From Deferribacter desulfuricans SSM1 (GTDB lineage: Bacteria > Chrysiogenota > Deferribacteres > Deferribacterales > Deferribacteraceae), in NCBI RefSeq assembly GCF_000010985.1, contig NC_013939.1, positions 1,517,501 to 1,581,500 of the forward strand: 64,000 nt of DNA. The letters are read 5' to 3'. Positions 1 to 64,000 of this stretch are shown one piece after another. Every line of letters begins with the position of its first letter. Positions within the stretch are counted from its first letter, which is position 1. Below the pieces are notes generated by a model. That model was given only the letters and a program-made list of their open reading frames with translations, was not told where the DNA came from and did not search any database. The position numbers and the translations under genes are program-made.

Positions 1-374
1 AAAATTTGAGGAAAAACTCTTGTGTCAGTACCCCAAAAAATCTGAACTATAGATTTTAAAACAGAGGAAAGTCCAATGGTAAGCATAATGATAGATATAA
101 TGGGTTCACCTATCATCTTTCGTAAAAAAACTTTTTCAATCAAAAATCCAAAAAAGAACATAAAAACAAAAGTCAAAACAAATGATGGAATAAAAGGGAT
201 TTTAAATGATGTAGTTAAATATAAACATATATATGCACCGATAAGAAGCAACTCACCCTGCGCAAAATTTACAACCCCTGTGGCTTTATAGATCAACGTA
301 AAACCTAGAGCAAGCAAAGCATATATACTTCCAACCACCAAACCAGTTATTATCAAATTAAAGAAAAGTTCCAT
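1..374 (-). CDS. livH: Branched-chain amino-acid ABC permease LivH, 3' end beyond the window
   Basis: Inner-membrane permease of a LivFGHMK-type high-affinity importer for branched-chain amino acids. The frame is open from an ATG at 374 down to base 1 (about 124 codons) and runs off the window, so only the N-terminal part is seen. The translation begins MELFFNLIITGLVVGSIYAL and contains the family hallmark VVNFAQGELL, followed by hydrophobic membrane segments. It starts 8 bases after the stop of the acyl-CoA synthetase, with livG ahead of that, so all three are probably co-transcribed. The plus-strand frame at 76-291 is its shadow. The family is clear; the true substrate is not shown. Confidence 0.9.
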   Translation of the reverse strand, partial: MELFFNLIITGLVVGSIYALLALGFTLIYKATGVVNFAQGELLLIGAYICLYLTTSFKIPFIPSFVLTFVFMFFFGFLIEKVFLRKMIGEPIISIIMLTIGLSSVLKSIVQIFWGTDTRVFPQI

Positions 375-382
375 AAGCTCCC

Positions 383-2281
383 TCAATCATACAGTTGATA
401 TATTTTCAACACAGTTTTTATCTTTCTATCTCTACCATCTTGAAGTTTTATAGTAGCTTCAATCTCAATATCCTTGGCATCTGAATATAAAGCGCTCACT
501 ATCTCTTTGTATTTTTCCTCAATAAATCCTCTTCTCACTTTTCTGGTTCTCGTCAACTCGCCATCATCTGCATCAAATTCTTTATACAATAAAACAAACT
601 TTTTAATCTTGTGCTCATCTTTAAGCTGTTCATTGACTTTCCTAACTTCATTAGCAACTAATTCATAAACTTCATCTTTAGATGATAAATCGGTATAGGT
701 AGTATAAGCTATTTTTTTGTTTTCAGCCCATTTACCAACAATACCAAAATCAATATTTAATATTGTTGTAATAAAATCTCTTTTATTACCCAAAACAACC
801 GCTTCTTTAATATAAGGGCTAAATTTCAATTTGTTTTCTATAAACTGAGGTGAAAACATAGTGCCATCATTTAGATACATTAAATCTTTTTTTCTATCTA
901 TTACCACAAGCTTACCATTTTCATCAAAATAACCAGCATCACCAGAGTACAACCACCCATCTTTCAATGTTTCTTGAGTTGCCTTTTCATCCTTGTAATA
1001 CCCCTTAAACACAGCTGGACTTTTTGATATGATTTCTCCATCTTCTGTTATTTTTATCTCTGTCCCCTCTATCGGTTTACCTACGGAAGTAAAGTCGATA
1101 TCATCATCTCTATGGATACAAGAAATACCTGAAATTTCAGTTTGCCCATAAATCTGTTTTAGGCTTACCCCTATAGCATGGAAAAACCTAAAAGTATCAG
1201 GCCCAAGAGCAGCACCACCTGTCATAGCACTTCTCAATTTACAAAACCCAAGACGTTCTTTTAATTTTCTAAAGAGAAAAATGTAAGCCAATCTATATTT
1301 TAAATTTTGCAAAAAAGTAGGTTCCTTTTTTTCAAATTTTAAATCGGCATACTCATAACCAATTTTTATACACTTGTTAAAAACATAATTTTTGAATTTA
1401 GTGGAATCCATCATCTTCATAAATACTGTTGATGCAAGATTCTCCCATACTCTTGGCGGTGAAAAAATTATATGTGGACCAATCTCTTTCATATCATTTT
1501 GAACGGTATCTGCACTTTCAGGAAAGTTTACAACAAACCCAAAAATTTGAGCACTGGCTACACTCATCATCTGCTCACCGATCCATGGTAAAGGCAAAAA
1601 AGATACAAAATCATCTGTTTCATATTTAGGATCTGCCTTAGCTAAACTGGTTGACATAAAAATCAAATTTTTATGGGTCAACATTGCAACTTTAGGTTTA
1701 GATGTGGTACCAGAAGTGGTACACATTACAGCGATATCTTCTTCTGTCACTTCACTTGATTTTTCGTGAAAAAACTTTTCTAATTCCTTTAAATCTAAAT
1801 CAAAATTTATCGCATCTTCAAAATAAATCAAATCTTCAATATCAGCATACAAATACATCCCCCTGTCATCATAATAAACTATTTTTTTGATATTTTCACA
1901 TTTATCCTTAATTTCTAATACTTTATCAACCTGCTCTTGATCTTCAGCAACAACTATTTTAGCTTCAGTTGTGTTTAAAAGATACTCGATCTCATCAGAA
2001 ACTGAATCTTGGTAAATGCCTACTGGATAAGCTTTTAAAAGCTGTGCGGCAAATTCACAAATCAACCATTCTGGTTTATTGTCTCCAATAATAGCAACTG
2101 TATCACCACTTTTCACACCAATCGATTCCAAATAATGTGCAAATTTAACCACTTTTACAAAATAATCTTTCCAAGTTATCTCTTTCCATATCCCCAAATC
2201 TTTTTCTCTTAATGCAACTTTATCAGCTTTCCTTTTGTAATTTTCATAAAAGTAATCTAACAAACTTTTTTTCACAGCCAT
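383..2281 (-). CDS. AMP-forming long-chain acyl-CoA synthetase (FadD-like)
   Basis: Adenylate-forming ligase that makes acyl-CoA from a carboxylic acid, ATP and CoA. The 632-residue length suits the long-chain subgroup. The AMP-binding P-loop-like motif TSGTTSKPKVAMLTHKN lies near residue 190. The hinge region YSGDAGYFDENGKLVVIDRK is near 445-465, followed by KKDLMYLNDGTMFSP, where many relatives have a GG pair. The start overlaps the livG stop by 10 bases, and livH follows 8 bases later. An acyl-CoA synthetase set among liv genes is a recurrent arrangement in Deferribacterota and Desulfobacterota. The imported substrate could therefore be an aromatic or branched carboxylate that is immediately activated, which is inference. 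Confidence 0.9.
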   Translation of the reverse strand: MAVKKSLLDYFYENYKRKADKVALREKDLGIWKEITWKDYFVKVVKFAHYLESIGVKSGDTVAIIGDNKPEWLICEFAAQLLKAYPVGIYQDSVSDEIEYLLNTTEAKIVVAEDQEQVDKVLEIKDKCENIKKIVYYDDRGMYLYADIEDLIYFEDAINFDLDLKELEKFFHEKSSEVTEEDIAVMCTTSGTTSKPKVAMLTHKNLIFMSTSLAKADPKYETDDFVSFLPLPWIGEQMMSVASAQIFGFVVNFPESADTVQNDMKEIGPHIIFSPPRVWENLASTVFMKMMDSTKFKNYVFNKCIKIGYEYADLKFEKKEPTFLQNLKYRLAYIFLFRKLKERLGFCKLRSAMTGGAALGPDTFRFFHAIGVSLKQIYGQTEISGISCIHRDDDIDFTSVGKPIEGTEIKITEDGEIISKSPAVFKGYYKDEKATQETLKDGWLYSGDAGYFDENGKLVVIDRKKDLMYLNDGTMFSPQFIENKLKFSPYIKEAVVLGNKRDFITTILNIDFGIVGKWAENKKIAYTTYTDLSSKDEVYELVANEVRKVNEQLKDEHKIKKFVLLYKEFDADDGELTRTRKVRRGFIEEKYKEIVSALYSDAKDIEIEATIKLQDGRDRKIKTVLKIYQLYD

Positions 2282-3036
2282 TTCTCTTCACCAAGATAAG
2301 CAGACAATACTCTTTCATTGTTTATAACTTCTGAAGGTGTGCCCTCACAAACCTTTTCGCCAAAATCTAAAGCCATTATCCTATGTGAAATATCCATTAC
2401 TACATTCATATCATGCTCAATCAAAATAATCGTGGTATTTAGTTCTTCATTAATATCTAAGATATACCTTGCCATATCTTCTGTTTCTTCCATATTCATT
2501 CCAGCCATCGGCTCATCCAGAAGTAATAGCTTTGGCTCAAGGCATAAAGCTCTAGCAAGCTCTACCCTCTTTTGAAGACCATAAGAAAGCTCATAAACAT
2601 ATTTTTTCCTGACATGATTCAAATTTAAATAATCAATTACTTTCTCTACCACCTCTCTATGTCTAACTTCTTCATTTAAAGCTTTACCAAAATAAAAAAT
2701 AGAAGAAAACAGACCATATTTAATATATATATGTCTCGAGAGCATTAGATTATCCAAAACTGTCATCCCTTTAAATAGTTCAAGATTTTGAAAAGTTCTA
2801 ACCAGTCCAAGCCTAGATCTTTTATGAACGGATATTCTAGTGATATCTTCACCCTCAAATTTGATACTCCCCCTGTTTGGGAAATAAATACCGGATATTG
2901 TATTTAAAACACTCGTTTTACCAGCACCATTTGGACCAATAATTGAAAAAATCTCACCTTTATTAACAGTAAAACTAACCCCAGCTATAGCCATAATTCC
3001 GCCAAAGCTGAGATATATTCTTTTCACCTCTAACAA
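2272..3036 (-). CDS. livG: Branched-chain amino-acid ABC transporter ATPase LivG
   Basis: Cytoplasmic ATPase subunit of the Liv importer, 254 residues, the usual LivG size. Walker A is GPNGAGKT near residue 35, the ABC signature is the variant LSYGLQKRVELA near 150, and Walker B is LLLLDEPMAGM. The long insertion between Walker A and the signature is typical of LivG rather than LivF. The start codon is TTG at 3036: a Shine-Dalgarno AGAGG lies 6-7 bases upstream and no ATG fits. It is the first gene of the operon, served by the promoter at 3077-3105, and overlaps the acyl-CoA synthetase start. Confidence 0.9.
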   Translation of the reverse strand: MLEVKRIYLSFGGIMAIAGVSFTVNKGEIFSIIGPNGAGKTSVLNTISGIYFPNRGSIKFEGEDITRISVHKRSRLGLVRTFQNLELFKGMTVLDNLMLSRHIYIKYGLFSSIFYFGKALNEEVRHREVVEKVIDYLNLNHVRKKYVYELSYGLQKRVELARALCLEPKLLLLDEPMAGMNMEETEDMARYILDINEELNTTIILIEHDMNVVMDISHRIMALDFGEKVCEGTPSEVINNERVLSAYLGEEKWL

Positions 3037-3076
3037 AACAAACCTCTTTAAAACAACTTTTTATTAAACTTAATTA

Positions 3077-3105
3077 ATTTTAACTAAACAGAGAGACTAA
3101 GTCAA
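3077..3105 (-). promoter_or_regulatory. Sigma-70-type promoter of the livG operon
   Basis: On the minus strand TTGACT (3105-3100) is followed by a 17-base spacer and TAAAAT (3082-3077). This is close to consensus and ends about 40 bases before the livG start. No operator was recognised. Confidence 0.65.
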
Positions 3106-3244
3106 CAGGATTTTCAAAATAACTAAACTTTATTTAAACTTATTAAACATAAATAAAATTTTTTACTATTAAAAAAGAAATTAAACAAAACTATTTGAGT
3201 TATGAATGTTAAATATTAATTTAACCTTTTGAAACTGTTGAAGT

Positions 3245-3325
3245 CCTGAGATTGCTTCGGCAACTTTTGTTGCCTCGCAATGACCAAAAATGCCGTCATT
3301 GCGAGCGTTAGCGAAGCAATCTGGG
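3245..3325. repeat. REPIN-like inverted pair, copy A
   Basis: Left hairpin ATTGCTTCG...CGCAATGAC (3251-3284) and right hairpin GTCATTGCGAG...GCGAAGCAATCT (3295-3322) face each other around a 10-base centre. Each half is itself a hairpin because ATTGC pairs with GCAAT. The left half carries an inner palindrome GGCAAC/GTTGCC, while the right half has the shorter tip CGTTAGCG. Related copies lie at 3406, 7854, 32491, 35233, 45417 and 53736. Confidence 0.85.
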
Positions 3326-3405
3326 GTTTTTAAGCAATTATTATTCGACACTCACAATTAAAATATATTACATATTAGATTAACTTCTTGAAAATATTGT
3401 AAACT

Positions 3406-3440
3406 TGAGATTGCTTCGTAATAAAGCTCTTCGCAATGAC
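3406..3440. repeat. Single REP-like hairpin, copy B
   Basis: One hairpin unit, TGAGATTGCTTCG...TTCGCAATGAC, without an opposing partner. It lies 80 bases from copy A and just outside the stop of the PATAN/J-domain gene. Confidence 0.75.
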
Positions 3441-3449
3441 AATAAGAAA

Positions 3450-5822
3450 CTAATTAACACCTAATTTCCTTTTGTAAAAATCTACTTTGTGTGAGAGACT
3501 CTTAAATTCTGATTCAAATTTTTTTAATACTTGCTTAGCTTTTTCGAGTTTCTTAAGCCTTATTGCAGCATCTAAATAGGCATAATATAAATTGGGGTCA
3601 TTGAAATTATAAAATTTTGTATCATCTAATATTTCAAACCCATTTGCAAAATCACCTCTTTTAATCAAAGCAAGCCCATAATAAGCCTTTATCTCCTCAT
3701 CCATATTAAAGTTTTCATAAGCTTTTATAAAAGCTTCGCAGGCATCAGAGATCCTACCCATATTTAAATAAACTTTACCACTTGTCAATAACTGTTCAGC
3801 CAAAAAAATCTTTTTTGCATCAATTTTAAGTTTACTCTCTTCTTCCTGTTCATGTTTCACTAAGTAATCAAATGCCTCTTTAAGAGTTCTAAATATTTCT
3901 TCAGCTATAGTTTTTCTTTCTTTGTCTTCAAAAAGGTCAGGATGATATTTTTTAGACATTTCAACATATTTTTTCTTAACTTCATCAATATTATAATTAT
4001 CTTTTTTTACTCCAAATATTTCAAACGGATTTTTGTTTTGTAAATCGTGCAATAAGTTTTTTAGCTCTTCAACTTTCAAAAGGTATCTCCCTGTAGGTTT
4101 CAAATATTCCAAATAAAATAATATTTTCAAAATATTTATTTCAAAAGTCGATAAATTTCTAAGACTAACAGGATCTATCGAATTTTCATCAAATTTATCA
4201 ATTAAATTTTTTATTACTACATAATTATCAAATAGTTCTAAAATCTTTTCAGAATCAGTTGTTAACTCATAATATTGCCCCAAATCAAAATCTAAATTTA
4301 ACTCTTTATCAACAGTTGTTAATGTAAGAGCAATCAAATAAAGAAGATTTATATTTATATTTATTTCATAACCAAAGAAATCATTAAAAGCAAAAATATT
4401 TGATATAGCTTTCGATTTTATAATTTCCCTAACCAACATATTACAATACATCTCTAAACTTTTTTCCAATTCATCAATCTTAAAAATATTTTCATTAATA
4501 AGTTTGTTAAACAAATATTCAAAATCATCAGTATTAAAACTTTTACCCAAAAATTTTTCTAAATAACTAATAACACTATATTTATCAGAAACTGAATACC
4601 CCATTACAAACTTACCTGATTTAAAGTACAAAATTGCTTTCATCTCATCAGTTATTGTTTCCAAAGAACCTGACATCTCATTTTTAATAATCTCCAACAG
4701 AACCAAAATTGTATCTTCAGGAAGTTCTTTGGTTTCTTTTTTCTTTATTTCTTTTAGTAAAACCACACCCATTTTATAAAGTTTTAACAAAATCAGCTTA
4801 AGCTCAATTTTTTCGATATTGCAAACTTTTCTTAAATCATCAAAACAAGGATGCTCACCTAACCTAGAAACAACATATCCATCTTTTGGAGTCAAGTATA
4901 TTTTCTGATCAAGCAACTTAATATTATTAACTTTAAAGCATGCTTTTTCACCACCAAGCTTTTTCTCAAATGCATTATCTGTAAAAATTACAAGATTTTT
5001 GTAAAAATTTTTTATAGCTACACCTTTACCATACTTCTGATAAAGGTCTTTAATCAAGATATAAGAATCGTAAACTCTACCCTTTCCAAAGAGTTCTAAA
5101 GCAATCAAAAATTTTATAGATGGGTCATATGGATCTGACCTTGTTCCAATTTTTTCAATTTTCTTGTTCATAAACAGGTCATAAAGTTGTTTATATACAT
5201 CGATATAATCACCACCTATAGTGTAAATAATCTCATGAACAGTTTTTTTACCATCAATAACATCTTTAAATTGCTCACTTATATTTGAATTGTCAGATAT
5301 TTTTATAACATCACTCTCTTTCAAAACTTTTCTATAAAGCTCCAATTCGTCATGTCTTCTAATTGATTCAAATAAAACTTCTTCAACTTTAATCTTTACA
5401 TAATATTTATATTTTTGTTCACCCTCTTCAAAATAGAAAAAACCCTGATCCCAATCCAACAAATATGTTGTAAGTTCTATCGTTTGTTGTTTTAATGCAA
5501 AAATCAAATCATCTTCAGTAATTGCGCCACTTTGAACTAATAGCTGTCCAAAAGGTATTTTGTTTTTGATTTGAAGCTTTAAAATGTTGGCCAGAGTTTT
5601 TTTATCCAATTTTTTAAATCTAATTAAGATACTCCCTAAAAGAAAATCAGGGATATTAGATGATACATTTATTATATCTCCTTTTAAAAAAAATACTTTT
5701 ACTTCATGAATACCTCGTTGAAAAAAAACATAACCTGATCTCTGATTAGTAGCCACCCACTGATATATATCAGGTATTGACATAGATTTTAAATCGCCAA
5801 TCAATTGAGAACTAAATGCCAT
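3450..5822 (-). CDS. PATAN (DUF4388) - J-domain - TPR protein
   Basis: 790-residue cytoplasmic multidomain protein of unknown role. Residues 1 to about 150 match the DUF4388/PATAN style (GDLKSMSIPDIYQW, SGYVFF, then FGQLLVQSGAITEDDLIFAL as in GspE-N-like segments). A long central region, about 160-590, repeats parts of this pattern weakly. Residues about 598-655 form a J domain with its HPD at 627-629 inside SKKYHPDLF, so it could stimulate an Hsp70. Residues about 670-790 are helical TPR-like repeats. There is no signal peptide or membrane segment. Its first bases overlap the stop of the inositol monophosphatase by 11 bases. PATAN proteins often act in two-component or motility signalling, which makes that role plausible but unproven. 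Confidence 0.75.
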   Translation of the reverse strand: MAFSSQLIGDLKSMSIPDIYQWVATNQRSGYVFFQRGIHEVKVFFLKGDIINVSSNIPDFLLGSILIRFKKLDKKTLANILKLQIKNKIPFGQLLVQSGAITEDDLIFALKQQTIELTTYLLDWDQGFFYFEEGEQKYKYYVKIKVEEVLFESIRRHDELELYRKVLKESDVIKISDNSNISEQFKDVIDGKKTVHEIIYTIGGDYIDVYKQLYDLFMNKKIEKIGTRSDPYDPSIKFLIALELFGKGRVYDSYILIKDLYQKYGKGVAIKNFYKNLVIFTDNAFEKKLGGEKACFKVNNIKLLDQKIYLTPKDGYVVSRLGEHPCFDDLRKVCNIEKIELKLILLKLYKMGVVLLKEIKKKETKELPEDTILVLLEIIKNEMSGSLETITDEMKAILYFKSGKFVMGYSVSDKYSVISYLEKFLGKSFNTDDFEYLFNKLINENIFKIDELEKSLEMYCNMLVREIIKSKAISNIFAFNDFFGYEINININLLYLIALTLTTVDKELNLDFDLGQYYELTTDSEKILELFDNYVVIKNLIDKFDENSIDPVSLRNLSTFEINILKILFYLEYLKPTGRYLLKVEELKNLLHDLQNKNPFEIFGVKKDNYNIDEVKKKYVEMSKKYHPDLFEDKERKTIAEEIFRTLKEAFDYLVKHEQEEESKLKIDAKKIFLAEQLLTSGKVYLNMGRISDACEAFIKAYENFNMDEEIKAYYGLALIKRGDFANGFEILDDTKFYNFNDPNLYYAYLDAAIRLKKLEKAKQVLKKFESEFKSLSHKVDFYKRKLGVN

Positions 5823-6576
5823 TTAAAATCCTCAAAAGCTCATTAGTTATATTTCCATTTGTAGCTACAATATAATCATCAGAAAAATTATATACTTCTC
5901 CTCTTTTATTTAAAACTGCACCACCAGCTTCTTCTACAATAATCTTGCCAGCTACAATATCCCACGGTTTCAACCCAGTTTCATAATAACCATCAAAAAC
6001 CCCTTTAGCGACATAACATAAATCAATGGCAGCTGAACCTGCTCTTCTAATGCCTCTACTACTTTTTAATACTTTTTCTAAAATATCCATTAATTCGTCT
6101 ATATTTCTCTCAACAGATGAATATGGGAAACCCGTTGCAATAAGAGAATTTCTAATATCATTAGTATTTGAAACATTTATCATTTCATCATTTAAATAAG
6201 CACCTTTGCCACTTTCTGCATAAAATATTTCATTCAAAATAGGGTTAAATACTACACCAATTTTTCTATCATCTGAAATATAAGCAATCGACACTGCTAC
6301 AAAAGGGAACCCATGGACAAAATTAGTTGTCCCATCAATTGGATCTACAAAAAATGCTTTATCAAAATTTAAATTTCCATCAAAAGATTCCTCAGCAACT
6401 ATACTAACATCAGAAAAATTATCTGATAATTTTAATTTTATAAACTCTTCTACCTTTACATCTATATCAGTAACTAAATCTATTTTCCCTTTGTGATAAA
6501 CATTAACATTTTGATAAAAATATTCTTTAATTATTTTACCCGCATCAAAAGCTAACTTCTTTAAAAAATCAATCAT
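5812..6576 (-). CDS. suhB: Inositol monophosphatase family protein (SuhB-like)
   Basis: Mg-dependent, Li-sensitive phosphatase family acting on inositol-1-phosphate or related sugar phosphates; SuhB also serves in rRNA antitermination in enterobacteria. At 254 residues it has the full family length. The metal site is visible: EES near residue 62, DPIDGTTNFVHGFP near 78-91, and the C-terminal KPWDIVAGKIIVEEAGG. It overlaps the next gene by 11 bases and follows the ZapE-like gene by 9 bases, so the three are probably co-transcribed. Substrate cannot be told from sequence. Confidence 0.85.
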   Translation of the reverse strand: MIDFLKKLAFDAGKIIKEYFYQNVNVYHKGKIDLVTDIDVKVEEFIKLKLSDNFSDVSIVAEESFDGNLNFDKAFFVDPIDGTTNFVHGFPFVAVSIAYISDDRKIGVVFNPILNEIFYAESGKGAYLNDEMINVSNTNDIRNSLIATGFPYSSVERNIDELMDILEKVLKSSRGIRRAGSAAIDLCYVAKGVFDGYYETGLKPWDIVAGKIIVEEAGGAVLNKRGEVYNFSDDYIVATNGNITNELLRILNGI

Positions 6577-6585
6577 ATTACACCA

Positions 6586-7653
6586 TTATTTATTATAAAA
6601 TATAGCCAACTCACTCATTCTCGAATAGCAACGCTTTAATTTTTTTTCAAAACAAGACTCCATCATCTCTCTTGAAAAAATATCTTCTAACCCATAATCT
6701 GACTTTATAAAAAGTTTTGTATTATAATAATAGCACACATCAACAAAATGTGTAAATCTTAATGCGCTATTTAGCATCGGAAAGGGTTTTAAATCTCTAA
6801 TAAATATTGCTTCTACCTGCTCCGGAATAACATAAAATCTAAATGGATGTACCTTTTCTAACTGTTCCATAAGTTCTTCAAACTGAACAACACATTTTTT
6901 TCTATCACCTTTACAACTATATTCTCCGTAAGCAGTTTCAAAGGTCCTTTCATCAATATTCTTTTTCCACTCTCTATTTTTCTTTCTGTAATCTTCACCA
7001 TCAATTTTAACTACCCTAAAGGTATCAGCAATTACCCCCATCTCTCTTTTAAATTCATCAGCTTGGAATCTATCTTTGCCCAAATCTGATGGCAATGTAT
7101 TAGAAGTAGTTATTATCAAAGTGTTTTTATTTATTTCTTCAAAAAACTTAGCCATCATTCTAACTGTAGCAGGATCATCTATTTCAAACTCATCAATAAG
7201 CAACAAGTCATATTTTGAAAATATTTTTATACTTTCACTTATACCTAAGTAATTTATATAATAACACATTTCAGAAAAAGACATAAAAGCTTTTTTACAT
7301 TTTGCTAAATTATAACAAGCAGCTAACAAATGTGTTTTACCTACACCATAACCGCCATCAAGGTATACATTTTTTATGTTTGAATTGTTATTATTGTTAT
7401 TACTTTTTGAGAAAATATCAAAAAAAGATTTCTTTTTAGGCGAAACAGTATTTTTATTACCATTTAACTTATTTATTTTATTAAGAAGTAAATCTTTTAC
7501 TTCAGATTGAGATTTGTACCTTTCATCAGGAAAATAGTTTTCAAAAGAACAAGAATTAAATTTTGGATGAGGTTTTAAATTTTTTAAACTATCTTCAACA
7601 CTCACTTCAAATGAGATATCTCTAAATAACACTTCATTTTCAATACCAATCAT
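6586..7653 (-). CDS. zapE: AFG1/ZapE-like ATPase
   Basis: P-loop ATPase of the AFG1/ZapE family, cytoplasmic, linked in E. coli to FtsZ ring stability. The Walker A is GGYGVGKTHLLAACY, the Walker B LLLIDEFEIDDPATVRMMAK, and a sensor-like TTSNTLPSDL follows, with the family motif RFQADEFKREM. The ATG at 7653 is preferred over the adjacent TTG at 7656 because GGGGTGA lies just upstream. An Asn run near residue 90 sits in a variable loop. Family assignment is good; a role in division here is inference. Confidence 0.8.
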   Translation of the reverse strand: MIGIENEVLFRDISFEVSVEDSLKNLKPHPKFNSCSFENYFPDERYKSQSEVKDLLLNKINKLNGNKNTVSPKKKSFFDIFSKSNNNNNNSNIKNVYLDGGYGVGKTHLLAACYNLAKCKKAFMSFSEMCYYINYLGISESIKIFSKYDLLLIDEFEIDDPATVRMMAKFFEEINKNTLIITTSNTLPSDLGKDRFQADEFKREMGVIADTFRVVKIDGEDYRKKNREWKKNIDERTFETAYGEYSCKGDRKKCVVQFEELMEQLEKVHPFRFYVIPEQVEAIFIRDLKPFPMLNSALRFTHFVDVCYYYNTKLFIKSDYGLEDIFSREMMESCFEKKLKRCYSRMSELAIFYNK

Positions 7654-7692
7654 CAATCACCCCATAATTATATATCTTTTGAAAATATTGCG

Positions 7693-7735
7693 TGTAAAAT
7701 ATTTTATATCATTGGAATCATTTTAATATTTTACA
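7693..7735. repeat. 11-bp inverted repeat upstream of the ZapE-like gene
   Basis: TGTAAAATATT at 7693-7703 and its perfect reverse complement AATATTTTACA at 7725-7735 are separated by 21 bases. It lies 40-80 bases upstream of the gene start, where an operator or upstream promoter element would be. It may also be chance in AT-rich DNA. Confidence 0.4.
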
Positions 7736-7853
7736 ACATACTCCTTTTATTATAAAAATTAAAGTCACAATAACTTGTAAAAGTTAAAAAATCAACAGGG
7801 AACTGTTGAATAGAGTTGATGGTATTACATAATAATCTAACTTTTCATCACTA

Positions 7854-7911
7854 TTAGATTGCTTCGCTAACGCTCGCAATGACAGCATTTTTGGGTCATT
7901 GCGACCCCGCC
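7854..7911. repeat. REPIN-like element with truncated right half, copy C
   Basis: A full left hairpin AGATTGCTTCGCTAACGCTC continuing to GCAATGAC, then a centre, then only GGGTCATTGCGA of the right half before the match stops at CCCCGCC. The truncation suggests decay of a once complete inverted pair. Confidence 0.75.
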
Positions 7912-7981
7912 ATTTCTTGGCAGATGTTGAGTTTATAATTTTTGGAAATAATTTTTTAGTTTATTAAATTTGATTTTCTTT

Positions 7982-8011
7982 AAAAAAGAAAAGGAGGTGG
8001 ATACCCTCCTT
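7982..8011 (-). terminator. Rho-independent terminator of the thrS-rplT operon
   Basis: Stem AAGGAGG/CCTCCTT (8011-8005 with 7997-7991) with a 7-base loop, followed on the minus strand by TTCTTTTTTA. It lies immediately after the rplT stop. Confidence 0.85.
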
Positions 8012-8013
8012 CT

Positions 8014-8361
8014 TTATGCTGTTACTTTTTTTACTAACTTTTCGAATTCTTCTGGATTATTAATAGCCATTTCAGAAAGGACTTTTCTGTTGATTTCAAT
8101 ATTATTCTTCTTTAAAAGCCCTATAAACTTACTATAACTTAAACCATACTGTCTAACAGCTGCGTTTATTCTTACAATCCACAGCCTTCTAAAATCTCTT
8201 TTTCTTTGCTTCCTATCACGATAAGCATACACTAAAGCACGCTCTGCAGCTTCTCTACTTTTTCTGTAGACATTATTAGCTGCACCACGAAAACCTTTAG
8301 TAAGTTTTAACCATTTCTTTCTGCGTCTTCTCGTTTTAAATCCACCTTTTGCTCTTGGCAC
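8014..8361 (-). CDS. rplT: 50S ribosomal protein L20
   Basis: 115-residue L20, full length, binding 23S rRNA early in large-subunit assembly. It opens [20 protein letters not shown], very basic as expected, with the conserved block [18 protein letters not shown]. It is last in the thrS-infC-rpmI-rplT operon, 18 bases after rpmI and directly before a terminator. In several bacteria L20 represses this operon through the infC-rpmI RNA; I could not identify such a structure here. Confidence 0.97.
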
Positions 8362-8379
8362 TTCTTCCTCCTTTTTTCA

Positions 8380-8577
8380 CTATAAATAAGGTACTAATTT
8401 TTTGACGTTCTGGGCATCAGCTCCTTCCAGGATGCCAGGGTGGCGCAATGCGCGCTTTCTCTTTTTGGCCTTTGAGGAAAGGAGGTGCCTCAAGCCAGCC
8501 TTTTTGTACTTAACTTTTCCGCTGCCTGTAACTTTAAATCTCTTAGCAGCTCCCCTATGGGTTTTAACCTTTGGCAT
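8380..8577 (-). CDS. rpmI: 50S ribosomal protein L35
   Basis: 65-residue L35 with the characteristic MPKVKTHRGAAKRFKVTGSG start and basic middle KAKKRKRALRHP. The GGAGG ribosome site is 5-8 bases ahead of the ATG. It sits between infC and rplT with short gaps, the standard order. Confidence 0.97.
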   Translation of the reverse strand: MPKVKTHRGAAKRFKVTGSGKVKYKKAGLRHLLSSKAKKRKRALRHPGILEGADAQNVKKLVPYL

Positions 8578-8593
8578 TCAAACCTCCTGATCT

Positions 8594-9121
8594 TTAATTG
8601 TGTTTTGGGGCAAGTACCATGACTTGCTGTCGACCCTGCATCTCTGGATGTTTTTCAACAACACAGAGATCTTCTAAGTCTCTTACAATCCTATTTAATA
8701 CTTCAAGGCCTTGCTCTTGAAAGGCCATTTCTCTTCCTCTATAACGCATTACTACCTTTACTTTATCACCATCTTCTAAAAATCTTTTTACATGCTTTAA
8801 CTTAACCTGATAATCATGTTCATCAATTTTTGGTCTAAATTTCATCTCTTTTACATCAATTTGATGTTGCCTTAGTTTCTTCCTTGCTTCTCGCTCTTTC
8901 TTGTTCTTTTCAAACTTATACTTACCATAGTCCATAACCTTACAAACGGGTGGCTTGGCATTTGGAGCCACTTCTACAAGATCATAACCTCTTTCTTCCG
9001 CAACCTTTAACGCTTCCTCAATTGAAACAACACCATATTGAGTACCATCTTCAAGTATCAATCTTACCTCTGGAGCGGTAATTTCTTCGTTTACCCTCTC
9101 CTTATTCTCTTCCTTCTTTAT
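8594..9121 (-). CDS. infC: Translation initiation factor IF-3, predicted ATA start
   Basis: IF-3 binds the 30S subunit, checks the start codon-anticodon pair and prevents subunit joining. The body is canonical ([44 protein letters not shown]). A TTG at 9061 would delete the conserved N-terminal block. In frame upstream lies [12 protein letters not shown], which IF-3 proteins have, and no ATG, GTG or TTG occurs there. GGAGGTGA at 9132-9125 is followed by TTT and then ATA at 9121, with 6 bases from GGAGG to ATA. I therefore place the start at ATA, giving about 175 residues. Non-canonical starts (AUU, AUC, AUA) are known for infC and allow autorepression. The Shine-Dalgarno overlaps the thrS stop. 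Confidence 0.9.
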
Positions 9122-9124
9122 AAA

Positions 9125-11047
9125 TCACCTCCATAAATTTGTACTTTTAGTTTTATCAAGTTCCTTTAATACACTAATATATTCATAAAAATCAAGATTA
9201 TTTTTATTTTCTCCGTTTCTCAATCTGACAGAAACAGTCTTTGCTTCTACTTCGTTATTACCAATTATAATCATGTGAGGTATTTTTTGTAGTTGAGCTT
9301 CTCTTATTTTATAACCAATTTTTTCATTTCTACTATCAAACTCAACTCTAATACCTTCCTCTTTCAATTTTTTCTCAATCTCTTTGCAATATTCATATTG
9401 AGCATCAGACACATTTATGATTCTCACTTGAATAGGTGCCAACCATATTGGAAAAGCACCAGCATAATGCTCAATTAATACACCGAAAAATCTTTCTAAA
9501 GAACCGAGCAATGCCCTATGAACCATAAATGGTCTTTTCTCTTTACCATCTTTATCAATATATGTCATATCAAATCTTTCTGGCAAATTAAAATCAAACT
9601 GAATTGTGGTCATCTGCCATTCTCTACCAATAGCGTCCTTAATTTTCAAATCAATTTTTGGGCCATAAAAAGCACCACCACCTTCATCTATCTCAAAATC
9701 TATTCCAGAATCTTTTATTGCTCCCTCTAAAGATTGGGTAGCCTTTTCCCACATTGCATCATCGCCAACGCTTTTTTCTGGCCTTGTAGCAATATACCCT
9801 TTAATACTTTCAAAACCAAAGGCCTTCCACATTCTCAATGAAAAATTAAGAACTTCCTTAATTTCATCTATAATCTGTTCTTGAGTACAAATGATATGTG
9901 CATCATCTTGAGTAAATCCTCTAACCCTCAACAAGCCATGCAATACACCTGACCTTTCATATCTATACACAGTACCAAGCTCTGCCCAACGTAAAGGTAA
10001 ATCCCTATAAGATCTAACTTTTGATTTATAAATCATTATATGAAAAGGGCAGTTCATCGGTTTTATAAAATACTCATTACCATCAATATCCATAGGTGAA
10101 TACATATTCTCCTGATAAAAAGCTAAATGACCAGATGTCTCCCATAAAGTGGATTTTCCTATATGTGGGGTATAGAGCATTTCATAACCATTTTTAAAAT
10201 GCTCTTCCTTCCAGAAAGCCTCAATTATTGACCTAATTCTTGCCCCTTTTGGAAACCAACAAATAAGCCCAGCTCCAATCTCATCAAATGTTGAAAAAAG
10301 TTCTAAATCTTTTCCTAGTTTTCTATGATCTCTCTTTTTAGCTTCTTCTAATCTTTTTAAATAATCATCAAGTTCGCTCTTCTTAAACCAGCTAGTTCCA
10401 TAAATTCTTTGAAGCATTTTATTATTCTCATCACCGCGCCAATACGCACCAGCAACACTTAAAAGCTTGAAATGTTTTATCTTACCTGTGGATTCTAAAT
10501 GTGGACCTCTACACAAATCAACAAATTCCCCTTGTTCATAAACAGAAACATATTCATCATCAATTTCATTGATAATCTCTATTTTATAATCTTCACCCTT
10601 ATCTTTGAACAACTTTATGGCTTCTTCTTTTTTTAGCTCTTTTCTTCTTATAGGTAAATTTTCCTGCGCAATTTTTTTCATCTCTTCTTCAATCTTTTCT
10701 AAATCAGTCTCAGTAAAAGGGGTTTCTTTATCAAAATCGTAATAAAAACCATCCTCAATTACTGGCCCGATTGTCACTTTCACATCTTTAAACAGCCTTT
10801 GCACAGCTTGTGCCATAAGATGTGCAGTTGAATGTCTCAAAATTTCTAATGCCTCAGGATCCTTTTCGGTGATTATCCTAACTGTATCACCATCTGATAA
10901 TTTATAATATATATCAACCAGGTTACCATTTACTTCTGCAGCTATAGCTTTTTTTGCGAGAGTATTACTTATCTTACTGGCAACCTCTTTAGCATCAGCA
11001 TCATCACTAACTTCAATCACATTCCCATCAGGCAAATTAATCCTCAT
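9125..11047 (-). CDS. thrS: Threonyl-tRNA synthetase
   Basis: Class II synthetase charging tRNA-Thr, about 640 residues, full length. The N-terminal TGS domain covers roughly 1-62 and the editing domain follows with [12 protein letters not shown]. The catalytic core shows [20 protein letters not shown] and [12 protein letters not shown] (motif 2), and the C-terminal anticodon domain begins near [11 protein letters not shown] prefer the ATG at 11047: AGAGG is 7 bases upstream of it, but only 1 base from the ATG at 11053. Its TGA stop lies inside the infC ribosome site, implying translational coupling. Confidence 0.95.
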
Positions 11048-11081
11048 CACCATACCTCTTTTTCAAACTTTTTGGGTTTTG

Positions 11082-11110
11082 TTTATGGCACAATAAACCT
11101 AAATAATCAA
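11082..11110 (-). promoter_or_regulatory. Probable promoter of the thrS operon
   Basis: On the minus strand TTGATT (11110-11105), a 17-base spacer, and CATAAA (11087-11082). Transcription would start near 11075, giving a leader of under 30 bases, too short for a T-box. Confidence 0.5.
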
Positions 11111-11129
11111 GTTTTTTATTAAATTGATA

Positions 11130-11160
11130 TTATAAAAAGAAAAGGGCTAAAAGCCCTTTT
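11130..11160 (-). terminator. Terminator of the outer-membrane protein gene
   Basis: Nine-base-pair stem AAAAGGGCT/AGCCCTTTT (11160-11152 with 11148-11140), 3-base loop, then TCTTTTTATA on the minus strand. The stem overlaps the stop codon at 11159-11161. Confidence 0.85.
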
Positions 11161-12625
11161 AAAAATCTATTGTTAATGCAACCTCAGCTTTTACTTCTTC
11201 TGGATAATCATTACCATCCACAGTCGCAGTATCTTGAGAAAAAGAAATACCAGCATCTAATCTAAATAAATATAAATTTATACCTAACCCAGCAGTATAG
11301 ACATTACCAATATCACTTTCAGCTAAATTTTTATACATACCAGCACGTAAGTCTAAAAATTTAAAAATTGATATTTCAGCTCCTAAACCTAAATTTCTGG
11401 ACTTGTAATCTCTTATATTTGTATCATTTTCTGTTAAATCTATATCTGCAGCTAGAGTTAACCAAGAAAAAGGTGTAATAGCAACACCAGCTCTAGCTGA
11501 AGGATCCAAATCATAATCACCACCATTTGGTTTATCAAATTTTGGTGTATTTAAATTTTTACCAACTATACCAAGCGTAATAAGATTATTAGGTTTAAAC
11601 ATTATCCCTAAATCCAAACCAAAAGCATTGGATTCTGTATAATCCTCATCTGCTTTCTCAAAAAGATCATTATCATTATCATCATCATATAAACTCACAT
11701 ATGTTTGATAATATCTACCCTTCATAAATTTAACATTTCCACCAATTGCCAACTTATTATTTATTGCATAACCATAACTGATTGGTATTTCATAATATAT
11801 CAATCCTTCAAACTGAATCTTTGAAGTATTATTATCAAAGCTACCACCTGTTTGAGCTTCGGCAGCAATTTCAGCTACCTTATAAGCTGCATCTATTTCT
11901 TCTTGAGTTGGAGTTATATTGTTATCTCTTAATGCATCATCCAAGGCCTGAACATAACTTTGAGCTTTTGTACTATCCCAACCAGTAAGAGAAGAAATTT
12001 TCGCTATTAAATCATTAGCTTGCGATGAAGATAAAACATCATAATTATTATCACCTGATATATTAGCTAAACTATCAATTATATTATTATCGTTTGAATC
12101 AACAGCAATATTTTTCAAATCAATTATAGGTACTGCAGCTATATTTCCAAGGGCAAAAATACCAATACCAAAATGTTTAATCCTAGAAGCTAAAAATCCA
12201 TTAGCTTTAAAAACAACTGCATCCTTATCTGTTATCTTATTCACGTTATTAATAATTTGGATATAATCATGTAGATTTTCTGCACTTAATACCCCATTTG
12301 AAATATCATTAGAAACCTTATCATAATCATAATCCAATATATCATCTATTTTATCACCTAAATCGTTGTGTACAGAATAACCAGCTCCAACACCTATACC
12401 CAAACCAAATTTTTTCTTTTCATACCTTTTAATATCCTTTTTAGAATAAAAACCAAATGCTGCCGGATTCCAATAAGCTGCAGTAGAATCATTAACCACA
12501 GCTACATAAGCTCCCCCCATTCCAAGAGCTCTTGGTCCAACAATCTGCCATTCTGCTGCATAAGAAAAAGTAACCATTAAAAATGTTAAAATGATAGAAA
12601 ACAAGAACTTAAGCTTATTATTCAT
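11159..12625 (-). CDS. Outer-membrane beta-barrel protein, TraF_2/PorV-like
   Basis: 488-residue exported protein. A signal peptide MNNKLKFLFSIILTFLMVTF with cleavage after SYA is clear. The start of the mature part, VGPRALGMGGAYVAVVNDST, is the hallmark of the PorV/FadL-like and TraF_2 families, followed by YWNPAAFG. The rest alternates polar and apolar residues as barrel strands do, with Asp/Asn-rich loops, ending in a strand-like EVALTIDF. The role is unknown; transport of hydrophobic compounds or secretion are family possibilities. It has its own terminator and stands apart from the ABC operon upstream. Confidence 0.75.
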   Translation of the reverse strand: MNNKLKFLFSIILTFLMVTFSYAAEWQIVGPRALGMGGAYVAVVNDSTAAYWNPAAFGFYSKKDIKRYEKKKFGLGIGVGAGYSVHNDLGDKIDDILDYDYDKVSNDISNGVLSAENLHDYIQIINNVNKITDKDAVVFKANGFLASRIKHFGIGIFALGNIAAVPIIDLKNIAVDSNDNNIIDSLANISGDNNYDVLSSSQANDLIAKISSLTGWDSTKAQSYVQALDDALRDNNITPTQEEIDAAYKVAEIAAEAQTGGSFDNNTSKIQFEGLIYYEIPISYGYAINNKLAIGGNVKFMKGRYYQTYVSLYDDDNDNDLFEKADEDYTESNAFGLDLGIMFKPNNLITLGIVGKNLNTPKFDKPNGGDYDLDPSARAGVAITPFSWLTLAADIDLTENDTNIRDYKSRNLGLGAEISIFKFLDLRAGMYKNLAESDIGNVYTAGLGINLYLFRLDAGISFSQDTATVDGNDYPEEVKAEVALTIDF

Positions 12626-12667
12626 TTCACACCCCCTTTCTCAAATTATAACACAAAAATAAAAAAA

Positions 12668-13462
12668 TTAAATTAAAAGGAGTTTATCGTCGGAAATTTC
12701 TTCACCGCGAACTTTACTGAACATATCAATCAAATCTTTCACTTCCAGATTTTCCCTTTCTTTGCCAGAAATATCTAAAACTATCTCACCTTTATCCATC
12801 ATTATAGTTCTATTACCAAGTTTTAAAGCCTGTCTCATATTATGAGTTACCATCAATGCTGTTAAGTTATATTCATTAATAAAATATTCTGTTAATTCAA
12901 TAATCTTTGTTGCAGTCTTAGGATCAAGAGCAGCCGTATGTTCATCCAATAAAAGAATTTTAGGCTTAACCAAAGTTGCCATCAATAATGTTAAAGATTG
13001 TCTTTGACCACCAGAAAGCAACCCTACCTTATCTTTTAACCTATTTTCAAGCCCTAACCCCAAAACTTTCAGTTTTTCTTTAAAAAACTCCCTATCCTTC
13101 GCCTTTACCCCTTTAGAAAACCATCTCTTTTGTCCACGTTTCTTAGCTATAGCTAAATTCTCTTCTATAGTTAAAGAAGCAGCTGTACCGCTTAAGGGGT
13201 CTTGAAAAACCTTCCCTATGTAATAAGCTCTTTTGTAATCGCTAATTTTTGTGACATCCTCTCCATCTATATAAATAGAGCCATTATCAGGGAAAATATA
13301 GCCAGCTATTAAATTTAAAAGCGTAGATTTGCCAGCCCCATTACTCCCAATAACGGTTATAAAATCTCCTTTATTTATCTTTAGTGAAATATCATTTATC
13401 GCAACATTTTCATTAACAGTGCCTTTATGAAAAACCTTAGTTACATTCTTTAACTCAATCAT
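12668..13462 (-). CDS. ABC transporter ATPase, TrpZ-type
   Basis: ATPase of a three-gene importer whose binding protein is of the PF04392 (ABC_sub_bind) type. Walker A is GSNGAGKSTLLNLIAG, signature LLSGGQRQSLTLLMAT, Walker B KILLLDEHTAALDPKT, and the H-loop is VTHNM. It overlaps the permease stop by 4 bases (ATGA), showing coupling. Systems of this class are called TrpXYZ when controlled by tryptophan elements. Nothing here proves the substrate, which may be an aromatic amino acid or another small molecule. Confidence 0.85.
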   Translation of the reverse strand: MIELKNVTKVFHKGTVNENVAINDISLKINKGDFITVIGSNGAGKSTLLNLIAGYIFPDNGSIYIDGEDVTKISDYKRAYYIGKVFQDPLSGTAASLTIEENLAIAKKRGQKRWFSKGVKAKDREFFKEKLKVLGLGLENRLKDKVGLLSGGQRQSLTLLMATLVKPKILLLDEHTAALDPKTATKIIELTEYFINEYNLTALMVTHNMRQALKLGNRTIMMDKGEIVLDISGKERENLEVKDLIDMFSKVRGEEISDDKLLLI

Positions 13463-14352
13463 AATTTAATTCCTATTTTCTTCCTAATTCCTGGGAAAAT
13501 TAAAGCAACAGTCACAATAATAGCTGTTATTAAATTTAAATCTGAAGGGCTCATCTGAAAAGACCCAATTCTAAAGCTTAATGCAATGGCAATTGCAAAT
13601 CTATACAAAATAGAACCAATTATAACAGCTATTACAGCTCTCACAACTGTCCTATCTTCTAAAATAGCTTCACCTAAAATAACTGAAGCTAATCCTGCAA
13701 CTATTGTCCCAATCCCCATATTAACATCAGCAGAACCTTGTGATTGGGCCACAAGAGCACCAGATAATGCAACCAAAGCATTAGAAGTAGCAACCCCAAA
13801 AAGTATCATCCTATCAGTATTAACACCTTGAGCTTTAACCATTTTCTGATTATCACCTGTGGCACGCATTGCAAGTCCCAAGTCAGTATGCAAAAACCAT
13901 ATTAACATTATTGCAATTACAATAAGAATTATAGAAAAAATAATCGGTGTTATGATATATTTTTCCACACCAAACATATTTTGAAATGGTGTAAAAATTG
14001 TATCATATCCTAATAATGCTACTGTCGGCTGCCCCATTATTCTTAAATTTACAGAATATAGAGCAATCATTGTTAATATACCTGCTAACAAATGCAAAAT
14101 TTTCAGTTTAGTATTTAACAATGCTGTTACGCTCCCAGCTATACCACCAGCCAACATGGCAATAAAAACAGATACAAATGGATTTACCCCTTTGACAATT
14201 AGGGCTGCTGAAACAGCAGCCCCTAAAGGGAATGTCCCATCAACTGACAAATCAGGGAAATCTAAAACTCTAAAAGTTAGATAAACACCTAATGCCATTA
14301 TAGCAAAAACAACACCTTGCTCTAAAGCTCCTAAAAAAGCGTAAAAACTCAT
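13459..14352 (-). CDS. ABC transporter permease, TrpY-type
   Basis: 297-residue inner-membrane permease of the branched-chain/LivH superfamily, with about eight or nine hydrophobic segments. Family-type features include VLDFPDLSVDGTFPLGAA near residue 30 and ATGDNQKMVKAQGVN near 165, the cytoplasmic coupling loop. Gene order is binding protein, permease, ATPase, with 3 bases to the gene before it and a 4-base overlap with the one after. Confidence 0.85.
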   Translation of the reverse strand: MSFYAFLGALEQGVVFAIMALGVYLTFRVLDFPDLSVDGTFPLGAAVSAALIVKGVNPFVSVFIAMLAGGIAGSVTALLNTKLKILHLLAGILTMIALYSVNLRIMGQPTVALLGYDTIFTPFQNMFGVEKYIITPIIFSIILIVIAIMLIWFLHTDLGLAMRATGDNQKMVKAQGVNTDRMILFGVATSNALVALSGALVAQSQGSADVNMGIGTIVAGLASVILGEAILEDRTVVRAVIAVIIGSILYRFAIAIALSFRIGSFQMSPSDLNLITAIIVTVALIFPGIRKKIGIKL

Positions 14353-14355
14353 CTT

Positions 14356-15315
14356 TTATTTAATCACCTTTGTAGCTTTTTTAATTAAAGATTCAGGTAC
14401 TTTAACCCCCATTTTATCAGCAGCTTTTAAATTAATATATAGCTCCAAGTCCTTCAAAGTCTCAACAGGTGTTGTCGCTGGATTTGCCCCATGAATAATT
14501 TTATATACAATCTCACCCGTTTGAAGCCCCAATTTGTAATAATTCATACCCAACGATGCTAATGCACCTCTAACTACTGAATCAGTATCACCTGTTATAA
14601 CTGGGATTTTATTGTCATAGGCAACCTGTAAAACAGACTCCAAAGCTGAAACAACTGTATTATCTGTTGGGATGTAGATACCATCAACTCTACCTACTAA
14701 TGATTTAGCTGCCATAAGAACACCACTACTGTTTGTAACAGTAGCTTCTACAACATCCCAACCAAACTCTTTAGCATATTTTTTCGTAAACTTAACTAAC
14801 GTTCTACTGTTTGCCTCACCTGCATTGTAAATAACGCCTAAATTTCTTATTTTAATTCCTAACTCATTAAAAAGGTTTAACTGCTCTCTAACAGGGCTCA
14901 TATCGGTTGTACCAGTCACATTAGTCCCTGGCCTTTCAAGTGATTTCACCAATCTTGCACCAACTGGATCAGTAATCGCAGAAATTACTATAGGTATTTT
15001 CTTTGTAGCGTTTGCAACTGCTAATGCCGTAGGGGTAGCAATTGCAATAATAATATCTTTTTTGTCACCTACAAACTTTTTTGCAATTTGATTAGCAGTA
15101 GCAATATTTCCTTGAGCAATCTGAATATCGTATTCTATATTTTTCCCCTCTTCATAACCAAGCTCTTTCAATTTATCAATTATACCTTTTCTACATGCAT
15201 CTAGTGCTGGATGCTCTACAATCTGAGTAATACCCACTTTGATAACTTTAGCATTAACAATATTTGGTATCATAAAAAACATAGCTATCATAATGATAGA
15301 TATCAATCTTTTCAT
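14356..15315 (-). CDS. ABC transporter substrate-binding protein (PF04392 type)
   Basis: Periplasmic binding protein, about 319 residues, first gene of the importer operon. The ATG at 15315 gives a proper signal peptide MKRLISIIMIAMFFMIPNIV, cut near VNA, and has GGGGG 6 bases upstream. The longer frame from 15351 would place 12 residues before the signal and has no ribosome site. The core shows GITQIVEHPALDACRKGI and ISAITDPVGARLVKSLERPG, typical of TrpX-like proteins. Ligand unknown. Confidence 0.85.
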   Translation of the reverse strand: MKRLISIIMIAMFFMIPNIVNAKVIKVGITQIVEHPALDACRKGIIDKLKELGYEEGKNIEYDIQIAQGNIATANQIAKKFVGDKKDIIIAIATPTALAVANATKKIPIVISAITDPVGARLVKSLERPGTNVTGTTDMSPVREQLNLFNELGIKIRNLGVIYNAGEANSRTLVKFTKKYAKEFGWDVVEATVTNSSGVLMAAKSLVGRVDGIYIPTDNTVVSALESVLQVAYDNKIPVITGDTDSVVRGALASLGMNYYKLGLQTGEIVYKIIHGANPATTPVETLKDLELYINLKAADKMGVKVPESLIKKATKVIK

Positions 15316-15328
15316 TTCTAACCCCCAA

Positions 15329-15376
15329 GTTATTATTTCAGGAGTTAACAATAGGTTATTATTTCAAAAATTTCAA
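15329..15376 (-). promoter_or_regulatory. Promoter of the TrpXYZ-type operon with paired direct repeats
   Basis: TTGAAA (15376-15371), 17-base spacer and TATTGT (15353-15348) on the minus strand. The 12-mer TGAAATAATAAC occurs twice in the same orientation: inside the spacer (15366-15355) and just after the expected start point (15340-15329), 26 bases apart. Between them lies GTTAAC. This is a repressor-like arrangement. Confidence 0.5.
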
Positions 15377-15477
15377 GAGGAAAGGTTAAATAAAATTAAA
15401 CGCTTTTAAAAAATTACTTGTTTTTCAAATAATTAAGTTTATTAAAAATTTATTATATAATCAATTAAAAAATATTT

Positions 15478-15648
15478 TTAGTTATCTTCTAAAACTTTAT
15501 TGATCTCTTCTTTATGCTTTTCTATATGTTCTTCAATCTCTTCCCAAAGCCCATCAAAAAAATCAATTTCTTCAATAGCTTCCAATGAAAACTTTTTTTG
15601 ATACATCATAAAATTGTCAGAAACTTGATTAAGCTTATTATTATCCAT
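15478..15648 (-). CDS. Small acidic protein, unknown function
   Basis: A 56-residue protein I do not recognise. The ATG at 15648 has GGAGG 6 bases upstream, whereas the longer frame from 15678 lacks one. The protein is acidic and predicted helical, with a Glu-rich C-terminal half (WEEIEEHIEKHKEEINKVLE) and no Cys or membrane segment. It follows the cytidylate-kinase-like gene by about 67 bases and may be the last gene of the tsaB-metK run. The good ribosome site makes it likely real. Confidence 0.55.
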   Translation of the reverse strand: MDNNKLNQVSDNFMMYQKKFSLEAIEEIDFFDGLWEEIEEHIEKHKEEINKVLEDN

Positions 15649-15715
15649 AGAACACCTCCATAGAAAATAATACAACATAATCTTTAGAAATAAAGGAAAA
15701 ACAGTGATTTATTGT

Positions 15716-16396
15716 TCATTCATTGTTGATAAAATTAGATATTAATGAAACAACCTTTTCTATAGAATTTTTAGACATATTTATAAATAAATGATACAAT
15801 AATGGATTGTTTATATCTTCTTTATAATAGTGATTTATAAAACTTTTCTTCCTTTTATCAATTGTTTTCACTTTTTCTGCTGCATCATCAATAGACCCCC
15901 CTTCCCTTTTAGATACCCATTTAACTCTATCTTCAAAATCAGCATAAAGTCTAAAATGATAAGCATTTGAATAATTTTGCAAAATACATTGAGAACCTCT
16001 TCCTAAAATTATTACCTTATCTTCATCAGCTAGCTTTTTTATTACACGCTCAACCATATTCTGAAAAATCTCACTATCAATGACGTGATCTACTGTAAAT
16101 CTTTCTGTAAAAAGAGTATTTTCATCCTCGACAAAAGATTCTCTTTCAGCTTCTTCAACTTTCGTAAATATATCATTAAACATATCAAGATCAAAATATT
16201 TAGATAAAAAGGCTTTTAAGTCTGAATGCATCTCTTCATCATATTTTTCAACAATATGTTTAGGAACACCCGTTAAGATTGCAATATACTCTATTAACTC
16301 TTTATTTACATATCTATAACCTAAAACTTTGCTTAATCTTTCAGCTACGTACTCACCAGCACAACCATACTCCCTCGATATAGTTATTATAGCCAT
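15716..16396 (-). CDS. Cytidylate kinase-like family protein (PF13189)
   Basis: 226 residues. The N-terminus MAIITISREYGCAGEYVAER is the P-loop equivalent of the Cytidylate_kin2 family, with a later VIILGRGSQCIL strand and RLYADFEDRVKWVSKREGGS lid region. These proteins resemble CMP kinase but are not its orthologue, and their physiological substrate is poorly defined. It overlaps folK by 10 bases, so expression is coupled. Confidence 0.8.
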   Translation of the reverse strand: MAIITISREYGCAGEYVAERLSKVLGYRYVNKELIEYIAILTGVPKHIVEKYDEEMHSDLKAFLSKYFDLDMFNDIFTKVEEAERESFVEDENTLFTERFTVDHVIDSEIFQNMVERVIKKLADEDKVIILGRGSQCILQNYSNAYHFRLYADFEDRVKWVSKREGGSIDDAAEKVKTIDKRKKSFINHYYKEDINNPLLYHLFINMSKNSIEKVVSLISNFINNE

Positions 16397-16884
16397 TTTA
16401 GTTCCCCCACTTTTTTAATACCCAAGTCATCTTCTAAATTTTTTATAAAATAGGTTAACCCTTTTTCGTATTCTGGATGCAAATAATCTCTTTCAATATC
16501 GAGCATTGGATAAAGGACAAAGCTTCTCTTAGTAAACTCTGGGTGAGGCACTTTTAAATTTCCCGATTTTATAATCTCTCCATTATAATCAATTATATCG
16601 ATATCAATTATTCTCTCTTTCCACTTACCTATTTTCTTTCTACCCATTTGGTCTTCAATTTTTTTAACAATAAATAAAATGTTTTCTGGCTGTAAGTTCG
16701 TAAAAGAAACAGCTACTAAATTCAAATAATCTGGTTGATTGTCCCTTAAAAGAGATTTTGTTGAGTATATTGGAGATATCCTCTTTATAAAAATCATATT
16801 TTTTTCAAGGGACTTTAAAGCACTATAAATATTTTGTACTCTATCCCCTAAATTCGAGCCTAAACCTAAAATGACCTTAACCAT
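16387..16884 (-). CDS. folK: 2-amino-4-hydroxy-6-hydroxymethyldihydropteridine pyrophosphokinase
   Basis: HPPK transfers pyrophosphate from ATP to the pterin in folate synthesis. It has 165 residues, the normal size. The motifs are all present: LGLGSNLGDR at the start, YLNLVAVSF, the ATP/Mg site RIIDIDIIDYNG, and VPHPEFTKRSFVLYPM. It overlaps plsC by 8 bases and the kinase-like gene by 10. No other folate gene is next to it. Confidence 0.93.
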   Translation of the reverse strand: MVKVILGLGSNLGDRVQNIYSALKSLEKNMIFIKRISPIYSTKSLLRDNQPDYLNLVAVSFTNLQPENILFIVKKIEDQMGRKKIGKWKERIIDIDIIDYNGEIIKSGNLKVPHPEFTKRSFVLYPMLDIERDYLHPEYEKGLTYFIKNLEDDLGIKKVGELKWL

Positions 16885-17581
16885 TTAACTCTGACTCAAT
16901 TGCCTCTCTTACAGCGACCAATAGCTCACCAGTTTTTTTATCCTGAGATGAAATTGGTGGTAATATCTTTATTTCAACCTTCTGAAAAGGGTTAATTTTT
17001 TTACTATCTTTTCTTAATACTTTATCAGTTCCTTTTATCACAAAAGGCAGTATATCAAGATTTGACCTTTTTGCTAAAATAAAACCACCCTGTTTAAATT
17101 CTTGTAATTTACCATCTTTAGATCTTGTGCCTTCAGGAAACATAAGAATAGAATCCCCTTCTTTTAATAACTTAGAAGCTGCTATAAGACTTTTTAAAGC
17201 TTCTCTAGGATTTTCTCTATTAACCGGTATAAAATCCATCCTTTTTAAAACCCAACCAAAAAATGGTAAACTAAATAGCTCCTTTTTAGCCATAAAAACT
17301 ACTTTGTCTTTTAATGCAACAAAAACTAAAAAAATGTCAAAATAACTTAAATGATTCCCCATCACTATGTAGTTTTTCTTGAAATCAATATTTTCTAATC
17401 CGGAAACTTTGTACTTAGTAAAAGTACTTTTTAGACACCAAACTCCCCAGTAATAACCAAGCTTCCTATAAAAACTTCTATTACTAAATTTTATTCTAAA
17501 AATTTCAAACGGTGCACCAATAATTATAATCAAAGCGGTACAGATGTATAAGGCTAACCAACAATATAAACTAAGAATCAC
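16877..17581 (-). CDS. plsC: 1-acyl-sn-glycerol-3-phosphate acyltransferase
   Basis: Membrane-associated acyltransferase making phosphatidic acid from lysophosphatidic acid. It has 234 residues, with an N-terminal hydrophobic anchor (residues about 3-25). The catalytic NHLSYFD (NHX4D) comes near residue 77, followed by the substrate motif MFPEGTRSKDG and VPFVIKGT-like block ILPFVIKGTDKVL. It overlaps both neighbours by 8-11 bases. Confidence 0.92.
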   Translation of the reverse strand: MILSLYCWLALYICTALIIIIGAPFEIFRIKFSNRSFYRKLGYYWGVWCLKSTFTKYKVSGLENIDFKKNYIVMGNHLSYFDIFLVFVALKDKVVFMAKKELFSLPFFGWVLKRMDFIPVNRENPREALKSLIAASKLLKEGDSILMFPEGTRSKDGKLQEFKQGGFILAKRSNLDILPFVIKGTDKVLRKDSKKINPFQKVEIKILPPISSQDKKTGELLVAVREAIESELNG

Positions 17582-18938
17582 TTATTTTCTCCTTAATCGC
17601 CTCACTAATATCTGTAAGGATAGAGGCAAATAAAGGGTTATTAAATATACACTCTTTCATTTTATCCACATCAACTTTTAATTGAATCATTAAACCAAAC
17701 ACATTTATTAATTCTGAAGCACTTTTACCTAAGATATGAGCACCTATCACTCTATTACTTTTCTTATCAAAAATAACTTTAATAATCCCCTTTGAATAAC
17801 CCAGTATTGCCGATTTTTCAACATCAGCATAATTGTACTTAACTACGCCATAATCATATTTTTGATTTTTAGCCTCAATCTCCGTTAAACCTATGCCAGC
17901 TATTTCAGGATCTGAATAGATAAGTTTTGGTATTATTACATTTTTATAACTTTTCTTACCACCCAATATATTTTCACACACTATTTCCGAAGATTTATAT
18001 GACCAATTTACAAACATATTAAAGCCAGTCGCATCACCAATCACATAAACTGACTTATTTGTAGTTTGAAGATATCTGTTCAATTTGATATTTCCATCTT
18101 TTGTTAATTTAATCTGAGCATTTTCTAACTTTAAATTGTCGATATTAGGTTTTCTACCAATTGCTACAAAAATTTCATTTGTTTCAATTTGCTCGCCATT
18201 ACATAAAAATATAATCGTTTTATTACCTATTTTTTCTATTTTGTCAGGGTAACAATTTTTTAAAACTTCTACCCCATCCTTTTTTATATTATCTTCAAAC
18301 TTTTTAACTATAAAGTCATCGAAATCTTTTAATAATCTATCATTTTTTTCTATAATAATTACTTGTGAACCAAACCTTTTAAAAATCATTGCAATTTCTA
18401 CACCGATATAGCCACCACCGATAATTGCAATCTTTTCAGGTATAGATTTTACATTAAGAAAATTCTCTAAACTTAAAAAGTTTATTTTGTTAGTGGTTTT
18501 TAGATTTATAGGATTTGATCCTGTGGCTATTATAAGATTTTCAAAAAAAAACTCTTTGCCATCTGCTAACACACTTTTTTCACTAGCAAATTCCGCTTCT
18601 GAATGGCAAATATCAATGTTTTGATGATTAGATATTTCATTAATAAAAGTTTTTGATAACTTATTCCTTATATTATCAATTTGTTTTTTTAATTTCTTCA
18701 AATCTATAGAAACATCTTTTGCATCAATATTTAAAAAATTTCTTATTTTGCTTTGAAAGATATCATACAAATAACTATAATACAAAACAGAATTGGATAA
18801 AACACTCCCCTTTTGTAAATAGCTTGCACCAATACTGGAATCTATAATTAACAACTTTTTCCCAAAATCAGCTAATCTCTTAGCTGAAGCTATACCAGCA
18901 GGACCAGCACCAAGAATAATTACATCATATTTATTCAT
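17571..18938 (-). CDS. Lipoamide-dehydrogenase-like flavoprotein lacking the redox cysteines
   Basis: 455-residue member of the class I pyridine nucleotide-disulfide oxidoreductase fold. The FAD-binding GAGPAG (10-15), a second Rossmann motif GGGYIGVEIA (NADH), AIGRKPN and VIGDATG are intact. Where Lpd has GGTCLNVGCIPSK, this protein reads GASYLQKGSVLSN, so Tyr40 and Ser45 replace both cysteines. The C-terminal HPTxxE signature is also gone: the equivalent stretch is FNNPLFASIL. Disulfide chemistry is thus impossible, and a hydride-transfer or sensing role is more likely. It lies between ahcY and plsC in a tight operon. Product unknown. Confidence 0.8.
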   Translation of the reverse strand: MNKYDVIILGAGPAGIASAKRLADFGKKLLIIDSSIGASYLQKGSVLSNSVLYYSYLYDIFQSKIRNFLNIDAKDVSIDLKKLKKQIDNIRNKLSKTFINEISNHQNIDICHSEAEFASEKSVLADGKEFFFENLIIATGSNPINLKTTNKINFLSLENFLNVKSIPEKIAIIGGGYIGVEIAMIFKRFGSQVIIIEKNDRLLKDFDDFIVKKFEDNIKKDGVEVLKNCYPDKIEKIGNKTIIFLCNGEQIETNEIFVAIGRKPNIDNLKLENAQIKLTKDGNIKLNRYLQTTNKSVYVIGDATGFNMFVNWSYKSSEIVCENILGGKKSYKNVIIPKLIYSDPEIAGIGLTEIEAKNQKYDYGVVKYNYADVEKSAILGYSKGIIKVIFDKKSNRVIGAHILGKSASELINVFGLMIQLKVDVDKMKECIFNNPLFASILTDISEAIKEKISDS

Positions 18939-20198
<1,260 letters not shown>

Positions 20199-20223
20199 TT
20201 AAATCCCCCTTAATAGTTTAGGT

Positions 20224-21378
20224 TTAGGCTCCCAATTTTCCAGCTAGCTCTTTAAGCTCATCAGCTTTGTTTGTTTGCTCCCAGCTAAATTCTTTCCTAC
20301 CAAAATGCCCATAAGCTGCAGTTTGTTTATAAATCGGTTTTCTCAAATCAAGAGCTTCTATAATACCTTTTGGAGTTAAATCAAAAACTTGTTTTACAAT
20401 TTTTTCGATCTCTTCATCTGGGATTATACCTGTCCCAAAAGTGTTAACCATAATAGATACAGGATAAGCAACCCCTATTGCATAAGCAAGCTGTATCTCA
20501 CACCTTCTTGCTAAACCTGCTGCAACTATATTTTTTGCTACCCATCTTGCTGCATAAGCTGCACTTCTATCCACTTTTGATGGATCTTTTCCACTAAAAC
20601 ATCCACCACCATGTCTTCCTACACCACCATAAGTGTCAACAATAATTTTTCTACCCGTAAGACCACAATCCCCCATAGGTCCACCTATTACAAATCTACC
20701 GGTAGGGTTTATATGATATGTCACATGCTCCTCATCAAGCAGCTCTTGAGGAACAACTGGCTTTATCACTTTCTCAATAACATCCTCTTTTAAATCTTTT
20801 AACTTAACATCTGGGGAGTGCTGAGTTGAAACAACTATAGTATCAATTTTTACAGGTTTAAACCCTTCATACTGTATCGTTACCTGCGATTTACCATCTG
20901 GTCTTAAATAATCTAATATACCTTGTTTCCTTACTACACTCAGTTGCTTACATATTTTATGAGCTAACATAATAGGTAAAGGCATCAGCTCCTCGGTTTC
21001 GTCACAAGCAAAACCAAACATTAACCCCTGATCACCAGCGCCACCAGTATCAACTCCCATAGCAATATCAGGTGATTGCTTATCTATTGTTGTTATTACG
21101 GCACAAGTTTCATAATCAAAACCATATTTTGCACGGGTATAACCTATCTCTTTTATTGTTTCCCTCACTAAACCAGGAATATCAACATAAGTTCTTGTGG
21201 TAATTTCTCCAGCTACAACTGCTAAACCAGTTGTAACCATAGTTTCACATGCTACCCTACTATATGGATCATCTTTTAACATAGCATCTAATATTGCATC
21301 GGAAATCTGATCAGCGACCTTATCTGGATGCCCCTCTGTCACAGATTCTGAAGTAAAAACATATTTTTTTCTTTCCAT
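20224..21378 (-). CDS. metK: S-adenosylmethionine synthetase
   Basis: Makes SAM from methionine and ATP. It has 384 residues, full length. It shows [20 protein letters not shown] at the N-terminus, [15 protein letters not shown] and [20 protein letters not shown], the ATP- and metal-binding loops. It starts 1 base after the DUF465 stop, and no leader exists for a SAM riboswitch. ahcY is the next gene. Confidence 0.97.
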
Positions 21379-21379
21379 T

Positions 21380-21616
21380 CTAACTAACCCCTTTTTCTTT
21401 TTTATATTCCTTTATAATTTGATTCATTCTATCCTTACCTTTTAATTTAGTTAATTTTATCTCTTTAATTTTAATTTCAACTTCAGGAGGAAAATATTTT
21501 AAACTGTATAATGCTTCAAGATCTTGTTCTAACCTAATATGTTCTTCGAATAATTTTTTAAACTCTTCATTATTTTTTAATAATTCTTTAATTACGCTAT
21601 CATTATTATTCAGCAT
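21380..21616 (-). CDS. DUF465/YdcH-type small coiled-coil protein
   Basis: 78-residue, highly charged, helical protein. The central [20 protein letters not shown] followed by [15 protein letters not shown] fits the DUF465 (YdcH) family, in which a helical hairpin turns at the PP and a basic LK(L/A)KD element follows. Function is not established. It lies between rimI (3 bases) and metK (1 base). Confidence 0.65.
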
Positions 21617-21619
21617 ATT

Positions 21620-22039
21620 TCACCCCTTAATTAATTTCATTAATTTAGCATGTCTGTTAAGTCCATAATAATGTTTTCTAAAATTATATTCTAAAAACCC
21701 AAAACTTGTGTATAATTTTATAGCTTTCTCATTATTTGATTCCACTTCTAAATAGTAATACAAAGCATCAGTATTATTCAATACAAAATCAAGCAACTTT
21801 CTTCCAACCCCTTTACCTTGGAAAGATTTTTTAACAGCTATATTTGCTATTTCTACCTCCTCTCCCAAATCCCAGTAGATAACAAACCCTATAATCTGCT
21901 CTTCTTCATATACATAAACATATGATGTTGAACTTTCCAATTCATTTTCAAAACTTTCTAATGACCATGGATCATCATACACTTCCACTTCAATATTGTA
22001 AATATCTTCCAAATCGTTATGCGTTGCTAGCCTTATCAA
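21620..22039 (-). CDS. rimI: GNAT acetyltransferase, RimI-like
   Basis: 139-residue GNAT enzyme. In the RimI family this acetylates the N-terminal alanine of ribosomal protein S18. The acetyl-CoA motif is VKKSFQGKGVGRKLLDFVL, followed by YYLEVESNNEKAIKLYTSFGF, the RimI signature. The start overlaps the tsaB end by 23 bases. The tsaB-rimI pairing is common and supports the name, though other GNAT substrates are possible. Confidence 0.85.
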   Translation of the reverse strand: MIRLATHNDLEDIYNIEVEVYDDPWSLESFENELESSTSYVYVYEEEQIIGFVIYWDLGEEVEIANIAVKKSFQGKGVGRKLLDFVLNNTDALYYYLEVESNNEKAIKLYTSFGFLEYNFRKHYYGLNRHAKLMKLIKG

Positions 22040-22607
22040 AGTTTATCTCTGCCTGAGATTTCCTCATATAAAAAGGATTATAACTTACTATAAATTGTTC
22101 AAAATTTTTATTCATTATAGAATAAGTCAAAGGTATCTCTAAATCAGAAAGGTTTATAGCTTCTTCACTTATTTCTTTGATATCTTTCACTAAATATTCA
22201 CTAAAATTCATTGTAGAAAAATCATAGCTCCTAACTGCATACTCATTTAATCTTAACTTATATTTTAATGTAAACTTATCTTTTAAATAAAATTTGTTAA
22301 TAACCAGTGCTGTAGCATCTAAAGAGGTTATTCCATAAAGACTCTTATCTTGAGATAATGCCAAACCTAATAATGTTGATACCCCAATTCTTATACCAGT
22401 AAAAGATCCAGGACCAGAAACAACATAAAAAACTTCTATATCGTTTATTGAAATGTTAATCTTTTTAAGAACAAAATCTAAATAATCCAACAGTTCTTCA
22501 TTAAATCTGTTATATAATAAAGTAGTAGAGGAATGTAACAATTTATCCTCTTCATAAACAGCCATTGAAAGGTAATTTGAAGATGTATCTAAAAACAAAG
22601 CTCTCAT
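22017..22607 (-). CDS. tsaB: tRNA threonylcarbamoyladenosine biosynthesis protein TsaB
   Basis: Partner of TsaD in making t6A37 on tRNAs reading ANN codons. It has 196 residues, within the family range on the short side. The ASKHA fold start ALFLDTSSNYLSMAVYEED and the conserved VVSGPGSFTGIRIGVSTLLG are clear. The C-terminal lobe is weakly conserved, as usual. It begins 27 bases after dut. Confidence 0.9.
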   Translation of the reverse strand: MRALFLDTSSNYLSMAVYEEDKLLHSSTTLLYNRFNEELLDYLDFVLKKINISINDIEVFYVVSGPGSFTGIRIGVSTLLGLALSQDKSLYGITSLDATALVINKFYLKDKFTLKYKLRLNEYAVRSYDFSTMNFSEYLVKDIKEISEEAINLSDLEIPLTYSIMNKNFEQFIVSYNPFYMRKSQAEINFDKASNA

Positions 22608-22634
22608 TAATACTATTCTAATACATTCTTAAAA

Positions 22635-23072
22635 TTAGTCAATACCGGTTGAACCAAAGCCACCTTCACCTCTATCAGTCTCTGTAACTTTATCAGTTAG
22701 TTCCAGTTCAGCTCTAATCACCTCTGATATTACCATTTGAGCGATTCTGTCACCTTTTCGCACAACAAACGGATTATCACTTAAATTTATCAGAATAACC
22801 TTTATTTCACCTCTATAGTCAGCATCTATTGTACCGGGTGTATTCAAAACTGTTATACCATGTTTTAGTGCTAAACCACTCCTTGGCCTAATCTGAGCTT
22901 CATAACCTAATGGAATCTCCAAATAAAGTCCTGTAGGCACAAGAGATATTTTTCCTGGATATACAGTTAGCTCTACAGCTGAACGCAAGTCTAATCCACT
23001 CGAACCAACCGACTGATAACTCGGCAACAAATCCTTATCTAGACATTTTACTTTTATTCTGACGCTTTTCAT
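22635..23072 (-). CDS. dut: Deoxyuridine 5'-triphosphate nucleotidohydrolase
   Basis: Trimeric dUTPase that hydrolyses dUTP to dUMP and keeps uracil out of DNA. It has 145 residues, full length. Motifs in order are SSGLDLRSA (I), [12 protein letters not shown] (II), [16 protein letters not shown] (III), KGDRIAQMV (IV) and the C-terminal arm [10 protein letters not shown] (V). It follows pnp after a terminator-like hairpin. Confidence 0.96.
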
Positions 23073-23081
23073 AGATATAAA

Positions 23082-23104
23082 AGAAAAGGGGAGATCCCCC
23101 TTTA
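23082..23104 (-). terminator. Terminator-like hairpin after pnp
   Basis: Minus strand AAAGGGGGATCTCCCCTTTT followed by CTTTTATA, overlapping the pnp stop codon. It lies 12-29 bases before the dut start, so it may end most pnp transcripts and lower dut-tsaB-metK expression. Confidence 0.7.
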
Positions 23105-25204
23105 CACCAAATTTTTTCTACTTAATTTTATTCTACCCTGATCATCTTTACCAAGATATTCGACATCTAAAGAATCACCAACTTTTACATGGTCCCTTAT
23201 ATTCTCAATTCTCTCTTTGCTAAACTGAGAAACATGCAAAAGCCCTTCTACACCAGGGAATAGCTCTACAAAAGCACCATAATCAACAACTCTTTTGACT
23301 TTTGCGTTGTAGATTTTACCAACTGTCAACTCTTGAGTAACAGCTTCAATCATCTCAATGGCACTATCTATCGCTTCTTTATTATTACCAAAAATATGAA
23401 GCTCACCTTCTTCTAAAATATCTATTTTCACACCAGTTTTATCAATTATCGATTTAATAGTTTTTCCAGCTGGACCAATTAACAAACCAACTTTTTCTGG
23501 GTTTATCTTAACCTTAACAAATCTTGGAGCTTTAGGTGAAACTTCTTCTCTAGGTTTTGCTAAAACAGCTTTCATTTTTTGAAGTATAAATAATCTACCT
23601 TCTTTTGCCTGAGCAAGAGCTTTCTCTAAAATCTCTCTTTTTAACCCTTTTATTTTTATATCCATTTGTAGAGCTGTTATACCAGTTTCAGTACCAGTCA
23701 CCTTAAAATCCATATCACCTAAATGATCTTCAATCCCCATAATATCACTTAATATTACATAATTATCATCACCTTCGTAAATAAGCCCCATTGCAATACC
23801 AGCTACAACATCCTTTATTGGAACACCCGCATCCATCAATGCTAAAGAACCACCACAAACCGTAGCCATAGAAGATGAGCCATTAGACTCAAGTATTTCA
23901 GAAACGACTCGAATTGTATAAGGGAATTCATCTTCACCTGGCAACATGGATGCAAGAGCTCTTTCTGCTAAAAAACCGTGTCCGATTTCTCTTCTACCTG
24001 GGGCTCTTAGAAAACCTATCTCACCTACTGAAAATGGTGGAAAATTATAATGCAACATAAATCTCTTATACGTTTCACCTTCTAAATCATCTAAAAGTTG
24101 ACTATCAAACTTTGTCCCAAGAGTAGCGGTTACTAATGCCTGTGTTTCGCCTCTAGTAAAAAGAGCTGAACCATGGGCACATGGAAGCAAATCAACTTCG
24201 ATATCTATTGGTCTTATTTCAGTATAAGTCCTTCCATCGACCCTTTTACCAGAATTCAATGTTATATCTCTAAAAACTTTCTTTTCTACTTCTTGATAAA
24301 GTTCATTATAGTAACCTTTATTCTCTTCAAACTCATCACCAAGTTCTTCTTTGAGTTTCTCAAAATACTCTTCTTTTACCTTATCTATCGCCTCATATTT
24401 TTCCAACTTACCAGGGATCAAAACAGCTTCTTTTAACTTATCACCTATCTCATCGTATAACTTATTTAAGTCATCTTCAGAAACAGAGAAATCCATATAC
24501 TCAAATTTTTCTTTGCCAATCTCATCTCTCATCCTTTTTTGAACTTCAACTAACTTTTTAATAGCCTCATGACCAAATTCAAGAGCATTAACTACATCTT
24601 CTTCACTGCAGTTTTTCATCCCAGCTTCAACCATTACTATAGAATCTTCTGTACCAGCAACAACGATATTCATCTCTAAATCATCAAAAATAGCAGCAGA
24701 AGGATTAATTACATACTCACCATTAATTTTGCCAACCCTTACTGCACCAATTGGCCCTTCAAAAGGGATATCAGAAATCATCAACGCTGCACTTGCCGCA
24801 TTTAAAGCTAAAATATCTGTAGAGTTAACCTGGTCGCTTGATACCACCGTTGCAATAATCTGCGTTTCATTTCTAAACCCTTCAGGGAAAAGTGGCCTTA
24901 TAGGTCTATCAATTAATCTAGATATCAGTGTTTCCTTATCACTCGGCTTACCTTCTCTTTTTATAAATCCACCAGGGATTTTCCCAACAGCATAAAACTT
25001 CTCTATGTAGTTTACGGTTAGTGGGAAAAAGTCAAGGTTTTCGGATGCTTCTTTTGAAGCAACAGCTGTTACCAATACAACTGAGCCACCCTGTTTAATC
25101 CATATACTACCATTAGCTTGTTTTGCTTTCCATCCTGTTTCAAAAATTATAGGCTCACTATCTTCGGTTAACTTCACTTCATAATTAAATATTTTCTTTT
25201 CCAT
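23102..25204 (-). CDS. pnp: Polyribonucleotide nucleotidyltransferase (PNPase)
   Basis: 3'-5' phosphorolytic exoribonuclease of mRNA decay. It has 700 residues with two RNase PH domains: [19 protein letters not shown] in the first, and in the second [20 protein letters not shown] and the catalytic region [20 protein letters not shown] domain follows ([16 protein letters not shown] near residue 555), then an S1 domain ([20 protein letters not shown]). It starts 3 bases after rpsO, the conserved rpsO-pnp pair. Confidence 0.97.
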
Positions 25205-25207
25205 AAA

Positions 25208-25477
25208 TTACTTCCTTAATCCAAGTGCCTCAATCAGATTTTTATACCTGTTAAAGTCTTTCTTTCTAAGATAGTCAAGAAGCTTCCTTCTTTGACCAAC
25301 AAGCATCAAAAGCCCTCTTCTTGAATGATGATCTTTTGGATGCTGTTTAAAATGCTCAGTTAAATACTTAATCCTCTCAGTTAAAAGAGCTACCTGAACT
25401 TCAGGAGAACCAGTATCCCCTTCATGTCTTTTGAATTTCTCAATAATCTCTTGTTTTTTTACTGAATCTAAAGCCAT
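25208..25477 (-). CDS. rpsO: 30S ribosomal protein S15
   Basis: 89-residue S15, primary binder of the 16S central domain. It has the standard start [20 protein letters not shown], then [16 protein letters not shown] and [20 protein letters not shown]. It has GGAGG ahead of the ATG and a promoter at 25505-25532, in addition to read-through from truB. Confidence 0.97.
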
Positions 25478-25504
25478 TACACACCTCCATTTTTAAACCT
25501 AAAG

Positions 25505-25532
25505 ATTATATTTATATTTTTTAAAAACTCAA
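25505..25532 (-). promoter_or_regulatory. Promoter of rpsO-pnp
   Basis: Minus strand TTGAGT (25532-25527), 16-base spacer, and a perfect TATAAT (25510-25505), in the truB-rpsO gap. Expected start near 25498. Confidence 0.6.
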
Positions 25533-25561
25533 CAAAAATTATACTCAAACTATAAAATTTC

Positions 25562-26458
25562 TTATAACACATGCTCAATCTTTAACGGATAAACAGAACC
25601 TTCAACTTTTTTTGCAATAGCAAAAATATTCCCTTTTATATCAGACATAAAATAATGATTATAATCTTGCGTAAGTGGAAATTTTAAATACATTGTCCTT
25701 CTAAGTTTCCCCCCATTTTTAGCAAGTTTTAAAAACTCATCTTTTACAACCGCTACTGGAAAATTTAAAACTTCTTTAATATCAAGCATAAAAGAGTAAT
25801 CATCATTCTTAATCATTTCCTCAATTTGCTCAAGCTTATAGGATTGCTTTATATTAAACACACCACTTTTAGTCCTTAATAAATTAGTCATTGTAGCAAA
25901 ACACCCAAGCCTATTACCTAGCTCATTTATAAAACTTCTTACATACGTACCTCTTGAGCACAATATTTTAATTACACAGTTTGGATAACTATAATCTATC
26001 AATTCTATATGATAAATAATTGAAATACGAGTACCAGCATCAAAATCTTTATTTTCTCTAGCTAATTTATAAGCTCTTTCACCATTTATTTTCACTGCTG
26101 AAAATTTTGGCACAGGAAGCTCTATATTACCAATCATCCCAGATAAAACATTATTTATTTCCTCTTTTAAGGGAATATTATCACTATTTTCATCAATAGT
26201 TTCACCAGTAATATCAAATGTATCTGTTTTAATCCCCAATCTTAGTTCAGCTATATACTCTTTTTCATTTTCATTTAAGTATTTGATAAGCTTAGTTGCT
26301 TTGTTCAAACACACAGGTAAAACACCTTCCGCAATCGGATCAAGCGTACCCGTATGGCCACACTTCTTCACATTTAAAATTTTTCTTAGTTTATCAATCG
26401 CTTTAAATGAGCTGATATTTTTTTCTTTATATAAGACTACAATGCCGTTAAGAATCAT
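25562..26458 (-). CDS. truB: tRNA pseudouridine(55) synthase
   Basis: Forms pseudouridine 55 in the T-loop of tRNAs. It has 298 residues. The catalytic block is CGHTGTLDPIAEGVLPVCLN with Asp near residue 40. KPxGxSS-like motif is KEKNISSFKA, and the later CSRGTYVRSFINELG is conserved. It overlaps rbfA by 11 bases. The DHH phosphoesterase gene often placed between rbfA and truB is absent. Confidence 0.95.
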   Translation of the reverse strand: MILNGIVVLYKEKNISSFKAIDKLRKILNVKKCGHTGTLDPIAEGVLPVCLNKATKLIKYLNENEKEYIAELRLGIKTDTFDITGETIDENSDNIPLKEEINNVLSGMIGNIELPVPKFSAVKINGERAYKLARENKDFDAGTRISIIYHIELIDYSYPNCVIKILCSRGTYVRSFINELGNRLGCFATMTNLLRTKSGVFNIKQSYKLEQIEEMIKNDDYSFMLDIKEVLNFPVAVVKDEFLKLAKNGGKLRRTMYLKFPLTQDYNHYFMSDIKGNIFAIAKKVEGSVYPLKIEHVL

Positions 26459-26795
26459 GAAGCTTTTTAATAATATTATCTATTTTTAAACCCTCATCAA
26501 CTACATCATCAATATAAAATTCTAATGACGGAATCTTCTTCAGCCTTAAGGATTTTTTGATATTTTCTCGTAAAAACCCTTTACTTCTATTCAAACCCTT
26601 CAAAACATCATTTAAATCCATTTCCAAATCATAAGATCTAAAATATATTTTAGCTAAACTTAGATCATTACTTACCTTTACAGCAGTAATTATCACAGAT
26701 TTAACTAAAGGGTCTTTAACTTCATAAATAATAAGTTTTGATAATTCTTCTCTAATTAACTCTGATACTCTTCTTGCTCTGTACCCTTTTTCCAT
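26448..26795 (-). CDS. rbfA: Ribosome-binding factor A
   Basis: 115-residue KH-like factor for 16S rRNA 5'-end maturation and cold growth. RARRVSELIREELSKLI opens it, VKSVIITAVKVSNDLSLAKIYF and KKSLRLKKIPSLEFYIDDV follow, all family-typical. There is no gap to ylxP and an 11-base overlap with truB. Confidence 0.93.
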   Translation of the reverse strand: MEKGYRARRVSELIREELSKLIIYEVKDPLVKSVIITAVKVSNDLSLAKIYFRSYDLEMDLNDVLKGLNRSKGFLRENIKKSLRLKKIPSLEFYIDDVVDEGLKIDNIIKKLHDS

Positions 26796-27092
26796 CTATA
26801 AAATTTCCTCTCTTATACTTAAAATATTAATATAAGCAAAATTTTCAAAAAAATTCACAACCTTTTGTAAAATTTCATCCACAAAGTTTCTACTATCAGA
26901 AACAGTAACTACTGCTAACACACTTCTATTCCAAATATCTTTCTCACCAATTTCAGAAATAGAAACATTAAATTTATTTTTAATCTTAGTTTTTAAACTG
27001 TTTAAAACTCTCCTTTTCTCTTTTAAAGAAAAAGCATCAGGAATTTCTATTTCAAACACCAGAGAGCCTATTATACATGTATTATTTTTCAT
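26796..27092 (-). CDS. ylxP: DUF503 family protein YlxP
   Basis: About 98 residues. The [20 protein letters not shown] block and the [20 protein letters not shown] strand-turn identify DUF503, a small ferredoxin-like fold protein usually located between infB and rbfA and thought to act in translation or ribosome assembly. The ATG at 27092 is used here, although two GTG codons directly before it (27098, 27095) are possible. It overlaps the infB end. Confidence 0.85.
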
Positions 27093-29928
27093 CACCACTG
27101 TTCACATCATCTAATGTTCTTTTCTCTTCCACAAGTTCATAAACTTCTAAAATATCCCCTTCTTTTATATCATTATATCTATCAATAGTTAAACCACATT
27201 CGTATCCTGCCACAACTTCTTTTACATCATCTTGGAATCTCTTCAATGTGCCAATTTTACCATCATAAACAACAACATTGTCCCTCAAAACTCTTACATT
27301 AGAATTCCTTGTAACTTTACCTTCTAACACATAGCACCCTGCTACTCTACCAACTTTTGAAATATTGAAGACTTTTCTAATTTCTACCTTACCAACAATG
27401 TTTTCTTTAGTTTCAGGAGTGAGCATACCTTCGATAGCTTTTTTCACATCCTCAATAGCATCATAAATAACAGAGTATAAATGTATTTCCACTTTTTCTC
27501 TTTCTGCAGCAGCTTTTGCTTTTGCATCCGGTCTAACATTAAAACCTATAATAATAGCATTTGATGCAGCAGCTAATAAAACATCTGATTCACTAATAGC
27601 TCCAACTCCATCGTGAATCACTTGTACCTTAACTTCAGGATTTGATAGTTTCAATAAAGATGATTTCAATGCTTCAACAGAACCCTGCACATCAGCTTTA
27701 ATAATAATATTTAATTCCTGCAACTCACCTTCTTGAATCTTGCTAAATATATCAGTAAGACTAACCTTACTTTTCTCAAGCATCTCTTTTTCTCTTTTCT
27801 TCTCTTTACGCATATCGGCAATCTGCTTTGCAAGCTTCTCATTTGGAAGAACTATTAATTTTTCCCCAGCTTCAGGCACTTCAGAAAACCCCATCAACTC
27901 TACTGGAATAGATGGGCCAGCTTCTTTAACAGTCCTACCTATAAAGTTAAACATAGATCTCACTTTTCCGTACTGAGCTCCCACAACAAACACATCACCT
28001 TTTTTTAAAGTCCCATTTTGAACAATAACTGTTGCCACAGCACCTCTATGTTTATCTAACTTCGCTTCAATAACAACACACTCTGCAGGTCTCTTAGGAT
28101 TGGCTTTCAACTCAAGCATTTCAGCTTCTAACAAAACTCTTTCCAATAACTCATCAATCCCTTGCCCTGTTTTTGCAGAAACCTCTTGAAACTGATGGCT
28201 TCCACCCCACTCTTCTGGAATAATTCCTAATTCAGCGAGTTGACTCTTAACATGTTCAGGATTAGCATTAGGTTTATCTATTTTATTTATAGCAACAACT
28301 ATAGGTACTCCAGCTGCCTTTGAATGATCTATAGCTTCTTTAGTCTGAGGCATAACACCATCGTCTGCAGCCACAACCAATATAACAATATCGGTCACCT
28401 GAGCACCTCTTGCCCTTAAGGTTGTAAAAGCTTCGTGTCCAGGTGTATCTAAAAAGACAAGTTTCCCCTGAGGTAAATCAACTTCATAAGCTCCTATATG
28501 CTGAGTAATTCCACCTGCTTCCTTCTCAGCAATTTTAGTCCTTCTAATTTTATCCAATAAAGATGTTTTACCATGGTCAACATGTCCCATTACAGTAACA
28601 ATCGGTGGTCTTGGTTTTAAATCTTCAGGTTTATCTTCATATTTAGGAATAAGATCGTCTTCAGTAACAACCTTTACAACTACTTCAATATCATACTCTG
28701 CACCAAGCAGCTGTGCCGTTTCTGCATCAATTGATTGATTTATATTAGCCATCACACCCATTTCAAACAATTTTTTCACAATCTCGTTAGCTTTAATACC
28801 CATAAGTCTAGCAAGCTCTGTAATTGCTACATTTTCACCAATTTCAATTTTTGAAGGTTTCACAGGTTGTTTAGGTCCTGATTTTTCTTCTTTTTCCTTC
28901 TTCTCTTCTTTTACTTCAGTTACTTCATCAGTTTTTTCTATCAATTCTTCTTCAACTACAGACTCACTTTTAATAATCTCTTCTTCAAGTTCTAACTCAT
29001 CAAACCCTTCTAAAATATCTTTTTGAATGTTCTTAACCTTTTTAGCACCTTTTTTAGCTTTAGGTTTCTTAGTCTCTTTAACCTCTACAATTTCATCTTT
29101 ATCTTTCCTTTTCTTTTTAACTGTTTCCTTATCTTTATCTATAATGAGTTCTTTAGTAAGTTCTTGTTTCTCTTCATCTCTTTTTATATCTTTATCTTTA
29201 CCTTTCCCTTTGAAATCGGTCTTTTTCTTATCTTCACCTTTTTTATCATGAGAATATCTTTGAGTTTTTGGTTTATCTGCTCTAGGTTTATCCGTTTTTG
29301 GTCTACCACTTCTTTTCTTTTCTATTTTCTCTGCTTTTACCTCTTCACTTTTTACTTTTTCTAGCTTTTCATCTTTCTTATCCTCTTGAGTAGGTTTTTC
29401 TTTAATTTTAGAGATAGTTTCAACCTCAACGGATTTCTCTTCTACTTCAACTTTTTCTGCTTTTTCTACTTTATTTTCAGCCTGAACTTTTAACTCTTCA
29501 GGTTTTATAGCTTCTTTCTTTTCTACAACCTCTTTATCAACTTTCTCTGCAATCTCTTTTCTCTTTTCTGTTTCTTTTTTCTTTCTTAATTCATCAACTT
29601 TTTTTAAACTTTTTTCTAATTCCATCTTCTTCTTAAGTAGTTCTTCTTTTGACAATCTCTTCTTTTCCTTCTTACCTGCATCCTCTTTCAAAACAACTTC
29701 TTTAGGTTTGGGGTGTCTTTTTCTCCTCTCCAAAGCCTTTTTCAGAAACTCTTGTCTTTTTTCTGTTTGAAGCTTTTTAGGATCTAAACCCAGTAATGTT
29801 ACCAATTTATCATCTAAAAAATTAAGTCTTTCTACTTCTTCAACACCATTATCTTTAAGTTTCGAATATACTTCATCAACAGTGATTCCCAGCTTTTCAG
29901 CAATTTCCTCAACTTTAAATTTCGCCAT
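27082..29928 (-). CDS. infB: Translation initiation factor IF-2
   Basis: GTPase that brings fMet-tRNA to the 30S subunit. About 948 residues from the ATG at 29928, which has GGGG 8 bases upstream and is better than the GTG at 29937. It starts with an IF2_N domain ([18 protein letters not shown]), then has about 300 residues of Lys/Glu-rich linker. A second IF2_N follows ([19 protein letters not shown]). The GTPase domain has GHVDHGKTS near residue 447, DTPGHEAF and NKIDKP, then the C-terminal domains. The long charged linker gives large false frames on the opposite strand. Confidence 0.97.
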
Positions 29929-29943
29929 ACAAAACACCCCTTA

Positions 29944-30528
29944 CTAAATCCATTTTTTTAACTCTTTAATTTTCTCTAAAATATCTATCATAACTAATGC
30001 AAGCTGTTTATTTACAACTGCATAAGCTCCTCTAATAGGTCTATGAATATTCATAGCAACGCTCTTCTTATCTTCCAAAAAATAAAAAGGTACTTTTTTC
30101 CTTGTAATCAAGTTAACCAATTTACCCTTGCTATGATTACTAATATCTGAAGGGAACAAACATAAAAAAGCTTTCTCATGTATCAAACTATCTTTAACGT
30201 TGTAAACACCTTCAATAATATTTTTTGAAGTTATATTAACCCTCATCAAAGTATACAAATATCTTTTATATGTATCTCTAACTTGCTTAACAAGTTTTAC
30301 AAAAGTAATATTTTCATCTGTCTTTATTTTTAAATGCTTTGATAGAAGGTTCTTTTTTGTAGCCTTATTAAAACATTCTTTATTAAAACAAAGATATGCA
30401 CCTCTACCATCTAACTTCTGCTTTAAATCAAACACAACTTCATTATCCACAGAAACAAACCTTAGTAGCTCGTTTTTATATTTTTCACTACCACAAGAAA
30501 TACAGGTTCTTATAGCTTTACTGCCCAT
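29944..30528 (-). CDS. YlxR (DUF448) - L7Ae-like fusion protein
   Basis: 194 residues. The N-terminal 80 form a YlxR/DUF448 domain (IRTCISCG, LLRFV, LDGRGAYLC). The remainder, with LCLFPSDISNHSKGKLVNLI and FLEDKKSVAMNI, looks like an L7Ae/L30e-type RNA-binding fold, equal to the separate YlxQ of Firmicutes. Its start overlaps the nusA stop by 1 base (TAATG). It is probably an RNA-binding helper of the nusA-infB operon; molecular role unproven. Confidence 0.75.
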   Translation of the reverse strand: MGSKAIRTCISCGSEKYKNELLRFVSVDNEVVFDLKQKLDGRGAYLCFNKECFNKATKKNLLSKHLKIKTDENITFVKLVKQVRDTYKRYLYTLMRVNITSKNIIEGVYNVKDSLIHEKAFLCLFPSDISNHSKGKLVNLITRKKVPFYFLEDKKSVAMNIHRPIRGAYAVVNKQLALVMIDILEKIKELKKWI

Positions 30529-31859
30529 TAATCCTCATTCTCAGACAATTCTTCCTCATCTTCCACTTCATAATCAAGTTCTTCAAGCTTTTCAGTAAGA
30601 TAATCTATTGCGCTATTAATTATTACTACTGCCTGATCTTCATTCACACCTAAAGCCATTACAACTTCGTCAACACTTGCTGTAGAAAGTTTTTCCACAT
30701 CATCTATTCCATGTTCAATAAGTTTAGAAATCATATTTTCGTCTAAAACATCTATATTTTCAAGATTATATATCTCATAAAATTCTTTAAGCTCTTCTTC
30801 TTGCTCCTGAAGTCTCTCTTTTCTAATTATATTGTATTCACTCTCTTTTAATACATCGAGTCTCCAACCAGTCAGCATAGCTGCAAGACGAACATTTTGA
30901 CCTCTTTTTCCAATAGCTAAAGACAACTGATCATCAGGGACAACAACTTCAATGGTTTTTTCATCTTCAAAAATATTCGTCAAAATAACATCAGCAGGTG
31001 ATAGCGCATTACATACAAATTTTACAGGATCAGGTGACCACTCTATCACATCTATCTTTTCGCCACGCAATTCATTACTAATTGCATTTATTCTAGTACC
31101 CTTTAAACCTATACATGCACCAACAGGATCAATATTACTATTTTTAGAATAAACAGCTACTTTAGCACGATCTCCAGGTTCTCTCGCCACCGCTTTTACT
31201 TCAATTATACCTTCAAAAACCTCAGGAATTTCAACCTCAAATAGTTTCTTCAAAAAATCTGGATGAGTTCTTGATAAAATAAGCTGAGGCCAACCCCTAA
31301 TTACCCTAATCTCTAACAGAAGCGCTCTAACATAATCACCCCTATCATAATAGTCTCCAGGGATAATTTCTCTTTTTGGCATAAAAGCCTCAGTCTTACC
31401 AATACTGACAATCATACTATCTTTATCAGATTTTAAAACAACACCAGTGACAATTTGACCAATTTTGTTTTGAAACTCATCATAAACCACTTGTTTCTCA
31501 GCTTCTCTAATTTTTTCAACCATTCTCTGTTTTGCCACAGTAGCAGCCTGTCTTCCAAGCTCCTGAAAAGAGATAGGCACCATAATAACATCACCAAGCT
31601 CTGCATCAGGCTTTATTTTTTTAGCGTCTTCCAATAAAATTTCATATTTCTTATTTTCTACAGACTCAACAACTTCTTTAGGTACCTTAATATCTATCTT
31701 TCCTCTTTCAATATCGACTGTTACCTCAGGATCTGTCAATCTACCATATTTTCTTATCACTGCAGCTTTGATAGAATCCTCAAGAGCCTCTTTTAACAAC
31801 TCTTTTGACAAACCTTTTTCTTTACCTATCTCATCTGCTACTTTTGCAAGCTCTTTCAT
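30528..31859 (-). CDS. nusA: Transcription termination/antitermination factor NusA
   Basis: 443 residues. An N-terminal RNAP-binding domain (about 1-125) is followed by an S1 domain (about 130-200, VSIGKTEAFMPKREIIPGDY). Then come KH1 and KH2 with GACIGLKGTRINAISNELRG and LAIGKRGQNVRLAAMLTGW. The C-terminus carries a single helix-hairpin-helix-like region and an acidic tail. It is smaller than the E. coli protein, lacking the second acidic repeat. It lies second in the operon, 8 bases after rimP. Confidence 0.96.
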   Translation of the reverse strand: MKELAKVADEIGKEKGLSKELLKEALEDSIKAAVIRKYGRLTDPEVTVDIERGKIDIKVPKEVVESVENKKYEILLEDAKKIKPDAELGDVIMVPISFQELGRQAATVAKQRMVEKIREAEKQVVYDEFQNKIGQIVTGVVLKSDKDSMIVSIGKTEAFMPKREIIPGDYYDRGDYVRALLLEIRVIRGWPQLILSRTHPDFLKKLFEVEIPEVFEGIIEVKAVAREPGDRAKVAVYSKNSNIDPVGACIGLKGTRINAISNELRGEKIDVIEWSPDPVKFVCNALSPADVILTNIFEDEKTIEVVVPDDQLSLAIGKRGQNVRLAAMLTGWRLDVLKESEYNIIRKERLQEQEEELKEFYEIYNLENIDVLDENMISKLIEHGIDDVEKLSTASVDEVVMALGVNEDQAVVIINSAIDYLTEKLEELDYEVEDEEELSENED

Positions 31860-31867
31860 TTGACCTC

Positions 31868-32344
31868 CTAAAACTTTATCTCTAAGTTAGCTTTTTTTAC
31901 AAGATAATAATCTATCTCGAATTCTTTATTTTCCTCTTCTACAAAAAGAGTTATAATATCACCTTCAACATTTTTAATATAACCTTTATAATTTTTACGT
32001 CCATACTTATCATGCTCAACTAATTTAATTTTGCAATATTTGCCTATATATTTTTTAAACTCATCCAAGTTTCTAATTTCTCTTGTCGCACCCGGAGTAG
32101 AAACCTCTAAATTATAATTTTCATAAGGAATAATATCAACTTCATCCAGCCATTTTGAAACTTGTTTACTCACAGATATACAATCACTTAACCCCACATT
32201 ATCTCCTTCTATAAAGATTCTCAGAACCCAACCAGATTTTTCACGCCTAAATTGAATATCATAGATATCTAAAAACTCATTTTTCACATTTTCTTCTAAA
32301 TAACTTTTAACTTTTTCCTTGATACTATTACTTAAAACATCCAT
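31868..32344 (-). CDS. rimP: Ribosome maturation factor RimP
   Basis: About 158 residues, needed for 30S maturation. It has GWVLRIFIEGDNVGLSDCISVSK and NLEVSTPGATREIRNLDEF, which are family signatures, and a C-terminal SH3-like part. I choose the ATG at 32344: AGGG lies 6 bases before it, while the TTG at 32359 would fall in the U-run of the leader hairpin. First gene of the nusA-infB operon. Confidence 0.92.
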   Translation of the reverse strand: MDVLSNSIKEKVKSYLEENVKNEFLDIYDIQFRREKSGWVLRIFIEGDNVGLSDCISVSKQVSKWLDEVDIIPYENYNLEVSTPGATREIRNLDEFKKYIGKYCKIKLVEHDKYGRKNYKGYIKNVEGDIITLFVEEENKEFEIDYYLVKKANLEIKF

Positions 32345-32356
32345 AACTAACCCTAA

Positions 32357-32385
32357 CAAAAAAATAAGTGGGCCAAGCCCACTTA
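32357..32385 (-). terminator. Terminator-like hairpin in the rimP leader
   Basis: Nine-base-pair stem TAAGTGGGC/GCCCACTTA (32385-32377 with 32373-32365), a 3-base loop, then seven T on the minus strand and the rimP ribosome site at once. There is no room for a promoter between it and rimP, so rimP transcription must pass through it. Confidence 0.75.
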
Positions 32386-32391
32386 GTTTAT

Positions 32392-32420
32392 TCTATAACA
32401 CATCACTGATGTTTTTTCAA
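32392..32420 (-). promoter_or_regulatory. Promoter of the rimP-nusA-infB operon with a palindrome in its spacer
   Basis: Minus strand TTGAAA (32420-32415), 17-base spacer, TATAGA (32397-32392). The spacer contains ACATCAcTGATGT (32400-32412), a perfect 6-1-6 palindrome suitable for a repressor. Expected start near 32385, the first base of the leader hairpin. Confidence 0.55.
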
Positions 32421-32490
32421 CCACAAATTTTATAAGATTAGAGGGTTTACTCATACACTTCGCAAATGCACAAAATTAAAGAATTTTAAG

Positions 32491-32523
32491 TTCATTGCAC
32501 TGAGCAACAGCGACGAAACAATC
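32491..32523. repeat. Decayed REP-like hairpin
   Basis: TTCATTGCACTGAGCAACAG continuing to CGACGAAACAATC resembles the right half of copy D (GTCATTGCGAG, GAGCAAAAGCGACGAAGCAATC) with about six substitutions, including ones that break the stem. It is an old copy. Confidence 0.55.
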
Positions 32524-32611
32524 AAAAAAACTAAATTAAGCCTCAAAGCTTTGGATATTTATAAATTTCCACAAGCTGGTAAGTATATATTTTGCATCAT
32601 ATTAAAGTTTT

Positions 32612-33130
32612 TCAGTCTAATGAAAGATAAATATTTTTATACTCAATATATCTTAAAGCATAATTTTTAATTGATTCAATATCATCATCAGAGAGCTCTC
32701 TTACAACCTTGGCAGGACTGCCTTTAATTAAAACATTAGGAGGAAATTTTTTACCCGGAGGGATCAGAGTCCCAGCAGCCACAATGCTATTTTCAGATAC
32801 CACACTATCGTCCATAATTATAGCACCTAAACCAATCAAACAGTTATTATTAATCATACAACCATGAAGAACCACACCGTGTCCTATTGTAACATATTCG
32901 CCAATTTCAGTTGGATACTTATTTAAAGTACAATGGATAACAGAATTATCCTGAACATTTGAACCTTTACCAATTTTAATATAATTTACATCACCTCTAA
33001 TAGTAACATTATACCAGATACTAACATCATCACCCAAGCTTACATCCCCTATCACATCAGCGCTTTCAGCAATAAAAACTCTTTTACCAATGACTAGTTT
33101 CTTTTTTAACCTTTCCCTAATCTTTTCCAT
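32612..33130 (-). CDS. Gamma-carbonic-anhydrase-like hexapeptide protein
   Basis: 172-residue left-handed beta-helix protein of the YrdA/PaaY family. The three metal-ligand histidines are present: VIHCTLN and GHGVVLHGC. The hexapeptide pattern runs from about 15 to 145, and LIKGSPAKVVRELSDDDI closes the helix. It could be a zinc-dependent carbonic anhydrase or a CoA-thioester-related enzyme. It directly follows the histidine kinase gene with no gap. Confidence 0.8.
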   Translation of the reverse strand: MEKIRERLKKKLVIGKRVFIAESADVIGDVSLGDDVSIWYNVTIRGDVNYIKIGKGSNVQDNSVIHCTLNKYPTEIGEYVTIGHGVVLHGCMINNNCLIGLGAIIMDDSVVSENSIVAAGTLIPPGKKFPPNVLIKGSPAKVVRELSDDDIESIKNYALRYIEYKNIYLSLD

Positions 33131-34075
33131 TTAACACCTTTTAAGTACAACTGTGTATTTATTGTTATATTCATTACTATCAACTTTCATATCTATATCA
33201 TTTTTTACTGCAAGCTGCTTAGCTATATAAAGTCGATACTCAGGCTCATTTGTGTTGATTTCAATATTACTATTCACAAAATAATTTTTTATTTTTTCAA
33301 TATCTATACGCTTTCCAGAATCCTTAATTTCTATGAAAATATCATCATTTTTTTCATAAACATGTAATTCTATCATCCCTTTATCAGTATTTAAAACTGC
33401 AGCTAACGAAATATTTAGCAATAAACTATTAAGCACAGACTCTTTGAAAGATAATTTTGGAAAATTTTCAGGGATAAAATAATCAAAAATTAGTTTATCA
33501 TTATTCTTAATCAACCCTTTGATAGTGGAAATTATTGAATCGATAATATATTTAGGACTGTCACAAATAATCTCATCATCAACTTCAGATAAAGGTTTTT
33601 TAGCTAATTGAATTACATTATTAATCATAGAGTTCAATCTTTTAGCTGACTCATCAATCATTTTCAAGGAATTGACAATATCCTCTTTTTCCATTTCTTC
33701 AAAATCAGTTAGCAATAAAGATGTAAACCCTAAAATAGAATTTAAAGGTGTTTTGATTTCATGATTCATATTAAGTACAAGATTTTCGCTATATGATTTA
33801 TATGTTTCTAAGTCTTTTTTAGACTTTAACAATTGTTGATTTAAAGCATGAAGCTCTTCATTTGCAGCCTTTAACTCAGAAGCTGTTTGATTTAATTCCT
33901 CTATCTTTTCTTCAAGTTGTTTCTCCTTATCAGATAATTTCTTTATAACAAAAAAAGTTAGCAAAAATACATATAATGAGATGAGAACATCCGCAATGAA
34001 TATCAAATGATTATATTTTAATATTAAATAAACTATAAATACAAAAAAAGTTATAAATGCTGTTAGTTTATACAT
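33131..34075 (-). CDS. Orphan membrane histidine kinase with degenerate ATPase domain
   Basis: 314 residues. Two membrane helices (about 4-21 and 24-44) have almost no periplasmic loop, then a coiled coil (45-95) and a HisKA domain with NMNHEIKTPLNSILGF, His105. The C-terminal HATPase is weak: the G1 box reads IKDSGKRID instead of DNGxGI, and no clear G2 is seen, so kinase activity may be lost or altered. No response regulator is nearby. Its promoter is shared, head to head, with the XRE-cupin regulator. The ATG has AAGGAG 16 bases away, poorly placed. Confidence 0.7.
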   Translation of the reverse strand: MYKLTAFITFFVFIVYLILKYNHLIFIADVLISLYVFLLTFFVIKKLSDKEKQLEEKIEELNQTASELKAANEELHALNQQLLKSKKDLETYKSYSENLVLNMNHEIKTPLNSILGFTSLLLTDFEEMEKEDIVNSLKMIDESAKRLNSMINNVIQLAKKPLSEVDDEIICDSPKYIIDSIISTIKGLIKNNDKLIFDYFIPENFPKLSFKESVLNSLLLNISLAAVLNTDKGMIELHVYEKNDDIFIEIKDSGKRIDIEKIKNYFVNSNIEINTNEPEYRLYIAKQLAVKNDIDMKVDSNEYNNKYTVVLKRC

Positions 34076-34088
34076 ATTTCTATTTAAC

Positions 34089-34154
34089 TAACTCCTTGAC
34101 TTTTTATTATAAATTTAATATATAATTTAAAAACAAATAAAAATCAAGGAGTTA
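34089..34154. promoter_or_regulatory. Symmetric divergent promoters sharing one -10 box
   Basis: Plus strand: TTGACT (34096-34101), 17-base spacer, TATATA (34119-34124). Minus strand: TTGATT (34147-34142), 17-base spacer, the same TATATA. The arms TAACTCCTTGA (34089-34099) and TCAAGGAGTTA (34144-34154) are a perfect 11-bp inverted repeat centred exactly on the TATATA. The right arm also contains the regulator's ribosome site AAGGAG. Confidence 0.65.
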
Positions 34155-34156
34155 AA

Positions 34157-34693
34157 ATGAGCTACGGAGCTAAATTAAGAGAAATAAGAAAAAGATTAGG
34201 GATGACATTAGAAGATGTTTCACAAAAGACAGGGTTTACAAAGAGCTTTATCAGTCAAATAGAAAATGGGAAGAATTCTCCATCAATAGCCTCACTAAAA
34301 AAGATATGCTTTGCGTTAGGCATCACAATAAGTGAGCTTTTTGAAGATGAAAGAAATGTTGTATCTAAATTCAGCTATGATGATTACAAAGTTTTAAAAA
34401 ACAAAAATTTGGATATTTACTTTTTAGCAAGTAAACTTGTAAACAGAAAGTTAGAGCCGCTTATTTTAGAAATGCACCCAAACTCAGAAACAGGTTCAAA
34501 TTTTTATAATCATGTGGGTGAAGAATTTGGTTATGTGTTAGAGGGTGAAATAGTTGTTGTCATTGGTAATGAAGAATATGTGTTAAAAGAAGGGGAATCT
34601 ATATATTTTAGTTCAAATCTACCCCACAAAATAAAAAATAAAACTAATAAATTTGCTAAAGCATTTTGGGTTGGAACACCACCATCTTTTTAG
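34157..34693 (+). CDS. XRE-family regulator with C-terminal cupin
   Basis: 178 residues. An N-terminal HTH_3 domain (about 7-61: LREIRKRLGMTLEDVSQKTG, SFISQIENGKNSPSIASLKK) is followed by a cupin_2 domain (about 105-175: HVGEEFGYVLEGEIVVVIG, GESIYFSSNLPHKIKN). Relatives, such as PuuR-like proteins, sense small metabolites through the cupin. The ATG has AAGGAG 5 bases upstream. It probably controls its own promoter and the divergent kinase gene through the inverted repeat. Confidence 0.88.
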   Translation: MSYGAKLREIRKRLGMTLEDVSQKTGFTKSFISQIENGKNSPSIASLKKICFALGITISELFEDERNVVSKFSYDDYKVLKNKNLDIYFLASKLVNRKLEPLILEMHPNSETGSNFYNHVGEEFGYVLEGEIVVVIGNEEYVLKEGESIYFSSNLPHKIKNKTNKFAKAFWVGTPPSF

Positions 34694-34715
34694 CAAAAAT
34701 AAAATCACAATTTGC

Positions 34716-34744
34716 TTGACTTAGATTTATATTTTTGTTATTAA
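34716..34744 (+). promoter_or_regulatory. Promoter of rpsT
   Basis: TTGACT (34716-34721), 17-base spacer, TATTAA (34739-34744). Start expected near 34751, 32 bases ahead of the gene. Confidence 0.5.
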
Positions 34745-34782
34745 GCGCACTGCTGTAATTGTAAAAAATTAAGAGGTGAAGA

Positions 34783-35058
34783 ATGGCGCATAGTTTATCT
34801 GCAAAAAAAAGAATTAGGCAAAATGAAAAAAGAAGGTTAAGAAACAAATCATATAAGTCAATGATGAAAACTTTTACAAAGAAGTTTTTGGCTGCTGTTG
34901 AAGAAGGAAATATAGAAGAAGCTGAAAAAAGGTTTAATGAAGCTGTTAAAGTAATTTACAAAGTACACTCAAAAGGTATTATCCATAAAAATCAAGCTGC
35001 TAGAAGAGTAGCTAGATTAGCTAAAAGACTTCAAGCTTTAAAAAATAGCGCAGCATAA
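34783..35058 (+). CDS. rpsT: 30S ribosomal protein S20
   Basis: 91 residues, full length and basic. It starts MAHSLSAKKRIRQNEKRRLR, with the C-terminal GIIHKNQAARRVARLAKRLQ, both typical of S20. AGAGGTG precedes the ATG. It stands as a single-gene unit with its own promoter and terminator. Confidence 0.96.
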   Translation: MAHSLSAKKRIRQNEKRRLRNKSYKSMMKTFTKKFLAAVEEGNIEEAEKRFNEAVKVIYKVHSKGIIHKNQAARRVARLAKRLQALKNSAA

Positions 35059-35062
35059 ATTT

Positions 35063-35088
35063 AGGGGAATCTCCCCTTTTCCTTTTTA
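35063..35088 (+). terminator. Terminator of rpsT
   Basis: Stem AGGGGA/TCCCCT (35063-35068 with 35072-35077), 3-base loop, followed by TTTCCTTTTTATT. Confidence 0.75.
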
Positions 35089-35232
35089 TTAATCCAAATT
35101 CTTATTGTTTGAAATCTTATTTTTTTAAGAATTTTCACAGTTTTTTGTTCACTTCTGATCAGTCTTGTTATAAAATAAATGTTATCAACTTCAATTAGTT
35201 CGAGAACGTTGAACAATATCGCTATTCTAGAG

Positions 35233-35313
35233 CTCCAGATTGCTTCACTAATGCTCGCAATGACTGCATTATGGGGTCATTGCGAGGAGCAAAAGCGACG
35301 AAGCAATCTCATG
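35233..35313. repeat. REPIN-like inverted pair, copy D
   Basis: CTCCAGATTGCTTCACTAAT continuing to GCTCGCAATGAC, a centre ending GGG, then GTCATTGCGAGGAGC, AAAAGCGACGAAGCAATCTC. The left half has the short tip, the right half a longer one (GGAGCAAAAGCGAC). The CTCC and GAGA-like ends resemble copies A and E. Confidence 0.85.
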
Positions 35314-35366
35314 GTTATGATAAGACTATTATGCAATTTCCTCATAGTCTTATAAATTAAAACTAC

Positions 35367-36194
35367 TTATAGTCTATCTGTATTTCTATTCATTTTCAGC
35401 TTAAAACTTTCAATCTCTTTTTTACTATGGAATCCTGATACTTTTATATCATATAACATTTTCTCTTTGTATTCCTTTTTTATGACAGCCCTTAAGTGGT
35501 ACTTCTTAGCATAGCTAATAGCACTTTCTTTATCACTAAATTGTTTTAAAAATACCACAGGTTTACCAGCTATATATTTTTTAGAGCTTGAATCAATTTT
35601 ATATAACAACCAAACTGGAGTTTTTATAGCATATTTCCTTAATATGACTAAAGTTTTGCCATTTTTTGATGCAACATTTTTTATCCGTTTTAAATTAATA
35701 TAATCAACCCTTTTAACAATAAAAGATAATTTCTTAGATTTCTTTTGACTTGCGGTTTTATTTTTCTTTTCTACAGATTGTTTTGCAATCATATTATTTT
35801 TGTCAGATTTCTTATTGTTTTTACCTGTATTAATAGCTTTACTACTAATTTTTGTTTTATTATTTGGAAGTAGTTCTAACTCACCAATTTTAACATATTT
35901 TTCGTTTTCTTTATTTTTAGAAATATTATCAAACTTATTATTAATATTATCATTATTTCTTTTATTAACAGTATTACTTTTAACTTTTAAATTATGCTTT
36001 TCCTCTTTGTTAATAAAAACCTTTACCGTCAAAACTAAAGCAACAATCAATAAACAAAGAATAAGAGCATAAAAAAAGAGCAGGACTTTTGACCTGCTCT
36101 TTTTTGGTTTTTGCTCCTCTATTTCCCCATGCTCAATTTGATAAATCTCAGAGAATGATTTATCAAAATATTTGAGCAGATTAATTTGTATCAT
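35367..36194 (-). CDS. Single-pass membrane protein, SPOR-like C-terminus
   Basis: 275-residue protein not recognised with certainty. A cytoplasmic N-terminus (1-37, MIQINLLKYFDKSFSEIYQI) precedes one membrane helix (about 38-60). A long Asn/Lys-rich linker (about 65-160) follows. The C-terminal part has two alpha/beta repeats (KQFSDKESAISYAKKYHLRA; YDIKVSGFHSKKEIESFKLK) like SPOR peptidoglycan-binding domains. The start has no good ribosome site and lies 8 bases after the EF-G2 stop. A strong terminator-like hairpin sits inside its codons 30-41, which raises doubt about the start or about how it is expressed. Confidence 0.55.
   Translation of the reverse strand: MIQINLLKYFDKSFSEIYQIEHGEIEEQKPKKSRSKVLLFFYALILCLLIVALVLTVKVFINKEEKHNLKVKSNTVNKRNNDNINNKFDNISKNKENEKYVKIGELELLPNNKTKISSKAINTGKNNKKSDKNNMIAKQSVEKKNKTASQKKSKKLSFIVKRVDYINLKRIKNVASKNGKTLVILRKYAIKTPVWLLYKIDSSSKKYIAGKPVVFLKQFSDKESAISYAKKYHLRAVIKKEYKEKMLYDIKVSGFHSKKEIESFKLKMNRNTDRL
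36072..36105 (-). terminator. Strong terminator-like hairpin downstream of EF-G2, inside a coding frame
   Basis: Perfect 13-bp stem: CCTGCTCTTTTTT (36093-36105) pairs with AAAAAAGAGCAGG (36072-36084) around an 8-base loop. A-runs on one side and T-runs on the other make it terminator-like in both directions. It is about 100 bases past the EF-G2 stop but lies within the SPOR-like gene, next to its membrane segment. Confidence 0.65.
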
Positions 36195-36202
36195 ACAGTA
36201 AA

Positions 36203-38287
36203 CTAATCTTTTTCTTTCTCAGCCTTTGCCTGTGCAATAATTTTTTCCGCAATATGTGTTGGCACCTCTTCATAATGACTAAATTCCATAGTAAACATTC
36301 CTCTACCACCAGTCATACTTCTCAAATCAGGAGCATATTTCAAAATCTCAGCCATTGGAACCTGTGCTCTGATATGTTGGCCATTGATTTGAGGTTCCAC
36401 ATTTATAATCCTACCTCTTCTCGCATTTAAATCACCTAATACAGTACCAACAGTTTCCTCAGGAACAAACACATCTATATTCATAATAGGTTCCAAAAGA
36501 ACCGGTTTTGCTTCCATAGCAACCTTTTTAAAAGCCATGGACGCTGCAATCTTAAATGCCATTTCAGAGGAATCCACAGAATGATACGAGCCATCGTACA
36601 GAATAGCTTTAAAATCTACCATAGGGAATCCAGCCAAAATACCTTCTTTTGCAGCCTCTCTTATCCCTTTTTCTACAGCAGGGATGTATTGTTTTGGTAC
36701 AACACCACCAACTATTTTATCTTCAAATTCAAAACCAGCACCTCTCTCTAATGGCTGTAATTCTATCCAAACATCACCATACTGCCCTCTTCCACCAGTC
36801 TGTTTTTTATATTTGCCCTGCCCTTTAGCACTCATTTTAATTGTCTCTTTGTATGGAACTTTTGGTGTTTTCAACTCCACATCAACTTTAAACTTCTCTT
36901 TTAATTTTTCTACAACGACTTCTATATGCATCTGACCCATACCACTCAACAAAAGCTCATTTGTCTGTTCGTCTCTACCAACTCTAATACCAACATCCTC
37001 TTCCATTAATTTATGCAAACCATTTGATACTTTATCCTCATCCTCTTTTGACTTTGGTTGTAGTGAAAAAGAGATAACTGGTTCAGGTACTTCTACTGGT
37101 TTGAATTGTAGAGTACATTTCTTATCGCAAAGAGTATCAAATGTTGTAGTATACTTTAACTTATTTATCATTGCAATTTGACCAGCAATTATTTTATCTG
37201 TCTTAATAAAATTTTTCCCTTGCAACAGATAGAGTTGATTAACCTTTTCAAACTCCCCTTTATTTGGGTTGTAAATTTCAGAGTCGTTTGTTAATTCTCC
37301 AGAATATACTCTAAATATAGTTAGTTTACCCGCAAAAGGATCAATAAATGTTTTAAAAACAAATCCCATAAAGTTTTTACCCTCTGGCCTAACAGGTACT
37401 TCTTCACCTGTTTTTGTATCAACAGCTACTTTATACTCTCTTTCTAATGGGGAAGGTAAATAATCAATTATTGCTTCTAATAAAAATTTACTACCAATAT
37501 TTTTAACTGCAGAACCACACAAAACAGGTATAAATCTTTTAGAAATAGTCCCTTCTCTTAAACCTTTCTTAATCTCTTCTTCTGTAAGCTCTTCACCCTC
37601 AAGATACTTTTCAATTAATTCATCATCAGTTTCACTTACGGCTTCAACTAGCTTTGTTCTATAATTTTCCACCTCATCCATCATCTCTGAAGGGATTTCA
37701 GCTTCTTTAAACTCTGCTGTTGGCTCATCAGGGTATATGTAAGCCTTCATTTTTACAAGATCTACAATTCCTTTAAAGTTCTCTTCTTTACCAATAGGTA
37801 AAAATATAGGAATCGGCGTAACACCAAAACTTTTCTCTATGTCTCCTAATGCTCTAAAGAGATCAGCTCTTTCTTTATCCATCTTGTTGACAAAAATCAG
37901 CTTAGCTAAATCATACTCCTCTGCAAATTTCCATACCCTCTCAGTTTCAGCTTTTACACCTGTAATTGCACTTGCTATAACAACTGCTCCACCCACTGCA
38001 GATAAAGCAACTTTTGTCTCATGTAAAAAGTTAGCATACCCTGGAGTATCTACAATATTGATCATATTTTTACGCCAGCTAATTGTTGCAACTTTAGCAT
38101 TTATCGAAATTTTCTTTTCAATTTCAACAGGATCAAAATCCATTATAGTAGTCCCATTATCGACACTACCAATCCTATTTGTTGCTTTTGCATTAAATAA
38201 AATCGTTTCAACTAAACTTGTTTTACCAGCACCACCATGTGAAATAAAAGCTACGTTTCTTATGCTACCTGGATCATTAACATTCAT
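36203..38287 (-). CDS. fusA2: Elongation factor G paralogue (EF-G2 type)
   Basis: 694-residue EF-G family GTPase outside a str operon. The G1 loop reads SHGGAGKTS (residues 16-24) rather than AHIDAGKTT; DTPGYANF and NKMDKE (G3, G4) are intact. The order is G domain, domain II, III, IV (YKKQTGGRGQYGDVWIEL) and V (RRGRIINVEPQINGQHIRAQ). This matches the EF-G2 group, often an auxiliary translocase or ribosome-associated GTPase. GGAGG precedes the ATG. A main EF-G gene is expected elsewhere, so the exact role is unclear. Confidence 0.85.
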   Translation of the reverse strand: MNVNDPGSIRNVAFISHGGAGKTSLVETILFNAKATNRIGSVDNGTTIMDFDPVEIEKKISINAKVATISWRKNMINIVDTPGYANFLHETKVALSAVGGAVVIASAITGVKAETERVWKFAEEYDLAKLIFVNKMDKERADLFRALGDIEKSFGVTPIPIFLPIGKEENFKGIVDLVKMKAYIYPDEPTAEFKEAEIPSEMMDEVENYRTKLVEAVSETDDELIEKYLEGEELTEEEIKKGLREGTISKRFIPVLCGSAVKNIGSKFLLEAIIDYLPSPLEREYKVAVDTKTGEEVPVRPEGKNFMGFVFKTFIDPFAGKLTIFRVYSGELTNDSEIYNPNKGEFEKVNQLYLLQGKNFIKTDKIIAGQIAMINKLKYTTTFDTLCDKKCTLQFKPVEVPEPVISFSLQPKSKEDEDKVSNGLHKLMEEDVGIRVGRDEQTNELLLSGMGQMHIEVVVEKLKEKFKVDVELKTPKVPYKETIKMSAKGQGKYKKQTGGRGQYGDVWIELQPLERGAGFEFEDKIVGGVVPKQYIPAVEKGIREAAKEGILAGFPMVDFKAILYDGSYHSVDSSEMAFKIAASMAFKKVAMEAKPVLLEPIMNIDVFVPEETVGTVLGDLNARRGRIINVEPQINGQHIRAQVPMAEILKYAPDLRSMTGGRGMFTMEFSHYEEVPTHIAEKIIAQAKAEKEKD

Positions 38288-38366
38288 AGGCTTCCTCCAG
38301 ATTATAATGTTTTTGCCAAAAATCTATATAAGTTTAACAGAATAACTTAAAAGTTTCAATTAACAA

Positions 38367-38394
38367 TTGTAATTAAATGAAATAACGTTATACT
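38367..38394 (+). promoter_or_regulatory. Promoter of hflK-hflC
   Basis: TTGTAA (38367-38372), 16-base spacer, TATACT (38389-38394), in the 132-base gap divergent from EF-G2. Start expected near 38401, leaving a 19-base leader with AAGGTGG. Confidence 0.5.
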
Positions 38395-38419
38395 AAATCA
38401 AAATTTAAAAGGTGGTATT

Positions 38420-39400
38420 ATGAATAATAGTGATCCATGGGGCGATAAAAAAATAGAATTTAAAATGCCCAACTTTAAATATAAAGGGTTATTGCTATCT
38501 TTGATTGCTATAGTCCTTATATTATTATGGCTTGCATCAGGAGTTTTTATAGTTAAACCAAATGAGCAAGCTATAGTTAAACGCTTTGGTAAAATAATCA
38601 AAATTGTAGGCCCCGGCCCGCATTATCATCTACCTTATCCAATAGAAACTATAGATAAAGCAGAAGTTACTAAAGTGCATAGGATAGAAATAGGCTTTAG
38701 AAGTTTAAAAAATGGTGGCTATAAAACTATTAAAGAAGAATCCCTGATGCTCACTGGTGATGAAAATATCGTCAACATAGACTTTATTGTTCAGTATAAA
38801 ATTTATGACATTTCAAAATATTTATACAATGTTGTAGATGTGCCAAAAACGATAAAAGATGCTGCAGAAGCTACTATAAGAGAAGTTGCTGGAAAGGAAA
38901 ATATAGACGAAATATTGACAACTGGAAAAAATAGAATCCAAATTGAAACACAAAAAATTTTACAGAGAATTTTAGACGATTATCAAACAGGGGTGAAAAT
39001 TGTAGCAGTTCAGCTTCAAGATGTAGAACCACCTGCACCAGTAATAAAGTATTTTAAAGATGTCGCAAGTGCAAGAGAAGATAAAAACAGATATATAAAC
39101 GAAGCAGAAGCTTATGCCAATGAAATAATCCCTCAAGCTAGAGCAAAAGCTGCATCTATGATTTTAGAAGCTGAAGCATATCAAAAGGAAAAAATAGAAA
39201 AAGCCAAAGGGGACGCTTATAGATTTATAGAAACATTAAAAAGTTATAAATCTGCTCCAGAAATTACTAAAAAAAGATTATATTTTGATACAATGGAAAA
39301 AATACTTAAAAGAAGTGAAAAATATATTTTCGATTCTGATATAAAAAATCTAAGCCCCATTATTGGATTAGATGGATTAAATCAAGGGGTAAAAAAATGA
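38420..39400 (+). CDS. hflK: FtsH protease modulator HflK
   Basis: 326-residue SPFH/band-7 protein, anchored by one N-terminal helix (about 22-45) with the bulk in the periplasm. It forms a ring with HflC around FtsH. It shows the conserved VKPNEQAIVKRFGKI, VQLQDVEPPAPV and EAYANEIIPQARAKAASMIL. The Gly/Pro-rich N-terminal stretch is short. It ends 4 bases into hflC, showing translational coupling. Confidence 0.92.
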   Translation: MNNSDPWGDKKIEFKMPNFKYKGLLLSLIAIVLILLWLASGVFIVKPNEQAIVKRFGKIIKIVGPGPHYHLPYPIETIDKAEVTKVHRIEIGFRSLKNGGYKTIKEESLMLTGDENIVNIDFIVQYKIYDISKYLYNVVDVPKTIKDAAEATIREVAGKENIDEILTTGKNRIQIETQKILQRILDDYQTGVKIVAVQLQDVEPPAPVIKYFKDVASAREDKNRYINEAEAYANEIIPQARAKAASMILEAEAYQKEKIEKAKGDAYRFIETLKSYKSAPEITKKRLYFDTMEKILKRSEKYIFDSDIKNLSPIIGLDGLNQGVKK

Positions 39401-40251
39401 AAAAAGGCGCTATATTATTAATTTTAATTTTTGGTGTAATTATTGCATATAAAAGTTTTTTCTTTGTAGTAGATGTCACTGAATATGCTATTATAACCCA
39501 GTTGGGAAAACCTAAAAAAACTATCACCGAGCCTGGCTTATATCTTAGACTACCTTTTATTCAAAATATTATATTTTTTAGTAAAAAGCTTATGGAATAT
39601 GACGCTCCACCATCGGAAATTTTAACAAAAGATAAAAAAGCTTTGGTAGTCGACAACTATTGTAGATGGAAAATAATAGAACCTTTAAAATTTTATCTCT
39701 CTTTTAGAGATGTAAGAAGCGCATTAGCTAGAATCGATGACATTATATACTCAGAAATGCGAATTGAACTTGGAAAGCACAATCTAATTGATGTGGTATC
39801 GAAAAATAGAAATGAAATAATGAAAAATGTAACAATAGCATCAAAACTCAAAGCCAAAGATTTTGGTATAGAAATAATTGATATTAGGATTAAAAGAGCT
39901 GATCTACCACCAGAAAATGAAAAAGCTGTATATGCCAGGATGAAAGCAGAACGTGAAAGAATAGCAAAACAGTATAGATCCGAAGGATACGAAGAAGCAC
40001 AAAAAATTAGAGCCAAAACAGAGAAAGAAAGGACAATCATACTCGCTGAAGCATATAGAAAAGTGCAAGAAATAAAAGGGAATACCGATGCAAAGGTTAT
40101 AAAAATCTACGCCGATGCATTTAGTAAAGACCCTAATTTTTACGATTTTCTAAAAAAGTTAGAAGTGCATGAAAATAGTTTTGATAATAAGACAAAACTG
40201 TTTTTATCAACAAACAGCGAAATATATAAGATGTTAAAAAGTATAAAATAA
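39397..40251 (+). CDS. hflC: FtsH protease modulator HflC
   Basis: 284 residues, SPFH protein with an N-terminal membrane helix (about 4-22), partner of HflK. Conserved stretches are VDVTEYAIITQLGKPKKTI, VDNYCRWKI, DIRIKRADLPPENEKAVYAR and RAKTEKERTIILAEA. A gene order of hflK then hflC with overlap is standard. Confidence 0.92.
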   Translation: MKKGAILLILIFGVIIAYKSFFFVVDVTEYAIITQLGKPKKTITEPGLYLRLPFIQNIIFFSKKLMEYDAPPSEILTKDKKALVVDNYCRWKIIEPLKFYLSFRDVRSALARIDDIIYSEMRIELGKHNLIDVVSKNRNEIMKNVTIASKLKAKDFGIEIIDIRIKRADLPPENEKAVYARMKAERERIAKQYRSEGYEEAQKIRAKTEKERTIILAEAYRKVQEIKGNTDAKVIKIYADAFSKDPNFYDFLKKLEVHENSFDNKTKLFLSTNSEIYKMLKSIK

Positions 40252-40255
40252 GCAT

Positions 40256-40283
40256 TTGATTTTTAATAAAAAATTATTATAGT
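40256..40283 (+). promoter_or_regulatory. Promoter touching the trkA start codon
   Basis: TTGATT (40256-40261), 16-base spacer, TATAGT (40278-40283). The ATG at 40291 is only 7 bases after the -10 box, and no Shine-Dalgarno is present, so the transcript would be leaderless or nearly so. Confidence 0.45.
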
Positions 40284-40290
40284 GGCCTTC

Positions 40291-41634
40291 ATGAAAAATA
40301 TCATCATTGTTGGTGCTGGTGAAGTTGGATACAATTTAGCTTCACATCTTATCGCTGAAAATAAAAATGTTGTATTAATTGATAAAGATAGCGATAAGAT
40401 TAAATATGCTTCCACTCATCTTGACTGTATAACTATCAAAGGTGAAGGAAATAATATAGATATTTTAGAAAAAGCTGGTATTGATAATTGTGATATTTTC
40501 ATATCTGCCACTGATTCAGATGAAGTAAACATTATATCCTGTTTTATTGTTGCGAATGAATTTAACGTACCTGTTAAAATAGCTCGCGTAAGAAATCTTG
40601 ATTACTCTAAAAGAAATTTTTTCATAAAAGGTAACAGCGGTATAGACCTGCTCGTTAATCCAGAAATAGAAGCAAGCAAAAGTATTGTAAACAGTATAGT
40701 TCATGGTGCTGTAAGCGATGTCTTTACTTTTGAAGGGACAACAATACAACTTCGTGATATTTATATAGATTCTAGCTCTAAAATAAAAGGTTTAACACTT
40801 TACGACCTAAAGAAAAAATATAATCTCCCATATATAATTGCAGGGATTTTAAGAGAAAAAGTGATTTTGATCCCTCACGGAGGAACAACTATATTAGAAG
40901 GGGATAACCTCTATATAGTTGGTGATGAAAAAAATCTAGATATACTTTTTAAAAAAATAGGTTTAAAAATAAAAAAAATTAAGGATATAGTTATAATAGG
41001 TGGCGGGCGTATAGGTGAAATTGTAAGCTCAGAATTAACCAAGCTTGGTAAAAATGTCATGCTTATTGAAAAAAATTATGATAAATGTAAGGAATTAAGC
41101 GAAAAGTATGAAGATATATTAATAATCAATGCAGATATTACTGATAAAAACATTTTTGAAGAGGAAAATTTAAAAAACTATGATTTACTGATTGCTACCA
41201 CCGGAAATGAAGAGTTAAACATTTTAACAGCTGTTTATGCAAAAAAAATAGGGGTTAAACGTACAATATCTATAATTAATAAGTCCAATTATTTGACTCT
41301 TGCTTCAAGCTTGGGAATTGATGCAACAGTAAATACAAAACTTAGTTCAGTTAACACTATTTTAAAATTTATCAGAAAAGGGAAAGTGAAATCTATTTAT
41401 TCTATTTTTGATGGTAAAGCTGAAGCTTTCGAAATTTCCATAAATGAAAACAGCTATTTTGCCAATAAAAAAATTAAAGATATCAATTTACCTAAAGGTG
41501 CTCTAATAGTTGCTATAAATAGAGAAAATAATAATTTCATCCCCGATGGCGATTCTGAAATTAAACCTGGCGATAATATAATAATTTTTACATTACAAAA
41601 TGTTGTTGAAAAAATTGAACAAATGTTAGCATAA
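40291..41634 (+). CDS. trkA: Trk potassium uptake regulatory protein TrkA
   Basis: Peripheral NAD(H)-binding subunit of the Trk K+ channel. About 447 residues with two RCK units: KNIIIVGAGEVGYNLASHL at the start and DIVIIGGGRIGEIVSSEL near residue 234, each followed by a TrkA-C domain. I take the ATG at 40291 (MKNIIIVG) rather than the GTG at 40282, which lies in the -10 box. trkH begins 2 bases after the stop. Confidence 0.93.
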   Translation: MKNIIIVGAGEVGYNLASHLIAENKNVVLIDKDSDKIKYASTHLDCITIKGEGNNIDILEKAGIDNCDIFISATDSDEVNIISCFIVANEFNVPVKIARVRNLDYSKRNFFIKGNSGIDLLVNPEIEASKSIVNSIVHGAVSDVFTFEGTTIQLRDIYIDSSSKIKGLTLYDLKKKYNLPYIIAGILREKVILIPHGGTTILEGDNLYIVGDEKNLDILFKKIGLKIKKIKDIVIIGGGRIGEIVSSELTKLGKNVMLIEKNYDKCKELSEKYEDILIINADITDKNIFEEENLKNYDLLIATTGNEELNILTAVYAKKIGVKRTISIINKSNYLTLASSLGIDATVNTKLSSVNTILKFIRKGKVKSIYSIFDGKAEAFEISINENSYFANKKIKDINLPKGALIVAINRENNNFIPDGDSEIKPGDNIIIFTLQNVVEKIEQMLA

Positions 41635-41636
41635 TT

Positions 41637-43088
41637 ATGCATTTAAAAACAGTAATAAACATTATTGCAATACTTTTAGTTATTGTAGCTCTTTTTATGA
41701 TTTTTCCAGCATTATGGGCCTTATATTATGGTGAAAAATCATGCTTTGTTGTTTTTTTAAAAGTTATTATCTCTGTAATAATCAGTTGTGGTATTGTTTT
41801 TTTTGCAACAAAGAAAAATAAAGAAAACAACCTTTCTACAAGAGATGGATTCTTATTAGTCTCATTAAGCTGGGTGCTTGCATCATTAATAGGAGCATTA
41901 CCATTTTACTTGTCAGGCTCTATTCCATCATTTACTGATGCATTTTTTGAAACGATGTCAGGTTTTACCACAACAGGAGCTTCTATACTTACAAACATAG
42001 AAGCACTACCAAAATCCATGCTATTTTGGAGATCTTTGACACATTGGTTAGGTGGTATGGGGATTGTAGTTTTGACAGTAGCTATATTACCTCTTCTTGG
42101 AATTGGCGGTTTGCAACTGATTAAAGCTGAGGCCCCTGGACCAACTGTCGACAAAATTACTCCAAGAATTGGTGAAACTGCAAAATATCTATGGCTCATA
42201 TATGTTGGTTTTTCAGTACTTGAAACAATATTATTACTTTTTGGAGGAATGAACCTTTTCGATGCTTTAACACACACTTTTGGTACAATGGCTACAGGTG
42301 GCTTCTCTACAAAAAATACAAGTGTGGCGCATTTTAACTCTGCCTATATAGATTATGTTATAACAATTTTTATGATACTTGCAGGGATAAATTTTACTTT
42401 GCATTACAAATTAATAACAGGAAATTTTAAAGACTTAATTAAGGATTCTGAATTAAAAGCTTATCTTACAATTTTTGCTGTATCCACTTTACTTCTCACC
42501 TATGATTTGACAAAAAACCATTTTGATAACTTTTGGCACGGATTAAGATACGGTTCATTTCAAGCCGCTACTATATTAACAACAACCGGCTATGCTACAT
42601 TTGACTATGAAAAATGGCCTGCAATGTCAAGGACAGTCCTATTTTTGTTAATGTTTATTGGAGGCTGCTCTGGATCAACAGGTGGTGGAATTAAAGTTAT
42701 AAGAATTTTTACCCTTTTTAAACAAGCTTTAATAGAAATGAGGTATCTTATTAGACCTAAAGGGATATTTACTCTAAGGCTTAGTGGAAATGTTGTAAAA
42801 AAAGATATAGTTTATGCTATTTCTGGTTTTTTCTTTTTATACATTGCTATTGTACTTACTGTTGCATTACTTGTTTCGCTTGAGGATGTAGATATCTTAA
42901 CATCAGTATCGTCAGCCCTTGCTACAGTTGGCAACATAGGGCCTGGTTTTGGACGAATTGGACCTACTGAAAACTACGCTTTTTATTCTGATTTTTCAAA
43001 ATGGGTATTAAGTTTTGCTATGATGATAGGTCGTCTTGAAATCTATACAGTATTAGTTATTTTTACTCCTTACTTCTGGAAAAAATGA
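41637..43088 (+). CDS. trkH: Trk potassium transporter membrane subunit TrkH
   Basis: 483-residue inner-membrane protein with four M1-P-M2 repeats. Filter loops are recognisable: MSGFTTTGAS (first), TMATGGFSTKN (second), ILTTTGYATFD (third) and SALATVGNIGPGFG (fourth), with GGCSGSTGGGIKVIR between. The intramembrane gating loop is this Gly/Ser stretch. With TrkA it imports K+ driven by the membrane potential. It overlaps hypF by 4 bases (ATGA). Confidence 0.94.
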   Translation: MHLKTVINIIAILLVIVALFMIFPALWALYYGEKSCFVVFLKVIISVIISCGIVFFATKKNKENNLSTRDGFLLVSLSWVLASLIGALPFYLSGSIPSFTDAFFETMSGFTTTGASILTNIEALPKSMLFWRSLTHWLGGMGIVVLTVAILPLLGIGGLQLIKAEAPGPTVDKITPRIGETAKYLWLIYVGFSVLETILLLFGGMNLFDALTHTFGTMATGGFSTKNTSVAHFNSAYIDYVITIFMILAGINFTLHYKLITGNFKDLIKDSELKAYLTIFAVSTLLLTYDLTKNHFDNFWHGLRYGSFQAATILTTTGYATFDYEKWPAMSRTVLFLLMFIGGCSGSTGGGIKVIRIFTLFKQALIEMRYLIRPKGIFTLRLSGNVVKKDIVYAISGFFFLYIAIVLTVALLVSLEDVDILTSVSSALATVGNIGPGFGRIGPTENYAFYSDFSKWVLSFAMMIGRLEIYTVLVIFTPYFWKK

Positions 43089-45361
43089 AAACTTTTTTAG
43101 TAAAAGTCCAAGGGGTTGTTCAAGGAGTTGGCTTTAGACCATTTATTTACAATCTTGCTAAAAAATTAAATTTACCAGGTGAAGTCAAAAATACCTCTTC
43201 AGGTGTTGAAATAACTGTTAATACCAAGAATAAAAAAGAGGTAGCAAAATTTATAGAAATAATAAAAACTGATGCTCCTTTATTATCCCATATTGTGGAT
43301 ATACAGTGTAAAGAAATAGAGTTTAAACATTTTGACGAATTTAAAATTATAAAATCTGAAAGCAAAAATGATATAACGTTTGTTTCTCCAGACGCTGCCT
43401 TGTGCAAAAAATGTGAGAATGAGCTTTTTAACCCAAATGACAGAAGATATTTATACCCATTCATAAACTGTATTAACTGCGGCCCAAGATACTCTATCGT
43501 AAAAGAAATCCCCTACGATAGAGAAAATACTACAATGTCAATTTTTAAAATGTGTAAGGAGTGTGAAGAAGAATATAATAGTGTAGTTAACAGGAGATTT
43601 CATGCTCAGCCAAATTGCTGCTCTATCTGTGGTCCTAATGTTTATACCAAAAACAATAAAGGGTTTGATGCTATAAAAGAAGTTGCAAAAGTCGTAAATG
43701 ATGGTGGTATTATTGCATTGAAGGGGCTCGGTGGATATCACTTAATCTGTGATGCCACAAATGATGAAGCAATAAAAAAACTAAGAATACACAAAAAAAG
43801 GGAATACAAGCCATTTGCAGTAATGATAAAAGATTTAAATATTTTGACTGATAAATATAAACTAAAGCTTTCAAATACTGAAAAACTAATAATAACTTCA
43901 CCGCAATCACCAATTTTAATTGTTAATTGGCCAAATCATCCACTTTCAGAGTATGTTAATCCATTAAATAATAGATTAGGGATAATGATTACTTATACAC
44001 CTCTTCACAAGTTATTGCTAAATTTTATAAATACAGATTTTATTGTTGCTACAAGCGGTAATTTAAGGGATGAACCAATCGCTATTGATGAAGAAAGTGC
44101 CGAAAAAACGTTACAATTTGTAGATTTGTTTCTTCACCACAACAGACCCATACACAACCGAGTTGATGACTCTGTCGCTACAGTCATAAACAATCAAATA
44201 TATATCCTTAGAAGAGCAAGAGGTTTTGCCCCTTATCCCATTATGTTAAAAAAGAGCCTTAACAAGGTAGTTCTTGGTGTAGGCACTCATTTAAAAAACA
44301 CTATAAGCCTCGGAGTAAAAAATTATATATTCCCATCTCAATACGTAGGTGATCTTGATAACATAAAATCTATAAAATTTTTTGAAGAAACAATAGACAA
44401 AATACAAAAACTGTTTAAAAGCAAAGCTGATTTAATAATCACTGATCTACATCCAGATTACTACACAAGCAAATATGCAAGTAAAATAAACAAACCTCAA
44501 ATTAGTTTACAGCACCATGTTGCACACTTTTTCTCCGTAATGGCCGAAAATGGTATCGAAGATAACTGTATCGGTATAATCTTTGATGGTTTAGGACTTG
44601 GTTGCGACAAAAAAATTTGGGGAGGAGAAGTTTTTACTTTTTGTAACGGAATACTTGAAAGATACACACACATCGATTACAGTTTACAAATAGGTAATGC
44701 CTCATCAAAAAAACCTTTTTTAATGACAATTTCTTATCTAAAAAAATACAATCTGCTCAATGAAAATACATTGCTATTAAAAAAAATATACAATATTGAT
44801 GATAACGAAATATCTTTTATAAACTCTTTACTTGATAAAAAATTAAACTGTATAGAAACATCAAGTATGGGTAGACTTTTTGAAGCAGTAGGCTCACTGC
44901 TATCAGGGGTAAAAGAAAACGAATTTGAAGGGCATACTGCTATAATTCTTGAGTCAATAGCAGAACAATCTAACGACATGGAAGACCATTATAAAATAAG
45001 TATAGATGACACTATAAAGTTAAAAAATCTAATTAGAGGTGTTATTGAAGACTTAAAAAAAGGGACACAAAAAGAGATAATTGCAAGAAAATTCCACAAC
45101 AGTATAGCAAATATGATACTAAACATTTGCATAAAAATAAGAGATGAAAAAAATTTAACAAATGTTGCTCTAAGTGGAGGAGTTTTTCAAAATATAATTT
45201 TAACTAAAAAAACTGTAAACCTTCTCAATAATGCCGGCTTTAAAGTAGCTTTACATCAAAAACTCCCCCCAAATGATGGAGGGATATCAGCTGGACAGGT
45301 TTATTATTATTACTTAAAAACTAATAAAAAGTTAGATGGTAAATTTGAAAAATTTTGGTGA
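43085..45361 (+). CDS. hypF: [NiFe]-hydrogenase maturation carbamoyltransferase HypF
   Basis: 758 residues. HypF turns carbamoyl phosphate into the CN ligands of the [NiFe] site, handing them to HypE. All parts are seen in order: an acylphosphatase domain (VQGVVQGVGFRPFIYNLAKK), two Cys4 zinc fingers (CKKCENELF...CINCGPRYS; CKECEEEYN...CCSICGPNV), a YrdC-like domain (KGLGGYHLICDAT) and a Kae1-like domain (QHHVAHFFSVMAENG, SGGVFQNIIL). It is coupled to trkH by ATGA overlap, with no other hyp or hydrogenase gene in the window. Confidence 0.94.
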   Translation: MKTFLVKVQGVVQGVGFRPFIYNLAKKLNLPGEVKNTSSGVEITVNTKNKKEVAKFIEIIKTDAPLLSHIVDIQCKEIEFKHFDEFKIIKSESKNDITFVSPDAALCKKCENELFNPNDRRYLYPFINCINCGPRYSIVKEIPYDRENTTMSIFKMCKECEEEYNSVVNRRFHAQPNCCSICGPNVYTKNNKGFDAIKEVAKVVNDGGIIALKGLGGYHLICDATNDEAIKKLRIHKKREYKPFAVMIKDLNILTDKYKLKLSNTEKLIITSPQSPILIVNWPNHPLSEYVNPLNNRLGIMITYTPLHKLLLNFINTDFIVATSGNLRDEPIAIDEESAEKTLQFVDLFLHHNRPIHNRVDDSVATVINNQIYILRRARGFAPYPIMLKKSLNKVVLGVGTHLKNTISLGVKNYIFPSQYVGDLDNIKSIKFFEETIDKIQKLFKSKADLIITDLHPDYYTSKYASKINKPQISLQHHVAHFFSVMAENGIEDNCIGIIFDGLGLGCDKKIWGGEVFTFCNGILERYTHIDYSLQIGNASSKKPFLMTISYLKKYNLLNENTLLLKKIYNIDDNEISFINSLLDKKLNCIETSSMGRLFEAVGSLLSGVKENEFEGHTAIILESIAEQSNDMEDHYKISIDDTIKLKNLIRGVIEDLKKGTQKEIIARKFHNSIANMILNICIKIRDEKNLTNVALSGGVFQNIILTKKTVNLLNNAGFKVALHQKLPPNDGGISAGQVYYYYLKTNKKLDGKFEKFW

Positions 45362-45416
45362 ACTTTTAAATAATATCTTATATCTTTAAACTTGTGGATT
45401 AGATATAAGAATATAC

Positions 45417-45494
45417 TCCAGATTGCTTTGCTAACGCTCGCAATGACGTCAATTTTTGGTCATTGCGAGGTAACAAAAATTGCCGAAGCAATTT
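45417..45494. repeat. REPIN-like inverted pair, copy E
   Basis: CTCCAGATTGCTTTGCTAAC continuing to GCTCGCAATGACG, then GGTCATTGCGAGGTAAC and AAAAATTGCCGAAGCAATT. It fills the gap between hypF and the Gld-type ABC operon. The left half has TTTG for TTCG. Confidence 0.85.
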
Positions 45495-45560
45495 AAACAA
45501 TTTTTAAATTTTAAATAAAGTTTTTTTCATGTTGCAAACCAATTATTCTGGAGGGATTAG

Positions 45561-46448
45561 ATGATAGAGGTAAAAAACCTCAAAAAACGTTATGGAAACT
45601 TTGAGGCACTAAAAGGAATTAGCTTTTCAGTAGAAAAAGGTGAAATAGTAGGATTTTTAGGCCCAAATGGGGCAGGAAAAACTACCACTATGCAAATAAT
45701 CACTGGATTTATTAGCCCAAGTGCAGGTGAAGTTGTTATTGATGGCAAAAAAGTGGATGGTTTTGACATCAAGTTTAAGAAAAAAATAGGTTATTTACCT
45801 GAAAATAACCCTATTTACAATGACCTATCTGTTTATGACTACCTTTCTTTTTTCGCTAACTTAAAAAATCTAAAGAATAAAAAAGATGAAATAAGAAGAG
45901 TAATAAATCTCACAAAGATTGAAGATGTAATCAATAAAAAAATTGATACCTTATCTAAAGGTTACAAACAAAGAGTGGGACTTGCTCAAGCAATATTAGG
46001 AAATCCAGAAATATTAATTCTTGATGAGCCTACAACTGGTCTTGATCCAAACCAAATCATTGAAATAAGAAATTTAATTAAAGAACTTGGTAAAAAGAAA
46101 ACTGTTATTTTATCAACTCACATCATGCAAGAAGTGGAACAAACCTGCGAAAGGGTAATAATCATAAATAAAGGGAATATAGTGGCTGATGATAGATTAG
46201 ATAATCTTAAAGGGAAAAATGAAAGAATTATAATAGAAGTGGATAAAAATTTACCAGAAACTTTCTTCGAGAAATTTGGGGAAGTTACAAGACTTTCTGA
46301 AACAAAATTTTTAATTAAGTCAAACGAAGACGTTAGAAAAGAGATATCAAAACTCTGCTTTGAAAATGGTGTAATGATATATGAGCTCAAAACTGAATTT
46401 GATGATTTAGAAACAACATTCAGAAAACTCACATCCGTGGAGGTCTAA
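45561..46448 (+). CDS. ABC-2 type transporter ATPase (GldA-like)
   Basis: 295-residue ATPase. Walker A is GPNGAGKTTTMQIITG, signature TLSKGYKQRVGLAQAI, Walker B ILILDEPTTGLDPNQ, and the H-loop STHIMQEVEQ. A C-terminal extension (about 220-295) as in GldA/NatA follows. GGAGGG precedes the ATG. First of four genes that form the common Gld-type cassette. The transported substrate is unknown in non-gliding bacteria. Confidence 0.88.
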   Translation: MIEVKNLKKRYGNFEALKGISFSVEKGEIVGFLGPNGAGKTTTMQIITGFISPSAGEVVIDGKKVDGFDIKFKKKIGYLPENNPIYNDLSVYDYLSFFANLKNLKNKKDEIRRVINLTKIEDVINKKIDTLSKGYKQRVGLAQAILGNPEILILDEPTTGLDPNQIIEIRNLIKELGKKKTVILSTHIMQEVEQTCERVIIINKGNIVADDRLDNLKGKNERIIIEVDKNLPETFFEKFGEVTRLSETKFLIKSNEDVRKEISKLCFENGVMIYELKTEFDDLETTFRKLTSVEV

Positions 46449-46449
46449 T

Positions 46450-47157
46450 ATGGGGATAAAAGCGATAGCCATTAAAGACCTGAAACAAACTTTTTATCAC
46501 CCTACTGCATACGTTTTATCATTTTTCTTCTTGATTATAACAGGATGGTTTTTTTCTAGTACATTGTTTTTGATTGGGCAAGCAGAATTAAGAGATTTCG
46601 TTGGAGTTGTCCCGTTTCTTCTAATGTTTTTTATCCCAGCAATTACAATGCGCACAATTTCTGAAGAAAGAAAACAGGGAACAATAGAATTAATACTTAC
46701 TAACCCTGTCACAGATACCGCTTTGATTTTTGGTAAATTCACAGCTTCTTTTATTACAATATTATTTTTTGTATTTTTTACTTTAACTTATCCGATAATT
46801 TTAACTTTCATTGGAAATCCTGATATTGGTCATATAATTTCATCCTATGTGGGTATCATATTGTTATCATCTTTTTACATTGCAATAGGTATCTTTGCAT
46901 CTTCGATAACATTTAATCAGATTGTGGCCTTTATTTTATCCTTCTCAATAATTTTCTTTTTCTATATCTTGCAAAGAGTTGCAATATTCATGCCCCCATC
47001 ATATCAGGAGTTTTTACTGTATCTCTCATCTGCTACACATTTTAAAAAGTTTACTATGGGATTAATAACATTACAGGATGTTGTTTACTATTTAACAGGT
47101 GCTGCACTATTTTTACACATTGCCAATGATATCATAGAATCAAGACTTTCTAAATGA
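46450..47157 (+). CDS. ABC-2 type permease (GldF-like)
   Basis: 235 residues, six hydrophobic segments of an ABC-2 permease. MRTISEERKQGTIELILTNP is the conserved coupling region after the second helix. It starts 1 base after the ATPase stop and is followed by the GldG-like gene. Confidence 0.85.
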   Translation: MGIKAIAIKDLKQTFYHPTAYVLSFFFLIITGWFFSSTLFLIGQAELRDFVGVVPFLLMFFIPAITMRTISEERKQGTIELILTNPVTDTALIFGKFTASFITILFFVFFTLTYPIILTFIGNPDIGHIISSYVGIILLSSFYIAIGIFASSITFNQIVAFILSFSIIFFFYILQRVAIFMPPSYQEFLLYLSSATHFKKFTMGLITLQDVVYYLTGAALFLHIANDIIESRLSK

Positions 47158-47165
47158 GGTGAAAA

Positions 47166-48686
47166 ATGACAAAAAGGCAGATTATAAATCTGATTTCTGT
47201 TTTAGTAATTGTAATTTTTGCAAATCTAATAGCTGCAAGATACTATTACAAAATAGATTTAACAGAAAATAAAGTTTACTCTATATCCAATGCTACTAAG
47301 AAAACTTTACAAAACTTAAAATACCCTCTACATATAAAAGTAATTTTAAGCAACGACATCCCATCACCTTACAATAATATAGTCCGTTTTTTCCTAGATA
47401 TACTTGAAGAATATAAATCTTTTGCAAAAGATAAAATAAAACTTGAAATTATACAAGGTTCAAGCATTGAGACTGAAAAAGCTGCAAAACTTTATGGTAT
47501 CCCACCTGTCCAGGTAAATGCAATTGAAAGTGATAGTCTCCAAATAAAAACAATTTATATGGGAGCAGTAATAATTTATGGAGACAAAACAGAAACTATT
47601 CCCGTAATTGCAAATATAAAAGTCCCAGAATACGAGCTAACCTCTTTGATAAAACGGATGAATACAGATAAAAAAAGGGTGATTGCAGTACTAGATGCTG
47701 GTAAAAGCTCAACAGGGATAAATACACTTAGGTCATTAACTCAAGTTTTATCTAAAAATTATGATGTTCAAACAGTAAAAATTGAAAAAGGTAAATTAAT
47801 CGACAAAAAGTTTGATACTGCACTTTTAATATCCCCAATAGAAAAATTAAAACCATTTGAAAAATATGCTTTGGAAGAATTCCTTTTTAGTGGCAAAAAC
47901 TTAATAATGGCTATCGACAAAGTGGATGGTGATATTCAAAGCGGTTATGCATTTAAAAAGGATTTAGGCATCGAAAACTTTCTTGAAAAAAATGGTATAA
48001 AGCTAACAGACAAACTTATTTTTGATGCAAATGCTACTCTCATAAATGTGTCAAGAAATGCTGGAGGTTTTTATATTACAACTGCTATGAAATACCCATT
48101 TTTCCCTGAAATTATCGATTTTGATAGAAATGAACTTTTTACAAAAGGTGTGACATCAGTCAATATGATTTATCCTACCTTAATAGAAACTGATAACAGT
48201 TCTTTAACCATAAAACCTTTTATGTTTACTTCAGAACATGCTGGGTTAGAATCAGAGCCTTATAACGTGGCTATAGATAGAGAGTATTCAGAAAGTGATT
48301 TTACAAAAAAAAGAATACCTGTTGGATTTATTATCGAAGGGAAATTTAAAACCGATTTTAAAAACCCTTTAGAAGAATATAAAGATACCTTTAAAAAAGA
48401 AGGTAATGGAAGATTAGTTTTAATACCTGATGGTGAAATGTTTAAAGATGATTATATCTCATCTGGTGATAATTTAAAACTGATTAGCAATATCATTGAT
48501 TACTTAATGTCTGACAATGAGTTAGTAGAATTAAGGAGTAAAGTTGTTAAATATCATCCAATCTCATTGAAAGATCCAAAAACAGCACTGTATTTAAAAT
48601 ACTTTATATTACTATTTCCGCCTATAATGGTTATTTTTATTGGATTTATTATCATAAAATTTTCTAAAAGGAGGGTTAGACTGTGA
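47166..48686 (+). CDS. GldG-like auxiliary ABC protein (ABC_transp_aux)
   Basis: 506 residues. An N-terminal membrane helix (about 6-26), then the hallmark YYKIDLTENKVYSISNATKK, a large extracytoplasmic DUF4350/ABC_transp_aux domain, and a final membrane helix (about 478-500). It overlaps the DUF4340 gene by 4 bases. Function in transport is unknown outside gliding bacteria. Confidence 0.85.
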   Translation: MTKRQIINLISVLVIVIFANLIAARYYYKIDLTENKVYSISNATKKTLQNLKYPLHIKVILSNDIPSPYNNIVRFFLDILEEYKSFAKDKIKLEIIQGSSIETEKAAKLYGIPPVQVNAIESDSLQIKTIYMGAVIIYGDKTETIPVIANIKVPEYELTSLIKRMNTDKKRVIAVLDAGKSSTGINTLRSLTQVLSKNYDVQTVKIEKGKLIDKKFDTALLISPIEKLKPFEKYALEEFLFSGKNLIMAIDKVDGDIQSGYAFKKDLGIENFLEKNGIKLTDKLIFDANATLINVSRNAGGFYITTAMKYPFFPEIIDFDRNELFTKGVTSVNMIYPTLIETDNSSLTIKPFMFTSEHAGLESEPYNVAIDREYSESDFTKKRIPVGFIIEGKFKTDFKNPLEEYKDTFKKEGNGRLVLIPDGEMFKDDYISSGDNLKLISNIIDYLMSDNELVELRSKVVKYHPISLKDPKTALYLKYFILLFPPIMVIFIGFIIIKFSKRRVRL

Positions 48687-49546
48687 GAAAGAAAGATATA
48701 ATCCTTCCCATATTAGCTATAGTTTTAGTTGTAATATATTTTGCTACTGGTAAAAAAAATGAGATAAAAACTGAATACTTGTTACCTAAAGATTTAAATA
48801 TAAAAGTTATAAAATATAAAGATGACGATTTAGATATAACTTTAGAAAAAGCAAAGGATGGATGGTTAATCACAAAACCTGAAAGCTGGCCTGCAAATAA
48901 AGATCAGATAAACAAACTAGTATCTAAGCTAAAAAATATAGAAATAATATCGAAAATAGATTCCAAAAATGATAAAAATTTTGGATTTTCTGAGAAAAAA
49001 AGATTATTGGTAAAAACAGATAAAATAGATTATTCTATCTACTTAGGGAAAAAAGATAAATCTTATAGATTTCAGTATGTTAAACTGAGTGATAAAATTT
49101 ATCTTGTGGATGCATCATTTACAAATTATCTCCCACTTACAATTAATCAGATTAAAGACAAAACAGTTTATAACATCCAAAACCCCAAAAGTTTTAGCTT
49201 AAAAACCGATAATGAAACTATAGAAATAACTTTTGATAATGAAACGGCAACATTTAATGGAATAAATATCGATAAAGAAAAAACTAAAGAGCTTATGAAA
49301 TTAATTTCTAAGTTTGAATCAAACACTTTTGCAGACAACAATACGTTACCAGATGATGCAAAAAAAATTGGCTATTTAAAAGTAAAAAGTGCTAAAAAAG
49401 AGTATTCCTTTGAGCTTTATAAAAATAAAGACGGAGATTTTTACATCCCATATAAAAATCAGGTTTTTGAAATATACAGCTTTAAATTAGAAGACTGGAT
49501 AGAAAATATTAAAAAGTTGATACCAAAAGAGACTGGCACCAAATAA
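48683..49546 (+). CDS. DUF4340 domain protein
   Basis: 287 residues. One N-terminal helix (about 6-23) anchors an extracytoplasmic domain with repeated motifs: DLDITLEKAKDGWLITKPES, then YSIYLGKKDKSYRFQYVKLS. These are typical of DUF4340, found next to GldG-like genes in many phyla. It probably works with the ABC transporter. The gene runs into a terminator hairpin. Confidence 0.85.
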   Translation: MRKKDIILPILAIVLVVIYFATGKKNEIKTEYLLPKDLNIKVIKYKDDDLDITLEKAKDGWLITKPESWPANKDQINKLVSKLKNIEIISKIDSKNDKNFGFSEKKRLLVKTDKIDYSIYLGKKDKSYRFQYVKLSDKIYLVDASFTNYLPLTINQIKDKTVYNIQNPKSFSLKTDNETIEITFDNETATFNGINIDKEKTKELMKLISKFESNTFADNNTLPDDAKKIGYLKVKSAKKEYSFELYKNKDGDFYIPYKNQVFEIYSFKLEDWIENIKKLIPKETGTK

Positions 49547-49559
49547 CAGGTGCCAGTCT
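49530..49559. terminator. Bidirectional terminator between convergent genes
   Basis: Eleven-base-pair perfect stem AGACTGGCACC/GGTGCCAGTCT with an 8-base loop, overlapping the DUF4340 stop and preceding the chemoreceptor stop. T-rich sequence follows on both strands, weakly on the plus strand. Confidence 0.75.
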
Positions 49560-49568
49560 TATGTTTAA

Positions 49569-52013
49569 CTATTTGTATTTATCTATTAAACTATCAAGCA
49601 ATGAAAGTAACTTATCCACATTATCCAACATAACAGATAAATTTTCTTTCGCTTTGTCCATATTTCCAGATTTAATACTATCTACAGTTGCTCTGCCGTA
49701 AAAGTGAACATTTTTATGAGGCTCTTCAATCATCATGAATTCACTATCATTTCCAAAAATCTCTTTACCAACTGAATAGTAAAATTTTCCAAAATCACAC
49801 ATAGTATGATCTTTAATTTCAAAACTACAATTTTTTGTTGCCACACAATCTAAAACATTCTTAACAAAGATGATATGAGCAAGCTTAGCTTTTACAAAAA
49901 CAGCTCCTTTACTAGATAACGTATACTTAGAGTATTGATCGACTAACCTATTCAGATCATCTATCATCATATTAATTTTTCGTATAAGATCAAATATTTC
50001 TTTTTTATTTTCATCAGCTCTTGTCGCCACATTTTCAACACTTCTTGCAATCTGTTCTGTTGCTGATGATTGCTCTTCTACTGCTGTAGTTATACTTAAA
50101 ATTAAGTTTACTAAGTCATTTATATAATAATAAATATTATCAAAACTCTCTTTAGTTTTTTCTGCTATTTCCACTTGCTTACTAACGGCATTGCCCACAT
50201 CTTCAGCTTTGTGATTAACTTCAGAAACATTTGCCTGCATCTCTTTAATCATATCTTCTATCTCTTTTGTTGACTTCTGTGTCTTTTCAGCCAATTTCCT
50301 CACTTCATCAGCAACGACAGCAAATCCTCTACCGTGCTCACCAGCTCTTGCTGCTTCAATTGCAGCATTTAATGCAAGTAGATTTGTTTGATCCGCTATA
50401 TCGTTTATCACAGATAAAATTTCACCAATTTTTTGAGAGTTTTCAGAAAGACTACTAATTTCTACTTTCAAATTTTCCAAAACACTGTTTACTTGTTCCA
50501 CATAATTTACAGTTTCTTCAATAAGTTTTGCCCCATCCTGGGTAATTTTTACCGTTTCATCGGCCTTTATAGATGCATCATTTGCATTTCTTGCAATTTC
50601 AGCTATTGTAGAGCTCATCTCCTCACTTGCTGTAGCAACTTGGGATGCCATTTGCACATTTTCTTCTGCATTCTGCTCTATTTTTACAAGACCATTACTC
50701 ACAGGAACTATCTTTTCTCCAACTTCAGATAAATTCAAAAGTGTTTTCTTAAATTCTTCATCCACCTTACTTAAATATGCGTTTACCCACACACTCATTT
50801 CAGAAATTTCATCATTTATCGATTTTTTAAATACTTTACAATCTTCACATGAAGATATCTTTCCACTCTTTAATAATTGACATCTTATTTCATCAGAAAA
50901 TTCCCCCATCGTGCTCCAGCAAGGTCTTAAATTATTATGCTCTTTACACTCATTATCACCTAATCCAGCAATATCATTACATGAAGCAACATTAACGGGA
51001 ATCCTTTTACTCAAATCACCTTTTCCTCTTGCAAGCTCTTTAACTATCTCCAGGAATCCTTTCATAGGCTTAAAAGCAAAACTTAAAAATAGATAAACAA
51101 TAACATTAATGAGCAATGCAACTATAATAATAGCGGTTATTGTCCTATACATATTAGATTTTAGTGCTGAAATTGCTGGCGTAAAATCATGGACATAATA
51201 TATATACCCTATTTTCTCCCCTGAAAAATCTTTAAGAGGATATTTATATGAAAAAAAGGTCTTATCTGATATTTTTATTTTTGCTTCATTAAAGTGATCT
51301 TTTAAAACATTTTTAATCGTTGAGCCTTTATAATAGTAAAAAACAATATTATCTTTTACAATATCAGTTTTAGCATTTTCAAATCTTTTAGCATTTTTAA
51401 ATACATCATCAAAAATACCTATTGCATATTCCAAACCTAAAGTATCAGAAAGCTGATTGATTATTGCATATATCGAACCACCAAATTCAACACTACCTAT
51501 ATGTTCACCTTCATAAAATACAGGATAAACCACTCTCAAACCTGGACCACCCCTACCAACCTCTATTCCGACAACAGGCTTTTTGGATTTATTACATTCA
51601 ACAACGGTTTTTCTAAATGAGGATAAATCATCTCCAAATTTTTTCGGTTTATGGAGTCTCAAAAAACTTGTAGCAAGTGGAATATGATATTGAAATTGAC
51701 TTAACCCATACTCCTTTTTTAGCCTTTTAAAATAGTCAGATAACTCATTTTTCAACGATTCCCTATCCTGTTTAGCAAAATACTCATTTAATATTTTGTT
51801 TTGAACAAGTGTTTCTACAGCTAATGAAAGATCTTTTAATTTTAAATCTATACTATTTGAGGTTAAGGTGCTCACCTCATTAAAATACTTCTCTTTTTGA
51901 GCTAAAATATTGTTGTTAAGGTTCCTTATATTAATAAACACAACCACTAAAATCAAAATCACGTTACTAACAACTATTAATATCGAAATTTTATTCTTAA
52001 TAGTTAATTTCAC
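49569..52013 (-). CDS. Chemoreceptor with Cache-like sensor, Cys-rich insert and CZB domain
   Basis: 814-residue methyl-accepting protein. A membrane helix (about 10-28) leads to a large periplasmic Cache-like domain ([40 protein letters not shown]), then a second helix near 295-315. Around residues 345-392 six cysteines lie close together (CND, CKEH, RPCW, RCQ, CEDC), between the HAMP-like start and the signalling coil. The signalling tip is [20 protein letters not shown]. The C-terminus is a CZB-like zinc domain ([27 protein letters not shown]). The start is GTG with GGAGG 6-7 bases upstream. Likely a ligand- and redox- or metal-tuned receptor. Confidence 0.85.
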
Positions 52014-52034
52014 AAGAGCACCTCCAAGAATGCC

Positions 52035-53627
52035 TTAAACTTTCCCTTTTAAAAAACTGCTATATTTTTTATCCTCACCCATAATATGATTAATCAACCA
52101 CTTTTTAAGGAAACTAAGTAAATTAAATCCCACAGCTGTATCACCTTTTTTATATTTTTCTAAAAATTCACCCACCTGAGTTTTTAAGTCTTCATGTATT
52201 TCTCTATGTTTCTCATATTCTGGATATCCAAATCGTTTGAATGCTTCCTCTTCAGAGTCAAAATGATATACAGTGTATTCAACAAGCTCATTTAAAATTT
52301 TTTCTAAAACTGATGCCGATTTATCATCATTTACAGCATCATATATTTCATTTATTAATCTTACCAAATTTTTGTGCTGTTTATCAAACTTATCAATCCC
52401 TACAGAGAGTTTATCTGACCACTCAATAAAGTTACCACTCACATCAATTTTAAAAAATCCAATTTCTTTCATCAGTTGAACAGATATTTCCAAAAGTTCA
52501 TTACCAGATTCTTGCGTTTTTTCCACAAGTTCCTTTATTTCCCCTATTTTGTATGCTACATCTGTAATATTTCTAGTTATATCTTCTATAGCTAGTGACT
52601 CTTCATTGATTGCATTAGTGATACTTTCTACCCTAATTTTTACATTCTCAAAACTTTGTTTAACTTCATTAATAGAATCGATACTTTCGTTTACTTTTGC
52701 AACGCTATCTTCTACTTCCTCTTGTTCTTTTATAACCACTTTAGAAATTTCATCGGCCTCAATTTGAATAGATTTGATAGCATCTTCTATCAATTTTGTA
52801 GAATCTGTTGTTTTATTTGCAAGCTTTCTTACCTCATCAGCTACAACGGCAAAACCTCTACCATGCTCACCAGCTCTTGCCGCTTCTATCGCTGCATTTA
52901 AGGCAAGTAAATTTGTTTGATCCGCAATTTCGTTAATAGCTGAAACAATTTTACTTATCTCCTCTGATAACTCTTTAAATGCTGTAACCTTATCCACCAC
53001 AAGTGCAGAGGTATTTGCCACAGCTTCTACCTGTTCTTTATTTTCCAATATTAAGTTTACAGAATTATCCAATTTATTATCTGCTTCGTTTATACTCTCA
53101 TTTATTTCAATACTGTTATCATATATGTTTTTACTAGTAGAATTTAGCTCTTCTGCTGCCGATGAAATGGATTGTATTTCATCATTGATTTCTGCAAGTC
53201 TTACATGCGCATTTTCACTTGTATCTGCTAAATCTTCAGAAGCAGATTTCAGCTCTAATGAAGTTTTGTAAAACTCTTTCAAAACACCAGCTATTTTATT
53301 ATATGAATCATACATGCTATTTACCACTTCTGATAGTTCATCCTTGGATTTTGTATCTGTTTTTTCAAAACTAAGTAAACCTTTACTAATATTTTGAACG
53401 TTTTGAGAAATAATTTTTAGATTTTTAAAAATATAGCTATTCAGGAAGAATATCATAAAAAATGCTGCTATTGTACCAATTATCATAAGAAAAACATTTA
53501 TCTTTATAACCAAAGATGTATCAAGATTATTTAAATCAGCATAAACATTAATAAGACCAATAAATCCACCAAGAATACCAACAAATAAAATCCCAAGACT
53601 AATCTTTAATTTCAAACTAACTTTCAC
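52035..53627 (-). CDS. Chemoreceptor with C-terminal hemerythrin domain
   Basis: 530 residues. Two N-terminal helices (about 8-30 and 40-62) are separated by only a few periplasmic residues, so sensing is cytoplasmic. The MCP signalling domain with [20 protein letters not shown] follows. Residues about 400-530 form a bacteriohemerythrin with all diiron ligands visible: [38 protein letters not shown]. DcrH-type receptors of this plan sense oxygen. The start is GTG with GGGGTGG upstream. It lies 21 bases before the second chemoreceptor gene, so both are likely co-transcribed. Confidence 0.88.
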
Positions 53628-53687
53628 TAAGCCACCCCCAAATTATTTGTCATTACACACATAAAAATTTCTTAATAGTAGTTTTAT

Positions 53688-53707
53688 TAAATTGCTTCTG
53701 CAATTTA
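53688..53707. promoter_or_regulatory. 20-bp palindrome upstream of the chemoreceptor pair
   Basis: TAAATTGC, TTCT, GCAATTTA: perfect 8-bp arms with a 4-base centre, 61 bases ahead of the hemerythrin chemoreceptor and 188 bases ahead of the Crp/Fnr gene. Possibly an operator, but its core ATTGC also resembles the repeat family. Confidence 0.35.
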
Positions 53708-53735
53708 CATTACCACGCTATAATTAATATAATAC

Positions 53736-53763
53736 ATCATTGCGAACGTTAGCGAAGCAATCT
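53736..53763. repeat. Single REP-like hairpin, copy F
   Basis: ATCATTGCGAACGTTAGCGA followed by AGCAATCT: one right-type unit, with GAAC for GAGC. No partner is seen beside it. Confidence 0.75.
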
Positions 53764-53859
53764 TAACTATTTAATCTCTGTTTTAACAACATTCTTATTT
53801 TATTATATCGGAAATATATAATTTTTAAATAGTAAAATTTAAAAAATTTAAATAAAATA

Positions 53860-53887
53860 TTGCACTCATTAAAATATTAAATATTAT
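53860..53887 (+). promoter_or_regulatory. Promoter next to the Crp/Fnr start codon
   Basis: TTGCAC (53860-53865), 16-base spacer, TATTAT (53882-53887). The ATG at 53895 follows 7 bases later, without a clear Shine-Dalgarno, which points to a leaderless transcript. Confidence 0.4.
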
Positions 53888-53894
53888 CTAAGCT

Positions 53895-54545
53895 ATGAAC
53901 AAAGAAAACGCTTTAAAATTTTTTGCAAACACCTTTTTCAAAACTTCTACGGCAGAAATTTTGTCTGATTTTTCTAAATTTACACATATCAAATCATTAG
54001 CAAAAAAAGAGATTTTATTTTATGAAGGGGAAACTGGCTCCACAGTTTATTTTTTAGTAAACGGCAACTTAAAACTTTATAAAACAAACGAAGAGGGGAA
54101 AACAATGATTATCCACATTGTTCGCCCAGGTGAAATTTTTGCAGAAATCCTTTTCTTTTTACAAAACCGATACCCAGTAACAGCTGAGGCTATTTCAGAT
54201 TCAACTCTTCTTGGCATAGATGCAAACAAGATGTTAGAATATATAAAAAATTCACCAGAATTTTCACTGAAAATCATCGGAGCACTTTCTGGCAGGATAA
54301 AAGAACTATTAAACAAGATTGAAACATTGACATTAGAAGATATTAGGACAAGATTTTTAAATTATATAAAAAGGTTGAGTAATCAAAAACGCTCTAAAAC
54401 TGTTACCTTACCAGTAAAAAAAGGGGATCTGGCAATGATGCTAGGCATTAGACAGGAAACATTTTCTAGGCTCTTAAAAAAACTTCAAGAAGAAAATATC
54501 ATCTCAATAAACAAAAATGAAATAACAATTTTGCAAGAATTATAG
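53895..54545 (+). CDS. Crp/Fnr-family transcriptional regulator
   Basis: 216 residues. An N-terminal cyclic-nucleotide-binding fold (about 20-130: KKEILFYEGETGSTVYFLVN, RPGEIFAEILFF) is followed by a helix-turn-helix (about 165-210: KKGDLAMMLGIRQETFSRLL). No N-terminal cysteines exist, so it is not an Fe-S FNR. The recognition helix RQETFSRLL resembles FNR/ArcR-like members. Next to the chemoreceptors and an inner-membrane symporter, it may answer to redox state, haem or NO. This is inference. Confidence 0.88.
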   Translation: MNKENALKFFANTFFKTSTAEILSDFSKFTHIKSLAKKEILFYEGETGSTVYFLVNGNLKLYKTNEEGKTMIIHIVRPGEIFAEILFFLQNRYPVTAEAISDSTLLGIDANKMLEYIKNSPEFSLKIIGALSGRIKELLNKIETLTLEDIRTRFLNYIKRLSNQKRSKTVTLPVKKGDLAMMLGIRQETFSRLLKKLQEENIISINKNEITILQEL

Positions 54546-55811
54546 ATTCATAATTATATAAGCAATCGGTAAAACAAAAATCATTAATTTTATAAGGTTT
54601 TTTAAGAAAAGACTATCAAGCTTATTAAAAAATAATAAATACAATAAAGGTAAAAAAACTGTAAACCCTCTAAGCCCCATAGATAAAAAACTCCAGTCAA
54701 GTATCTTTCTCCCTCCGCCAGATAAAACAATTAGAAAAGCACCAAAAATAGCCAAAAATGTTATCCATCTCAAATAGTTAATCCCCTCTTTTTTTCTAAA
54801 AATATCGTTATACAAGTTTGTAGATACACCAAGTGCAAGCCCAGCACCTGTTCCCAATACAATCACAAGTAAAAATGCATTTAAAATAACACCAAGCCAT
54901 CCAGGGAAATAATTTGAAATAAAAAAAGGTAAAGCCTTAGCGCTCAAACTTCCAATTTCTGGATGATAAGCCCTTAAATACAACCCCACCACAACCCCCA
55001 TAAAACCTATAGGAGGTATAACCGCTGCGCTTATCAAAGCTCCTTTTCTTGCTTCTTTTACATTTTTGGCAGAAAATATTGCTTGAAGATATGTTTGCGT
55101 AGAAATTACACCGATAACCATAGACAAAAAATCAACCCACCCCTTTTTATAACCGTAATCTGCAAACCCGAACCAATCTCTACCTTTAGGCAAATTATTT
55201 AAAACATCTTTAAAAAAATGGCTTTTGTACAATACGATTAATGTTGAGCAAATCATTAATAAATAAAGTATATAAAACTTTACCTTTCCAATAAAAGCAG
55301 AACTAACAATCCCGCCAAAAACAACCATACATGCTAATAGGAATAAAGTTATTATTAAACTTATTTTAAAACTTATATTAAGCACAGAAGATATAATTGC
55401 TGCTGAAGCCAAATATTGAGCTACAATATGGATAAAAATACCTGACGAGCTTAAAAAACTGGAATACTTTCTAATAGATTCCCCAAAACTTCTGCCAATA
55501 AACTCTGAAACAGTAACAACTTCACTTTCTCTTAAAGCTCTTGAGAAAAATAGCCCTAAAATCAGACATGCAATCCCACTACCAAAGGTAAAAATAATTG
55601 CAGGCAATCCATATAAAAATGCCATTTGCACTGTACCCACAGTTGAAGCACCACCAACAAGCGTGCCAACAATCACATAAGACACATTTTTGGCATCAAA
55701 ATCTCTTTTGCCCAATAAAAAAGTGTCTTTTGTTTTAACATTTTTAGAAAATTTTATTATCAAAATCAAAAATAATAAAAGTGTAACAATAAATTCAAAT
55801 TTATACCACAT
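54540..55811 (-). CDS. Sodium/solute symporter (SSS family)
   Basis: 423-residue inner-membrane protein, about 11-12 hydrophobic segments, shorter than most SSS members. VGTLVGGASTVGTVQMAFLY near residue 52 and EVVTVSEFIGRSFGESIRKY near 95 fit the family. The substrate is unknown. It follows the macro-domain gene by 7 bases on the same strand and overlaps the convergent Crp/Fnr gene by 6 bases at the stops. Confidence 0.75.
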   Translation of the reverse strand: MWYKFEFIVTLLLFLILIIKFSKNVKTKDTFLLGKRDFDAKNVSYVIVGTLVGGASTVGTVQMAFLYGLPAIIFTFGSGIACLILGLFFSRALRESEVVTVSEFIGRSFGESIRKYSSFLSSSGIFIHIVAQYLASAAIISSVLNISFKISLIITLFLLACMVVFGGIVSSAFIGKVKFYILYLLMICSTLIVLYKSHFFKDVLNNLPKGRDWFGFADYGYKKGWVDFLSMVIGVISTQTYLQAIFSAKNVKEARKGALISAAVIPPIGFMGVVVGLYLRAYHPEIGSLSAKALPFFISNYFPGWLGVILNAFLLVIVLGTGAGLALGVSTNLYNDIFRKKEGINYLRWITFLAIFGAFLIVLSGGGRKILDWSFLSMGLRGFTVFLPLLYLLFFNKLDSLFLKNLIKLMIFVLPIAYIIMNL

Positions 55812-55818
55812 TGCCTAA

Positions 55819-56355
55819 CTATTTTGTCATCTTGTCAAATTTATCTTTAAATACCTCAAAATCTTTATCTCCAAATAGGACAACAACTATCTGTTCTAAT
55901 GTGTTTTGAGCATCTTTCTCACAAAAATCGATTATTGCTCTTAATATTATTTCACTTGCTTCATCCAAAGGATATCCAAAAATACCTGTTGAAATTGCAG
56001 GCAATGCTATAGAGTTACAGTTTTTCTCAACGGCTCTTTTTAATGAATTATATACAGCATTGTAAAGATTTTTTTCTGGCTCTGGATCAATCCCATACCT
56101 TGGACCCACTGCATGTATCACATATTTCGCATCCAATTTCCCCGCATTTATAGCAACAGCATCACCAAGAGGGCAATAACCTATTTTATCACACTCTTTT
56201 TGGATCTCCTCGCCACCTGCCCTTCTAATAGCTCCCGCTACACCTCCCCCCATTTTAAGATGGGAGTTAGCAGCATTAACGATAGCATCAACTTTCTCCT
56301 TAGTTATATCACCTTGTTTTATTTTTACTGAAGTGTTATTTATTATTTTCTCCAT
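55819..56355 (-). CDS. Macro domain protein (O-acetyl-ADP-ribose deacetylase type)
   Basis: 178-residue stand-alone macro domain. It binds ADP-ribose derivatives; relatives remove O-acetyl or ADP-ribosyl groups. The pattern is complete: DAIVNAANSHLKMGGGVAGA, AGKLDAKYVIHAVGPRYG and ALPAISTGIFGYPLDEASEI. GGGGTG precedes the ATG. Downstream is the SSS symporter. Confidence 0.9.
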   Translation of the reverse strand: MEKIINNTSVKIKQGDITKEKVDAIVNAANSHLKMGGGVAGAIRRAGGEEIQKECDKIGYCPLGDAVAINAGKLDAKYVIHAVGPRYGIDPEPEKNLYNAVYNSLKRAVEKNCNSIALPAISTGIFGYPLDEASEIILRAIIDFCEKDAQNTLEQIVVVLFGDKDFEVFKDKFDKMTK

Positions 56356-56475
56356 CTAACACCCCTATTATAAACTCAATTTATTCAAGCTAAATTTTAA
56401 CCTATTATTTTTTCAAAAACAAGCTATTTATTTAATAAATAGCAAATTTTATACATATATAATTTATTTTAATTC

Positions 56476-56504
56476 TTGACATTTTAAAAATATTGTTTTA
56501 TTTT
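56476..56504 (+). promoter_or_regulatory. Promoter of the amidase-CoA-transferase operon
   Basis: A perfect TTGACA (56476-56481), 17-base spacer, TATTTT (56499-56504). The ATG at 56516 leaves a leader of about 5 bases, with no Shine-Dalgarno. Confidence 0.5.
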
Positions 56505-56515
56505 TGATGTAAATT

Positions 56516-57352
56516 ATGAGCAAGTGCAGAGTAGCTTTAATACAAAACAAAACTTTTGTTGGTAAAATAAATGAGAATTTCAAAAATTACTATAATCAAA
56601 TAACGTCTTTAATCAAAGAGAACCCAGACTTTATTATTGTCCCAGAGCTTTTCTTAACAGGTTTTGATTATAAAAACTTAACAAATTATAAAAATGAAAT
56701 TAGTTGTTACTTAAAAGAATTTCAAAGTTTATTAGGTAATAATACAGTTTTAGTTTTATCACTTCCAGAATATGATAATGACTTAATATACAACACTACA
56801 TATTTCTTATCAAAATCAGCTATTTTAGCCAAGTATAGAAAAAACCTGCTATTTGCCCCATCTTACGAAAATGTATATTTTTCACCACAAAACAATATAA
56901 CATTATTTTGTTATCATAATATAAAAATAGCAACACACACTTGCTATGAAATAAGATTCCCAGAGCTATTCAGGATGTCTTATTATTTCGGGGCAGAAAT
57001 TTACTTCATACCTGCTGTTTGGCCAGAAGATAAAAAAGAGCACTGGCTTACATTACTCAAAACAAGAGCAATAGAAAACCAAGCTTTTGTCATAGGGTGT
57101 AATTGTAGTCAGCAAATAACAAAAAATAAAACAATTAACTGCGGCTATTCAGCAGTATTTGATCCTTGGGGAGAAAAACTACTTTTAGCATCAAATGAAG
57201 ATGATGCTTATATAGTTGAGTTAAATATAGAAAAAGTAAAGGAGGTGAGAGAAAAAATACCCTGTTTAGAAGTGGCTAAAAACACTTTTCAAGTAAGTTT
57301 TGTTGATGAAAGAGTGAAAAATTTGGATTTAATTAGCACCAACATAAATTAA
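56516..57352 (+). CDS. Carbon-nitrogen hydrolase (nitrilase superfamily, omega-amidase-like)
   Basis: 278-residue cytoplasmic amidase. The catalytic triad is visible: Glu in PDFIIVPELFLTGFDY (near residue 44), Lys in AKYRKNLLFAP (near 108) and Cys in THTCYEIRFPELFR (near 142). It resembles omega-amidase / YafV-like enzymes, which split alpha-keto-glutaramate or alpha-ketosuccinamate, but other amides are possible. The CoA-transferase gene follows after 15 bases with its own GGAGG site, making an operon likely. Confidence 0.85.
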   Translation: MSKCRVALIQNKTFVGKINENFKNYYNQITSLIKENPDFIIVPELFLTGFDYKNLTNYKNEISCYLKEFQSLLGNNTVLVLSLPEYDNDLIYNTTYFLSKSAILAKYRKNLLFAPSYENVYFSPQNNITLFCYHNIKIATHTCYEIRFPELFRMSYYFGAEIYFIPAVWPEDKKEHWLTLLKTRAIENQAFVIGCNCSQQITKNKTINCGYSAVFDPWGEKLLLASNEDDAYIVELNIEKVKEVREKIPCLEVAKNTFQVSFVDERVKNLDLISTNIN

Positions 57353-57367
57353 TAAACGGAGGTTACT

Positions 57368-59029
57368 ATGAGTAGTAAAATTTGTGGAGCAAGAGAAGCA
57401 TTAAGCTGTATTAAGGATGGGGACACTGTTGCAGTATCAGGTTTTAATTTGACTACTGCGCCTGAGTATTTAATATTAGAACTATTTGAGATGTGGAAAG
57501 AAACTGGTCATCCAAAAAATCTTTTCATCATTTCTGATACTCTACCAGCAGTTCCAGGAAGAGCTTTTGACAAAGTATTCTCTGAACTTTATGAAATGAA
57601 GGATCAAGATTTCATTCGTGGCGTTTTAATGCCATTTATCGGCTGGTCACCTGCTTTGATGAAAATGACTCTTGAAAATAGGATAGAGGTTTACTCATGG
57701 GCAATTGGTACCTGTTCTTATTGGTTTAGAGAAGCAGCTTCAGGAAGACCTGGTATTATTACAAAAGTAGGTCTAGGAACATTTTTAGATCCAAGACAGG
57801 ATGGTGGTGCTTCCAATGAAATAGCAAAAGAGAAGAAAACATGTAAAGTATCAGTAATGGAAATAGATGGTGAAGAGTGGTTGTTATATCAAGCACCACT
57901 ACCAGATGTGGCTCTAGTTAGAGGTACTACAGCTGATACTGATGGTTATGTTTCTATGGAAGAAGAAGGGTTCTATGGAACCGTATTAAATATCGCTCAA
58001 GCAGCAAAAGCTCAACCTAACCCTGGAAAAGTGATCTGCCAGGTTAAATATGTAGTTCAAAAAGGATCTATTCCTACAAGAGATGTTATTATTCCTAGAG
58101 CACTTGTTGACCATGTTGTTGTTACACCTGATGAAGATTTACACAGAATTGCTGGTTCTTATGTGTATGACCCAAGACTTGCTGGTCATATCAAAGCTCA
58201 AAAAACTAAAGAACTTGAAGCATTACTCCCAACACCAGATAAAATAAGAGATAGAATTGTTGCAGGTAGAGTTTTAATTGAAGTAATGAAATTGGTTGCT
58301 AATCTTAAAAAACCTGCTTTCGGTAACCTTGGTATCGGTATCCCTGTTTATGTTTCTTGGATGGCTGGAGAATTTGGACTTAGCGACTTATTAACATTGA
58401 CTGTTGAGCCAGGTCCTGTTGGCGGTATCGCACTTGTTGGACAAGACTTTGGTGTTGCTATAAGCCCTGCTGCAATCATACCAATGCCTGATATGTTTAC
58501 AAACTATGAAGGTGGTATTATCGATTTTGCATCTCTTGGTTTCATGCAAATAGACCCTAAAGGTAATGTAAACCCATCTTACAGCCCTGTAAGGGTATCC
58601 GGTCCTGGTGGATTCCCAGTTATTTCAGCTGGTTCACCTAGAACATATTTTGCAGGTGGCTTCACAGCTGGTAAAGGAATAGATATTGATGCAGATGGTG
58701 GTAAACTTATAATTAATAGTGATGGTAACATTACAAAATTCAATAATGAACTTGTTAAGATTGTATTCAGTGGGCCTGAAGCTGCAAAAAATGGAAAAGA
58801 AATCATTTACGTAACAGAAAGAGCAGTATTCGGCTTAAACGAAAACGGATTAATCCTTAAAGAAGTTGCTCCTGGTGTGGATGTGGAAAAAGATATCCTT
58901 GCTAAAATGGATTTCAAACCTCAAATTGCTGACAAACTTGAAACTATGCCAGAAGTTCTCTTCCATCAAAGTATGGATCCACTTAAAGAGTATATTGATA
59001 ATATACTTAAAGAAGCTGGAATGTTATAA
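57368..59029 (+). CDS. Acyl-CoA:carboxylate CoA-transferase (propionate/acetate type)
   Basis: 553-residue family I CoA-transferase with both halves fused. The first half starts AREALSCIKDGDTVAVSGF. The second begins near LKKPAFGNLGIGIPVYVSW and holds the catalytic Glu in TLTVEPGPVGG (near residue 346). It transfers CoA between short-chain acids, for example propionyl- or acetyl-CoA and another carboxylate. It is slightly longer than typical YdiF/Pct proteins. GGAGG precedes the ATG. It ends in a strong terminator. Confidence 0.88.
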   Translation: MSSKICGAREALSCIKDGDTVAVSGFNLTTAPEYLILELFEMWKETGHPKNLFIISDTLPAVPGRAFDKVFSELYEMKDQDFIRGVLMPFIGWSPALMKMTLENRIEVYSWAIGTCSYWFREAASGRPGIITKVGLGTFLDPRQDGGASNEIAKEKKTCKVSVMEIDGEEWLLYQAPLPDVALVRGTTADTDGYVSMEEEGFYGTVLNIAQAAKAQPNPGKVICQVKYVVQKGSIPTRDVIIPRALVDHVVVTPDEDLHRIAGSYVYDPRLAGHIKAQKTKELEALLPTPDKIRDRIVAGRVLIEVMKLVANLKKPAFGNLGIGIPVYVSWMAGEFGLSDLLTLTVEPGPVGGIALVGQDFGVAISPAAIIPMPDMFTNYEGGIIDFASLGFMQIDPKGNVNPSYSPVRVSGPGGFPVISAGSPRTYFAGGFTAGKGIDIDADGGKLIINSDGNITKFNNELVKIVFSGPEAAKNGKEIIYVTERAVFGLNENGLILKEVAPGVDVEKDILAKMDFKPQIADKLETMPEVLFHQSMDPLKEYIDNILKEAGML

Positions 59030-59058
59030 AAAAAGGGGGCTTAAGCCCCCTTTTTTTT
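59027..59058. terminator. Bidirectional terminator between CoA-transferase and priA
   Basis: Palindromic stem GGGGGCTTAAGCCCCC flanked by seven A and ten T, so it terminates both convergent genes. It starts at the CoA-transferase stop codon and ends a few bases before the priA stop at 59061. Confidence 0.9.
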
Positions 59059-59060
59059 TG

Positions 59061-61007
59061 TTACATAAAACTTGTAGGATCTATATCAATCTTTAAGTAA
59101 ATATTACCTTTTTTAATTTGCTCAAACTTTGATTTTGCTATTTTACAAACATTATGGATATCTTTAATATTTTTAGCTTTGATTAAACATTGATATCTGT
59201 AACGATTTTTAATTTTGTAAATAGGAGCTTTTGCGGGCCCTAGTAAAGTTATGTTTGGTAAAGTTTTTAAAATATCAGAAATCTCCAATATGGTCATTTC
59301 GCAACGCTGCTCATTAGAATGCTCAGTAATAAATCTTGCTAATTTGTAATAAGGGGGGTATTTAAAAAGTTTTCTCTTTTCCAACTCATATTTGTAAAAC
59401 ATTTCTCTGTTATTTAAATATTCGAAAAATGGGTTCTTCTTATTAAACGTCTGAATTAAAATTTCACCTTCCTTCTCAAATCTACCGGCTCTACCACCCA
59501 CCTGATTAACAAGCTGAAAACACCTTTCATAACTTCTAAAATCAGGCATACCCAACAATCTATCAATATCTAATATCCCCACAAGAGTAACATCTGGAAA
59601 ATTAAACCCTTTAGCTATTATTTGAGTGCCTATTAATATCTTAAAGTCCTTTTCTAAAAATTTATTTAATTTTTTATTAAGTGCGGTGTGAGAAGTTATT
59701 TCATCTGTATCAAGTTTTAAAATAATATCACCAAAAATCTCAGATAACACATTTTGTAAATGCTCTATACCGTAACCATATCCATAGATTTTATCGCTTT
59801 TACATACAGGACATGTATAATTATAAAACCTCTCACCACAATAATGACATAAAAACTGCTTACTGCTTTGAAAATAAGTTAGACCCACTGAACAATTTGG
59901 ACACATGACACTTTCACCGCAATCTTCACAAACCATATGATGAGAATACCCTTTTTTATTCAAGAAAATTATAACCTGTTCATCTTTACTAAGCCTGTTT
60001 TCTATTTCATCAACCAATCGTTCTGAAATAATTTTCCCAATAAGTTCGTCTTTTTCTACTTTCAACACATTTAAATAAGGGATTTTTGCCTTATTAAATC
60101 TCTTTGATAAAAAGTAATGATTATACTTACCAACAGTAAAATTATAATAAGACTCCGCAGCAGGCGTAGCTGAACCTAATATTATTGGGATATTAAGAAG
60201 TTTTGCATAATAAATGGCAATATCTCTTAAGTTATAATAAGGAGCCTCTTCCTGTTTTAATGTTGACTCATGCTCTTCATCAACAATGATTAATCCAATA
60301 TTTGAAGAAGGGATAAACAGTGCACTTTTTGTCCCTAATAAAAAGTCATTAGCAGATTTTGTAAACTTCCAAAACCTTTCAACCCTTTTTTTAAGAGGGA
60401 TTTTGCTATGATAAACATCAACATCAAATCCAAGTCTCTCAGAAATCCTCTTTGTAAGTTGAGCAGTTAACGCAATTTCTGGCAACAGATATAAAACCTG
60501 TTTACCGTATTTCATCACATCTTTTGATACTTTTAAGTATATTTCTGTTTTTCCACTTCCAGTAACACCATCTATGTAATGGACATTAAACCCTTTGATA
60601 TTATTAGCTATTTTATCATAAACATTTTGTTGCTCATCATATAAGAGGATATCACTCTCTGCTACATCTTTTTTATTTGTGCACTCTATTTCTTTAGAAA
60701 AAAATATCTTTTTTGATATTACATTTTTAAAAACTATCCCTACTTCACAACAGTAATATTTTGAAATAAAAAATATAAACTCAAGAAACTTTTCATTTAC
60801 TAAAAATTCATCTACGACTTCTTCTACATATTTGTACCTGATACCTTCTTTAGGTGCAATATCCTCTTCTAACACAACACCATATTCAAACCTATTTTTC
60901 AAAGAAACAATAATCCTTTGCCCTCTCTTTAAGATTTTATCAGATTTATAAGTAAGGATGCCGTTATTTGGAACTGGTAGTAAAACTTTATAGTATTTTT
61001 CAGCCAT
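59061..61007 (-). CDS. priA: Primosomal protein N' (replication restart helicase PriA)
   Basis: 648-residue 3'-5' helicase, at the short end of the family. Walker A is GVTGSGKTEIYL, the DEEH box LIIVDEEHEST, and the zinc-binding strand has C-X2-C pairs CEDCGESVMCPNC, CHYCGERFYNYTCPVC. The helicase motif QLVNQVGGRAGR is near the end. The N-terminal DNA-binding domain is shorter than in E. coli. Confidence 0.94.
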   Translation of the reverse strand: MAEKYYKVLLPVPNNGILTYKSDKILKRGQRIIVSLKNRFEYGVVLEEDIAPKEGIRYKYVEEVVDEFLVNEKFLEFIFFISKYYCCEVGIVFKNVISKKIFFSKEIECTNKKDVAESDILLYDEQQNVYDKIANNIKGFNVHYIDGVTGSGKTEIYLKVSKDVMKYGKQVLYLLPEIALTAQLTKRISERLGFDVDVYHSKIPLKKRVERFWKFTKSANDFLLGTKSALFIPSSNIGLIIVDEEHESTLKQEEAPYYNLRDIAIYYAKLLNIPIILGSATPAAESYYNFTVGKYNHYFLSKRFNKAKIPYLNVLKVEKDELIGKIISERLVDEIENRLSKDEQVIIFLNKKGYSHHMVCEDCGESVMCPNCSVGLTYFQSSKQFLCHYCGERFYNYTCPVCKSDKIYGYGYGIEHLQNVLSEIFGDIILKLDTDEITSHTALNKKLNKFLEKDFKILIGTQIIAKGFNFPDVTLVGILDIDRLLGMPDFRSYERCFQLVNQVGGRAGRFEKEGEILIQTFNKKNPFFEYLNNREMFYKYELEKRKLFKYPPYYKLARFITEHSNEQRCEMTILEISDILKTLPNITLLGPAKAPIYKIKNRYRYQCLIKAKNIKDIHNVCKIAKSKFEQIKKGNIYLKIDIDPTSFM

Positions 61008-61047
61008 AAAAGAATTTTATCATTTTTACTAATTTAATCAAGAAAAC

Positions 61048-61095
61048 TCTAAAGTTTTAAAAAGTGCGTAGAGTGGAATCTCACCCCCTACGCAC
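61048..61095 (-). terminator. Terminator of the hisS-aspS operon
   Basis: Stem GTGCGTAG/CTACGCAC (61095-61088 with 61071-61064), a 16-base loop region, followed on the minus strand by TTTTTAAAAC. It lies 16 bases after the aspS stop. Confidence 0.7.
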
Positions 61096-61110
61096 ATAAA
61101 GGAAAAATCT

Positions 61111-62910
61111 TTAATCTTTGTAATAATCTTCAGGCAAATCTACCTTAATAAACAACTCTTTTAATTGCTTTTCATCTACGAAACTTGGAGCATCACACAT
61201 CAAATCTGTTGCCTTTTGTGTTTTAGGAAATGCTATTACATCCCTTATAGATTCTGCTTTAGCAAAGATTGAAGCGATTCTATCAATCCCAAACGCTATA
61301 CCACCATGAGGTGGTGTCCCATATCTCAATGCTTCAATGAAAAATCCAAATTTATATTCCCTTTCTTCCTCAGTCAATCCTAAAACAGAAAACATCTTTT
61401 CCTGAACATCACTTCTATGAATCCTTATACTACCACCACCAATTTCAGAGCCATTTAATACAAGGTCATAAGCTTTTGCTCTAATTTTACCAGGATCTGT
61501 ATCAAAAAGTGGAATATCTTCATCTACTGGTGAAGTAAAAGGGTGATGCATTGCCACATATCTTTTTTCCTCTTCATCCCACTCCAATAGAGGGAAATCT
61601 GTCACCCATGTAAAACTATATTTATTCTCATCAATTAATCCAAGTTTTTTACCTAATAATAGCCTTAACTTAGACATATATAAATTAACTGTTTTCTCGT
61701 CACCAGCTCCGAAAAAGATAATATCTCCAACTTCGCCATTCATCTCTTTTACAATTGAATTGGTAACATCTTCTCCCAAAAATTTAATAATAGGGGATTG
61801 GAGTCCATCCTCATTTATTTTTATATACGCTAACCCTTTAGCACCAAGTGAACAAACAAAATCTGTTAACTCATCAATCTCTTTTCTAGAAAACTTAGCT
61901 CCACCTTTTGCGTTAATTGCTTTAACAACACCACCATCTTTAACTGCATCAGCAAAAACCTTAAATCCACAACCATCAACCAAATTATTAATAGTTTTCA
62001 AAAACATCTCAAATCTTGTATCTGGAGCATCATGGCCATATTTTTCCATAGCCTCTGTATAACTCATCCTTGGAAAAGGTCTTTCTATCTTTAAACCCAA
62101 AACCTTATCAAATATTTCCACAAACATCTCTTCTATTAAATCCATTAAATCTTCTCTGTCAATAAAAGACATCTCCATATCAAGCTGAGTAAACTCAGGT
62201 TGTCTATCAGCTCTTAAATCTTCATCCCTAAAACACTTTACAATTTGAAAATATTTATCAAAACCAGAAATCATTAAAAGCTGTTTAAACATTTGTGGTG
62301 ACTGTGGTAAAGCATAAAACTTTCCTGGATTTACCCTACTTGGTACAAGATAGTCTCTAGCACCCTCTGGGGTGCTCTTTGTCAAAAAAGGAGTCTCAAT
62401 ATCCAAAAACCCTTTTTTGTACAAAAACTCCCTTATAGTTCTAACAAGATTATGCCTCAAAATTAAATTTCTTTGAAGTGGTCTTCTTCTCAAATCTAAG
62501 TATCTATATTTTAGCCTTATATCTTCGCCAACATTCGAATACTCATCTAGTGTAAATGGTAAGACTTTTGAAGTATTTAAAATTTTAAGCTCACTAACCA
62601 TTACCTCAATTTCACCAGTTTTCAATTTTGGGTTTTCTGTGCCTTCAGGCCTTTTACTAACAACCCCTTTTACTGCGATAACATATTCAGTGCGAAGCTC
62701 TTCTGCTTTTTTATGAGCATTTTCATTGTATTCTGGATTAAAAACTACTTGAGTAATCCCTTCTCTATCTCTTAAATCAACAAAAATAACACCACCATGA
62801 TCCCTTCTTTTTTGAACCCAACCCATTAAAATTACTTCTTCATTCAAATTATTAATATTTAACTCACCACAAGTATGAGTTCTTCTCCAACTTCCTAAAT
62901 TCTCTAACAT
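61111..62910 (-). CDS. aspS: Aspartyl-tRNA synthetase
   Basis: 599-residue class II synthetase of the bacterial type. The N-terminal OB domain holds [20 protein letters not shown]. The catalytic core shows [15 protein letters not shown] and [20 protein letters not shown] (motif 2), a GAD insertion domain follows, and [13 protein letters not shown] is motif 3. It follows hisS by 9 bases, the common hisS-aspS order. Whether it is discriminating or also charges tRNA-Asn cannot be told here. Confidence 0.95.
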
Positions 62911-62919
62911 TTTTTCCTC

Positions 62920-64000
62920 CTAATTTTCCTGTAAAAACTTAATTATTTCATCTCTATTTATTTTAAACTGTTCTCCACTATTCATATCTTTTAATGTAAA
63001 TTTACCACTACTGATTTCATCTTCACCTATTATTAACACATATCTACTATTTAATCTATTTGCTTTTTTCATTTCTGATTTAATACTTCCAAGATCATAA
63101 CCTAAATTTACCTTAAAACCAGCATCTCTTAATTCATTTGAAATATTTATACCTACCTCTGTAAACTCTTCAAAAGTAATTATATAAATATCTACCTCGT
63201 CTTTTTTTAATTCATTTTTCATTTTGATGAGCTCTACCAGTCTATCCACACCAATGGCAAAACCTATCCCTGGAATATCTGGACCACCCAGTTCTTTAAT
63301 CAGGCCATCATATCTCCCACCAGCACCAACCGCCGAAGAAGCTCCCAATTTATCAGTTACCATTTCAAATGCAGTCCTTACATAATAATCAAGCCCTCTA
63401 ACAATATATGGATTTACATTGTATTCAACACCAAATTGATTTAAATAACTTTTCAATTTCCTAAAATGGTTATCACACACATCACACAAATTATCCAAAA
63501 TTATCGGAGCATCTTTTACAATCACTTTACAACTTTCAACCTTGCAATCAAGTATTCTCAAAGGATTCTTTTCAAGTCTTCTTTTACAATCTTCACATAG
63601 GTCTTCGTAATTATTTTTAAAATATTGGATTAATTTATCCCTATATTTTGGTCTACATTCTGGACAACCAATAGAATTTATCTCCATTCTTAAAAAATCT
63701 TTTAAATCAAAATCGTTTAAAAATTTATATAATAAAAAAATTATTTCAGCATCTAATAAGGGTGACTCTGAGCCAAAAGCTTCAATACCTATTTGATAAA
63801 ACTGCCTAAATCTACCCTTTTGAGGTCGCTCTCTTCTAAACATCGGACCATAATAGTAATATTTCCTTATTGCAGGGGGCTCATAAAGCTTATTTTCAAT
63901 AAACGCTCTTACCACCGAAGCCGTACCCTCTGGCCTCAATGAAAGATAAGAGCCATCCCTATCCTTAAAAGTAAACATCTCTTTTTCTACAATATCAGTA
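62920..64000 (-). CDS. hisS: Histidyl-tRNA synthetase, 5' end beyond the window
   Basis: Class II synthetase. The frame is open through base 64000: upstream of the ATG at 63978 the codons read TDIVEKE, the conserved stretch before the motif MFTFKDRDGSYLSLRPEGTA. The start therefore lies outside, with about 60 residues missing. It shows RRERPQKGRFRQFYQIGIEA (motif 2), VRGLDYYVRTAFEMV and GAGGRYDGLIKELGG, then an anticodon domain. aspS follows after 9 bases. Confidence 0.95.
   Translation of the reverse strand, partial: TDIVEKEMFTFKDRDGSYLSLRPEGTASVVRAFIENKLYEPPAIRKYYYYGPMFRRERPQKGRFRQFYQIGIEAFGSESPLLDAEIIFLLYKFLNDFDLKDFLRMEINSIGCPECRPKYRDKLIQYFKNNYEDLCEDCKRRLEKNPLRILDCKVESCKVIVKDAPIILDNLCDVCDNHFRKLKSYLNQFGVEYNVNPYIVRGLDYYVRTAFEMVTDKLGASSAVGAGGRYDGLIKELGGPDIPGIGFAIGVDRLVELIKMKNELKKDEVDIYIITFEEFTEVGINISNELRDAGFKVNLGYDLGSIKSEMKKANRLNSRYVLIIGEDEISSGKFTLKDMNSGEQFKINRDEIIKFLQEN

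Follow-up and report, generated by a model that had tools for sequence, protein, structure and literature searches.

Bacterial transcript maps contain many bidirectional promoters, and leaderless mRNAs include the regulator transcripts of lambda cI and Tn1721 tetR. To our knowledge, selection maintaining bacterial bidirectional promoters has been little tested. In the promoters with symmetric or overlapping -10 elements described by Warman, Forrest, Wade and Grainger (PMC12825309, PMC10268837), divergent starts flank the overlapping -10s and polymerase binds in one orientation at a time. Start spacings of 10, 18 and 23 bp are common in E. coli, and basal activity was too low for competition in 5/5 tested promoters, competition appearing only after one direction had been strengthened (PMC12825309). 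In the control region of the EcoRV restriction-modification system, the polymerase sites of the divergent promoters overlap (PMC5333194), and both this region and Pr/Pc of pLS20 (PMC4207663) set a local regulator divergent from its neighbour, with the regulator operators mapped. The XRE-cupin local repressors PsdR, PauR and ErfA combine an HTH with a cupin domain and lie divergent from a conserved metabolic gene; Pseudomonas proteins of this type repress neighbouring genes, and some probably themselves (PMC7901475). The leaderless AhdI C protein transcript has its start codon at or near the first base and is devoid of a Shine-Dalgarno (SD) sequence (PMC5333194).

The locus reported here occupies 34084-34156 of the window, by which we mean the whole 64-kb stretch of DNA analysed, part of a 2,234,389-bp contig in a two-contig genome (2.54 Mb) of the order Deferribacterales. 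We consider it likely that this segment is a compact sigma-70-type bidirectional promoter with two overlapping -10 hexamers, and that the kinase transcript is leaderless in related genera (Table 1). As in the E. coli promoters, the predicted starts flank the -10s and are 23 bp apart, a spacing common there. Unlike those promoters, both directions drive protein-coding genes and have -35-like boxes, the arrangement is conserved in four families, and each -35 is embedded in the translation signals of the other gene; the E. coli promoters were mapped by experiment, whereas the Deferribacter locus is predicted. The regulator is divergent from its neighbour through overlapping promoters as in EcoRV and pLS20, but the partner is a kinase-like gene. 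The conserved metabolic neighbour, which PsdR, PauR and ErfA also have, is here a gamma-carbonic anhydrase gene, with the difference that the neighbours include the kinase-like gene. Whereas the leaderless transcript of AhdI encodes a regulator, here it is the kinase of the relatives that is predicted to be leaderless. Bidirectional promoters, overlapping divergent promoters beside local regulators and leaderless mRNAs are each known; what is new is their combination, kept in one clade and absent from the sister lineage, with -35s lying in the other gene's translation signals and with frozen codons. A literature search found no description of this locus.

Table 1. Features of the divergent promoter region and adjoining genes, in window positions
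Feature	Position	Strand	Basis or remark
Gamma-carbonic-anhydrase-like gene	32612..33130	-	ATG directly after kinase stop codon
Histidine-kinase-like gene, 314 aa, divergent from regulator	33131..34075	-	ORF, Pfam
TTAAC element, candidate UP-type or regulator site	34084..34088	+	7 nt upstream of regulator -35
Inverted repeat, left arm, 11 bp	34089-34099		TAACTCCTTGA
Possible kinase SD, AAGGAG	34092..34097	-	16 nt before kinase ATG; overlaps regulator -35
Regulator -35, TTGACT	34096..34101	+	TTGAC kept in 23/24 loci
ATA triplet replacing kinase ATG of related genera	34108..34110	-	Alignment of 11 loci
Predicted kinase transcript start	34110	-	34112 in alternative register
Kinase -10, TATATT (preferred)	34117..34122	-	Alternative TATATA 34124-34119
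TATATA	34119-34124	both	Checked base by base
Regulator -10, TATAAT (preferred)	34121..34126	+	Alternative TATATA 34119-34124
Predicted regulator transcript start	34133	+	Placed 7 nt after -10; 34131 in alternative register
Kinase -35-like box, TTGATT	34142..34147	-	Only TTG conserved, remaining bases vary
Inverted repeat, right arm, 11 bp	34144-34154		TCAAGGAGTTA
Regulator SD, AAGGAG	34146..34151	+	Overlaps kinase -35; AAGG[AT]G in all kinase-bearing loci
XRE-cupin regulator gene, 178 aa (HTH_3 + Cupin_2)	34157..34693	+	ORF, Pfam

Pfam analysis revealed the XRE-cupin architecture in the regulator, with an N-terminal HTH_3 domain (E 1.3e-15) and a C-terminal Cupin_2 domain (E 2e-18); against the nearest NCBIfam model, PuuR (NF007408), it scores 96.2 bits, below the curated cut-off of 211. 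Orthologues with 61-94% identity are present in 23 other genomes, giving a comparison set of 24 genomes of the order Deferribacterales, 11 of them kinase-bearing and 13 kinase-lacking. L032 (808-1338) and L035 (825-1301) carry a further XRE-cupin paralogue, distant in sequence (31-35% identity), about 2.2 kb off on the far side of the carbonic-anhydrase gene, and G001 has one at a similar distance (C5:35934-36425); the window's genome has no paralogue that close, the others matching at 0.66-1.25 Mb. The carbonic-anhydrase gene adjoins the regulator locus in nearly all genomes, with the kinase gene between them only in 11/24. Given that the carbonic-anhydrase ATG directly abuts the kinase stop codon, the two genes probably form one operon. 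The divergent gene had been described as an orphan kinase, a label that may not hold in this genus, where key ATPase motifs are lost. Its product retains a HisKA domain (51.2 bits) with the phospho-acceptor His in the H-box HEIKTPL; the HATPase_c match of 21.3 bits is under the Pfam cut-off of 26.4, the N-box Asn is replaced (SLA for ENA), G1 reads DSGKR for DTGxG, and G2 is absent. A degenerate ATPase domain is found in the window's species, its sister and two further genomes of family f3 (besides the window itself, in L002, L013 and L014), and the motifs are canonical in the kinases of the other relatives. The kinase-like protein of the window may thus be a pseudokinase, perhaps inactive. 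Within the genus the kinase diverges fast, with 52% identity versus 94% for the regulator.

A base-by-base check of the intergenic region bore out the geometry of the original prediction, namely its coordinates, the 17-base spacings, the perfect 11-bp arms and their common centre. TTGACT on the plus strand and TTGATT on the minus strand are each separated by 17 nt from the shared TATATA, and the arms are perfectly complementary about 34121.5, the centre of TATATA. The right arm also covers the ribosome site of the regulator, as had been stated, the SD sequence lying within it. The pattern TTGA-N19-TATATA-N19-TCAA has a single match in the 2.54-Mb genome and none in the reversed control, against about 0.2 per genome expected from base composition alone. 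By itself, however, the 11-bp inverted repeat is only mildly unusual, because about 2% of shuffles produce one and the window holds 12 of such length, so that related sequences must decide. In detail, dinucleotide shuffling of the 81-bp gap gave an exact inverted repeat of at least 11 bp (gap at most 60) in 2.2% of cases, and none of 5000 shuffles had one with at least four G/C in an arm. The right-arm sequence occurs at four sites in the genome, two of which are the arms of this repeat. A generic promoter scan of the window listed neither divergent promoter, since TATATA lacks the T at position 6 that the -10 rule demands.

Comparison of the related loci revealed that the regulator promoter, TTGAC-N16/17-TATATAAT, is kept in 23/24 loci whether the kinase is present or absent. 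The first element of the block is CTTGAC or a close variant, and 12 of the 13 kinase-lacking loci keep the block, which is, on this conservation pattern, the predicted promoter of the regulator itself. Its -10 is TATAAT in 19/23 loci, with the variants TATAGT, TATACT and TATATT and the exception CATATA. As the final T is kept in 22 of the 23 and several variants alter only the weak fifth position, we read the regulator -10 as TATAAT rather than TATATA. Upstream of the -35, at a distance of 7-8 nt, a TTAAC or TTAAT is present in the kinase-bearing and most kinase-lacking loci, L015 excepted.

On the opposite strand, a TTG located 17 nt from TATATA is present in 11/11 kinase-bearing genomes and in 0/12 of the others. 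The distance from the -10 to the regulator ATG is 32 nt in all 11 kinase-bearing genomes and varies from 28 to 43 nt in kinase-lacking ones; at least five length changes occurred in 0.68 tree units of the kinase-lacking part versus none in 1.04 units of the kinase-bearing part, a difference with a chance of about 0.01. In the regulator tree, the kinase-bearing genomes group as a single clade (93/89) spanning four families. Their kinase -10 is TATATT in eight and a perfect TATAAT in two (L003 and L004) of the 11; L005 (Calditerrivibrio W28) has a degraded -10 block, TACATATA, and its kinase hexamer reads TGTATT. In nine genomes from three families, the kinase ORF lacks an SD sequence and starts inside the spacer of the regulator promoter, at 46 nt from the regulator ATG (45 nt in L016); 7/9 have no upstream in-frame start at all. 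In seven of these nine genomes the kinase ATG follows 6 nt after the end of the kinase -10 hexamer, and in L016 5 nt after it. Given that the hexamer would place the ATG at the transcription start, the A of this codon is the predicted first transcribed base in the related genera, and the mRNA is expected to be leaderless. In the window's genus, the ATG of the relatives has become ATA, there are about 20 additional nt, and the kinase gene begins at 34075. A TATAAT at 34111-34106 on the minus strand was also considered as the kinase -10 and rejected: the relatives carry the kinase ATG there, and no -35 fits. This hexamer is perfect in the window's genus only and might be a secondary kinase start.

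The kinase N-terminus in the nine genomes follows the pattern MxxSQxxKL. Codons 4-5 (AGT CAA) and 8-9 (AAG TTA) are identical in 7/7 representatives, and codons 2, 3, 6 and 7 vary. AGTCAA is the complement of TTGACT, the regulator -35, and AAGTTAA is the complement of TTAACTT, which comprises the upstream element. Among 42 fully conserved non-Met kinase columns, seven have identical codons, including all four N-terminal ones, as compared with 3/38 at the other conserved columns (hypergeometric p ~3e-4); AGT (14%) and AAG (21%) are minority codons. Because these frozen codons complement the regulator -35 and the TTAAC element, what is conserved is, on codon evidence, the DNA of the putative -35 and upstream element, read as kinase protein. 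The dual use is reciprocal, in that the TTG of the kinase -35 is complementary to the CAA of CAAGGAG, the SD sequence of the regulator. A C precedes AAGG[AT]G at 4/31 such sites in sampled DNA of these genomes, yet it is kept here in all four families.

These data enable us to propose a putative model of the promoter. In one orientation, polymerase would use the -35 TTGACT and the -10 TATAAT and produce the XRE-cupin regulator mRNA from about 34133; in the opposite orientation, it would use TTGATT and TATATT and produce the kinase-carbonic anhydrase mRNA from about 34110. As the two -10 hexamers overlap, in a block kept in 22-23/24 loci, only a single polymerase would fit at a time. The kinase -35 would lie within the SD sequence of the regulator, and the regulator -35 within the first kinase codons of related genera or the 5' leader in the window's genus; in the related genera, the kinase mRNA would be translated leaderless from the A of its ATG. 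Since the regulator promoter is much closer to consensus than that of the kinase, it would likely hold the kinase operon low. Repression of the shared promoter by the regulator is plausible, and would be expected by analogy, because the Pseudomonas XRE-cupin proteins repress their neighbours (PMC7901475). The two divergent promoters of the original prediction have stood: the plus-strand promoter is kept in 23/24 loci, the minus-strand geometry in 11/11 kinase-bearing genomes, and the kinase start codon fits in nine. Its mutually exclusive switch is not supported: steric exclusion follows from the geometry, but the basal activities of the E. coli promoters were too low for competition (PMC12825309), and a competition switch at the shared promoter is possible.

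A bidirectional promoter is well supported, and it probably has two overlapping hexamers rather than one TATATA. Several points count against this reading. With TATAAT and TATATT as the -10s, both -35 spacers are 19 bp (18 bp for the regulator in some genomes), above the optimal 17, whereas with TATATA they are 17 but the T at -7 is missing. The kinase -35 is conserved only as TTG, and since it overlaps the SD sequence CAAGGAG, part of this conservation has another cause. The 11 kinase-bearing genomes are not independent, because they form one clade, and about 6-10% of other ORFs likewise have a TANNNT hexamer close upstream of an SD-less ATG. It is therefore worth weighing the reading in which the regulator promoter is the only real one: CTTGAC faces CAAGGAG across AT-rich DNA, the symmetry is a by-product of this, and the kinase is transcribed from elsewhere, e.g. 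within the regulator gene. It agrees with a right arm that is the regulator's own SD sequence, with the bare TTG, with the absence of co-evolution between the arms and with the frequency of TATATA in AT-rich DNA; the match of the arms is indeed explained, as far as the alignments tell, by a predicted -35 facing an SD sequence. We nevertheless judge this reading improbable. It leaves unexplained why the kinase has SD-less start codons at a distance of 46 nt from that of the regulator, right behind TATATT or TATAAT, why a constant -10-to-ATG distance is seen in no group but the kinase clade, and why the C of CAAGG, unneeded for an SD sequence, is kept in four families.

The original prediction went further, with a single palindromic TATATA serving as the -10 for both strands, transcription from 34112 and 34131, and a regulator that binds the repeat to make an exclusive switch. 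The exact 17/17 geometry, found as TTG-17-TATATA-17 in most kinase-bearing genomes, fits this proposal, as does the repression of neighbouring genes, and in some cases of themselves, by XRE-cupin proteins (PMC7901475). Nevertheless, we regard it as very unlikely. TATATA lacks the -7 T, and the conservation pattern favours two hexamers, TATAAT and TATATT, offset by 4 bp; the predicted starts would be 19 bp apart in the TATATA register, and the position of the relatives' kinase ATG fits 23 bp. The condition set for the repeat, conservation next to orthologues of the two genes, holds only by half, since kinase-bearing genomes retain the core CTTG of the arms but not the full 11 bp: matches about the TATATA centre number 11/11 here, 7-9 in the other kinase genomes (4 in L016) and 1-6 in the kinase-lacking ones, so perfect symmetry is confined to the window's species. 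None of the 12 genomes that retain regulator and promoter but lack the kinase has the right arm. Moreover, the arms are 44 bp apart and each is non-palindromic, unlike a dimer site. An inverted repeat acting as a co-evolving operator was rejected, the arms matching at 7.2/12 positions within a genome versus 6.4/12 across families. A search of 17 representative loci, begun 30 nt ahead of the -35 and carried 16 nt beyond the first base of TATATA, yielded no conserved palindrome other than the -10; a diverged, short or more distant operator could escape it. Given a right arm that is missing from kinase-lacking loci and the failure to find another conserved palindrome, it is unlikely that the regulator uses the arms as its operator. 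A regulon search with TTTAATATATAAT-NN-AA gave 0-4 matches per genome with no shared second target evident, the window's own genome equalling the reversed control. An RNA hairpin, as attenuator or terminator, would make use of the perfect 11-bp arms but has a negligible chance of being right: no terminator-like site was found at the locus by the scan, and the candidate was discarded as the predicted transcripts start between the arms and each holds one arm only.

Returning to the bidirectional promoter with two hexamers, we tentatively suggest, at somewhat less than even odds, how it arose. A kinase gained in one clade would have recruited the reverse face of a regulator promoter already in place, such that the -35 and the TTAAC element came to serve as the first nine kinase codons, the kinase mRNA was leaderless and the kinase's own -35 was fixed in the ribosome-binding site of the regulator, while exclusion would couple expression of kinase and regulator. 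The locus provides a natural comparison between the same regulator promoter with a divergent gene (four families) and without one (mainly one family), in which the fixed spacing and the frozen codons are confined to loci having the divergent gene. A further lesson is that a protein N-terminus (here S4-Q5 and K8-L9) can be dictated by the promoter of another gene.

Apart from this locus, the window contains a dispersed inverted-repeat element at about 3249-3322, 35254-35286 and 45437-45469, with arms CTCGCAATGAC ... GTCATTGCGAG and flanks AGATTGCTTC/GAAGCAATCT. The arm sequence GTCATTGCGAG has 127 copies in the genome, compared with 0 in the reversed control.
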